Assembly: GCA_013824015.1 (NCBI GenBank) | Contig: PNNC01000093.1 | Location: 1 to 36,615, forward strand | Reading direction: 5' to 3' | DNA: 36,615 bases | DNA from: Polaromonas sp. | GTDB taxonomy: Bacteria > Pseudomonadota > Gammaproteobacteria > Burkholderiales > Burkholderiaceae_C | Shown here: piece after piece, positions 1-36,615 of the stretch | Layout: every line of letters begins with the position of its first letter | How positions within the stretch are numbered: position 1 is the first letter of the stretch | Made by a program: the position numbers and the translations under genes | The notes under the pieces: model-generated | Databases searched by the model: none | What the model was told of the DNA's origin: nothing | The model's input: only the letters and a program-made list of their open reading frames with translations

Positions 1-114
1 AAAATGGGGTCGAGCTCGAACTCGCTTCGCTCAGACAATCGCTCGCCCTGATCCATTTTTCGCTGCGCTCCTCGGCCCAGCCCGACGGGTGGAGAACAGC
101 CAATGCGGGGAAAA

Positions 115-126
115 GACTCCGGAGTC
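115..126. repeat. 12-bp perfect palindrome
   Basis: GACTCCGGAGTC is its own reverse complement. Its last three bases are also the first three of the hairpin at 124-152, so the two structures cannot fully form together in one transcript. Confidence 0.6.
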
Positions 127-152
127 CTGGAAGCGCGCAGCGCTTCCAGGAC
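124..152. repeat. Perfect hairpin, 13-bp stem
   Basis: The left arm GTCCTGGAAGCGC (124-136) and right arm GCGCTTCCAGGAC (140-152) are exact reverse complements around a 3-nt loop. A stem this long without mismatch is unlikely by chance. No T-tract follows on either strand, so this is more likely an extragenic repeat or a Rho-independent-like structure lacking its tail than a standard terminator. Confidence 0.7.
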
Positions 153-213
153 GGGAATCCCAAGAGTCAGTCATGTTTGCACGCGAGCGCAGCGCACGCG
201 GCCAAATGAGGCT

Positions 214-245
214 CCCTTCCCTCGCCCAGCGGGGCGAGGGAAGGG
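214..245. repeat. Perfect hairpin, 14-bp stem
   Basis: CCCTTCCCTCGCCC (214-227) pairs exactly with GGGCGAGGGAAGGG (232-245) around the loop AGCG. Similar C/G-rich 'CCCTCGCCC...GGGCGAGGG' palindromes occur between genes in many Burkholderiales as I recall. Nothing shows a coding or promoter role here. Confidence 0.7.
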
Positions 246-348
246 CGGGGGGCTGGAAGTGGGGAGTTGGAACTACTGCCCAAGGCACGCTACAGGCGGA
301 GCGTGAGGCTAAGTGTTCGGCAGAGGCAGGTGCATCCGGCTGCCGCAA

Positions 349-762
349 TCAGCGCAGGCCAGCTCCGCCGATGTCACTCTTGCGCTCGATCAATTCAATC
401 TTGTACCCATCGGGATCCGTCACAAAAGCAATCACGGTGGTCCCGCCCTTGACCGGGCCGGCTTCGCGCGTCACGTTGCCGCCGGCTGACTTGATCTTTT
501 CACACGCCGCATAAGCGTCCGGCACACCGAGCGCGATGTGGCCATAGGCGGTGCCCATCTCGTAACTGTCGGTGCCCCAGTTCCAGGTCAGCTCGATCTC
601 GGCCTGGCCGGGGTTGCCGCCTTCGTAGCCGACAAAGGCCAGGCTGTATTTGTACTCGGGGTTCTCCGATGTGCGCAGCAAGGTCATGCCCAGCACCTGG
701 GTGTAGAAGTCGATGGAGCGTTGCAGGTTGCCAACGCGCAGCATGGTGTGCAGGAGTCTCAT
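349..762 (-). CDS. gloA: Lactoylglutathione lyase (glyoxalase I)
   Basis: This 137-residue protein should isomerise the hemithioacetal of methylglyoxal and glutathione to S-lactoylglutathione in the cytoplasm, the first step of methylglyoxal detoxification. It has the length and two-module vicinal-oxygen-chelate layout of bacterial GlxI. The four expected metal ligands are in place: H5, E57, H75 and E123, matching H5/E56/H74/E122 of the E. coli enzyme. The N-terminus [10 protein letters not shown] and the motif [12 protein letters not shown] near the C-terminus are typical. The short basic C-terminal tail suggests the Ni/Co-dependent class, which is family knowledge. It is a single gene, divergent from the transglutaminase gene, with no co-transcribed partner visible on its left. 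Confidence 0.95.
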
Positions 763-886
763 GGTTTACTTTCTTGCGGGAGGGTGCATGTGATTTTTCC
801 TGATTGTGCTGCAATTTTCCAACACCTGTTGCGCCGCGTGGACATGGCGGACAAGCGACACTTTTGCTGTTTTTGCCATCGCTGCA

Positions 887-916
887 TTCGGCGCGCGACG
901 AATCGGCCTGCATAAT
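887..916 (+). promoter_or_regulatory. Possible sigma-70 promoter for the transglutaminase-like gene
   Basis: TTCGGC (887-892) and CATAAT (911-916) are separated by 18 bp, about 30 bp before the start codon at 947. The -10 is good and the -35 weak. The rest of the 763-946 gap shows no other clear element, and no clear promoter for the leftward gloA was found. Confidence 0.3.
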
Positions 917-946
917 CGACGGCAATAAAAACTGCACGCGCTGCTC

Positions 947-1696
947 ATGTCCTTGCCTTCCCAGAATGACCATCCGCAGGACTGGTTGGTCCCCACCCGC
1001 TTGCTGGATCTGGACGATCCCAAGCTGCGCATCCAGGCCCTGCGCATCACGCAACTGGCCAACACCGAAATCCAGAAAGCCATCCTGATTCACGATTTTG
1101 TGAAAGCCATGCCTTTCGGTTGCGTGGCCGGCTTCGACCATGTGACGGCGGCCGGCGTCCTCAAGGCGGGGCGCGGGGACTGCCATACCAAGGGCACGCT
1201 GTTTGTGGCCCTGTTGCGTTCCGTCGGTGTGCCGGCAAGGCTTCGTTTTGTGACCTTGCCGAGCGCGTTTCTCAGGGGCATCATCGATGTGCCCAACGGC
1301 ACCATCACCCACGCGATCGGCGAGGTTTACCTGGACGGGCGCTGGCTGCAGACCGATACCTATGTGACCGACTCCTTGCTGGAAACCCGGGCCGTCGAAC
1401 TGCTGGCCAGCCAGGACGGCCATGTGGGTTACGGCATCCACGTGCGTGGCAGCCATTTCTGGGATGGTCAACACTCGGTGTATGCCCAGTACCACCTGTC
1501 GGACGCGACCAGCCTGCCGGTGCACGATTGGGGCGTCGCGCACGACCCCGAGCATTTCTATCGCGATGCCGAACACGAGGATTTGCAGCGCGGATGGCTC
1601 ACGCGCGTCAAGTGGCTGCTGGCCGCTGCCCTGGTGAACCGCCGCGTCGAGCAGATACGGACCCAGTCCGGTCCACTGTCGCGCCAGCCGGCCTGA
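947..1696 (+). CDS. Transglutaminase-like cysteine protease-fold protein
   Basis: A 249-residue protein of the transglutaminase-like superfamily. The catalytic triad can be placed: C79 in GRGDCHTKG, H122 in ITHAIGEV, and D137 in LQTDTYV, with the expected spacing. There is no signal peptide or membrane segment, so it is probably cytoplasmic. Bacterial members of this family act as peptidases or amide-bond hydrolases more often than as cross-linking enzymes; the substrate cannot be told from sequence. It stands alone between two leftward genes, convergent with the thioesterase gene 19 bp downstream. The chosen ATG lacks a strong Shine-Dalgarno sequence, but the N-terminus looks complete. Confidence 0.85.
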   Translation: MSLPSQNDHPQDWLVPTRLLDLDDPKLRIQALRITQLANTEIQKAILIHDFVKAMPFGCVAGFDHVTAAGVLKAGRGDCHTKGTLFVALLRSVGVPARLRFVTLPSAFLRGIIDVPNGTITHAIGEVYLDGRWLQTDTYVTDSLLETRAVELLASQDGHVGYGIHVRGSHFWDGQHSVYAQYHLSDATSLPVHDWGVAHDPEHFYRDAEHEDLQRGWLTRVKWLLAAALVNRRVEQIRTQSGPLSRQPA

Positions 1697-1715
1697 GCTG
1701 CGCCGCCGCGTTGTG

Positions 1716-2270
1716 TCAGCCGGCGCGGGCCGCGGGCACTTCAAACACCAGACAGGTGGTGGTCGCATGGGCATACAGCTTGCCATCGGGCCCGACAATG
1801 CGCGCCTCGGCCGTGGCGAGCTGGCGGCCGCAATGGATCACCGTGCCGATGGCCCGCAGCGGCCCGGTCTTGTCGGAGGCCGCCCGCACGATGTTGACGC
1901 CCAGCTCGGCCGTGGTGTAGGCCCGACCCGCCGGCATCATCGTATGCACGGCGCAACCCAGCGCCGAATCCAGCAGCGTGGCGTACCAGCCGCCGTGCAC
2001 GCTGCCCAGCGGGTTGTAGTGCTTGAGCTGGGGTGTGCCCTGGAACACCGCCTTGCCCGGCGCGACCTCGACCAGTGAAAAGTCCAGCGTATCAGCGATG
2101 TGCGGAAAGGGCAGTGCGCCGGCCAGCATGGCCTGCATCACTTCCAGTCCGGTCTTGCCGGCTACCATCCCGGGACTCGCCAGCCCGGCTTTGCCGCCGC
2201 CGGCCAGCATGCGGGCCACCACGGCGTCGCGCTCTTCATTCCACAAAGCCAGGGTTTGTTCAGGGGTCAT
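1716..2270 (-). CDS. PaaI-family hotdog-fold thioesterase
   Basis: A 184-residue acyl-CoA thioesterase-like protein. The hotdog signature N-P-x-G-x-V-H-G-G sits at about residues 86-94 and a conserved acidic residue follows at D101, as in PaaI/YbgC-type enzymes that hydrolyse (often aromatic) acyl-CoA. About 50 residues precede the hotdog domain, a common extension in PF03061-type proteins. The start has a good ribosome binding site (AAGGAAC). The gene is divergent from the marR gene over a 50-bp gap that carries a perfect palindrome, so the MarR protein may control both directions. The substrate is unknown. Confidence 0.88.
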   Translation of the reverse strand: MTPEQTLALWNEERDAVVARMLAGGGKAGLASPGMVAGKTGLEVMQAMLAGALPFPHIADTLDFSLVEVAPGKAVFQGTPQLKHYNPLGSVHGGWYATLLDSALGCAVHTMMPAGRAYTTAELGVNIVRAASDKTGPLRAIGTVIHCGRQLATAEARIVGPDGKLYAHATTTCLVFEVPAARAG

Positions 2271-2286
2271 TGTTTTGTTCCTTTGA

Positions 2287-2314
2287 TTGCATATACAACA
2301 ATTGTAGCTACAAT
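2287..2314 (+). promoter_or_regulatory. Predicted promoter of the marR-MFS-MATE operon
   Basis: TTGCAT (2287-2292) and TACAAT (2309-2314) with a 16-bp spacer form a good sigma-70 promoter. The -10 box is the right half of the palindrome at 2301-2314. Transcription would begin about 2320-2322, at or next to the ATG at 2321, implying a leaderless mRNA. Confidence 0.55.
2301..2314. promoter_or_regulatory. Perfect 14-bp palindrome, probable MarR operator
   Basis: ATTGTAGCTACAAT is an exact inverted repeat in the 50-bp gap between the thioesterase and marR genes, and overlaps the predicted -10 box. MarR dimers bind such palindromes, so autorepression by promoter occlusion is the natural reading. 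Binding by this particular MarR protein is inference. Confidence 0.6.
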
Positions 2315-2320
2315 CGAATC

Positions 2321-2806
2321 ATGAGCACTGTCACCGCCGTTACTTCCGCCCCCGCGCCGCCCGATCTCAGGCCGCAGGGTTGTACCAACATGAAATTGCG
2401 CCAGTTGCTGCGCCGCGTCGCCCGGCACTACGATGACGAAGTCGGCAAAACCGGCCTCAAGACCACGCAGTACTCGCTGTTGTCCCATGTGTTCAAGCTG
2501 GGCCCCTTGCGCCCGGGCGATCTGGCGCGTGCGATGAAGGTTGACGCCTCCACCCTGACGCGCAACCTCAAGCCATTGATTGCTGCCGGTTGGCTCACGC
2601 TGGAGGCGGGCAGCGACGGCCGCAGCCGGCTCGTCAGCATCACCGACAGCGGCCGCGAGAAACGCGCCGAGGCGCAGCGCCGCTGGCGTGTGGCGCAGGA
2701 AAGCATCAACCAGATCCTCGGTGTGGAGCAGGTGCGGGCCTTGCACGCGCTGATTGATGCTTCGCTGGAACGCCTGTCGCCCCTGCCTGGAGCTGATGAT
2801 GAGTGA
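2321..2806 (+). CDS. MarR-family transcriptional regulator
   Basis: A 161-residue winged helix-turn-helix regulator. The helix-turn-helix lies around residues 55-85 (LRPGDLARAMKVDASTLTRN) and the wing around 90-105 with the S-D-G-R-S-R-L-V signature. The conserved N-terminal C-T-N-x-K-L-R-Q segment begins upstream of the internal Met at 2390, which argues for the ATG at 2321 rather than the later start, even though 2321 has no Shine-Dalgarno sequence. The gene overlaps the MFS gene and heads an efflux operon. It probably represses itself and the two transporters until a small, often aromatic, ligand binds; the ligand is unknown. Confidence 0.9.
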   Translation: MSTVTAVTSAPAPPDLRPQGCTNMKLRQLLRRVARHYDDEVGKTGLKTTQYSLLSHVFKLGPLRPGDLARAMKVDASTLTRNLKPLIAAGWLTLEAGSDGRSRLVSITDSGREKRAEAQRRWRVAQESINQILGVEQVRALHALIDASLERLSPLPGADDE

Positions 2807-4055
2807 TACATCGACCGTGGCGGCGCCGGCCGCAAGCAACAACAAGCTGCTGTGGCTGGTCTTGCTGGCCGCGGCCGGCACCTTCGCCCTGACCATGGGT
2901 GTGCGCCAGACCATGGGCCTGTTCCTGTCGGCGCTCAACACCTCGACCGCGCTGGGCATAGGCAGCATCAGCCTGGCCTTTGCCTTTGGCCAGCTGTGGT
3001 GGGGCCTGACCCAACCGTTTGCCGGCGCGGTGGCCGATCGCATAGGCACCGGGCGCGTGATTTTTCTCGGTGTGCTGCTGGTGGCCATCGGCACGCTGAT
3101 CACGCCGTTGATGACCAGCACGGCAGGATTGATTTTTGCCATCGGTGTGCTGGCCGCGGGCGGGGCCGGCATGGCCGGCCCGTCGGTGCTGATGGCGGCG
3201 ACGGCCCGGCTGGTGCCGCTGGAAAAACGCGGCCTGGCCAGCGGCATTGTCAATGCGGGCGGCTCCTTCGGCCAGTTCGCGATGGCGCCGATCGCGATCG
3301 GCCTGACCGCCGCGGTCGGCTGGGCCAGCGCGATGCAGTGGCTGGGTGTGCTGGTGTTGCTGGCACTGCCGGCGGTGTGGGTGCTCAAGGGCAACTCCCA
3401 GGCCCTGGCTGCGCAGGCGGCCGCCGCCTCGGGCAAAAAAGCGCTGAGCGCGCGTGAAGCCATCCGCCAGGCGCTGGCCACGCCCAGCTACCGTTACCTG
3501 AGCCTGGGCTTTCTGGTCTGTGGTTTTCATGTGGCCTTCCTGGCCACGCATTTGCCGGGTGTGGTCGCAGCCTGTGGCCTGCCACCCGCCATCGGCGGCT
3601 GGGCGCTGGCCATGATCGGCCTGTTCAACATCATTGGCAGCCTGGCCATGGGCTGGGCCGTGGGCCGCTGGCGCATGAAGTCGCTGCTGGCATTGCTGTA
3701 TGCGACGCGCGGCCTGGCGGTGCTGGTGTTCCTGCTGGCACCCAAGACACCAGCGGTGATGCTGATTTTTGCAGCCGTCATGGGCGTGACCTTTCTGTCG
3801 ACCGTTCCACCGACGGCAGGCCTGGTAGCCAAGATGTTCGGCACCGCCAACATGGCCATGTTGTTCGGCATCGTGATGCTGTCCCACCAGGTGGGCGGGT
3901 TCTTCGGCGCCTTCCTCGGCGGCTATGTGTTCCAGGCGACCGGCAGTTATGACTGGGTCTGGTACATCGACATCGTGCTCGCCGTCGGTGCAGCGCTGGT
4001 CAATTTGCCGATCCGCGAAGCCAGACTGCCGCGCGCCGGAAAGCTTGCAGCATGA
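2799..4055 (+). CDS. MFS transporter
   Basis: A 418-residue integral membrane protein with about 12 hydrophobic segments, of the major facilitator superfamily. The first helix begins near residue 15 and a G-x-x-x-D-R-I-G-T-G-R-type loop, the MFS signature between helices 2 and 3, is at about residues 76-88. Two ATGs in a row (2796, 2799) overlap the marR stop codon (2804-2806). The GGAG at 2789-2792 favours 2799. The overlap implies translational coupling to marR. The sequence resembles CynX/NimT and oxalate/formate-type members more than drug/H+ antiporters, but the substrate cannot be assigned. Together with the MATE gene it forms a MarR-controlled export unit. Confidence 0.9.
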   Translation: MSDTSTVAAPAASNNKLLWLVLLAAAGTFALTMGVRQTMGLFLSALNTSTALGIGSISLAFAFGQLWWGLTQPFAGAVADRIGTGRVIFLGVLLVAIGTLITPLMTSTAGLIFAIGVLAAGGAGMAGPSVLMAATARLVPLEKRGLASGIVNAGGSFGQFAMAPIAIGLTAAVGWASAMQWLGVLVLLALPAVWVLKGNSQALAAQAAAASGKKALSAREAIRQALATPSYRYLSLGFLVCGFHVAFLATHLPGVVAACGLPPAIGGWALAMIGLFNIIGSLAMGWAVGRWRMKSLLALLYATRGLAVLVFLLAPKTPAVMLIFAAVMGVTFLSTVPPTAGLVAKMFGTANMAMLFGIVMLSHQVGGFFGAFLGGYVFQATGSYDWVWYIDIVLAVGAALVNLPIREARLPRAGKLAA

Positions 4056-4132
4056 ACAGCGCCGGGGCGTCGAATGCTGGCTCCGCCATTCCAGCAGCGG
4101 CCGCAGCCGCAGCACCATCGGATCAACGATGA
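4052..4132 (+). CDS. 26-codon mini-ORF bridging the MFS and MATE genes
   Basis: An ATG at 4052 overlaps the MFS stop as ATGA. The frame runs 26 codons to a TGA at 4130-4132 that overlaps the MATE start as ATGA. The peptide is Ala/Ser-rich with a run of seven alanines and has no recognisable fold. It could be a translational relay that hands ribosomes from the MFS to the MATE gene, a remnant of a longer MATE N-terminus, or chance. Not supported by homology. Confidence 0.3.
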   Translation: MNSAGASNAGSAIPAAAAAAAPSDQR

Positions 4133-5550
4133 GCGGGGGGACCAACCATCTGGATCCGCGCACGCGCATGCTGCTCGAGGCGCCGATCGCCCCGACCTTG
4201 CTGCGCCTGGCCTTGCCCAATGTGCTGGTGATGCTGGCGCAGGCCGCGGTGGGCCTGATCGAGACTTACTTCGTCGGCAAGCTGGGCACCGACGCACTGG
4301 CCGGCATGGCGCTGGTGTTTCCGGTGGTGATGCTGATGCAGATGACCTCGGCCGGCGCCATGGGCGGCGGCATCGCATCGGCGATTGCGCGTGCGCTGGG
4401 CGCGCGCCGGCGTGACGATGCCGATGCGCTGGTGCTGCATGCGCTGGTGATTGCCGCGGTGTTCGCGCTGGTCTTCACCGTCGCGGTGCTGGGCGGCGGG
4501 CGCTGGCTGTACACCCGCATGGGCGGCACCGGTGGCGCGCTGGAAGCCGCCATGGTCTATTCGAACTGGGTGTTTGCCGGCGCGGTGCTGGTCTGGATGT
4601 TCAACACGCTGTCGGCCGTGATCCGCGGCACCGGCAACATGGCGGTGCCGGCCAATGTCACGGTGCTGGGCGCGCTGCTGTTGTTGCCGCTGTCGCCCCT
4701 GCTGATTTTCGGCTGGGGTCCTTTGCCCGGCCTGGGCATCGCCGGCGGCGCCGTCGCCCTGCTGGCCTACTACCTGGTGGGCAGCCTGGTGCTGGCCGCC
4801 TACCTGTGGTCGCCGAAAAGCCTGTTGCGTCCCTCGCTCAAGCACATCCGTTACCGCTGGGCCTTGTTCAGGGACATCCTGCGCGTCGGCCTGGTCGGCA
4901 CCGTCTCCACCGTCGCCACCAATCTCGCGATCGGCGTCACCACGGCGCTGGTCGGCGGTTTTGGCACGGCGGCGATTGCCGGTTATGGAACGGCCTCGCG
5001 GCTGGAGTACCTGCTGGTGCCGCTGGTGTTCGGATTCGGTGCGCCGCTGGTGGCCATGGTCGGTACCTGCATGGGCGCCGGGCAGCGCGAGCGTGCCTTG
5101 CGCGCCACCTGGACCGGCGCGGGCCTGGCGTTTGTGATGACCGAAGCCATCGGCCTGTGGGCTGCCTTTTTTCCGCACGCCTGGCTGTCACTGTTCAACA
5201 GCGACCCGGCCATGATTGAAGCCGGCAGCGCCTACCTGCGCGTCGTGGGGCCGCTCTACGGTTTCTTCGGGCTGGGCCTGGCGCTGTACTTTGCGTCGCA
5301 GGGGGCCGGGCGGCTGCTCTGGCCTGTCATCGGCAACATCGCGCGGCTGGTCGTGGCCGTGACCGGCGGCTGGCTGGCGCTGCGCTGGGGCGGCGGTCTC
5401 ACTGCTGTTTTTGTGGCGCAGGGCGTGGCGCTGGTGGTTTACGGCCTGATCAACACCTGGGCGATCGCCGGTGGCGCCTGGTTCGGTCGCGTCGGCTGGC
5501 CGCGCAGCACGACGAGCCTGCTGAGACGCCTGCCGTCTGCCGGGGCTTGA
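4129..5550 (+). CDS. MATE-family efflux transporter
   Basis: A 473-residue multidrug and toxic compound extrusion family protein with about 12 membrane segments. The N-terminal half begins LDPRTRMLLEAPIAPTLLRL, and the conserved first-helix stretch LIETYFVGKLG follows at about residues 44-54, typical of NorM/DinF-like carriers that exchange cations or drugs for Na+ or H+. The start at 4129 is preceded not by a clear Shine-Dalgarno sequence but by the overlapping mini-ORF stop, so coupling is likely. It is the last gene of the marR-MFS-MATE operon. The next gene is convergent, and the 76-bp gap holds no convincing terminator. Substrate unknown. Confidence 0.9.
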   Translation: MSGGTNHLDPRTRMLLEAPIAPTLLRLALPNVLVMLAQAAVGLIETYFVGKLGTDALAGMALVFPVVMLMQMTSAGAMGGGIASAIARALGARRRDDADALVLHALVIAAVFALVFTVAVLGGGRWLYTRMGGTGGALEAAMVYSNWVFAGAVLVWMFNTLSAVIRGTGNMAVPANVTVLGALLLLPLSPLLIFGWGPLPGLGIAGGAVALLAYYLVGSLVLAAYLWSPKSLLRPSLKHIRYRWALFRDILRVGLVGTVSTVATNLAIGVTTALVGGFGTAAIAGYGTASRLEYLLVPLVFGFGAPLVAMVGTCMGAGQRERALRATWTGAGLAFVMTEAIGLWAAFFPHAWLSLFNSDPAMIEAGSAYLRVVGPLYGFFGLGLALYFASQGAGRLLWPVIGNIARLVVAVTGGWLALRWGGGLTAVFVAQGVALVVYGLINTWAIAGGAWFGRVGWPRSTTSLLRRLPSAGA

Positions 5551-5626
5551 CGTCAAAAAGGCCTCCAGCCCTTTATCCACATGGGCGATCCGCTATGGAT
5601 TCAGTAGCACGCCATGCGACGGGGAT

Positions 5627-6907
5627 TCACCCGAACCACACACCCAGCCAGACCGCAGCGATCATCAGCACCAGCCCCGGCACGATACGCGCGGCGTAGC
5701 TGACACCCCCGGCATGGAAGGCCACCACCGCCTTCATCAGTGCGTTGGTGCTCAGGCCGACAAGGATCGGCCACAGTGCGGCGTCCTGTGGCAGCTTGCC
5801 TGCCGCCACCAGCGAGGCGACCGAGGCGGCGGTCGCATGGGCATCGACCAGTCCGGTGGCTGCAGCCGCCAGCAAGGTTCCGCGTGCGCCCAGCCAGGCG
5901 CTGAGCGCCGCCGACACCACCAGCACGCCGGCCACGATGGCTGCAAACACCAGCGCGCCCTGGAGATCGAAGGCGCGGCCCAGGTCCGCCGGGTCCGGGC
6001 GGCTGTTGCTGTCCTGGGGAGCCGGCGCTTTGCGCGGGAAAAACAGCAGGCTGTAGGCGCAGGCCGCCGCAGCGCCGAGAAGCAGCGGCCACATCAGCGC
6101 CTGCAGCAGCGCCGGTTGCAGCGCGGCCACCACCACCGCCAGCTGCAGCATGGTGGCCAGGCTGGAGAGCACGGCGCCGGCGATGGCGCCGTCGGCCTGG
6201 GCCCCGGCCGCACGTCTGCCCATGGCATGAATGGTGGCGGTGCTTGAAATAAAGCCCGCCGCAAACCCGGCCAGCGGCAAGCCGTAACGCGGACCCAGGG
6301 CACGCGTCGCGACGTAACCGAGGGCGCTCACCGCCATCACCAGAACGATCAGCTGGGTGATCGCATGCGGGTTGATGGCGTCCAGCGGGCCCAGGAAACG
6401 GTCCGGGGCCAGTGGCAGGACAATCAGGGCCGCCGCTGAAAACAGCAGGGCATCGTGCAGCTCGCGCTCGGTCAGCACGCTGCGCACAAAATGGTGCAGG
6501 CGCTTGCGTGCCGCCAGCAGCGCCGCCAGGGCCGCGCCCAGGCCCGCGGCCAGCGCCGCGTCGCGCAGCGCCAGCCCGCCGAGCAGGCAGGTCAGCAGCA
6601 GGGCGATTTCGGTGGTCATGCCCGGGTCCTGCTCGCGGCTGCGCTGGTAGGCAACGAGGGCCAGCGCGCCCGTGACCAGCGCGACAGCCGCCAGCAACAG
6701 GCCGCCGCCCAGCAGCACCGCGACGGCGCCCAGCAGGGAACTCACCGCAAACGTGCGTATGCCGGCGGCGCCGCGTGTCGGCCCGCTGCCTTTGCGGCGT
6801 TCGCGTTCAGCGCCAACCAGCAGGCCGATGCCCAGGGCCACGCTCAGGCCGATCAGGGTGGAAAAGTCAGGCGAGGACGGCATGGCGGCAGTGTAAGACG
6901 GGGTCAT
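5627..6907 (-). CDS. MgtC/SapB-DUF4010 family membrane protein
   Basis: A 426-residue, highly hydrophobic inner-membrane protein. Residues about 15-150 show an MgtC/SapB-like module (LGIGLLVGAERERRKG with the R-x-R-R-K signature, then several helices). Residues about 180-420 match the DUF4010 type, with ISSTATIHAMG in the middle. The family is widespread, but its function is not established; roles in magnesium or other cation homeostasis are usually proposed by analogy with MgtC. The ATG at 6907 is supported by a GAGG five bases upstream; an in-frame ATG at 6883 has none. The gene stands between a convergent MATE gene and a leftward DUF302 gene 88 bp upstream. Confidence 0.82.
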   Translation of the reverse strand: MTPSYTAAMPSSPDFSTLIGLSVALGIGLLVGAERERRKGSGPTRGAAGIRTFAVSSLLGAVAVLLGGGLLLAAVALVTGALALVAYQRSREQDPGMTTEIALLLTCLLGGLALRDAALAAGLGAALAALLAARKRLHHFVRSVLTERELHDALLFSAAALIVLPLAPDRFLGPLDAINPHAITQLIVLVMAVSALGYVATRALGPRYGLPLAGFAAGFISSTATIHAMGRRAAGAQADGAIAGAVLSSLATMLQLAVVVAALQPALLQALMWPLLLGAAAACAYSLLFFPRKAPAPQDSNSRPDPADLGRAFDLQGALVFAAIVAGVLVVSAALSAWLGARGTLLAAAATGLVDAHATAASVASLVAAGKLPQDAALWPILVGLSTNALMKAVVAFHAGGVSYAARIVPGLVLMIAAVWLGVWFG

Positions 6908-6995
6908 CCGGCCTCATGGCAGCATGACAGCATGGCCGCATGACAGGCAGCTTGTCCGCCAGCGAGCCCGTTCCCGCTGGTGGGGGTGCGCCGGC

Positions 6996-7445
6996 TCAAG
7001 GCGCTGCACTGCCCCCGGCGGCTGCCGTCAGTGCGGCGCGCACACGCTCGAGCCGATCGCGGACCTCATCGGCCACGCGGGCCACCTCGGGATTCCTGCT
7101 CATCTGCATCACCGCGACCGGGTCCATGAAGCCCACGGTGAAGCTGCCATCCTGATCCTCCCGCACGATGACGTTGCAGGGAAGCAGCAGTCCGACATCG
7201 GGCTGGGCGCTCAGCGCGCGATGCGCCAGCGGCGGATTGCAGGCGCCCAGGATGCGGTAGGGCCGTCCATCGATCCCCAGCTTGGCTTTCATGGTCGCCT
7301 GCACGTCGATGTCGGTCAGCACGCCGAAGCCTTCGACCTTGAGGGCTTCGGTGACGCGGCTTACCACCTCGGCAAAGCTGCTGGCGGCCGGCTTGCAATA
7401 GAAACCGTAGGCGGCGCCGCCAGCGGACGGGGTGCGGGAGTTCAT
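6996..7445 (-). CDS. DUF302 domain protein
   Basis: A 149-residue protein with a DUF302 domain over about residues 10-110. The family shows a small alpha/beta fold, here including [18 protein letters not shown] and the central [10 protein letters not shown] segment. One conserved cysteine lies in GACNPP and one in LLLPCNV. DUF302 proteins have no proven activity but recur in sulfur- and metal-related clusters. The frame is open 31 codons further upstream into the lipoprotein gene, but the ATG at 7445 begins 8 bp after that gene's stop, so this start is preferred. It is very likely co-transcribed with the Met/His-rich lipoprotein. Confidence 0.82.
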
Positions 7446-7453
7446 GGCGTCTT

Positions 7454-7891
7454 TCAGGGTTTGGCGGGCGCCGGAGGCAGGCGGTCCAGCATCATCTGCA
7501 TCATGGACTGCATCATCTCCATGCGTTTTTCCATCCATTGCTGGCGCGCCGCCGGGTCAGCGGGCATGGCGCCCGGGCCGCCCATCATCCCGCCCATCCC
7601 GCCTTTGGCGCCTGGCCCCATGCCGCCCATCATGCCCATGCCATCCTGCATCAGTTTGTGGTGTTCGGCCATCAGTGCGTTGCGTTCCTCCGGCGTCCTG
7701 GCGCGCGCCATCCGCTCGTGCATGGCGCGCATGGCGCTCATGTGTTCGTCCATGTGGGCCATCGGCGTGGCGTGTCCGGGCGCGGCTGCTGCGCCGGCAT
7801 GGGCCATGTGGCCGTGGGGTGGGTGGGCGCAACCGGCCAGGCCCAGCAGGGCGACGGCTGCGATGGCAGCGATGAAACGATTCGGCATCAT
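7454..7891 (-). CDS. Methionine/histidine-rich small lipoprotein
   Basis: A 145-residue protein with a lipoprotein signal peptide: a hydrophobic stretch then the lipobox L-A-G-C with lipidation at C21. The mature part is extraordinarily rich in methionine (27 of 145 overall) and histidine (10), in clusters such as [18 protein letters not shown] and [11 protein letters not shown]. Such composition suits soft-metal binding (Cu+, Ag+) or protection of the envelope, but no defined domain is recognisable. It is followed 8 bp later by the DUF302 gene. A copper role is inference from composition; the large copper operon lies 23 kb away in the same window. Confidence 0.8.
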
Positions 7892-7928
7892 GGCGAACTC
7901 CGGAAGTTGGCTTCCAGTCTAGTGAGGT

Positions 7929-7946
7929 CCGTCCCTTTCAGGACGG
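7929..7946. repeat. Small inverted repeat in the lipoprotein leader
   Basis: CCGTCC (7929-7934) and GGACGG (7941-7946) form a 6-bp stem with a 6-nt loop between the FNR-like site and the lipoprotein start. It could be a leader hairpin or operator, but short GC stems are common in this genome. Confidence 0.3.
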
Positions 7947-7963
7947 TGCCCGCCAGCGCGCGA

Positions 7964-7977
7964 CTGATCCATGTCAA
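7964..7977 (-). promoter_or_regulatory. FNR/ANR-like binding site upstream of the lipoprotein-DUF302 pair
   Basis: Read on the minus strand, TTGACATGGATCAG matches the FNR/ANR consensus TTGAT-N4-ATCAA at 8 of 10 positions. It lies 72 bp before the lipoprotein start. A correctly placed -10 box about 23 bp further on is not obvious, so activation from a class II site is uncertain. Confidence 0.45.
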
Positions 7978-7997
7978 GCCGACGCAAAAATCAGCGG

Positions 7998-8792
7998 CTA
8001 AACCGGTACCGTGTAGTTGAGTGTCATGCGCCCGCCGTCCACCGTGACAATTTCGCCGGTGACATAACTGGCCGCGTCACTGACCAGCCAGGCCACCACG
8101 TCGGCGATCTCCGACGGTTCGCCCAGCCGTTTCATCGGCGTGCGGCTCAGGATCTTCGCTCTGGCCTCGTCGCTGGTCAACACCGCTTTGGCGGCCAGTT
8201 CGGTGGCGATGGTGCCGGGCGCGACGGCGTTGACACGAATGCCCTTGTCCGCGAGTGCCAGCGCCATCACGCGCGTCAGCTGGTTGATGCCGCCCTTGCT
8301 GACGTTGTAGCTGGCAATCGTCGGGATCGCCAGCACACCGTTGACCGAACTCATGTTGACGATGTTGCCACTGCCTTGCCGCGCCATCACACGCGCCGCC
8401 GCCTGGCCCATCAGGAAGCTGCCCTTGATGTTGACGCGCAGGACTGCATCGAAGTCGGCTTCGCTGACGTCCAGAAATTCAGCCGCCCGGAAGATGCCGG
8501 CGTTGTTGACCAGCACATCGATGCGGCCGTGGGCCTTCAGGGTGCGGGCGACGGTCGCATCGACATCGGCCTTGTCGCCAACATCGCAATGGAGGTACAG
8601 CGCGCCGAGTTCGGCGGCGAGCGCTTCGCCGGCCGCGTCGGCCATGTCGGCGATCACGACCTGCGCGCCCTCGCGCGCAAAACGCCGCGCGCAGGCCTCG
8701 CCAATGCCTTGCGCGCCGCCGGTGACGATGCAGACCCGGCCAGTCAGGCCAAACGAAACAGCGTTTGAATCTTTGAATGAAATTGGGCTCAT
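7998..8792 (-). CDS. SDR-family sugar dehydrogenase, probable D-galactose 1-dehydrogenase type
   Basis: A 264-residue classical short-chain dehydrogenase. The NAD(P)-binding motif TGGAQGIG is at 24-31, NNAG at 96-99, the catalytic Ser near 149, and Y162-x-x-x-K166. An acidic residue at D49 (VIADM) after strand 2 suggests NAD+ preference. Its start overlaps the aldolase stop as ATGA, and it is the last gene of the dehydratase-kinase-aldolase-SDR operon. In that setting it most likely oxidises an aldose (D-galactose, L-arabinose or D-fucose) to its lactone, or a later keto-sugar intermediate. No lactonase gene is visible in the window. The family call is firm, the substrate is inference. Confidence 0.85.
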   Translation of the reverse strand: MSPISFKDSNAVSFGLTGRVCIVTGGAQGIGEACARRFAREGAQVVIADMADAAGEALAAELGALYLHCDVGDKADVDATVARTLKAHGRIDVLVNNAGIFRAAEFLDVSEADFDAVLRVNIKGSFLMGQAAARVMARQGSGNIVNMSSVNGVLAIPTIASYNVSKGGINQLTRVMALALADKGIRVNAVAPGTIATELAAKAVLTSDEARAKILSRTPMKRLGEPSEIADVVAWLVSDAASYVTGEIVTVDGGRMTLNYTVPV

Positions 8793-9430
8793 GCCCTGAT
8801 GGTACCCGCGTAAGCAGCTATAAATTTCATGGCATTCTCGGCAACCTGGGCCGCTGTCATGCCCGGTGCATACAGCGCCGAGCCGATGCCGAAACCGCTG
8901 GCGCCGGCCGTGCGGTAGGCCGCCATGTTGCCGGTCGTGATGCCGCCCACCGGCAACAGCACGGTGGGGCCCGGCAGCACCGCCCGCAGCGCCTTGACCA
9001 CGGCCGGCGTGATCATTTCGGCCGGAAACAGCTTGAGCCCGGTCGCCCCCGCCTGCAAGGCGGCAAAGGCCTCGGTGGCGGTCATCACGCCGGGCAGGCA
9101 GACCATGCCGAGGCGAACCGCTTCGCGCACCACGGCCGCATCGAAATTGGGCGAGACCACCAGCTGGCCGCCGGCGGCGAACACCTCACGCACCTGGTCC
9201 GCCGTCAGCACGGTGCCGGCGCTCACCAGGGCCGTGGGAAAAGCGCTTGCCAGCACGTTGATGCTTTGCAGCGGCTGCGGGGAATTCAGCGGTACCTCGA
9301 TCAGGCGCCAGCCCGCGGTCAGCAGCGCCTGACCGACCGTCAGCGCTTCATCGGGCCGCAGGCCGCGCAGGATGGCGACCAGCGGCAGGTCTGTCAGTGC
9401 GGCGGCAAATTTGTCGTGGGGTGAGGTCAT
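8789..9430 (-). CDS. dgoA: 2-dehydro-3-deoxy-6-phosphogalactonate aldolase
   Basis: A 213-residue class I aldolase of the KDPG/KHG family that should split 2-keto-3-deoxy-6-phosphogalactonate into pyruvate and glyceraldehyde 3-phosphate. The expected catalytic pair is present at the same numbers as in E. coli KDPG aldolase: E45 (IEVPLNS) and the Schiff-base lysine K133 (GLKLFPAE), with R22 in AILRG near the phosphate/carboxylate site. IEVPLNSP rather than IEVTLRTP is typical of the DgoA rather than the Eda branch. The ATG at 9430 overlaps the kinase stop as ATGA; a 13-codon upstream extension lies inside the kinase gene and is unlikely. The adjacent dgoK supports the galactonate assignment. 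Confidence 0.92.
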   Translation of the reverse strand: MTSPHDKFAAALTDLPLVAILRGLRPDEALTVGQALLTAGWRLIEVPLNSPQPLQSINVLASAFPTALVSAGTVLTADQVREVFAAGGQLVVSPNFDAAVVREAVRLGMVCLPGVMTATEAFAALQAGATGLKLFPAEMITPAVVKALRAVLPGPTVLLPVGGITTGNMAAYRTAGASGFGIGSALYAPGMTAAQVAENAMKFIAAYAGTIRA

Positions 9431-10326
9431 GGGTCCCAGCTCGGATGAATGGTTTGCGCCAGCGCCCACAGCCCGCGCCAGGTGGCTTCGGCGCCGACAC
9501 GCCGCACGACCGCCTGACGTTGGGCGAGCGCGCGTTGGTAACGTTCGGTGAGCTGCTCCGCGCCGATCAGCACGACCGGCATGCCGGCCGGCAGCGCATG
9601 GGTGCGGATTTCCTCGCCGATCACCAGGCCGGAGAGATAACTCGGCAGCCGGCTTGCGGCCATGCGGCCAAACAGCGACAGGGTGCGCACGCTGAAGGCG
9701 GTCTGCAGCAGGCCGGCGCCGCGCAGCGCCAGCGCCACGCCTTCGTCGAAGGCCTCCCCGTCGAGCTCGCCGTCGGTGTCCGGCAGGCTGCGCGCAAGCA
9801 GCGAGTGCTGGCGCAGCAGCGCATAAAACTCACCGGTCATGCTGGTGGAAAAGTCCCGTATCCTGCCGCCCGCCACATGGACCCACTTGCTGTGGGTGCC
9901 CGGCAAGATCAGCAGGCCGTCCTGCAGGCCCAGCAGTTGCAGCGCGCCGAACACCTGGGTCTCTTCACCACGCATCACGTCCGGGATGCCTTCATGCTCG
10001 CAGCTCAGCCCGGGCACGATGGCAATGCGCCCGGCCCTGATCCAGGCCAGATGCGACGCGACTTCGTCAAACCCGGCGGGGCAGGCACAGTAGGGCGCTT
10101 CCAGCCAGCCCTGCTTGCTGCCGGCCATTCCGGAAATCAGGCAAAAAGTGCCTGCAGCCCCTGTCCAGTGGGCAAAACATGCTTCAAAAACGGTAGCAAA
10201 GTCGCCCGGCGACACGGTCAGGATGCCGCGCGGGAACGAGCGCTCCTTGAGCACCCGACCCTGGCTGTCCAGCAGGGCGCCACGCAGGGACGAGCTGCCC
10301 CAGTCCACCGCCAGCAGCTGTTGCAT
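9427..10326 (-). CDS. dgoK: 2-dehydro-3-deoxygalactonokinase
   Basis: A 299-residue kinase that should phosphorylate 2-keto-3-deoxygalactonate at C6 with ATP, feeding the aldolase encoded next to it. The N-terminal motif AVDWGSSSLRGALLD is the phosphate-1 loop of the DgoK family (ASKHA fold), and LPGTHSKWV at about residue 145 is a second family signature. The frame is open 57 codons further upstream, but that part overlaps the dehydratase gene and is low in complexity. Starting at 10326 gives the usual DgoK length and leaves a 32-bp gap. The stop overlaps the aldolase ATG, so the two are translationally coupled. Confidence 0.92.
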   Translation of the reverse strand: MQQLLAVDWGSSSLRGALLDSQGRVLKERSFPRGILTVSPGDFATVFEACFAHWTGAAGTFCLISGMAGSKQGWLEAPYCACPAGFDEVASHLAWIRAGRIAIVPGLSCEHEGIPDVMRGEETQVFGALQLLGLQDGLLILPGTHSKWVHVAGGRIRDFSTSMTGEFYALLRQHSLLARSLPDTDGELDGEAFDEGVALALRGAGLLQTAFSVRTLSLFGRMAASRLPSYLSGLVIGEEIRTHALPAGMPVVLIGAEQLTERYQRALAQRQAVVRRVGAEATWRGLWALAQTIHPSWDP

Positions 10327-10358
10327 CGCCTGGGCCCCTTCGGCCGGTGCGCCACGGC

Positions 10359-12101
10359 TCAATGGTTGTCCCGCGGCACAAAGGCCCCGCGCTTGCCGAC
10401 CAGGAAGTCCAGGTCCACGCCCTGGTCGGCCTGCAGCACATGGTCCACATACAGCTTCCAGTAACCCGAGGACAGCGGCGGCGGCGGCGCCGTCCACAGG
10501 CTCAGGCGGCGCGCCAGCTCCTCGTCGCTGATCAACAACTGCAGCCGGCGCTCGGGCACGTTGAGCTCGATCATGTCGCCGTTCTGGACGATGGCCAGCG
10601 GGCCGCCGGCCGCGGCTTCGGGCGCGGTGTGCAGCACCACCGTGCCGTAGGCGGTGCCGCTCATGCGCGCGTCGCTGATGCGCACCATGTCGGTGATGCC
10701 CTTCTTCAGGATCTTGGGTGGCAGCGGCATGTTGCCGACCTCGGCCATGCCGGGGTAACCCTTGGGGCCGCAGTTTTTCAGCACCATGACACAGGTCTCG
10801 TCGATGTCCAGGCTGTCGTCGTCAATACGTGCGTGAAAGTCCTCGATGTTTTCAAACACCACCGCGCGCCCGGTGTGCACCATCAGCGCGGGCGTGGCGG
10901 CGCTCGGCTTGATCACCGCACCGCGTGGCGACAGGTTGCCGCGCAACACGGCGATGCCGGCCTTGTCCTTGAAAGGTGTGGCCAGCGGCCGGATCACTTC
11001 GGTGTTGTAGTTCTGCGCATCGGCGATGTTCTCGCCGATGGTTTTTCCGTTGGCAGTGATGGCGCCCGTGTGCAGGTGCCGGGCGATCTCTTTCATGACC
11101 ACCGGCAGGCCGCCGGCGTAACAGAAGTCTTCCATCAGGAACTGGCCCGAGGGCTGCAGGTTGACCAGGCAGGGCAGCTCGCTGGCGAGCCGGTCGAAGT
11201 CGTCCACCGTGAGCTTGACGCCGATGCGCCCGGCCATCGCGATCAGGTGGATCACCGCGTTGGTCGAGCCGCCAATCGCGGCCAGGGTCTTGATGGCGTT
11301 TTCAAAAGCCTCGCGCGTCAGGATTTTCGAGAGCACCAGGTCTTCATGCACCATCTCGACCGCGCGACGCCCGGCCAAACGCGCCAGCACATTGCGCCGG
11401 CCGTCCACCGCCGGGTAGGCGGCGTTGCCCGGCAGGCCGATGCCCAGCGCCTCGACCATGCTGGCCATGGTGGAAGCCGTGCCCATGGTCATGCAGTGGC
11501 CGTGGCTGCGGTGCATGCAGCTTTCGGCTTCGAAAAAGTCGGCGAGTTTGAGGGTGCCGGCGCGCACCTGTTCGCTCATGCTCCAGACGCCGGTGCCCGA
11601 GCCCAGTTCCTGGCCGCGCCATTTGCCGCTGAGCATCGGGCCGCCGCTGACGCCGACGGTGGGCAGATCGACGCTGGCCGCGCCCATCACCAGTGACGGC
11701 GTGGTCTTGTCGCAGCCCATCAGCAGCACCACGCCGTCGATCGGGTTGCCGCGAATGCTTTCTTCCACGTCCATGCTGGCGAGGTTGCGGTACAGCATGG
11801 CGGTGGGGCGCAACAGGGTTTCACCGAGCGACATCACCGGGAATTCGAGCGGGAAGCCGCCGGCCTCGTACACGCCAATCTTCACCTGCTCGGCAATCGT
11901 GCGGAAGTGCGAGTTGCAGGGCGTCAGTTCACTGAAGGTGTTGCAGATGCCGATGACCGGCCGGCCATCGAACTGGTCGTGCGGCACCCCCTTGCCCTTG
12001 ACCCAGCTGCGGTAGGCAAAGCCATCGCGGTCCTGGCGGCCGAACCATTGCTGGCTGCGAAGTTCGGAAGGTTTCTTTTTCGGGCGGGTGGGTGCGGTCA
12101 T
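10359..12101 (-). CDS. IlvD/Edd-family sugar-acid dehydratase (L-arabinonate/D-galactonate type)
   Basis: A 580-residue Fe-S dehydratase. The cluster cysteines can be placed at C62 (TPCNSHF), C130 (GCDKTTPS) and C203 (GHCMTMG). This spacing equals the C59/C127/C200 I recall for Rhizobium L-arabinonate dehydratase, with K132 at the site of its carbamylated Mg-ligand lysine. ISDARMSGTAYG near the C-terminus carries the conserved catalytic serine. Length and N-terminal SELRSQQWFG also match the sugar-acid branch rather than dihydroxy-acid dehydratase (IlvD). It probably converts D-galactonate and/or L-arabinonate to the 2-keto-3-deoxy acid. First gene of the minus arm, with the kinase 32 bp downstream; divergent from the GntR gene. 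Confidence 0.9.
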   Translation of the reverse strand: MTAPTRPKKKPSELRSQQWFGRQDRDGFAYRSWVKGKGVPHDQFDGRPVIGICNTFSELTPCNSHFRTIAEQVKIGVYEAGGFPLEFPVMSLGETLLRPTAMLYRNLASMDVEESIRGNPIDGVVLLMGCDKTTPSLVMGAASVDLPTVGVSGGPMLSGKWRGQELGSGTGVWSMSEQVRAGTLKLADFFEAESCMHRSHGHCMTMGTASTMASMVEALGIGLPGNAAYPAVDGRRNVLARLAGRRAVEMVHEDLVLSKILTREAFENAIKTLAAIGGSTNAVIHLIAMAGRIGVKLTVDDFDRLASELPCLVNLQPSGQFLMEDFCYAGGLPVVMKEIARHLHTGAITANGKTIGENIADAQNYNTEVIRPLATPFKDKAGIAVLRGNLSPRGAVIKPSAATPALMVHTGRAVVFENIEDFHARIDDDSLDIDETCVMVLKNCGPKGYPGMAEVGNMPLPPKILKKGITDMVRISDARMSGTAYGTVVLHTAPEAAAGGPLAIVQNGDMIELNVPERRLQLLISDEELARRLSLWTAPPPPLSSGYWKLYVDHVLQADQGVDLDFLVGKRGAFVPRDNH

Positions 12102-12131
12102 AGGGTAAATCCGGAATATGTAAACGTATTA

Positions 12132-12142
12132 TCGTCATACCA
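12132..12142. promoter_or_regulatory. FadR-type GntR operator
   Basis: TCGTCATACCA fits the FCD/FadR-subfamily half-site pattern T-N-G-T-N3-A-C-N-A exactly, on both strands. It sits in the 58-bp gap between the dehydratase (-) and the gntR gene (+), where one bound dimer could control both arms of the sugar-acid locus. Confidence 0.6.
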
Positions 12143-12159
12143 TTGCGCCGCGAATCCTA

Positions 12160-12912
12160 GTGAAAACCATGATCAAGAACGTCCACGGAAACACAGTCGA
12201 CCATCTCGGCGAAGCCATCGTCGCGGGGCGGTATGCCGTGGGTGCGTCGATTCCGCCCGAACCGGTGTTGTGCCAGGAGCTGGGCGTCAGTCGGACCGTG
12301 GTGCGCGAAGCCGTGAAGTCGCTGATTGCCAAGGGCCTGATGACCACCGGGCCCAAGGTCGGCACGCGCGTGTTGTCCGAGGATCACTGGAACTGGTTTG
12401 ACCCGGACGTGATCATCTGGCAGTCCAAGGCCGGACTGACCCCCGAATTCCTGCGCGACTTGCAGGACCTGCGGCGGGTGGTCGAGCCCGCGGCGATGCG
12501 GCTGGCCGCCGAACGTGCCACCGCCCAGGACATCGCCGAAGTCGAGGCTGCCTACGCCGGCATGAAACACGCGGTCGAACATGGCGGGGACTACGTGACC
12601 CATGACCTGCGCTTTCACCAGGGCCTGCTGCGGGCCAGCCGCAACCGCATGCTGGTGCAGATGAGCAAGGCGCTGGGCGCGCTGCTGCGCACCAGCTTCG
12701 AAATTTCAACCCGGCGCAAGGACGGCCCGGTGCAGTCGCTGCCGCTGCACCGCGCGGTGCTGGACGCGGTGATTGCGCACCGGCCCGACGAGGCCGAGAT
12801 CGCGATTCGCGTGCTGATCGACGGCGCCAAGGAAGACATCGAGGAAGTGCTGGCCTCGCGCCGGCGGCTTCCCGTGCTGAGCAGCCCCGCGCGGCAGCTC
12901 AAGGCCGCCTGA
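12160..12912 (+). CDS. GntR-family (FCD/FadR subfamily) regulator
   Basis: A 250-residue regulator with an N-terminal winged helix-turn-helix (about residues 10-72; PEPVLCQELGVSRTVVREAV is the recognition region). A C-terminal all-helical FCD domain follows (about 90-225), with metal-ligand candidates in D-L-R-F-H (about 149-153) and L-H-R-A-V (about 191-195). Similar proteins (DgoR, GguR, LldR-like) respond to sugar acids or keto-deoxy intermediates. The GTG at 12160 and ATG at 12169 are both possible; neither has a good Shine-Dalgarno sequence. It is divergent from the dehydratase operon and 29 bp ahead of the TRAP transporter genes, so it likely represses both until the substrate is present. 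Confidence 0.92.
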   Translation: MKTMIKNVHGNTVDHLGEAIVAGRYAVGASIPPEPVLCQELGVSRTVVREAVKSLIAKGLMTTGPKVGTRVLSEDHWNWFDPDVIIWQSKAGLTPEFLRDLQDLRRVVEPAAMRLAAERATAQDIAEVEAAYAGMKHAVEHGGDYVTHDLRFHQGLLRASRNRMLVQMSKALGALLRTSFEISTRRKDGPVQSLPLHRAVLDAVIAHRPDEAEIAIRVLIDGAKEDIEEVLASRRRLPVLSSPARQLKAA

Positions 12913-12941
12913 ACCGGACGCAGGACCCGAGGAAGCTTCAA

Positions 12942-13499
12942 ATGCAAAAAGCCGTTGATACATCGATTTACTGGTTCTACAAGCTGCTGGAACTGCTGGT
13001 GGTGGTCTGCATGGTCGCCATGGTGATCATGGTCTTCGGCAATGTGGTGCTGCGTTATGCCTTCAATTCCGGCATCTCGGTGTCCGACGAGATGTCGCGC
13101 TACTTCTTCATCTGGCTGACCTACATCGGCGCCATGCTGGCCATGCACGAAGGCGGGCATCTGGGCGTGGACACCCTGGTCAAACACCTGCCGGTTCTGG
13201 GCAAGAAATTCTGCCTGTTCCTCAGCGAGTCATTGATGCTGTTCTGCAATGTGCTGTTTTTCATGGGCACTTATGAAATGCATGAGCTGCAGCTCAGCAA
13301 CGTCTCGCCGGTGGTGGGCATATCGATGATCTGGATTTACGGCATCGGCTACATCGTCAGCGTGGTGATGGGCATCATCAATCTCAACGTGTTGTTCCGC
13401 CTGGTCACCGGCCGCATCACTGAGGAAGAACTGGTGCAGGTGATAGAAACCGAAGGCCTGGCCGACGTGGAAAAACAGATTCAGGGAAGCAAGGCATGA
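12942..13499 (+). CDS. TRAP transporter small permease (DctQ family)
   Basis: A 185-residue inner-membrane protein with four hydrophobic helices (about 12-36, 50-68, 88-112, 125-150), the DctQ topology. The segment SDEMSRYFFIWLTYIGAMLA is the family signature. It is the small membrane subunit of a tripartite ATP-independent periplasmic transporter, pairing with the DctM subunit encoded next (ATGA overlap at 13496-13499). It is preceded by GAGGAAG, a good ribosome binding site. The C-terminal tail after residue 155 is acidic and cytoplasmic. Substrate specificity is set by the binding protein, and the context suggests a sugar acid. Confidence 0.93.
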   Translation: MQKAVDTSIYWFYKLLELLVVVCMVAMVIMVFGNVVLRYAFNSGISVSDEMSRYFFIWLTYIGAMLAMHEGGHLGVDTLVKHLPVLGKKFCLFLSESLMLFCNVLFFMGTYEMHELQLSNVSPVVGISMIWIYGIGYIVSVVMGIINLNVLFRLVTGRITEEELVQVIETEGLADVEKQIQGSKA

Positions 13500-14794
13500 C
13501 GGTCACTGTTTTTATTTTGAGCCTGCTGGCAGCCATGGCGATCGGCATGCCGATCGCCTATGCGTTGCTGGTCTGCGGCGTCACGCTGATGGCCTTTCTG
13601 GCCGCGACCAGCGGCCTAGTGACTTTCGACAGCCAGATCCTGGCCCAGCGTTTTGTCGACGGCGCCGACAACTTCCCGCTGCTGGCCGTGCCTTTTTTCC
13701 TGCTGGCCGGGGAGTTCATGAACGCCGGCGGCATCAGCCGCCGCATTGTCAATCTGGCGATGGCCTGGGTCGGGCATTACCGCGGCGGCCTTGGTTATGT
13801 GACGGTGATCGCCGCGGTGATCATGGCATCGCTGTCGGGCTCGGCGATTGCCGATACTGCCGCACTGGCTGCGCTGCTGATCCCGATGATGCGGGCCGCC
13901 GGCTACAACGTCGGCCGGGCCTCCGGCCTGATCGCCTCGGGCGGCATTATTGCGCCGGTGATCCCGCCGTCGATCGGCCTGATCATTTTCGGCGTGGCCG
14001 GCAATGTGTCGATCACCAAGCTGTTTTTGGCCGGCATCGTTCCGGGCCTGCTGATGGGTCTGGCCATTGGCCTGACCTGGTGGTGGGTGGCCAAAAAGGA
14101 AAACGTTCCCTCGGCGCCCAAACTCTCCCTGGCCGGCCGGCTGCACATCACGGCCCAGGGCGGCGTGGCGCTGACCCTGCCCATCGTGATCATCGGCGGC
14201 ATGAAGTTCGGCATCTTCACGCCGACCGAAGCCGCGGTGGTGGCCGCGGTCTACAGCTTTGTCGTCGGCATGTTCATCTACCGTGAGCTCAAGTGGTCGG
14301 AGCTTTACGGCCTGATCCTGTCGGCGGGCAAGACAACGGCTGTGGTGATGTTCCTGGTGGCCGCCGCCATGGTCAGCGCCTGGCTGATCACGGTGGCCAA
14401 CATCCCGACCGAGGTCGCGAACCTGATGTCGCCCTTCATGGACAACAAGATGCTGCTGATGTTGGTGATGATGGTGCTGGTCGTGATTGTCGGCACCGCG
14501 CTCGACTTCACGCCGACGGTGCTGATCCTGACGCCGGTGCTGATGCCCGTGGTGCTCAAGGCCGGCATCGACCCGGTCTACTTCGGCATCATGTTCATCA
14601 TGAACAACGCCATCGGCCTGATCACGCCGCCGGTGGGCACGGTGCTCAATGTGGTCTGCGGCGTCGCCAAGATCAGCATGGACACCGCCTTCAAGGGTGT
14701 GCTGCCCTTCCTGATGGCGCAACTCGCCGTGCTGTTTCTGTTGGTACTTTTTCCATCCATCGTTACCGAACCACTGAAGTGGTGGATGCGGTAA
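13496..14794 (+). CDS. TRAP transporter large permease (DctM family)
   Basis: A 432-residue polytopic membrane protein, the Na+-coupled transport subunit of a TRAP system. The expected features are visible: VPFFLLAGEFMNAGGISRRI near residue 65, the SGSAIADTAAL scaffold near 115, ASGGIIAPVIPPSIGLIIFG near 150, and the second-half NNAIGLITPPVGTVLNV near 365. The two inverted halves and full length suggest a functional protein. Its start overlaps the DctQ stop by ATGA, so the two are translationally coupled. It should import the ligand delivered by the binding protein encoded 44 bp downstream. Confidence 0.95.
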   Translation: MTVTVFILSLLAAMAIGMPIAYALLVCGVTLMAFLAATSGLVTFDSQILAQRFVDGADNFPLLAVPFFLLAGEFMNAGGISRRIVNLAMAWVGHYRGGLGYVTVIAAVIMASLSGSAIADTAALAALLIPMMRAAGYNVGRASGLIASGGIIAPVIPPSIGLIIFGVAGNVSITKLFLAGIVPGLLMGLAIGLTWWWVAKKENVPSAPKLSLAGRLHITAQGGVALTLPIVIIGGMKFGIFTPTEAAVVAAVYSFVVGMFIYRELKWSELYGLILSAGKTTAVVMFLVAAAMVSAWLITVANIPTEVANLMSPFMDNKMLLMLVMMVLVVIVGTALDFTPTVLILTPVLMPVVLKAGIDPVYFGIMFIMNNAIGLITPPVGTVLNVVCGVAKISMDTAFKGVLPFLMAQLAVLFLLVLFPSIVTEPLKWWMR

Positions 14795-14825
14795 ACACTT
14801 TTTCCCAACCCCTGTCGTTTATATA

Positions 14826-14833
14826 AAAGGAGA
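14826..14833 (+). promoter_or_regulatory. Strong ribosome binding site for the DctP gene
   Basis: AAAGGAGA lies just upstream of the ATG at 14839 at near-optimal distance and is the strongest Shine-Dalgarno sequence in the locus. This suits the binding protein being made in excess over the membrane subunits. The AT-rich TTTATATAA just before it might also act as a -10 element; this is uncertain. Confidence 0.5.
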
Positions 14834-14838
14834 CAACC

Positions 14839-15840
14839 ATGTTCAAACGCAGAACCCTGGCCCTGGCGGCCGCCGCCTTGCTGGTGGCCACTTCGAGCTT
14901 CGCGCAGTTCGCCGAGCGCACCATCAAGTTCACCAATGGCGTCAACGAAGACCACCCGGTCGGCGTCGGCGTCAAGAAGATGCAGGAAGTGCTGGCGGCC
15001 AAGACCGGCGGCAAGATGAAGATCAATGCTTTCTGGGGCGGCGCTGCGGGCGGCGACCTGCCGGCCACCCAGGCGCTGCGCGCCGGCACCCAGGAGATGG
15101 TTTGCACCTCGTCCTCGCCGCTGGTGGGCATCGTCAAGGAACTCGGCGCTTTCGACCTGCCTTTCCTGTTTGCCAATGAGAAGGAAGCCGATGCGGTGCT
15201 CGACGGCCCGGCCGGCGCCTACTTCAACAAGAAGCTCGAAGAAGCCGGCCTGATCAATCTGGCCTACTGGGAGAACGGCTTCCGCAACCTGACCAACAGC
15301 AAGCGCCCGGTCGCCAAGGCCGAAGACTTTGAAGGCGTCAAGGTCCGTGTGATGCAGAACAACATCTTCCTGGACACCTTCAAGACCCTGGGCACCAATG
15401 CCGTGCCCATGGCCTTTGGCGAGGTGTTCACCGCGCTGGAAACCAAGACCATCGACGGCCAGGAAAACCCCTTCGTCACCATCGAGACGTCGAAGTTCAG
15501 CGAGGTGCAGAAGTACCTGAGCGTGACGCGCCATGCCTACACACCGTTCCTGGTGCTGTACAGCAAGAAACTCTGGGACCAGCTGAACCCGCAGGAACAG
15601 GCCGTGCTGCGTGAAGCCGCCATGGAAGGCCAGAAGGTCCAGCGCGCGGCCAACCGCGCGCTCAACGAAAAGTCGCTGGCCAACCTGAAGAAGACCATGA
15701 CCGTCAACGAGGTCAGCGCGGCCGAGCAGAAACGCATGTTCGACAAGGTCAAGCCGGTGTACGACAAGAACGTCCCGACGATTGGCGCCGAGCCGGTCAA
15801 GATGGTGATGGACGCGCTGAAAAAGGCGCGCGGCGGTTAA
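14839..15840 (+). CDS. TRAP transporter substrate-binding protein (DctP family)
   Basis: A 333-residue periplasmic binding protein. A Sec signal peptide covers about residues 1-22 (K-R-R, a hydrophobic core, then S-S-F-A before Q). The mature domain shows the DctP fold with FTNGVNEDHPVGVGVKKMQE at the start, the ligand-carboxylate arginine region in LKVRVMQ-like FEGVKVRVMQNN (about residues 164-175), and the hinge motif FGEVFTALETKTIDGQENP (about 193-211). The arginine near 170 is the expected salt-bridge partner of an acid ligand. The neighbours (sugar-acid dehydratases, galactonate kinase/aldolase) suggest a sugar acid such as galactonate or a uronate/aldarate. A terminator-like hairpin follows. 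Confidence 0.95.
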   Translation: MFKRRTLALAAAALLVATSSFAQFAERTIKFTNGVNEDHPVGVGVKKMQEVLAAKTGGKMKINAFWGGAAGGDLPATQALRAGTQEMVCTSSSPLVGIVKELGAFDLPFLFANEKEADAVLDGPAGAYFNKKLEEAGLINLAYWENGFRNLTNSKRPVAKAEDFEGVKVRVMQNNIFLDTFKTLGTNAVPMAFGEVFTALETKTIDGQENPFVTIETSKFSEVQKYLSVTRHAYTPFLVLYSKKLWDQLNPQEQAVLREAAMEGQKVQRAANRALNEKSLANLKKTMTVNEVSAAEQKRMFDKVKPVYDKNVPTIGAEPVKMVMDALKKARGG

Positions 15841-15868
15841 CCCGCGATTCCACCGCAACGATCGCTAC

Positions 15869-15902
15869 AAGGCCGCAAGGGTTCACTCTTGCGGCCTTTT
15901 TT
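15869..15902 (+). terminator. Intrinsic terminator within the sugar-acid operon
   Basis: AAGGCCGCAAG (15869-15879) and CTTGCGGCCTT (15888-15898) form a perfect 11-bp stem with an 8-nt loop, and the T-run reaches 15902. It lies between dctP and the first enolase-superfamily gene, whose start is only 13 bp further on. It probably separates high binding-protein expression from lower expression of the enzymes, by partial read-through. Confidence 0.8.
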
Positions 15903-15914
15903 ACGGAGTCATCC

Positions 15915-17126
15915 TTGAAAATCACCAAAGTTGAAACCCTCAGGCTCGGCGAGTTTCCCAACATCATCTGGGTCCGGATTTACACCGACGAAGGGCTGGT
16001 CGGCCTGGGCGAGACCTTCATGGGCGCGCAGGCCGTGGAGGCCTATATCCACGAATGGGCCGGCCCCAAACTGCTGGGCAAGGACCCGCTGGCCATCGAG
16101 GCGCGCAACCGGGAACTCACCGGTTACCTCGGCTGGCGCGGCTCCGGTGTCGAGACGCGCGGCAATTCCGCGATCGACATCGCGCTGTGGGACATTTTCG
16201 GCAAGGCGGCCAACATGCCGCTGTACACCGCGCTGGGCGGGAAGAGCCGCGACAGCATACGTATCTACAACACCTGCGCCGGTTACCAGTACGTGCGCAG
16301 CACCGTGAACCAGAACACCGCCAACTGGGGCATCGGCCAGGCCAAAAAAGCCAATGCCGGGCCTTATGAGGATCTGGAAGGTTTTTTGCACCATGCTGAC
16401 GAACTCGCCGAATCGCTGCTCTCCGAAGGCGTGACCGCGATGAAGATCTGGCCCTTCGATCCGGCGGCCGAAAAAAGCGACGGCCAGTACATCAGCAACA
16501 GCGACCTCGAGCTGGCGCTGGAACCGTTTCGCAAGATACGCTCCGCGGTGGGTGAGCAAATGGACATCATGGTCGAGTTCCACAGCCTGTGGCGACTGCC
16601 GATGGCGCAAAAAATCGCGCGGGCGCTCAAGCCCTTCAACACCTTCTGGCACGAAGACGCGATCCGCATGGATTCGCTGGACCTGCTCAAGCAGTATGCG
16701 AAGGACTGCGACGCACTGATCTGCGCCAGCGAAACCCTGAGCTACAAATGGGGCTTCAAGGACTATTTGCAGACCTGCGTGGCCGGTGTCGCCATGCTGG
16801 ACCTGAGCTGGTGCGGCGGCCTGAGCGAGGCCCGCAAGATCGCCGCCATGGCCGATGCCTGGCAACTGCCGGTGGCGCCGCACGACTGCACCGGCCCGGT
16901 GGTCTGGGCCGCCTCCAGCCACCTGTCGCTGCACGCGCCGAATGCGCTGATCCAGGAAAGCGTGCGCGCTTTTTACACCGGCTGGTACAAGGAGCTGGTG
17001 ACCGAATTGCCGACTGTGACGAAGGGCATGCTCAGCCTCAATGCCAAGCCCGGGCTGGGCCTGGAATTGCTGCCCGATCTGCACCAGCGCGCCGACGCCA
17101 CCTTGCGCACCTGCCTGCCGAACTGA
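15915..17126 (+). CDS. Enolase-superfamily sugar-acid dehydratase (mandelate racemase-like), TTG start
   Basis: A 403-residue mandelate racemase/muconate lactonising enzyme family protein. Mg ligands can be placed at E221 (MVEFHS), E247 (WHEDAI) and E273 (ICASETL). H223, two residues after the first ligand, and H323 in APHDCTGP resemble the acid/base pair of DgoD-type galactonate dehydratases; a single K177 (MKIWPFD) replaces the usual K-x-K motif. It should therefore dehydrate a sugar acid to a 2-keto-3-deoxy acid; the exact substrate is not clear. The start is TTG at 15915, supported by GGAG six bases upstream and by the conserved M-K-I-T-x-V beginning. It directly follows a terminator and precedes a second enolase-superfamily gene by 21 bp. 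Confidence 0.88.
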   Translation: MKITKVETLRLGEFPNIIWVRIYTDEGLVGLGETFMGAQAVEAYIHEWAGPKLLGKDPLAIEARNRELTGYLGWRGSGVETRGNSAIDIALWDIFGKAANMPLYTALGGKSRDSIRIYNTCAGYQYVRSTVNQNTANWGIGQAKKANAGPYEDLEGFLHHADELAESLLSEGVTAMKIWPFDPAAEKSDGQYISNSDLELALEPFRKIRSAVGEQMDIMVEFHSLWRLPMAQKIARALKPFNTFWHEDAIRMDSLDLLKQYAKDCDALICASETLSYKWGFKDYLQTCVAGVAMLDLSWCGGLSEARKIAAMADAWQLPVAPHDCTGPVVWAASSHLSLHAPNALIQESVRAFYTGWYKELVTELPTVTKGMLSLNAKPGLGLELLPDLHQRADATLRTCLPN

Positions 17127-17147
17127 ACAAGAAAATCAGGAGACTTC

Positions 17148-18260
17148 ATGAAGATCACATCCGTCCGTCCTTTCATCCTGCATGTGCCGGTGACGGGCTC
17201 GCAGATCGCCGACAGCACCCACAGCATCACCCACTGGGGCGTGGTGGGCGCACAGATTGACACCGATAACGGGCTCAGCGGCTACGGTTTCACTGGCACC
17301 CACGCGCACCTGCCCAGCGACCAGCTGATCACGCGCTGTATCGAGACCTGCCACGCGCCGATGCTGATCGGCGAGGACGCCGGCGACATCAACCGCCTGT
17401 GGAAAAAACTGGCGCGCAATCCGGCGCTGCAGTGGGTAGGCCGCGCCGGCATCACCACGCTGTCACATGCCGCGATCGACCTGGCGCTGTGGGACCTCAA
17501 GGCCAAGGCCGCGCAGCAACCGCTGTGGAAACTGCTGGGCGGCCAGGTGCGCGACCGGGTCCGCGCCTACAACACCGACATCGGCTGGCTCAGCATCGCC
17601 GACGACAAGCTGGTGGAGGGGGCGCAGCGGGCGGTGGCTGACGGCTTTACCGGCATCAAGATCAAGGTCGGATCGACCGTGGAGCGCGACCTGCGGCGCC
17701 TGGCCGCGGTGCGCAAGGCGATTGGCCCGGATGTCACGCTGGCGATCGACGGCAACGGCAAGTGGGACCTGCCGACCTGCCAGCGCTTCTGCCGCGCCGC
17801 GCAGGACGCGGATGTGTTCTGGTTCGAGGAGCCGCTCTGGCATGACGACGTGAAGGGCCATGCGCAGCTGGCGCGCGCCACGTCGATACCGGTCGCGCTG
17901 GGCGAGCAGCTCTACACCGTCGATGCGTTTTCCGAATTTTTTGCGCAGCAGGCGATTCATTGGGTGCAGCCCGACGTCACGCGAATGGCCGGCCTGACCG
18001 AGGTGTTGCGTGTCTGCGAAACCGCGCATGCCTTCCGCCTGCCGGTGGCGCCGCACGCGGGTGACATGAGCCAGGTGCATGTGCACCTGTCGTATGCACA
18101 CCCGGCCTGCGAGGTGCTCGAATTCATCCCCTGGATCAAGGACTGTTTCACCGACCCGGCCGAGGTGGTGGATGGCTACTTCCGCCGCCCCGAGTTGCCA
18201 GGCGCCGGCACCACGCCGACGTCCGCCGCCTGGACGCAGTTCAGGCAGGCGACCGCCTGA
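17148..18260 (+). CDS. Enolase-superfamily dehydratase (mandelate racemase/galactarate-talarate type)
   Basis: A 370-residue enolase-superfamily enzyme of the mandelate racemase subgroup. K171-x-K173 (GIKIKVGS) is on the second strand of the barrel, the metal ligands are D201 (AIDGNGKW), E227 (FEEPLW) and E253 (LGEQLY), and D276 with H303 (APHAGD) forms the second base dyad. This K/H pairing is that of L-talarate/galactarate dehydratase and related acid-sugar dehydratases, which is my best guess. It is clearly different from the gene upstream, with which it shares only distant similarity, so the two probably act on different sugar acids or epimers. A GGAG precedes the ATG. Confidence 0.88.
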
Positions 18261-18302
18261 GGCCCGCGGGACGTCTCCACGCGAAGGGCAAAATAAGCGG
18301 TG

Positions 18303-18824
18303 ATGAATTCCGATATTTTTGTGGTCATGGGCGTCAGCGGCTGCGGCAAAAGCACCGTGGGCGCGCAGCTGGCCGAGGCCTTGAAGCTGCCGTTTCTGGA
18401 GGGTGACTTGTTGCACCCGGAGCGCAATGTGCAGCGCATGGCCGCTGGTGTTGCGCTGAGCGATGAAGATCGCGAGGGCTGGTTGCAGGCGCTGGCCGAA
18501 CGCCTGCGCCAGGCGCAAGCGGCAGGGCAGGGAATGGTGCTGTCGTGTTCGGCGCTCAAGCGCGCTTACCGCGACATCCTGCGCAGCGGCGCACCGGACC
18601 TGCGTTTTGTCTATCTGCACGGTGACCAGGCGCTGCTGGCAGCCCGCATGGCGGCACGCACGGGCCATTACATGCCCTTGTCGCTGCTGGACAGCCAGCT
18701 GGCCACGCTGGAGCCGCCCGGCGTGGACGAGAATGTGCTGGGCTTTCAGGTTGCCAGTCGGCCTGAAGATATCGTGGCCGCCGTGCTGGCTGGCCGGCAT
18801 GCAGGCGCCGGCAGCGCGTCCTGA
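18303..18824 (+). CDS. gntK: Gluconokinase
   Basis: A 173-residue P-loop kinase of the GntK/thermoresistant gluconokinase family. The Walker A motif GVSGCGKST is at residues 10-18, followed by the substrate-binding EGDLLHPERNVQRMAAG (about 33-49) and SCSALKRAYRDILR (about 80-93), all diagnostic. It transfers phosphate from ATP to gluconate, giving 6-phosphogluconate. A GTG at 18300 could add one residue; the ATG is preferred. It sits 42 bp after the second enolase-superfamily gene. A gluconate enzyme beside galactonate genes suggests the locus serves several aldonic acids. Confidence 0.9.
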   Translation: MNSDIFVVMGVSGCGKSTVGAQLAEALKLPFLEGDLLHPERNVQRMAAGVALSDEDREGWLQALAERLRQAQAAGQGMVLSCSALKRAYRDILRSGAPDLRFVYLHGDQALLAARMAARTGHYMPLSLLDSQLATLEPPGVDENVLGFQVASRPEDIVAAVLAGRHAGAGSAS

Positions 18825-18869
18825 ACGGTGCGCAGCCCGATTCCGATTCACTTTTCTCCTGGACCGACC

Positions 18870-19253
18870 ATGACAGTTTTCACCAAAGTCATTCTTTACA
18901 CCGACACCGATGGCCGCGCCAGATTCCGCGAGGAGGCGCTGGCGCTCAGCGAAGGCTCGCCGCAGGCGATGTTGTCGCCGCTGGCGCCTTCGAGCGGCTA
19001 CCAGTTGCGCCACAGCCCGGTGGGTTTCCGCAGCCAGTTCCACTGCACGCCGAAACCGCAATGGGTGTTCATTCTGGGCGGGCAGATGGAAATCGGCCTG
19101 CAGGGCGGGGTGTCGCGGGTGTTCGGCCCGGGTGAGCATTTCTATTCTGCCGACGTGTTGCCGGAAGGCGCCACTTTTGACGCGACGCTGCACGGCCACT
19201 GGAGCCGACAGGTCGGGCCGGATCCGCTGGTCACCCTGTTTTTGCAGGGCTGA
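18870..19253 (+). CDS. Small cupin-domain protein
   Basis: A 127-residue single-domain cupin-like protein. The middle reads H-C-T-P-K-P-Q-W-V-F-I-L-G-G-Q-M-E-I, then FGPGEHFYSADVLPEGATF, an R-S-D-type beta-barrel pattern. The first motif's histidine (H65-like) and the G-E-H in the second are candidate metal ligands. The start at 18870 has a GGA six bases upstream; a 14-codon longer frame is open but lacks a better signal. As the last gene of the plus arm it may be an isomerase or sugar-acid-binding accessory, but no activity can be assigned. Confidence 0.75.
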   Translation: MTVFTKVILYTDTDGRARFREEALALSEGSPQAMLSPLAPSSGYQLRHSPVGFRSQFHCTPKPQWVFILGGQMEIGLQGGVSRVFGPGEHFYSADVLPEGATFDATLHGHWSRQVGPDPLVTLFLQG

Positions 19254-19263
19254 GCTTCCGGTT

Positions 19264-19313
19264 TGCTATAAAAATAGTAGCTATTCGCCCTTGCCGGACA
19301 TGGGCTGAGGGCC
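19264..19313 (+). repeat. Dispersed AT-core repeat, copy A
   Basis: This 50-bp intergenic element begins TGCTATAAAAATAGTAGCT and ends CATGGGCTGAGGGCC. It aligns with the minus-strand copies at 27269-27318 and 34041-34086 (shared TAGCT core, C-rich middle, ATGGGC and terminal G/C block). It lies between the convergent cupin and oxidoreductase genes. Similar elements recur in Comamonadaceae genomes as I recall. Confidence 0.6.
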
Positions 19314-19330
19314 GAAATGATTTGAAATTG

Positions 19331-20137
19331 TCAGCGCGGCTGCATGTCGCCCGACAGCAGCACGGTCTGGCCTGGGCGACCTGCCAGGACGCCGTTCACG
19401 AGCGCAGCGGCCACGTCCGCTGCGTCAATCGCGCGGTAGTTGGCGGGGGTCAGCGGCCTGAGCAGGCGCATGGCCGCCGCTGCGAATTTTTCTGCGGCAC
19501 GCTGGGGCTGGCCCAGGGTGCTGCGGTCACCACTGAGCAGCGAGGGGCGGGCCAGCACCACCGTGTCATAACCGAGCTGGCCGGCGGCAGCTTCCATCTC
19601 GCCCTTGACGCGGTTGTAAAACACGCTGGAGCTGGCACTGGCGCCCATGGCGCTGACGAGGCCCAGCCGGCGCGCGCCGGCGGCACGCGCCGAGCGCGCC
19701 ACGGCCAGCACCGCGTCGAAATCGACGGCGCGGAAAGCGGGCTGGCTGCCCGCGACCTTGATGGTGGTGCCCAGCGCGATGAACACGTCGTCCACCGCGG
19801 GCGCCTCGAATGTAGCGAAGTCCGCGATGACGTGGACTTGCAGTTTGGGATGGGTGATCCCGGGTGGGCGCCGGCCCACACAGTGGACCGCCGCGTAGCT
19901 TTTATCGGCCAGTAAACGAGCCAGAATTTCCCGACCGACCAGACCCGTTGCCCCGGCCACCAGCGCCACCCGAGCGTCCGCCGCCACCACCGCCGCCGGC
20001 AGGACGGCCGCCGCCGCGGTAGTTGCCGCGGTTGCCGCCTGTGGGCTGGCCGGAAGAGGGGAAGCCGGAAGAGACATGGCTGGTGGGCTGGGCATCGCCG
20101 CGTTCCTGGGGTTCGCGCTGACGTGGGGGTTGGTCAT
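19331..20137 (-). CDS. NAD(P)-binding Rossmann oxidoreductase (atypical SDR, NmrA/TIP30-like), overlapping rhlE
   Basis: A 268-residue protein. The dinucleotide motif GATGLVG is at residues 62-68 (19934-19954), followed by an atypical-SDR core with [29 protein letters not shown] and the active-site-like Y-N-R-V-K-G-E-M-E. It is a NAD(P)H-binding epimerase/reductase-like protein of unknown substrate. The ATG at 20137 is preferred because GAGGAA lies five bases upstream. It gives a 55-residue Ala/Pro-rich leader, so a later start is possible (for example a GTG near 19990). With any reasonable start, the gene begins inside the helicase gene in another frame; the Rossmann motif and the helicase RGG tail share DNA. 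Overlap is 236 bp with the chosen start. Confidence 0.8.
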
Positions 20138-21605
20138 TGGAGTTCCTCGCCTGATGTTGTGCAGGCTGTCCACCATAACCGGAATTCTGGCGCGGCTGGC
20201 CGCCCTGGGGCTGGCTGCGGCCACCATTGCCGCCACCGCCGTTGCGGCCGCGACCGCCACCACCATTGCCTCCGCCATTGCCGCCACCACCGCCGGCGTT
20301 GCCGCCACGGCCGGTCTGCGGCTTGTTTTCGCGGATGCGGTTCATCATTTCGCTGCGGGCGGCCTTGGCGGCGGCCTGCATCACGTCCCGGCTTGGCGGC
20401 TTGCCAATGCCGCCCCAGATGGTCTGGTGGCCCATCGCCAGCGGCTCGGCTTTTTCGCCGGGCTCGGCTTCAAAACCGGGCACGGTGACTTTTTCGATGT
20501 TCTGTTTGGTGAAACGCTCGATGTCCTGCATGAAGCCTTCTTCGTCCAGGCAGACCAGGCTCACCGCCTCGCCGCTGTTGCCGGCGCGGCCGGTGCGGCC
20601 GATACGGTGGACGTAGTCTTCGCTGACGTTGGGGATTTCATAGTTGACGACATGCGGCAGTTCGTCGATGTCGATGCCGCGCGCGGCGATATCGGTGGCC
20701 ACCAGCGCGCGGATGCTGCCGCTCTTGAAGTCGGCCAGCGCCTGGGTGCGGGCGGTCTGGCTCTTGTTGCCGTGCAGCGCCATCGCCGGGATGCCGTTTT
20801 TGGTCAGGTGTTCGGCCACATTGTTGGCGCCGAACTTGGTGCGGGTGAACACCAGCACCTGGCTCCAGTTGTGCTCGTTGATGATGTGGGTGAGCAGGGC
20901 TTTTTTCTTGCCACGGCCGACCGGGTGGATGGTCTGCGTGATGCGCTGCACCGTGGTGTTGCGCGGCGTGACCTGGATGCTTTGCGGGTTTTTCAGCAGG
21001 CCGTTGGCCAGCTCGCGGATCTCGTCGCTGAAGGTGGCGGAAAACAGCAGCGACTGCTTCTGCTTGGGCACCAGCGCCAGCACCTTCTTGATGTCATGGA
21101 TGAAACCCATGTCCAGCATGCGGTCGGCTTCGTCGAGCACCAGCATCTGCACCTGGCCGAGGTCCAGCGTGCCCTGGCTGGCGTGGTCCAGCAGGCGGCC
21201 GGGGGTGGCCACCAGGATGTCGACGCCGCGGCGCAGTTTTTCAATCTGCGCGCCCATGCCGACGCCGCCGAACATCACCATGGAGCTGAGCTCCAGGTAC
21301 TTGCCGTAAACGCGCACACTTTCCTCGACCTGCGCCGCGAGTTCGCGCGTCGGGGTCATGATCAGGCAGCGAACGGCATTGACGCCGCGCTTGTTTTTCA
21401 GCGAAGGCTCGCTGGACAGGCGTTGCAGCATCGGCAGCACAAAGGCCGCAGTTTTGCCGGTGCCGGTCTGGGCGCCGCCCAGAAGATCACCGCCTGCAAG
21501 CACGGCGGGAATCGCCTGGGCCTGGATCGGGGTGGGGGTGTCATAGCCCTGCTCAAGCACGGCTTTAAGAATGGCCGGAGCCAGATTCAGATTTTCAAAG
21601 GTCAT
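19902..21605 (-). CDS. rhlE: DEAD-box ATP-dependent RNA helicase (RhlE type)
   Basis: A 567-residue DEAD-box helicase that remodels RNA in degradation and ribosome maturation. The motifs are in order: Q motif ending TPTPIQ (about 22-27), AQTGTGKT (motif I), TPTRELA (Ia), DEAD (II), SAT (III), and [11 protein letters not shown] and HRIGRTGR (V, VI) near 310-350. From about residue 430 to the end is a low-complexity Gly/Arg/Asn/Gln tail with many RGG-like steps, typical of RNA-binding tails of RhlE proteins. The last 78 codons are shared with the start of the oxidoreductase gene. It is divergent from ettA over a 286-bp gap, the longest gene-free interval outside the left end. Confidence 0.93.
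20143..20148 (-). promoter_or_regulatory. Ribosome binding site that decides the oxidoreductase start
   Basis: On the minus strand GAGGAA precedes the ATG at 20137 with a 5-nt spacer, and lies inside the helicase coding region. It is the only good Shine-Dalgarno sequence near any candidate start of the oxidoreductase. Confidence 0.5.
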
Positions 21606-21891
21606 TTTTTTGCACTGCTGGAGTGCTCAGGATCGGCCTGTGGGAGCTTGTGGGCATCCCGCCAGTCAAAGGCAGATTGGGGTCAGGAGTTGGGCCAAAA
21701 ACACCCTGAATCGTTGCCGATACTGTCACAGAGGTGTGCCCGAATGTTGCAGGCAACTGGAGCGAGCAACAGGGGTATTGTCGCACGGAACGATAATCGG
21801 GGGATTGCCGCAAAAAAATCGCCGAAAATCAACGGCTGGCTTGCGCTCACGCCTTTCTTTTGTTGTCCCTCCTTTTTAGAAGTTGATCCTG
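21606..21891. other. Divergent intergenic region between rhlE and ettA
   Basis: This 286-bp region must hold promoters for both genes. I found no pair of -35/-10 boxes with acceptable spacing. A short GTTGC/GCAAC inverted repeat near 21746-21757 is the only structure noticed. Length and position would suit a long helicase leader of the kind seen for cold-shock helicases, but nothing in the sequence demonstrates this. Confidence 0.4.
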
Positions 21892-23553
21892 ATGGCCCAG
21901 TACGTTTTCACCATGAACAAGGTCGGCAAAGTTGTGCCGCCCAAGCGTCAGATCCTCAAGGATGTGTCGCTCAGCTTTTTCCCCGGCGCCAAGATCGGCG
22001 TGCTGGGCACCAACGGCTCCGGCAAGTCCACCCTGCTCAAGATCATGGCCGGCCTGGACAAGGAGATCGAGGGTGAAGCCACCCCGATGCCGAACCTGAA
22101 CATCGGCTACCTGCCGCAGGAGCCCAAGCTCGACCCGACCCACACGGTGCGCGAAAGCGTCGAAGCCGGCATGGGCGCGGTGTTTGCCGCCAAGGCGCAG
22201 CTGGAAGCGGTGTACACCGCCTATGCCGAGCCGGATGCCGATTTTGATGCGCTGGCCGCCGAACAGGCGCGCCTGGAAGCCATCATTGCGACGTCCGGTT
22301 CCGACTCCGAGCACCAGCTCGAGATCGCCGCCGACGCGCTGCGCCTGCCGCCCTGGGATGCGGTGATCGGTGTGTTGTCGGGCGGTGAAAAGCGACGCGT
22401 TGCGCTGTGCAGCCTGCTGCTGTCCAAGCCCGACATGCTGCTGCTTGACGAGCCGACCAACCACCTGGACGCCGAATCGGTGGACTGGCTGGAGCAGTTC
22501 CTGCAGCGTTACCCGGGCACCGTGGTGGCCATCACCCATGACCGCTACTTTCTCGACAACGCCGCCGAGTGGATTCTGGAGCTGGACCGTGGCCGTGGCA
22601 TCCCCTGGAAGGGCAACTACAGCACCTGGCTGGAGCAAAAGGGCGAACGCCTGGCGCAGGAGCAAAAGGGCGAGGAAGCCCGCGCCAAGGCCTTGAAGAA
22701 AGAACTCGAATGGTCGCGGCAGAACCCGAAAGCGCGCCAGGCCAAGAGCAAGTCGCGGCTGGCCCGTTTCGAGGAGCTGTCCGATTTTGAATACCAGCAG
22801 CGCAATGAAACCCAGGAGATTTTCATCCCGGTGGCCGAGCGCCTGGGCAATGAGGTCATCGAGTTCAAGAATGTCAGCAAGTCCTTTGGCGACCGCCTGC
22901 TGATCGACAACCTGAGCTTCAAGATTCCGGCCGGCGCGATTGTCGGCATCATCGGCCCGAACGGCGCCGGCAAATCGACGCTGTTCAAGCTGATCGCCGG
23001 CAAGGAGCAGCCCGACAGCGGCGAGGTGGTGATCGGCAAAACCGCGCGCATGGCTTTTGTGGACCAGCACCGCGATGACCTCGCCAACGAAAAAACTGTC
23101 TGGGAAGACATTTCCGGCGGGCTCGACCTGCTGACCGTCGGCAAGTTCACCATGCCCAGCCGCGCTTATGCGGGGCGCTTCAACTTCAACGGCGCCGACC
23201 AGCAAAAACGGGTGGGCACGCTGTCCGGTGGCGAGCGTGGCCGCCTGCACCTGGCCAAAACCCTGATTGCCGGCGGCAATGTGCTGATGCTCGACGAGCC
23301 GTCCAACGACCTCGACGTGGAAACCCTGCGCTCACTGGAAGACGCCTTGCTCGAGTTCGCCGGCTCCATCATGGTGATCAGCCATGACCGCTGGTTCCTG
23401 GACCGCATCGCGACCCACATCCTCGCCGCTGAAGGCGACAGCCAGTGGACCTTCTTCGATGGCAACTACCAGGAATATGAAGCCGACAAGAAGAAGCGCC
23501 TCGGTGAAGAGGGTGCCAAGCCCAAGCGTATGCGTTTCAAGGCGCTGAAATAA
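21892..23553 (+). CDS. ettA: Energy-dependent translational throttle protein EttA (ABC-F)
   Basis: A 553-residue ABC-F ATPase that binds the ribosomal E site and gates the first elongation steps according to the ADP/ATP ratio. It has two ABC domains and no membrane segment. Walker A motifs are GTNGSGKST (39-47) and GPNGAGKST (near 358-366), and the signatures LSGGEKRR and LSGGERGR precede Walker B LLLDEPTNH and LMLDEPSND. The inter-domain P-site tRNA interaction linker contains the Lys/Arg-rich QNPKARQAKSKSRLARFEEL, and RFKALK closes the protein as usual. The ATG at 21892 gives the family length; a TTG three codons earlier is less likely. Confidence 0.96.
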   Translation: MAQYVFTMNKVGKVVPPKRQILKDVSLSFFPGAKIGVLGTNGSGKSTLLKIMAGLDKEIEGEATPMPNLNIGYLPQEPKLDPTHTVRESVEAGMGAVFAAKAQLEAVYTAYAEPDADFDALAAEQARLEAIIATSGSDSEHQLEIAADALRLPPWDAVIGVLSGGEKRRVALCSLLLSKPDMLLLDEPTNHLDAESVDWLEQFLQRYPGTVVAITHDRYFLDNAAEWILELDRGRGIPWKGNYSTWLEQKGERLAQEQKGEEARAKALKKELEWSRQNPKARQAKSKSRLARFEELSDFEYQQRNETQEIFIPVAERLGNEVIEFKNVSKSFGDRLLIDNLSFKIPAGAIVGIIGPNGAGKSTLFKLIAGKEQPDSGEVVIGKTARMAFVDQHRDDLANEKTVWEDISGGLDLLTVGKFTMPSRAYAGRFNFNGADQQKRVGTLSGGERGRLHLAKTLIAGGNVLMLDEPSNDLDVETLRSLEDALLEFAGSIMVISHDRWFLDRIATHILAAEGDSQWTFFDGNYQEYEADKKKRLGEEGAKPKRMRFKALK

Positions 23554-23597
23554 TTGGCCCCCATGCTTGTCACTGCGTGCGCCTGCGGTGATGCACT

Positions 23598-23629
23598 GCC
23601 CCTTGAACCAAGAAAAGGGGCGTATTTTT
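23598..23629 (+). terminator. Probable intrinsic terminator after ettA
   Basis: GCCCCTT (23598-23604) and AAGGGGC (23615-23621) form a 7-bp stem with a 10-nt loop, followed by a T-run at 23625-23629. It lies 45 bp after the ettA stop. Confidence 0.55.
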
Positions 23630-23670
23630 CCCTGGGTGGCCGCACGGAAATACCGTGCCCCCCATTTCCC

Positions 23671-23701
23671 CATCCGTTCGTCCTGCGCTGGTCGAAGGAT
23701 G
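23671..23701. repeat. Imperfect REP-like hairpin before the DUF1415 gene
   Basis: CATCC...GGATG and TTCG...CGAA arms fold into one interrupted stem around TGCGCT. The core CGTTCGTCCTG...GTCGAAGGA resembles the common proteobacterial extragenic repeat I recall as TTCGACAGGCTCAGGACGAA, in degenerate form. It ends 13 bp before the start of the DUF1415 gene. Confidence 0.5.
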
Positions 23702-23713
23702 CGCTGGCTAACG

Positions 23714-24256
23714 ATGACTGACGAAGAAGTTCTTGCGGCGACCCGGCAGTGGCTCGAAGAGGCCGTGATCGGGCTGAACCTGTGTCCGTTCGCGAAGGCG
23801 GTGTATGTGAAGAACCAGGTGCGGCTGGTGGTGAGCCAGGCGCGGCATGCGGACGACCTGCTGGAGGAACTGGACCGCGAACTCGATTTGCTGGTGGCCA
23901 CGCCGGCCGACCAGATCGACACCACGCTGCTGATTCATCCGACCCTGTTCGAGGACTTCCTCGACTTCAACGACTTCATGGAAATTGCCGAAGGTGTGGT
24001 CGATGAACATGCGCTGGAGGGCGTGGTGCAACTCGCCAGCTTTCACCCGAAGTTCCAGTTTGAAGGCACGGAGCCCGACGATCTCGGCAACTTCACCAAC
24101 CGCGCGCCGTTTGCGATATTGCATTTGCTGCGCGAGGAAAGTGTTGAGCGCGCGGTGCAGGCTTACCCGGATGCCGAAAGCATTTTCGAGCGCAATATCG
24201 AAACACTTAATCAATTAGGCCTAGCCGGCTGGCAGGCCTTGTACAGCAAAGGCTGA
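23714..24256 (+). CDS. DUF1415 domain protein
   Basis: A 180-residue soluble protein that is a full-length member of DUF1415. The N-terminal V-I-G-L-N-L-C-P-F-A-K segment (about 18-28) is the family hallmark, with a conserved cysteine at about 24; S-F-H-P-K-F-Q-F-E-G-T (about 112-122) and N-x-T-N-R-A-P-F (about 130-137) are also typical. No activity is established for the family. The start at 23714 gives the standard length; the open frame to 23567 runs through the hairpin repeat and terminator and is not coding. Single gene, 160 bp after ettA. Confidence 0.88.
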   Translation: MTDEEVLAATRQWLEEAVIGLNLCPFAKAVYVKNQVRLVVSQARHADDLLEELDRELDLLVATPADQIDTTLLIHPTLFEDFLDFNDFMEIAEGVVDEHALEGVVQLASFHPKFQFEGTEPDDLGNFTNRAPFAILHLLREESVERAVQAYPDAESIFERNIETLNQLGLAGWQALYSKG

Positions 24257-24272
24257 AATAGCAACACCTTGC

Positions 24273-24299
24273 TTGACGGCGCGCATGCCGTCCTATAAA
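24273..24299 (+). promoter_or_regulatory. Predicted promoter of the DUF1631 gene
   Basis: TTGACG (24273-24278) and TATAAA (24294-24299) are each one base from consensus, with a short 15-bp spacer. GACGGC/GCCGTC (24275-24280, 24287-24292) is an inverted repeat inside it that could be an operator. The start codon at 24310 would then follow the transcript start very closely. Confidence 0.4.
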
Positions 24300-24309
24300 A
24301 CCGGCGCTC

Positions 24310-25812
24310 ATGTCCAACGCCGTCCACGGTTCCTTCCATTCGCTGCTGAGCGGCCATCCCCTTTTTGCGGGCTTGTCGGGCGGGACGCAGGCTGACCCGG
24401 CTGCTGGCGATCAGAGCGAGTTTTCCTACACCGTTCCAGCCGCGCTGGACCTGCTGGCGGAAATGCAGGAAAGCGGAACGCTGGCGCAGCACGCTGCCGA
24501 CAGCCAGGCCGATAGCGCGGCTGAACTCCCCATGGTGCAATTGCGTGCCCAATTGAAAGCAGTGTCCCGCAGCCGCGGCCAGGCCCTGGCGATTGATGTG
24601 GTGGCCCTGCTGATGGAGCAGATGGCGCAGGATTCCCGCCTGCTGCCGGGAGTGCGGCAGGCGATCGCTGGCGCCGAGCCGGCCTATCTCGACCTGGCCT
24701 TGTCGGATCCGCGTTTTTTCAGTGCCCGCAACCATCCGGCCCGGCGCCTGCTCGATGTGGTGACGACCCGAAGCCAGGCCTTCTCCCATGAGCAGACGCC
24801 CGCCTATGCTGACTTCCTGCAGGACCTGCGGCAGTCGCTGGCTTTTTTGCTGGAGGGCGCGCCGGTCTGTGATGCGGCGCATTTCGCGCGCACCCTGGCC
24901 TGGTTCGAACAGCAGCAAGCTCGCCGGCTGGCCGCTGATCCCGCCCATGGCCGCGCGGTGCAGGCCCTGCTGCGGGCCGAGGAGCGCAACCTGCTGGCCG
25001 ACCAGCTGAGTGCCGAACTGCGCGCGCGGCCCGAATTCGGCACACTCAATTTTGTCATTGCCGATTTTTTGACGGGTCCCTGGGCCCAGGTCATGGCCCA
25101 GGAGAAACTGGCGCAGGCTGCCAGCGGTCTGCCAGCCGACAAGCCCCCGTTCAGCGGTTTGTTGCGCGACCTGTTCTGGAGCCTGGATCCCGAACCCTCG
25201 GCACAGCATCGCAAACGGTTGCTGCGTGTGATTCCGCGCATGCTGGCCAGCCTGCGCGAGGGGCTGCTCTTCATCGACTATCCGCTGGCACAGTCCAAGC
25301 CGTTTTTTGACGAACTGATGGCCATTCATCAACAGGCGCTCAAGCAGGCGTTCCGGCACGTCCCTGAGCCCGCCGCGTTTCCCGAGGCGCCAGCCGCGCG
25401 CCATTCGCCGGACTTCCTGCCCAGTAAACCCTGGCTGGCGCCGGCCGAGGTCCGGCATTCCGGCTTTCTCGACATGGATGTCCCTGCGGAGGGGGAACAG
25501 GCGGCGGCGCCGGCACCTGCGCCAGCGGGGGCGGGCTGTCCCGACCTGGTCGCGCAGCTCGCGCTGGGCACCTGGGTCGAGCTGGTGCGCGACGGCACGG
25601 TCCTGCGTGCCCAGTTGACCTGGGCCAGCCCGCACCACACGCTGTTCATGTTCTCCAGCGCGGGGGGGCGCACCCATTCGATGACGCGGCGCGCACTGCT
25701 GCGCCTGCAGCAACTCGGTGCCCTCCAGGTCGTGAGCACCGGCGGTGTGGTGGAGCATGCCTTCGACAAGGCGGCGCGCCAGGCGATGCAAGCCCCGGGC
25801 CGGCCGGACTAG
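24310..25812 (+). CDS. DUF1631 family protein
   Basis: A 500-residue, mainly helical cytoplasmic protein recognised as DUF1631. The N-terminal half includes VVALLMEQMAQDSRLLPGVR (about 97-116), SDPRFFSARNHPARRLLD (about 132-149) and IADFLTGPWAQVM. The second part contains RVIPRMLASLREGL. The last roughly 90 residues (GTWVELV...AQLTWASPHHTLFMFSSAGG) form a beta-rich module resembling a PilZ-like end domain. Members are often longer (as I recall 700-800 residues), so this is a short version. Function is not established; some databases label it thymidine phosphorylase without support. Convergent with the TAXI gene. Confidence 0.82.
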   Translation: MSNAVHGSFHSLLSGHPLFAGLSGGTQADPAAGDQSEFSYTVPAALDLLAEMQESGTLAQHAADSQADSAAELPMVQLRAQLKAVSRSRGQALAIDVVALLMEQMAQDSRLLPGVRQAIAGAEPAYLDLALSDPRFFSARNHPARRLLDVVTTRSQAFSHEQTPAYADFLQDLRQSLAFLLEGAPVCDAAHFARTLAWFEQQQARRLAADPAHGRAVQALLRAEERNLLADQLSAELRARPEFGTLNFVIADFLTGPWAQVMAQEKLAQAASGLPADKPPFSGLLRDLFWSLDPEPSAQHRKRLLRVIPRMLASLREGLLFIDYPLAQSKPFFDELMAIHQQALKQAFRHVPEPAAFPEAPAARHSPDFLPSKPWLAPAEVRHSGFLDMDVPAEGEQAAAPAPAPAGAGCPDLVAQLALGTWVELVRDGTVLRAQLTWASPHHTLFMFSSAGGRTHSMTRRALLRLQQLGALQVVSTGGVVEHAFDKAARQAMQAPGRPD

Positions 25813-25821
25813 GCGCGATCG

Positions 25822-25838
25822 GCGGTGGTCGCCACCGC
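25822..25838. repeat. Small hairpin in the DUF1631/TAXI convergent gap
   Basis: GCGGTGG and CCACCGC form a 7-bp stem with a TCG loop just after the DUF1631 stop. With the larger hairpin that follows it may help separate the convergent transcripts; no T-run is present. Confidence 0.4.
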
Positions 25839-25853
25839 GGGCCTGTGGCCTTC

Positions 25854-25887
25854 GGGCGGCACGCCCGGCGCTCAGGGCGTGCCGCCC
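25854..25887. terminator. 13-bp perfect hairpin overlapping the TAXI gene end
   Basis: GGGCGGCACGCCC (25854-25866) and GGGCGTGCCGCCC (25875-25887) pair perfectly around an 8-nt loop. The TAXI stop codon (25872-25874, minus strand) lies in the loop. It is placed to act in both directions between convergent genes, but lacks a T-tract, so this is a structural call only. Confidence 0.5.
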
Positions 25888-27206
25888 TCGCTGCGCAGGA
25901 GTTTTTTCCGGACCAGATGGATGTTGCTGCGCAGCGCATACAGCTCGTCGGTGTAGGACAGCGGCACGCTGATTTTTTCGGCACGCGCCTCCAGCGCGTC
26001 GAGTTCGGCCAGCAGCGCCTTGTTGGCGCCCGTGGGCTCGATGCGGTTCTCGATGTCCCGGAGCTGGCCGTACCACTTGAAGATGCGTGAACGGACGCGA
26101 AACTCGTACAGCGGCGGCACGATGCGCGACAGCGGCAGCATGATCGCGATGATGATGCCCATCACCAGCCACATGCGTTCGACCAGGTTGGCCACCCAGA
26201 ACGGCAGGTAACGCTGCAGCAGGGGCGCATCGTTCTTGATCGCGCGTTCAGCCTCCTTGGAAATGGGCAGCTCGCTGTTGTCGCGATTGGGAAACTCCCG
26301 CGCCACCTTGAACCAGCCCGCCGGTCCGTGAATCACATTGCCGGCCTGCGCCAACAGCTGCACCAGCGCCGGATGGGTGCTGCTTCGGGCAATCAGCGAG
26401 GTGGTGGTCGCCACCAGGCTGACATCTTCGGGCGGAAGATCGCGCGCCAGGTCGACCACACCTTGCGGCAGGCGCGCCGTGCTCAGGAAGGTGAAACGTT
26501 TGGAGTAGGCTTCGCTCTGCGGGAAGTTCATGAGCTTGACGCCCGGCGTCTGCAGCAGCATCTGCACCATCAGCGATTCGGGCGCCGAGGCAAACACAAT
26601 GGCATCGAGTTCGCCGCCGAGGAAGGCCACCGTGGCAGGGGTTTGATCGAGCGTGGTGATGGTCAGGCTGCTGGCCTCAATCCGGTTGCTTTCGAGCAGC
26701 TTGCCCATCAGGCTGGGCACGCCACTGCCGTCGGTGCCCAGGTTGATGCGCAGGCCCTGCAATTGAACCAGTGAATTCAGGGTGCCGGTCTTCCCGCCTT
26801 TTCGCGCCGCACCCTCGTGATAAAAAAGCCACAGCGGCTCGACAAACAGGCTGCCCAGGGAGCTCAGGGCTTCTTCATCTTCCGCGCTGTAAATGCTGGT
26901 GCCGCCCTGCACAAACCCGAGGTCGGCCTTGCCGTCGCGCAGCAGTTGCAGGTTGTGGGCCGATCCCTGCGAGGGCAACAGCACCACCTCGATGCCGTCG
27001 TCGGCCAGGATTTTGGCGTAACGCTGGCCAAACGCTTCATAGGCGCTTTGCGCCGGTCCGGTGGCCAGCGTGACGCGTTTGGGCGGGTTCGGGTCCAGCC
27101 ACCAGTAGGCCAGCAGCAGCAGCGTCACGGTCAGCACGATGAAGGGCCCGGCCGACGCCCAGAGGTCGCGCAGTGACAACAGGGTGTAGCGTATGGTTTT
27201 GGGCAT
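25872..27206 (-). CDS. TAXI-family solute-binding protein with membrane anchors
   Basis: A 444-residue TRAP-associated extracytoplasmic immunogenic (TAXI) family protein. An uncleaved-looking N-terminal helix (about 18-36) is followed by RVTLATGPAQSAYEAFGQRY, the TAXI signature start, and a periplasmic binding fold over about 44-330 (LGFVQGG, INLGTDGSGVPSLMGKLL). A second membrane helix (LVMGIIIAIMLPLS, about 345-360) leads into a basic, coiled-coil-like cytoplasmic tail. No DctQM fusion permease is adjacent, so it is an orphan. It may be a membrane-tethered sensor rather than a transporter subunit. The start is supported by AAGG seven bases upstream. Confidence 0.85.
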   Translation of the reverse strand: MPKTIRYTLLSLRDLWASAGPFIVLTVTLLLLAYWWLDPNPPKRVTLATGPAQSAYEAFGQRYAKILADDGIEVVLLPSQGSAHNLQLLRDGKADLGFVQGGTSIYSAEDEEALSSLGSLFVEPLWLFYHEGAARKGGKTGTLNSLVQLQGLRINLGTDGSGVPSLMGKLLESNRIEASSLTITTLDQTPATVAFLGGELDAIVFASAPESLMVQMLLQTPGVKLMNFPQSEAYSKRFTFLSTARLPQGVVDLARDLPPEDVSLVATTTSLIARSSTHPALVQLLAQAGNVIHGPAGWFKVAREFPNRDNSELPISKEAERAIKNDAPLLQRYLPFWVANLVERMWLVMGIIIAIMLPLSRIVPPLYEFRVRSRIFKWYGQLRDIENRIEPTGANKALLAELDALEARAEKISVPLSYTDELYALRSNIHLVRKKLLRSEGGTP

Positions 27207-27268
27207 GCGCGCACCTTAACATGGCGCCGTCAGGACCATCACGGGCGTTGCCATGGCGGCCTGAAACA

Positions 27269-27318
27269 GGCTGCAGCCCATGACTGGCAAGCGCCGGCAG
27301 CTATATTTTCAATAGCAC
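27269..27318 (-). repeat. Dispersed AT-core repeat, copy C
   Basis: Read on the minus strand this begins GTGCTATTGAAAATATAGCT and ends CTTGCCAGTCATGGGCTGCAG. Against copy A (19264-19313) it shares GCTAT, AAAATA, TAGCT, CTTGCC and CATGGGCTG in order. GCTAT/ATAGC (27300-27304, 27312-27316) forms a short hairpin. It lies in the 178-bp gap between the TAXI start and the end of the ATPase gene. Confidence 0.6.
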
Positions 27319-27384
27319 GGAAGGCGTCACGCGGGACTGGCGCCTACCGGGGACGGTCCACGGGGGATGGCGGGCGGGTCACCC

Positions 27385-30096
27385 TCAGGCCCGGGACTGT
27401 GCTGTCCGCTTCTGCCCCAGGCGCGCGACGAGCTTGCGCAGCTCTTCCGCCCACAACACGCTGCTGGCCAGCAGCAGCAGGGGCAGCAGGTCGGCGGGCG
27501 CCAGCGGGACCGTGTAGAACAGGGTGTTCATGAACGGGGCATACAGCACCAGCAGCTGCAGCGCGATGCTCAGGGCCAGGCCGCCCAGCAGCCAGGGGTT
27601 TTTGATCAGGCCCAGCCGGAAGGCCGAGCGGGTGGCCGACTGGCAGTTGAGCACATTGAACCACTGGCACATGGCCAGCACGGTGAAAGTTTCGGTGCGC
27701 ACCAGCTCGATCGGCAAGTCCTGTCCCAGGCGCCAGACGAACCAGCCGAAGGTGACCAGCACGGCGGTGGCCGACATCAGCAGCACCCGGCCCAGCATGG
27801 CGCGGTCCACCAGACGGTCGTTGCGTGGCACCGGCGTGCGTTTCATCTCGTCGCCGTCTGCCGGGTCCATCACCAGGTTCACGGTCAGTGTGCCCTCGGT
27901 CACGATGTTGATCCACAGGATCTGCACCGCCGCCAGCGGCAGCGGATAACCGGCCAGCAGTGCCAGCAGCAGCACCACCACCTCGTCGATCGAGGTGGCG
28001 AACAGGTAGAGAATGACTTTTTTCAGGTTGCCGTAAACCACGCGCCCCTGCTCGACCGCGGCAACGATGGTGGCGAAGTTGTCGTCGGTGATGATGATCT
28101 TGGCCGCGCTTTTGGCCACCTCGGTGCCGGTGATGCCCATGGCCACACCGACATCGGCGCGCGCCAGCGCCGGCGCGTCGTTGACGCCGTCGCCCGTCAT
28201 CGCCACCACCTCGCCATGCGCCTGCAGGGCTTCGACGATGCGCAGCTTTTGCGCCGGATGCACGCGCGCAAACACCGAAATGTGGTCGAGGCTGTCACGC
28301 AGCTCTGCCTCGTTCATGTGTTCGAGTTCGGCGCCGTCCACCGCGCGGTCCCCGTCACGCGCAATGCCGAGTTCACGGGCAATCGCCAGGCCGGTCAGCT
28401 TGTGGTCGCCGGTGACCATGACAGGCCGGATGCCGGCCGCGCGGCATTCGGCAACGGCGGCCTTGACCTCCTCGCGCGGCGGGTCGATCTGACCGGCCAG
28501 CCCGAGCAGGCGGGCGCGCCCGGCCAGCGCGTCGAAGCCGGCGTCGGGGTCCAGCACGTCGTCGTCCACCACCGCGAAGGCCAGCACCCGCAGCGCGCGC
28601 GCCGCCATCGCGTCGGCGGCGCTGCGCGCCGCGTGCAGCACGGCCGTTCCGTCGGCCGCGCACAGGTGCAGCAGCACTTCGGGCGCCCCCTTGATGAACA
28701 CGCGTCGCGGGGCATCGGCGAAGCGGTGGCGCGTGGCCATCATTTTGGTGTCCGCGTCGAAGGGCAGCTCGGCCTCGCGCGGCGCCTCGCGCGCGAGCTG
28801 GTCCAGGGCCAAACCGGCCTTGGCGGCCAGCACCTTCAGGGCGCCTTCGGTCGGGTCGCCGAGCACCGACCACTGCGTGCGCGTCTCCTCCGGCGGCAGC
28901 AGTTGCGCGTCGTTGCACAGCGCGGCAGCCTGCAGCAGTGGCAGCAGCGCGGGGTCACTGGCGCTCAGCTTGCCCTCGGGCGCGTAGCCGCTGCCGCTGA
29001 CGGACACGTCCAGCCCGCCGGGCAGCCACAGCGCGCTGACGGTCATTTCGTTGCGTGTCAGGGTGCCGGTCTTGTCGGTGCAGATCACGGTCGTGGACCC
29101 CAGGGTCTCGACGGCCGACAGGCGGCGGATGATGGCGCCGCGGCCGGCCATGCGCTGCATGCCGACAGCCAGCGCGATGGTCATGGCCACAGGCAACCCT
29201 TCGGGCACCATGGACACCATCTGGCTGATGGCCACCATGAGCACATCGGCCAGTGGCAGATCGCGGAACATGCCGAGCGCGACCACCGCGACAAAAAGCA
29301 CCAGTGCAGCGACGACCAGCGCGCGGCCGAACTGTTCGATGCGCTGCTCCAGCGGCGTCCGGGGGTCGGCAGCGGCCTCGGTCAGCCCGGCGATGCGGCC
29401 GACTTCAGTGTGGCTGCCGATGGCCACAACCACCGCCCGCGCACGGCCTGCGGTGGCGTAGGTGCCGGAAAACAGCATGTTGCGGCGGTCGGCCAGCCCG
29501 GTGGAATCGGCCAGCGGCGCCACGGCCTTGCTGACCGGGACCGACTCGCCGGTCAGGGCGGCTTCGGCGACCTGCAGCTGGGCTTCCTCGATTAGCCGGG
29601 CATCGGCGCCAATGGCGTCGCCGGCCGCCAGCAGCAGCAGGTCGCCCGGCACCAGCTCGCGGGCTTCGATCATGGCCTCCTGCCCATCGCGCAGCACCCG
29701 CACCCGCAGCGCCGAGAGGCGTCGCAACGAGGCCATTGAACGCTCTGCGCGGCCTTCCTGGAAGGTGCCGACCACGGCATTGACCAGCACCACGGCCAGG
29801 ATCACCACCGCGTCGCCGTAATGCGCCATGGCCACCGCCAGCACCGCGGCGGCAAACAGGATGTAGATCAGCGGGCTCCTGAACTGGCGCGCGAACACCG
29901 CGAGCAGGGAGCGGCGCTGTGTTTCGGGCAGGGTATTGGCGCCTTCACGCACGCGCCGTTGTTCCACTTCTGCGGCGCTGAGCCCCAGCGCGGGGTCGCA
30001 GGCCAGCTGGGCCAGGACCTCGCTGGCAGACAGGGTGTGCCACAGCGGCGGAGCGGGCTTGGGCCCGCTGGGTGAGGAGAGGGGCTTGGCAGTCAT
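27385..30096 (-). CDS. P2-type cation-transporting ATPase
   Basis: A 903-residue P-type ATPase with the order N-terminal cation ATPase domain, TGES actuator loop (182-185), M4 motif PEGLP (298-302), phosphorylation motif DKTGTLT (341-347), and the hinge TGDGVNDAPAL followed by four to six C-terminal helices. Metal-binding Cys motifs (CPC, HMA domains) are absent, so it is a Ca2+/Mg2+/Na+-type rather than a copper pump. By eye against SERCA, M4 Glu and M5 Glu are kept, M5 Asn is Ser (SIDEVV) and M6 Asp is Glu (NIVTEG). The transported ion is thus uncertain. The ATG at 30096 is the first Met before the conserved region. An FNR-like site lies about 90 bp upstream. Confidence 0.92.
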   Translation of the reverse strand: MTAKPLSSPSGPKPAPPLWHTLSASEVLAQLACDPALGLSAAEVEQRRVREGANTLPETQRRSLLAVFARQFRSPLIYILFAAAVLAVAMAHYGDAVVILAVVLVNAVVGTFQEGRAERSMASLRRLSALRVRVLRDGQEAMIEARELVPGDLLLLAAGDAIGADARLIEEAQLQVAEAALTGESVPVSKAVAPLADSTGLADRRNMLFSGTYATAGRARAVVVAIGSHTEVGRIAGLTEAAADPRTPLEQRIEQFGRALVVAALVLFVAVVALGMFRDLPLADVLMVAISQMVSMVPEGLPVAMTIALAVGMQRMAGRGAIIRRLSAVETLGSTTVICTDKTGTLTRNEMTVSALWLPGGLDVSVSGSGYAPEGKLSASDPALLPLLQAAALCNDAQLLPPEETRTQWSVLGDPTEGALKVLAAKAGLALDQLAREAPREAELPFDADTKMMATRHRFADAPRRVFIKGAPEVLLHLCAADGTAVLHAARSAADAMAARALRVLAFAVVDDDVLDPDAGFDALAGRARLLGLAGQIDPPREEVKAAVAECRAAGIRPVMVTGDHKLTGLAIARELGIARDGDRAVDGAELEHMNEAELRDSLDHISVFARVHPAQKLRIVEALQAHGEVVAMTGDGVNDAPALARADVGVAMGITGTEVAKSAAKIIITDDNFATIVAAVEQGRVVYGNLKKVILYLFATSIDEVVVLLLALLAGYPLPLAAVQILWINIVTEGTLTVNLVMDPADGDEMKRTPVPRNDRLVDRAMLGRVLLMSATAVLVTFGWFVWRLGQDLPIELVRTETFTVLAMCQWFNVLNCQSATRSAFRLGLIKNPWLLGGLALSIALQLLVLYAPFMNTLFYTVPLAPADLLPLLLLASSVLWAEELRKLVARLGQKRTAQSRA

Positions 30097-30185
30097 GGCA
30101 GAACAGGTGGTTGCTGGCAGGTTAGCGCAGAACCGGCGGCGTCTGCCATCGCGCCGCGCCCTCATTCCGGGTGATGCCGCACCGC

Positions 30186-30199
30186 TTGCGTTAGATCAA
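30186..30199 (-). promoter_or_regulatory. FNR/ANR-like site upstream of the P-type ATPase
   Basis: Minus-strand TTGATCTAACGCAA has a perfect left half (TTGAT) and a 3-of-5 right half of the FNR consensus TTGAT-N4-ATCAA. It lies 89 bp before the ATPase start, a plausible distance for oxygen-responsive control. Confidence 0.45.
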
Positions 30200-30227
30200 A
30201 CCGGGTGCCGCCCTGATTGCGCCTTGT

Positions 30228-30258
30228 GGCCTGCAGGGCCTTGCATGGCAGGCAGGCC
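30228..30258. repeat. Inverted repeat after the copper operon
   Basis: GGCCTGC (30228-30234) and GCAGGCC (30252-30258) can pair over a 17-nt loop just beyond the stop of the MerT-like gene. Lacking a T-run, it is at best a weak end signal for the operon. Confidence 0.3.
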
Positions 30259-30261
30259 TGG

Positions 30262-30663
30262 TCAAAAGCTGCTCAGCCATGGCTGCAGGAAGGCAAACCA
30301 GCCGCCGACCAGGTACAGCGCCACACTCAGACCGTACACCCGCGCCGAGGTCTTGCGGGTGCGCAGGCAGGCATGGCGCAGCGCCGGGTCGGTGGGGCAG
30401 GGGGCGAAGCGGTTGCGCCACTGCAGCGCGCCGCTGAGCGCCAGCATCGCGCCCGCCAGCCCAAACACCAGGCCTTTGTGCTCGCTGAGCCAGACCAGGC
30501 CCGGCAGCACAGACACCAGCGTGGACAGGGCCGCACCCGCGCCCAGCGCCACCAGCAGCGCTGGCAGCGCGCAGCAGATCAGCGTGCCCGAACTTGCGAA
30601 CAGCGCCACCCAGGACGACCAGGCCGTCGTGTGTGTGCTGTTGTCGAGGGCCTTCTGCGTCAC
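30262..30663 (-). CDS. Small MerT/MerC-like membrane protein
   Basis: A 133-residue membrane protein with about three or four hydrophobic helices. In the first, SSGTLICCALPALLVALGAG places two adjacent cysteines (C30, C31), the arrangement used by MerT to pass metal across the inner membrane. Further cysteines lie near 88 and 99. It starts with GTG at 30663, which overlaps the stop of the upstream HMA-domain gene as GTGA, so the pair is translationally coupled, like merP-merT. In a copper cluster without merR or merA, transport of copper rather than mercury is the better inference. Last gene of the operon. Confidence 0.72.
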   Translation of the reverse strand: MTQKALDNSTHTTAWSSWVALFASSGTLICCALPALLVALGAGAALSTLVSVLPGLVWLSEHKGLVFGLAGAMLALSGALQWRNRFAPCPTDPALRHACLRTRKTSARVYGLSVALYLVGGWFAFLQPWLSSF

Positions 30664-30998
30664 TTGGCCGCTTTCGTCTGTGCGCGGATATCGGCGACGG
30701 ACTGGGGCACGGTTTCCAGCCGGGTGACGTCGTAACCGGCTTCCCGGATCTCGTGCCGGATCGCCTCGCCATCGAGGGTCTGGCCTTCCCTGGCTTCCAC
30801 CGCGACGATTTTTTTCTTCAGATCCACAAACACCGCCTTGGTCGCGGGCATGTTGGACAGGCGTTTTTCAATGCCTTGCGCGCAAAAGGCGCAGACCATG
30901 CCGTTGACGCTGGCCTTGATGCTTTCCGTCGCCATGGCGGTGGAAGAAAAAGCGGCAGCCAGGCTGATGGCGATGAATTGGAGAGTGAATGATTTCAT
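30660..30998 (-). CDS. Periplasmic HMA-domain (MerP-like) metal-binding protein
   Basis: A 112-residue protein with a Sec signal peptide (about 1-23, ending A-M-A) and one heavy-metal-associated domain. The ligand motif is GMVCAFCAQGIEK, with C36 and C39 in the usual C-x-x-C loop, though Met replaces Thr/His-type residues common in GMTCxxC. VFVDLKKKIVAVEA forms the central strands, and about 25 residues follow the domain. It likely captures Cu+ in the periplasm and hands it to the MerT-like protein encoded next (4-bp overlap). AAGG eight bases upstream supports the start. Confidence 0.85.
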   Translation of the reverse strand: MKSFTLQFIAISLAAAFSSTAMATESIKASVNGMVCAFCAQGIEKRLSNMPATKAVFVDLKKKIVAVEAREGQTLDGEAIRHEIREAGYDVTRLETVPQSVADIRAQTKAAK

Positions 30999-31041
30999 TT
31001 GGATACCTTGAAAAAAAATGGGTGGATAGCCATGGGAATGT

Positions 31042-31698
31042 TCAGAAGATGTACATGAAGTTGAAGCGGCCCTGCTTCATGTTGCTGACACCGACTTCGA
31101 CAAAGTAGCGCTTGTGGATAAAGCGCAGCATCGGGGTGATCTCGGTTTTTTCCGAAAGTCCGCGCATGCGTCGCGCCTCAACGATGAACCAGGGCTGAAC
31201 CTCGTCGTAGTCCACTTCATAAAACGAAAAACCGGTGCGCACCGAGGCGAAGTCATGGTTGATGCCTGGCGCGCGGTACAGCCGCAGTGAGCCCGAGAGG
31301 TAAACCCGCGTGGTTTCATAGTCGGCCGAGATGCCCGGCGCCAGCATGGTTTGGCTGCCCGTGAAGTTGTTGCCAGTGAGTGGGCCGGCGCCGCCAACAA
31401 ACCAGAAGTTCGCCTGCGAATGTTCGCCATTGATACGGTGCAGCAACCGGGTGTAGGTCAGCTCGGCAAACTCCCGTGTCAGGCGCTTGTCGTCCGATCG
31501 CATGTACACACCGCCGACACCGAAGGCGTCGCGCGGCGTCAGCGCATGGTTGACCCAGGCCTCACGCCAGTTCGGACTGAAGTCACCCATGGCCATGGTG
31601 CTGTCCTTGAAACCCATGGGACCGGCGTGTGCGGTGGCCACGCCGGCCATCAGCCAGGCCAGGATGGCTGGCCGCCACCTTGTCGGTAGTTTTCTCAT
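31042..31698 (-). CDS. Unidentified exported protein, possible outer-membrane beta-barrel
   Basis: A 218-residue protein with a signal peptide (about 1-24, ending A-H-A). The mature part is rich in alternating hydrophobic/polar strands (ELTYTRLLHRI, NFWFVGGAG, TRVYLSGSLRLYRAP, FIVEARRM, RYFVEVGVSNM) and ends with aromatic F-M-Y-I-F, the usual outer-membrane barrel terminus. I do not recognise the family. The start at 31698 is supported by GGAGA just upstream; the frame is open further to 31779. It sits between a CxxC copper protein and the HMA protein, so a role in envelope copper handling is plausible but unproven. Its ribosome binding site can pair with the end of the upstream gene. Confidence 0.7.
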   Translation of the reverse strand: MRKLPTRWRPAILAWLMAGVATAHAGPMGFKDSTMAMGDFSPNWREAWVNHALTPRDAFGVGGVYMRSDDKRLTREFAELTYTRLLHRINGEHSQANFWFVGGAGPLTGNNFTGSQTMLAPGISADYETTRVYLSGSLRLYRAPGINHDFASVRTGFSFYEVDYDEVQPWFIVEARRMRGLSEKTEITPMLRFIHKRYFVEVGVSNMKQGRFNFMYIF

Positions 31699-31788
31699 CT
31701 GATCTCCATCAATGCAGGCAGCGCCAGCGCTGCCGATGTCGAAGCATCCACCGAAGCACGGCGGACGCACCTTGGGCATGGAGATCAG
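31699..31788 (-). promoter_or_regulatory. Inverted repeat linking a stop codon to the next ribosome binding site
   Basis: CTGATCTCCAT (31699-31709) and ATGGAGATCAG (31778-31788) are perfect 11-bp arms. On the minus-strand mRNA the 3' arm contains the GGAGA Shine-Dalgarno sequence of the exported-protein gene and the 5' arm contains the TGA stop (31785-31787) of the CxxC gene. An inner hairpin, GGCAGCGC/GCGCTGCC with a 2-nt loop (31717-31734), lies between. Terminating ribosomes would open the stem, giving translational coupling. Confidence 0.55.
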
Positions 31789-32153
31789 GAAATGGGGGGT
31801 TTGAGGCGGGTGCCGCCTTCAGCGCTGCTGAAGGGATGTCGGCCGGAGGGCGACTCGCCCGCGGGCGTGAATGAACCCAGGGCGCCCGACGGCCAGCTGA
31901 AAGACGCCAGCGCCAGGCACAGCTCGCAGGTGTCGCAGTCATTGCCATGTCCGGCTGCTGTCGCCGGATCGCCGGTTGCTCCGGCCGCAGCCCCGGCAAC
32001 CATGGGGCAGTCTTCCGGCATGGCCGCCGGTGTTTTCCCTTCGGACCGGGTCTGCAGCGTCTGCTGCGCCGCCATGTCCACCGCCATCGCATTGCCGACC
32101 CAGCCGCGCACCGGCAACAGGGCAATCATCAGTGCAAGCAGCAGGACACGCAT
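31785..32153 (-). CDS. Small exported CxxCxxC protein of the copper cluster
   Basis: A 122-residue protein with an N-terminal hydrophobic segment (about 1-25) that acts as a signal peptide or anchor. It has a cysteine group: C49 alone, then D-C-D-T-C-E-L-C with C73, C76 and C79. The rest is Ala/Gly/Pro-rich with scattered His and Met. Proteins of this composition (DUF2946-like) are common beside copper genes in proteobacteria, but no function is proven; metal binding by the Cys group is inference. It begins 50 bp after the CusF-like gene, and its stop codon is embedded in the inverted repeat that reaches the next gene. Confidence 0.68.
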   Translation of the reverse strand: MRVLLLALMIALLPVRGWVGNAMAVDMAAQQTLQTRSEGKTPAAMPEDCPMVAGAAAGATGDPATAAGHGNDCDTCELCLALASFSWPSGALGSFTPAGESPSGRHPFSSAEGGTRLKPPIS

Positions 32154-32203
32154 GGGGTAATGATACGGTGGCGCCGGGGAAAGTTCCGCAGCGGTACAGG
32201 GGC

Positions 32204-32491
32204 CTACGGGGCCGGCGCGATCGACAGCACGGTGTAGGCCCCATTGATCTTGTCGGCCGTGAAGCTGACCCTGTCGCCTGCTTTGACCTTGTCCAGCAAG
32301 GCCTTGTCCCGGACCTGGAACACCATGCTCATCGGTGGCATGTCCAGGTTCTTGATCTCGCCGTGCTTGAGGGTGATCTTGCCGGCCTCCCTGTCGACCT
32401 TGCGGACTTCGGCTTCCGTCGGCGAGGGGGCAGGCTGTGCGAAGGCTGTTGCTGCCAACAGGGTGGCCATCAGTGTGCTGAGGTATTTCAT
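32204..32491 (-). CDS. CusF-like periplasmic copper chaperone
   Basis: A 95-residue CusF-family protein: signal peptide to about residue 18 (A-F-A), then a small OB-fold. The ligand positions of E. coli CusF (H36, W44, M47, M49) align with H43, M51, M54 and M56 at identical spacing (8, 3, 2). So two Met ligands and the His are kept, while the Trp that caps Cu+ by a cation-pi contact is replaced by Met in MPPMSM. It should bind Cu+ (or Ag+) and deliver it to an efflux pump; the TolC-like gene upstream in the operon fits. The start has AAGGAAG upstream. Confidence 0.9.
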   Translation of the reverse strand: MKYLSTLMATLLAATAFAQPAPSPTEAEVRKVDREAGKITLKHGEIKNLDMPPMSMVFQVRDKALLDKVKAGDRVSFTADKINGAYTVLSIAPAP

Positions 32492-32509
32492 CTGTCTTCC
32501 TTGATGCGC

Positions 32510-32977
32510 TCAGGCGCGGTGATAACTTTGATAAACGCGGGTTGCCCCGCTGCGGCTGAAAAGCACCACGTCATACGGGTCCTTGCGCGTGCCGTACTCG
32601 GGGCCATCCATGCCGGGCGAGCCGACCGGCATGCCGGGCACCGACAGGCCAACGGCGGCCGGTCGTTCTTTCAGCAGGCGATGCACCTCACGGGCCGGCA
32701 CATGGCCTTCGATGGCGTAGCCACCGACCAGCGCGGTGTGGCAGGAGCCCAGCTTGTCGGGCACACCCAGCCGCTTGCGGGCGGCGCTGTTGCCGCTGTC
32801 GTGGACCTTGACATCGAAACCGTTGGCCTCCATGTGAACCACCCAGTCCTTGCAGCAACCGCAATTGGGGTCTTTCCAGACTTCGACCTGCGGCCGGGCC
32901 TGTGCCATCAGCGAGGGCGCCAGCAGCGAGGTGCCGGCCAGGCTGGCGAGGGCTTGAACAAACAATCGTTTATGCAT
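32510..32977 (-). CDS. DUF411 domain metal-binding protein
   Basis: A 155-residue exported protein with a signal peptide (about 1-25, A-Q-A) and a DUF411 domain. The signature WKDPNCGCCKDW carries C39, C41 and C42; a fourth conserved cysteine is in LGSCHTALV (about 92), followed by Y-A-I-E-G-H-V-P-A. The family, often called CopG-like, is found almost only in copper-resistance loci and binds copper through the cysteine cluster as thioredoxin-fold proteins do. AGGAG seven bases before the ATG supports the start. It lies between the cupredoxin and CusF-like genes, 18-20 bp from each, all co-oriented. Confidence 0.9.
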   Translation of the reverse strand: MHKRLFVQALASLAGTSLLAPSLMAQARPQVEVWKDPNCGCCKDWVVHMEANGFDVKVHDSGNSAARKRLGVPDKLGSCHTALVGGYAIEGHVPAREVHRLLKERPAAVGLSVPGMPVGSPGMDGPEYGTRKDPYDVVLFSRSGATRVYQSYHRA

Positions 32978-32997
32978 GATTTCTCCTGGGGTGATGT

Positions 32998-33498
32998 TTA
33001 ACGGGATGCCGCGGCGACGCTGATCTTGCCGACCATGCCGGCCTGGTAGTGGCCGGCGATCAGACAGGCAAAGTCAAATTCGCCGGCGCGGTTGAAGGTC
33101 CAGATCAGGCCGCCGGTTTTTCCCGCGCTCACGTGGGCCATGTAAGGCTCGTCGTGCGCCATGCCGGGAAATTTGACCATCATCGCGGCATGTTCATCGA
33201 GCTCCTTTTTCGTGCCGATGACCAGCTCGTGCAGCAGCTTGCCCCGGTTGCGGATGACAAAACGCACGGTCTCGCCCTGCCTGAAGCTCAGCCTGTCGGG
33301 CGAAAAACGCATGTTGTCGTCCATCGTCAGGGTCACGGTGCGGGTGACTGATCGGGCGTCACCGGCGATGCCCCATTCCTTTTGCTCTTTGGCCAGCGCG
33401 GCGGCCTTGCCGGTTTTCGGGTCGTCGCCGTGGGCCAGGCTGTGGGTGGTGGCGCCTGCGAGCAGCAGTGCGGCGAGCACAGGGAGGATTGTTTTCAT
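32998..33498 (-). CDS. Periplasmic cupredoxin-domain protein
   Basis: A 166-residue protein with a signal peptide (about 1-22, S-L-A) and one plastocyanin-like domain. The type 1 copper ligands are readable: H90 (LLHELVIG), C145 and H150 (FACLIAGH) and M155 (YQAGM), the usual H-C-H-M set. MRFSPDRLSFRQGETVRFVI is the typical first strands. It may store copper or accept electrons in the periplasm, possibly with the multicopper oxidase encoded two genes upstream. A TTG one codon before the ATG could also start translation. It resembles CopI-type proteins of copper-tolerant proteobacteria, but the exact identity is not certain. Confidence 0.88.
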   Translation of the reverse strand: MKTILPVLAALLLAGATTHSLAHGDDPKTGKAAALAKEQKEWGIAGDARSVTRTVTLTMDDNMRFSPDRLSFRQGETVRFVIRNRGKLLHELVIGTKKELDEHAAMMVKFPGMAHDEPYMAHVSAGKTGGLIWTFNRAGEFDFACLIAGHYQAGMVGKISVAAASR

Positions 33499-33516
33499 CA
33501 AGCTGTCTCTTTCGGA

Positions 33517-34104
33517 TCAGTGTTTGTGGGAGGGAGTGGCGGCCGGCGCTGCGGTGCCCACAGAACCGGTGTAGCCGCGCAGTTGCGCATAACGGGCGAT
33601 CTGCGTTGGCGTCAGCAGCGCGGTCTGCTGCAGATGTGTTTCCAGGTGCGACTTGCGCAGCAGCGCCTGCAGCCGCCCTATGTTTTCAGTGTGGGCCGCC
33701 AGCCGGGCCGCATCAATCTGGCGCGACGCAAAAGCCTGGTCCAGCCCACGTTCGGCCTGCACCAGTTGCGCGCCCAGCGCGCTGGCCTCCGCCTTGTGGC
33801 GGTTCATCAGCGTTTCGCTGGCCTGCTTCTGCTCACTGCTCAGTTCGAGTTGTGCGGCCAGTTCCAGTGTGTGCATGGGCCCCGGGTAGCCGTTGAGTTC
33901 GGCGGCCTTGGCCAGCTCCATGCCCTTGCCGGCCAGCAGGTCGGCGGTCTGGGCCGGCGACAGGGCCTTGATCTCGCGTGTCTGCTGGCCGGCATACGGA
34001 CTGGCGCTGTGCGAAGGCGCGTGAACATGTTGGGCAAATAGGCCCCCGGCCCATATAAGACAGGCGCTGCCAGCTATCAATTTGAGAGTCAATCGTGTGT
34101 GCAT
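33517..34104 (-). CDS. Spy/CpxP-like periplasmic protein
   Basis: A 195-residue exported, mainly helical protein. The signal peptide spans about residues 1-28 and ends A-Q-H. The mature part contains L-x-x-x-Q-T-A-D-L-L-A-G-K-G-M-E-L-A-K-A and long charged helices with LSSEQKQ and LTPTQIARYAQLRGY, the L-T-x-x-Q motif pair of Spy/CpxP and periplasmic heavy-metal sensor (CnrX/ZraP-like) proteins. His-rich segments (HVHAPSHS and terminal SHKH) could bind metal. AGGA five bases before the ATG at 34104 settles the start; the longer open frame overlaps copA. The signal-peptide core is encoded by a copy of the dispersed repeat. Confidence 0.85.
   Translation of the reverse strand: MHTRLTLKLIAGSACLIWAGGLFAQHVHAPSHSASPYAGQQTREIKALSPAQTADLLAGKGMELAKAAELNGYPGPMHTLELAAQLELSSEQKQASETLMNRHKAEASALGAQLVQAERGLDQAFASRQIDAARLAAHTENIGRLQALLRKSHLETHLQQTALLTPTQIARYAQLRGYTGSVGTAAPAATPSHKH
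34041..34086 (-). repeat. Dispersed AT-core repeat, copy S, inside a signal-peptide coding region
   Basis: On the minus strand the element reads CAAATTGATAGCT at the start and ATATGGGCCGGGGGCC at the end, sharing TAGCT, CGCC-TG and ATGGGC with the intergenic copies A and C. It encodes residues 7-21 (LKLIAGSACLIWAGG) of the Spy-like protein. Confidence 0.5.
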
Positions 34105-34118
34105 GGGGTTCCTGTGCG

Positions 34119-35537
34119 TCAGTGGCCGGCGTGGCCGGAAGGTTTGCGGATCTGGACCTGTGTCACCGGGCCCGCTGGGGCGGCCGGCATGGCCGGGCTG
34201 CCGGCGCGTGGACGGGCCGGCTCCGGCAGCGCGCCGGTCCATTCGTAAGCGACGGTGCCGGCCGGGTGCTGGTACCAGCCCGGGTCCTTGTAGTCGCCGG
34301 GTTTCTGGTTCTTGCGCACCTTGAGCATGCTGAACATGCCGCCCATTTCGACCGGACCGAAGGGGCCGGTGCCGGTCATCATGGGCGCGGTGTTTTCGGG
34401 GATTTCCATTTCCATCTGGCCCATGTCCGCCATGCCGCGTTCGCCCATGACCATGTAATCGGGCACGGCCTTTTGCAGCTTTTTGATCAGGCCCCGGTGG
34501 TCCACGCCGATCATGGTCGGCACATCGTGGCCCATGGCGTTCATGGTGTGGTGGCTCTTGTGGCAATGAAACGCCCAGTCGCCTTCTTCATCGGCCAGAA
34601 ACTCGATCTGCCGCATCTGGCCCACCGCCACGTCGGTGGTGACTTCGAGCCAGCGTGTCGATGTCGGCGTGGGGCCGCCGTCGGTGCCGGTCACCAAAAA
34701 CTCATGGCCATGCAGGTGGATCGGGTGGTTGGTCATGGTCAGGTTGCCCATGCGTATGCGCACCTTGTCGCCCTGGCGCACGTTGAGGGTGTCTATGCCC
34801 GGGAAGACCCGGCTGTTCCACGACCACAGGTTGAAGTCCGTCATGGTCATGATCTTCGGCGTCATGCTGCCGGGGTCAATGTCGTAGGCGTTGAGCAGGA
34901 ACACGAAGTCGCGGTCCACCTCGGCGATCAGCGGATGTCTGGTTTTCGGGTGCGTGATCCAGAAACCCATCATGCCCATGGCCATTTGTGTCATCTCGTC
35001 GGCGTGCGGGTGGTACATGAAGGTGCCGGGGCGGCGCGCGACAAACTCGTAGACAAAGGTCTTGCCGACCGGAATCGCCGGCTGGGTCAGGCCCGAGACG
35101 CCGTCCATGCCATTGGGCAGGCGCTGGCCATGCCAGTGGATGCTGGTGTGTTCGGGCAGTTTGTTGGTGACAAAAATACGGACACGGTCGCCTTCGACCA
35201 CCTCGATGGTCGGGCCGGGGCTTTGCCCGTTGTAGCCCCACATATTGGCCTTGAAGCCGGGCGCCATCTCGCGCACCACCGGCTCGGCCACCAGGTGAAA
35301 CTCCTTCACGCCCTTGTTCATGCGCCAGGGCAGGGTCCAGCCGTTGAGCGTGACCACCGGCTTGTAGGGCCGACCGGTGTTGGGCACCAGCGGCGGCATC
35401 GTGTCGGGTGTGGCCTGCAGCACCGGCTCGGGCAGGGCGGCCATGGCGACGCGGCTGACCGCGCTGGCAGCCACCGCGGTCGCTGTGGCAGCGGCTGCGC
35501 CGGCAAAAAATCGTCTGCGTTCGTTGTTGATGGCCAT
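34119..35537 (-). CDS. copA: Multicopper oxidase, CopA type
   Basis: A 472-residue periplasmic multicopper oxidase. A twin-arginine signal (R-R-R-F-F-A-G at 7-13) shows export in folded form. Copper ligands are at the expected places: HWH (134-136), HPH (176-178), HPIHLHGH (271-278) and HCHKSHH (324-330), with an axial Met at 335. It should oxidise Cu+ to the less toxic Cu2+ with reduction of O2. Several Met-rich stretches (MTQMAMGMMG, MADMGQMEME) suit cuprous-ion binding. It starts one base after the TolC-like stop and ends 14 bp before the Spy-like gene, so it is part of the copper operon. It is shorter than typical Pseudomonas CopA of about 600 residues. Confidence 0.93.
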   Translation of the reverse strand: MAINNERRRFFAGAAAATATAVAASAVSRVAMAALPEPVLQATPDTMPPLVPNTGRPYKPVVTLNGWTLPWRMNKGVKEFHLVAEPVVREMAPGFKANMWGYNGQSPGPTIEVVEGDRVRIFVTNKLPEHTSIHWHGQRLPNGMDGVSGLTQPAIPVGKTFVYEFVARRPGTFMYHPHADEMTQMAMGMMGFWITHPKTRHPLIAEVDRDFVFLLNAYDIDPGSMTPKIMTMTDFNLWSWNSRVFPGIDTLNVRQGDKVRIRMGNLTMTNHPIHLHGHEFLVTGTDGGPTPTSTRWLEVTTDVAVGQMRQIEFLADEEGDWAFHCHKSHHTMNAMGHDVPTMIGVDHRGLIKKLQKAVPDYMVMGERGMADMGQMEMEIPENTAPMMTGTGPFGPVEMGGMFSMLKVRKNQKPGDYKDPGWYQHPAGTVAYEWTGALPEPARPRAGSPAMPAAPAGPVTQVQIRKPSGHAGH

Positions 35538-35538
35538 G

Positions 35539-36615
35539 TCAATGTCCTTTGGCGTTGCTGCCGCTGGCAGCAGCGCCGGCGGCCAGGGGCGCCATGCCGG
35601 CGGAGGTCCCTGTCAGTGTGGTTTGCAGGTCGGTATCGGCCAGCCAGAAGTCGCGCTGCGCTTCGATGCTGGCATTGACCGCAGCGATGCTGGTGCGGGT
35701 GTCGGCCAGCAGCTCGAACACGCTGGAGAGCATGCCGTTGTAGCGCAGCAGCAGCTCGTTGTTGATGAATTTGCGCAGCGGCACGACTTCGTCGCGGTAA
35801 TGCAGGGCCAGGTCATGCGCGGTGCGCCAGGCGTGGTAACTTTCGCGCGCCTCGGAGCGCGCCTGGATCGCCGTTTCGCGCGCACGCGCCACCGACTGCA
35901 GGTACTGGCCCTGCGCGCGTGCATTGCTGGCACCGCCCCAGTCGAAGATGGGCAGCGGCAGCTCCAGCTCCCAGCCGCGCTTGATCTCCTTGTCTCCGGT
36001 CGCGTTGTCGAAGGTGGTGTTGCGTGAATACTTCGCGTCAAGGGCGTTGATGAACCCGGTGCTGCGGGTCAGGCCCAGGTTGTCGGCCACATAAGCGGCT
36101 TGTGCCACGCTGGCGCGCACGTCCAGACGATCGCGCAGGGCTCTGGCCTCGATGTCCGGCATCTCCGCCACTGTTTTGGGAATGTCGGGGAGGCGCTCAC
36201 TGAGCGTGAACTGCGTCTGCGCACCCCACAGGCCCATCAGGCGCGTGAGCTTTTCGCGCGCGGCATACGCTGCGTTCTGGCTGCGCGCCAGCTGCGCCGC
36301 CGCATCGGCAACAAACGCCTGCTCGCGCGCCTGGTTCAGCTTGCTCCAGTTGCCGACACGCGCCAGGCGCCGCGCGAGCTCGCCGCTGGCCTCGGCCGCT
36401 TCCTTGGCATCTTTCATGTAGCTGGCGGTCTGCTGCGCGGCGACGGCGTGGATCCAGGCCTTGCGCGTGTCGGCGGCGAGTTTGACGACTTCCTGCGCCG
36501 CCTGCAGCTTGGCCACCTGATGCTGCTGGTTCTGGTAGCTGGCGCGCCACGGCAGGGTCAGCAGGCCGATGACGTTGAAGCCGATGCCGCGTTCGATTTC
36601 CACCTTGCGGCCTTC
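35539..36615 (-). CDS. TolC-family outer-membrane efflux protein (partial, 5' end outside window)
   Basis: The last about 358 residues of an outer-membrane factor of the TolC/CusC/NodT type. The frame is open past the window edge; the GTG at 36603 is an internal valine codon, preceded in frame by E-G-R-K. Long amphipathic helices with repeats (VVKLAADTRKAWIHAVAAQQ; VGNWSKLNQAREQAFVADAA; LPIFDWGGASNARAQGQYLQ) are the two halves of the alpha-barrel. It should form the outer-membrane exit duct of a copper efflux pump. No RND pump or membrane-fusion gene is in the window; they may lie to the right. It is the most upstream visible gene of the copper operon, with copA one base downstream. Confidence 0.88.
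   Translation of the reverse strand, partial: EGRKVEIERGIGFNVIGLLTLPWRASYQNQQHQVAKLQAAQEVVKLAADTRKAWIHAVAAQQTASYMKDAKEAAEASGELARRLARVGNWSKLNQAREQAFVADAAAQLARSQNAAYAAREKLTRLMGLWGAQTQFTLSERLPDIPKTVAEMPDIEARALRDRLDVRASVAQAAYVADNLGLTRSTGFINALDAKYSRNTTFDNATGDKEIKRGWELELPLPIFDWGGASNARAQGQYLQSVARARETAIQARSEARESYHAWRTAHDLALHYRDEVVPLRKFINNELLLRYNGMLSSVFELLADTRTSIAAVNASIEAQRDFWLADTDLQTTLTGTSAGMAPLAAGAAASGSNAKGH

Follow-up and report, generated by a model that had tools for sequence, protein, structure and literature searches.

In a survey of 715 prokaryotic co-directional overlaps longer than 60 bp, none was accepted as real, and the longest real co-directional case given there is holD-rimI, of up to 56 bp (PMC2478687). 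Like the locus described here, in which the end of a helicase gene (rhlE) lies on the start of a gene for a NAD(P)-binding protein (ox), holD-rimI of Enterobacteria is co-directional, out-of-frame and kept across genera, with one protein's end on another's start. However, holD-rimI spans 32-56 bp (PMC2478687), whereas the rhlE/ox overlap is at least 71 nt long, runs over a cofactor-binding motif, has a measured two-frame constraint and has apparently left a surviving tail. A second described system, rnpA-rpmH of Thermus, also yields two out-of-frame proteins from one stretch of bacterial mRNA (PMC9841429, citing Feltens 2003). In that pair one gene lies wholly inside the other, the two start codons are neighbours and a single Shine-Dalgarno sequence is present (PMC9841429), whereas in rhlE/ox the overlap is terminal and the second gene would start within the first. 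The presumed mode of origin of rhlE/ox is that of 3'-extension overlaps (class iii of PMC2478687; modelled in PMC3887535). Such overlaps of more than 60 bp are treated as error in PMC2478687, while rhlE/ox is kept across genera. No earlier report of the rhlE/ox overlap was found among the literature matches listed, which were mainly openly available papers.

On sequence evidence, we consider it highly probable that rhlE/ox is a true conserved co-directional out-of-frame overlap, whose tail arose from loss of the rhlE stop and has been held by selection on both proteins, ox having later been lost or separated in some lineages.

The two genes and their shared segment

Both genes lie on the minus strand of the window (the whole stretch of DNA analysed, 36,615 nt), in frames one base apart, with the following features; ox codons and residues are numbered from the first codon of its motif.

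19902..21605, minus strand: rhlE, DEAD-box RNA helicase of RhlE type with a Gly/Arg/Asn-rich tail, 567 aa (PF00270 and PF00271)
19331..20137, minus strand: ox, NAD(P)-binding protein, 268 aa with the ATG at 20137 (PF13460)
onset near 19972, minus strand: conserved core of ox
19902..19976, minus strand: dual-constraint segment, the last 24 rhlE codons and stop, equal to ox codons of about -7 to +17
19934..19954, minus strand: GATGLVG dinucleotide-binding motif of ox, where the rhlE frame reads Gly/Arg/Asn/Ser tail
19902..19904, minus strand: rhlE stop TAA, made up of one base (the third) of an ox Asp codon and two of the Lys codon that follows
20135..20137, minus strand: candidate ox start ATG, codon -61
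20143..20148, minus strand: Shine-Dalgarno-like GAGGAA for the ATG at 20137, within rhlE (duplex -7.2 kcal/mol)
20093..20095, minus strand: other in-frame ox ATG, codon -47
20075..20077, minus strand: other in-frame ox ATG, codon -41

Both helicase domains scored above the Pfam cut-off (PF00270, 171.3 bits; PF00271, 102.6 bits). The top NCBIfam model, NF007882 (RhlE), reached 618 bits, under its cut-off of 743, and the helicase is therefore named only as RhlE-type. The product of ox matched PF13460 with 29.6 bits (cut-off 27.2) and had no NCBIfam match; its solved relatives are PDB 2a35 (PA4017, E 4.6e-37) and TIP30 (2bka, E 2.8e-16).

A first-pass annotation of this DNA had described both frames as open over 19902-20137 on one strand, one base apart, with the GATGLVG of the second gene at 19954-19934 overlapped by the helicase frame and a GAGGAA upstream of the ATG at 20137 within rhlE; inspection of the sequence confirmed each of these, the GAGGAA lying at 20148-20143. 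The helicase frame reads 53 nt beyond the base that opens the GATGLVG codons. With the ATG at 20137 as the ox start the dual-coding length would be 236 nt. The annotation's figure of at least about 85 bp dual-coding whatever the start was too high, as a GTG at ox codon -5 or -2 would give 68 or 59 nt; the supported minimum is about 71 nt.

Two long ORFs, 20076-22076 on the plus strand (666 aa) and 17463-19199 on the minus strand (578 aa), lie antisense to rhlE and to genes beyond ox, and are probably by-products of GC-rich codon use. On the plus strand, going by the translations, a probable gluconokinase-type kinase (P-loop; 18300-18824) comes after two probable enolase-superfamily-like dehydratases (15915-18260); convergent with ox, they likely form a sugar-acid catabolic cluster.

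Position of the rhlE stop in relatives

Homologues of ox were found in 169 genomes, and loci from 90 of them were examined. The 200 loci gathered included 181 with a good ox match, of which 162 were distinct. Comparing RhlE tail length and stop across these orthologous loci, as the first-pass annotation had proposed, revealed that rhlE ends at the same base, exactly 53 nt from the first GATGLVG base (+53), in 76 of the 162; conservation in orthologues, the criterion applied in PMC2478687, is thus found for rhlE/ox. The stop lay past the motif start in 78 distinct loci, 76 at this base and two 30 nt earlier (+23); in the remainder rhlE ended 30-147 nt before the motif (27 loci) or farther away, had no copy within reach, or the available sequence was too short. 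With duplicates still included, 9/30 nearest-relative, 45/80 named and 36/90 family-sample loci belonged to the +53 class. The class covered 20 genus codes in the family sample; among its named members are Polaromonas (including the laboratory strain Polaromonas sp. JS666, locus L048), Rhodoferax, Ramlibacter, Hydrogenophaga and Curvibacter. The named relatives put the window in Polaromonas or close to it. Since one and the same stop base turns up across many independent assemblies, a one-base assembly error in the tail is excluded.

For comparison, 76 overlap loci were set against 73 non-overlap loci, leaving out nine with short upstream sequence, two without the motif and the two with the stop at +23 (76 + 73 + 9 + 2 + 2 = 162). 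Two of the nine short loci, L095 and L049, also have their first stop at +53, and the tail of L095 is overlap-like as well. The two +23 loci (L062 and L073) represent a second version of the overlap, with GGT AAA in the ox frame and RhlE ends of GYRSGR or GFRSGR, again an aromatic residue plus Arg.

The conserved stop straddles two ox codons: its T is the last base of one, and its AA, AG or GA opens the next. It is kept across the ox residue pairs D-K, D-D, D-R, D-S, D-N, D-E, G-N, G-K, A-E and A-D (e.g. GGT AAC or GCT GAA). The second residue of the pair is Lys in 52 of the 76 overlap loci, whereas Pro is commonest in the non-overlap loci (27/73), and the first stop in the rhlE-equivalent frame falls at +53 in only 8 of the 73 non-overlap homologues. 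The recurrence of the +53 stop exceeds chance.

In outgroup pairs the two genes lie side by side with rhlE ending before the ox motif (Ottowia-type L056 and L145, and a second group ending PKR or KPR). In the non-overlapping, Ramlibacter-like loci L078 and L084, continuing the rhlE frame beyond its own stop leads exactly to the one at +53, so loss of a stop is a sufficient route to the overlap. Among the 182 genomes with rhlE matches, 70 were examined. A further set comprised 55 loci with no ox beside rhlE, as judged from about 1.5 kb downstream, supplemented by a whole-genome search for 15 genomes; the 55 include one cut by a contig end (L268) and two with odd ends (L207 and L258). Two RhlE-core trees with SH-aLRT support were weakly resolved, with 44 of 100 inner branches open in one and 34 of 91 in the other, which kept 6 of the 23 Polaromonas-type loci. 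Separated and ox-less loci were placed among overlap loci in these trees, the ox-less L220, L225 and L228 falling in starred clades with overlap loci. The first-pass annotation had named relatives with ox after the helicase stop, together with an assembly error, as grounds for rejecting the overlap; such relatives exist, yet the overlap stands, because they are either outgroups or placed among overlap loci.

By parsimony the overlap label needs 11 and 23 changes on the two trees, high counts that favour repeated gain of the +53 overlap over one gain with several losses or separations. Against repeated gain stand the identical stop base and the similar third-base choices and tails throughout, and the tail, unchanged in register, of some separated or ox-less loci that are placed among the overlap loci. 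We therefore regard repeated gain as unlikely, and a single gain followed by several losses or separations would better account for the distribution.

Constraint in both frames and the start of ox

Overlap loci were sorted by their tail and ox residue -5 into types that we label A (Polaromonas-like, 23 loci), B (Rhodoferax/Curvibacter-like, 33) and C (Ramlibacter/Hydrogenophaga-like, 20). In the RhlE frame, fourfold-site difference over the last 24 codons was 0.095 in the 23 Polaromonas-type loci and 0.098 in the other 53 overlap loci, counted ungapped from the stop with pair counts pooled and kinship ignored. Over codons 25-40 it rose to 0.375 and 0.589, respectively, although codons upstream of 24 may be misaligned since the counting is ungapped in a variable Gly-rich tail. 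The 55 loci without adjoining ox, taken as a control, gave 0.505 and 0.509 over the same two stretches. A gapped comparison placed the edge of constraint at the same point; in it, two of the three 8-codon tail blocks of the Polaromonas-type loci (0.167 and 0.129) were little below the slowest helicase-core blocks (0.167-0.183).

In the ox frame, the ratio of fourfold-site difference in codons 0-15 to that downstream was 0.68 in overlap loci and 0.96 in non-overlap loci. Slow synonymous change is common at the 5' ends of genes (PMC12725619), but it does not explain the constraint on ox, because the non-overlap ratio is 0.96. The test of synonymous constraint proposed by the first-pass annotation thus gave the same answer in each frame (about 0.10 against 0.38-0.59 in the rhlE tail; 0.68 against 0.96 in ox). 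With non-overlap and ox-less loci as controls, and with pair counts that ignore kinship, both readings of the shared DNA appear to be under selection.

The third bases of ox are the first bases of RhlE codons, and in overlap loci they are shifted relative to non-overlap homologues, toward Gly, Asn/Tyr and Phe in RhlE. The codon of the first motif glycine is GGG in 69 of 76 overlap loci versus 8 of 73 non-overlap loci. The RhlE-frame Gly count averages 10.1 in overlap loci, 6.6 in synonymous shuffles and 3.5 in non-overlap loci, exceeding z = 2 in 50/76 overlap loci and 0/73 controls. One of the final four RhlE residues is aromatic in 64 of 76 overlap loci (the third-last in 41, the fourth-last in 23), compared with 4.3% of synonymous shuffles and 2/73 non-overlap loci, and the final residue is Arg in 76/76, against 57% in shuffles and 44/73 in non-overlap loci. 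Many Comamonadaceae RhlE tails, whether overlapping, separated or ox-less, close with an aromatic residue, at most three more residues and a final Arg, however these are encoded.

If selection acted on ox alone, the RhlE tail would be a passive read-through of the ox frame, and its low complexity, together with the freezing of RhlE third positions that ox by itself would cause, agrees with this. The shifted ox third bases, the excess of Gly and the Phe/Tyr near the end run against a passive tail, as does the finding that 12 of the 55 tails without adjoining ox, though not the majority of them, resemble those of overlap loci more closely than their composition would give (p <= 0.007); a passive tail is accordingly very improbable. 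Selection on both proteins remains the preferred reading, and the edge of constraint bears on where ox begins.

That edge coincides with ox residue -6, which is Arg in 76/76 overlap loci, and the fourfold difference at RhlE codon -23, which covers this Arg, is nil; translation of ox should therefore begin above -6, making at least 71 nt dual-coding. A start at the GTG of codon -5, present in 53/76 loci, is disfavoured by the Arg at -6 and by the invariant fourfold site of RhlE codon -23, and the same Arg argues against the GTG at codon -2. For type B, an ox-frame ATG with a Shine-Dalgarno (SD) value of -8 or below lies within the rhlE tail in 33/33 loci, versus 5/55 tails without adjoining ox. 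For type A, an ATG with SD <= -6 occurs in 18/23 loci, at codons -43 to -61, versus 12/55 loci without adjoining ox; for type C, it occurs in 6/20, and 11/20 have no start of any kind with SD <= -6 above residue -6. Among 72 ox genes without the overlap, a start of any kind with SD <= -6 is present in only 15, which makes the SD a weak guide to where ox begins. The ATG at 20137 with its GAGGAA, put forward in the first-pass annotation, is a plausible start in that it belongs to the 18 of 23 type A cases, but the leader that it would add lacks clear ox-frame constraint: between the upstream ATGs and residue -6 none was found in gapped or ungapped comparisons.

Production of ox solely as a RhlE-ox fusion through +1 frameshifting in the overlap, with no start of its own, would suit the +1 frame of ox, the open ox frame above the motif (median 133 codons in Polaromonas-type and 97 in type C loci) and the type C loci lacking such a start, but is scarcely credible given the well-placed ATG and strong SD of all type B loci, whose ox frame is closed further up (median 41 codons).

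Tails kept without ox and the age of the overlap

Whole-genome searches of 15 genomes chosen by eye for overlap-like tails found no ox at E <= 1e-15 in 13, two of which are 65% and 87% complete; in the other two, G121 and G062, an ox-like gene is present at another place in the genome. G121 (loci L118 and L228) carries ox and rhlE on different contigs, and its ox DNA is identical to that of the non-overlapping locus L059; its rhlE tail is overlap-like (p 0.000), and its RhlE core groups with the overlap loci L039, L114 and L116. Compared with overlap tails, the tail of ox-less L220 gave p 0.027. The separated loci L084, L078, L067, L079, L088 and L139 match overlap tails (p 0.000-0.017, 300 shuffles), and the tails of L076, L082, L093, L159 and L162 gave no match (p 0.11 or more, 300 shuffles). 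Separation in Ramlibacter through duplication of the overlap segment is suggestive only. When seven separated tails and twelve from ox-less or distant-ox loci were read in their other frame, no clear trace of the ox protein was seen.

The most telling tail is that of L214, whose genome (99% complete) has no ox at E <= 1e-15. This tail shares 22 of 24 residues with overlap locus L094, from which L214 stands apart in the RhlE tree (it groups weakly with L099, L150 and L153), and 17 of the 22 identical residues differ in codon, against a mean of 2.4 codon changes among 28 pairs of eight overlap loci. The L214 tail, picked as the best of 55, could be encoded at 17/17 positions in the other frame of the non-overlapping ox genes L067 and L093; these were the two best-fitting of the nine ox proteins compared, and the seven others allow 12-16/17. 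The chance of a random Gly-rich tail fitting L067 or L093 at 17/17 is 8e-9 to 9e-9; with residues pooled over non-overlap ox homologues, the chance of the L214 fit becomes 4e-4. Because the peptide was kept with its codons reset, and fits L067 and L093 throughout, it is consistent with a tail born from ox and outliving it. The RhlE tail was thus probably born from ox and kept after ox left, L214 carrying most of the weight, and some present-day species without an ox gene seem to retain it.

The converse, that the RhlE tail predates the overlap and ox slid into it later, would account for similar tails at loci without adjoining ox, and besides L214 six other kept tails fit the ox frame at only 11-14/17, as random tails do. 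The fit of L214, at a chance of about 1e-8, opposes an older tail, as do the best p of 0.017 against overlap tails among 19 order-level outgroup tails (from 17 genomes) and the different ends of the Ottowia-type neighbours L056 and L145; we give this order of events very little credence.

We therefore return to a tail generated by the overlap itself. Under this model, an ancestral rhlE would have lost its own stop, so that its reading continued in the alternative frame of the adjacent ox, after which synonymous changes in ox may have tuned the tail to be Gly-rich and Phe-bearing. At present, ribosomes on rhlE would traverse the opening codons of the ox core before terminating at the fixed codon 53 nt past the onset of GATGLVG. 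Other ribosomes would begin in the +1 frame, using a start codon for ox within the Gly-rich end of rhlE and probably guided by an SD in two of the three lineage types. The shared 71-75 nt would be kept by selection on both proteins, encoding in ox the predicted first strand and cofactor loop. In RhlE they would encode a tail rich in Gly, Arg and Asn, with Arg as its final residue and, as a rule, Phe at three or four residues from the C-terminus; this tail may serve in RNA binding or partner contact. In some lineages ox would later have disappeared or become separate from rhlE, the tail peptide staying on with free codon choice. The first-pass annotation had attributed the overlap to loss of the helicase stop by slippage in GGN repeats, with extension of the tail into its neighbour. 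Extension of the tail agrees with the outgroups that end before the motif and with the read-through of L078 and L084; slippage and a recent or local event find no support, the overlap being old and spread through the family.

The locus would accordingly set an overlap of at least 71 nt, present in 20 genus codes and with constraint measured in two frames, beside a survey in which none above 60 bp was accepted (PMC2478687). Under an annotation rule by which any overlap above 60 bp counts as an error, the start of ox could be placed wrongly. A relative freed of the overlap, with changed codons and a kept peptide, provides a natural control, and the locus offers a tractable system for the origin, upkeep and resolution of overlaps, and for the way in which the other frame of an enzyme can build a low-complexity helicase tail. 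It probably preserves the full life history of a gene overlap: stop loss, tuning in two frames across the radiation of a family, and escape by loss or separation of the enzyme gene with the tail kept. If this is true, a protein segment born by overprinting has outlived its parent gene.
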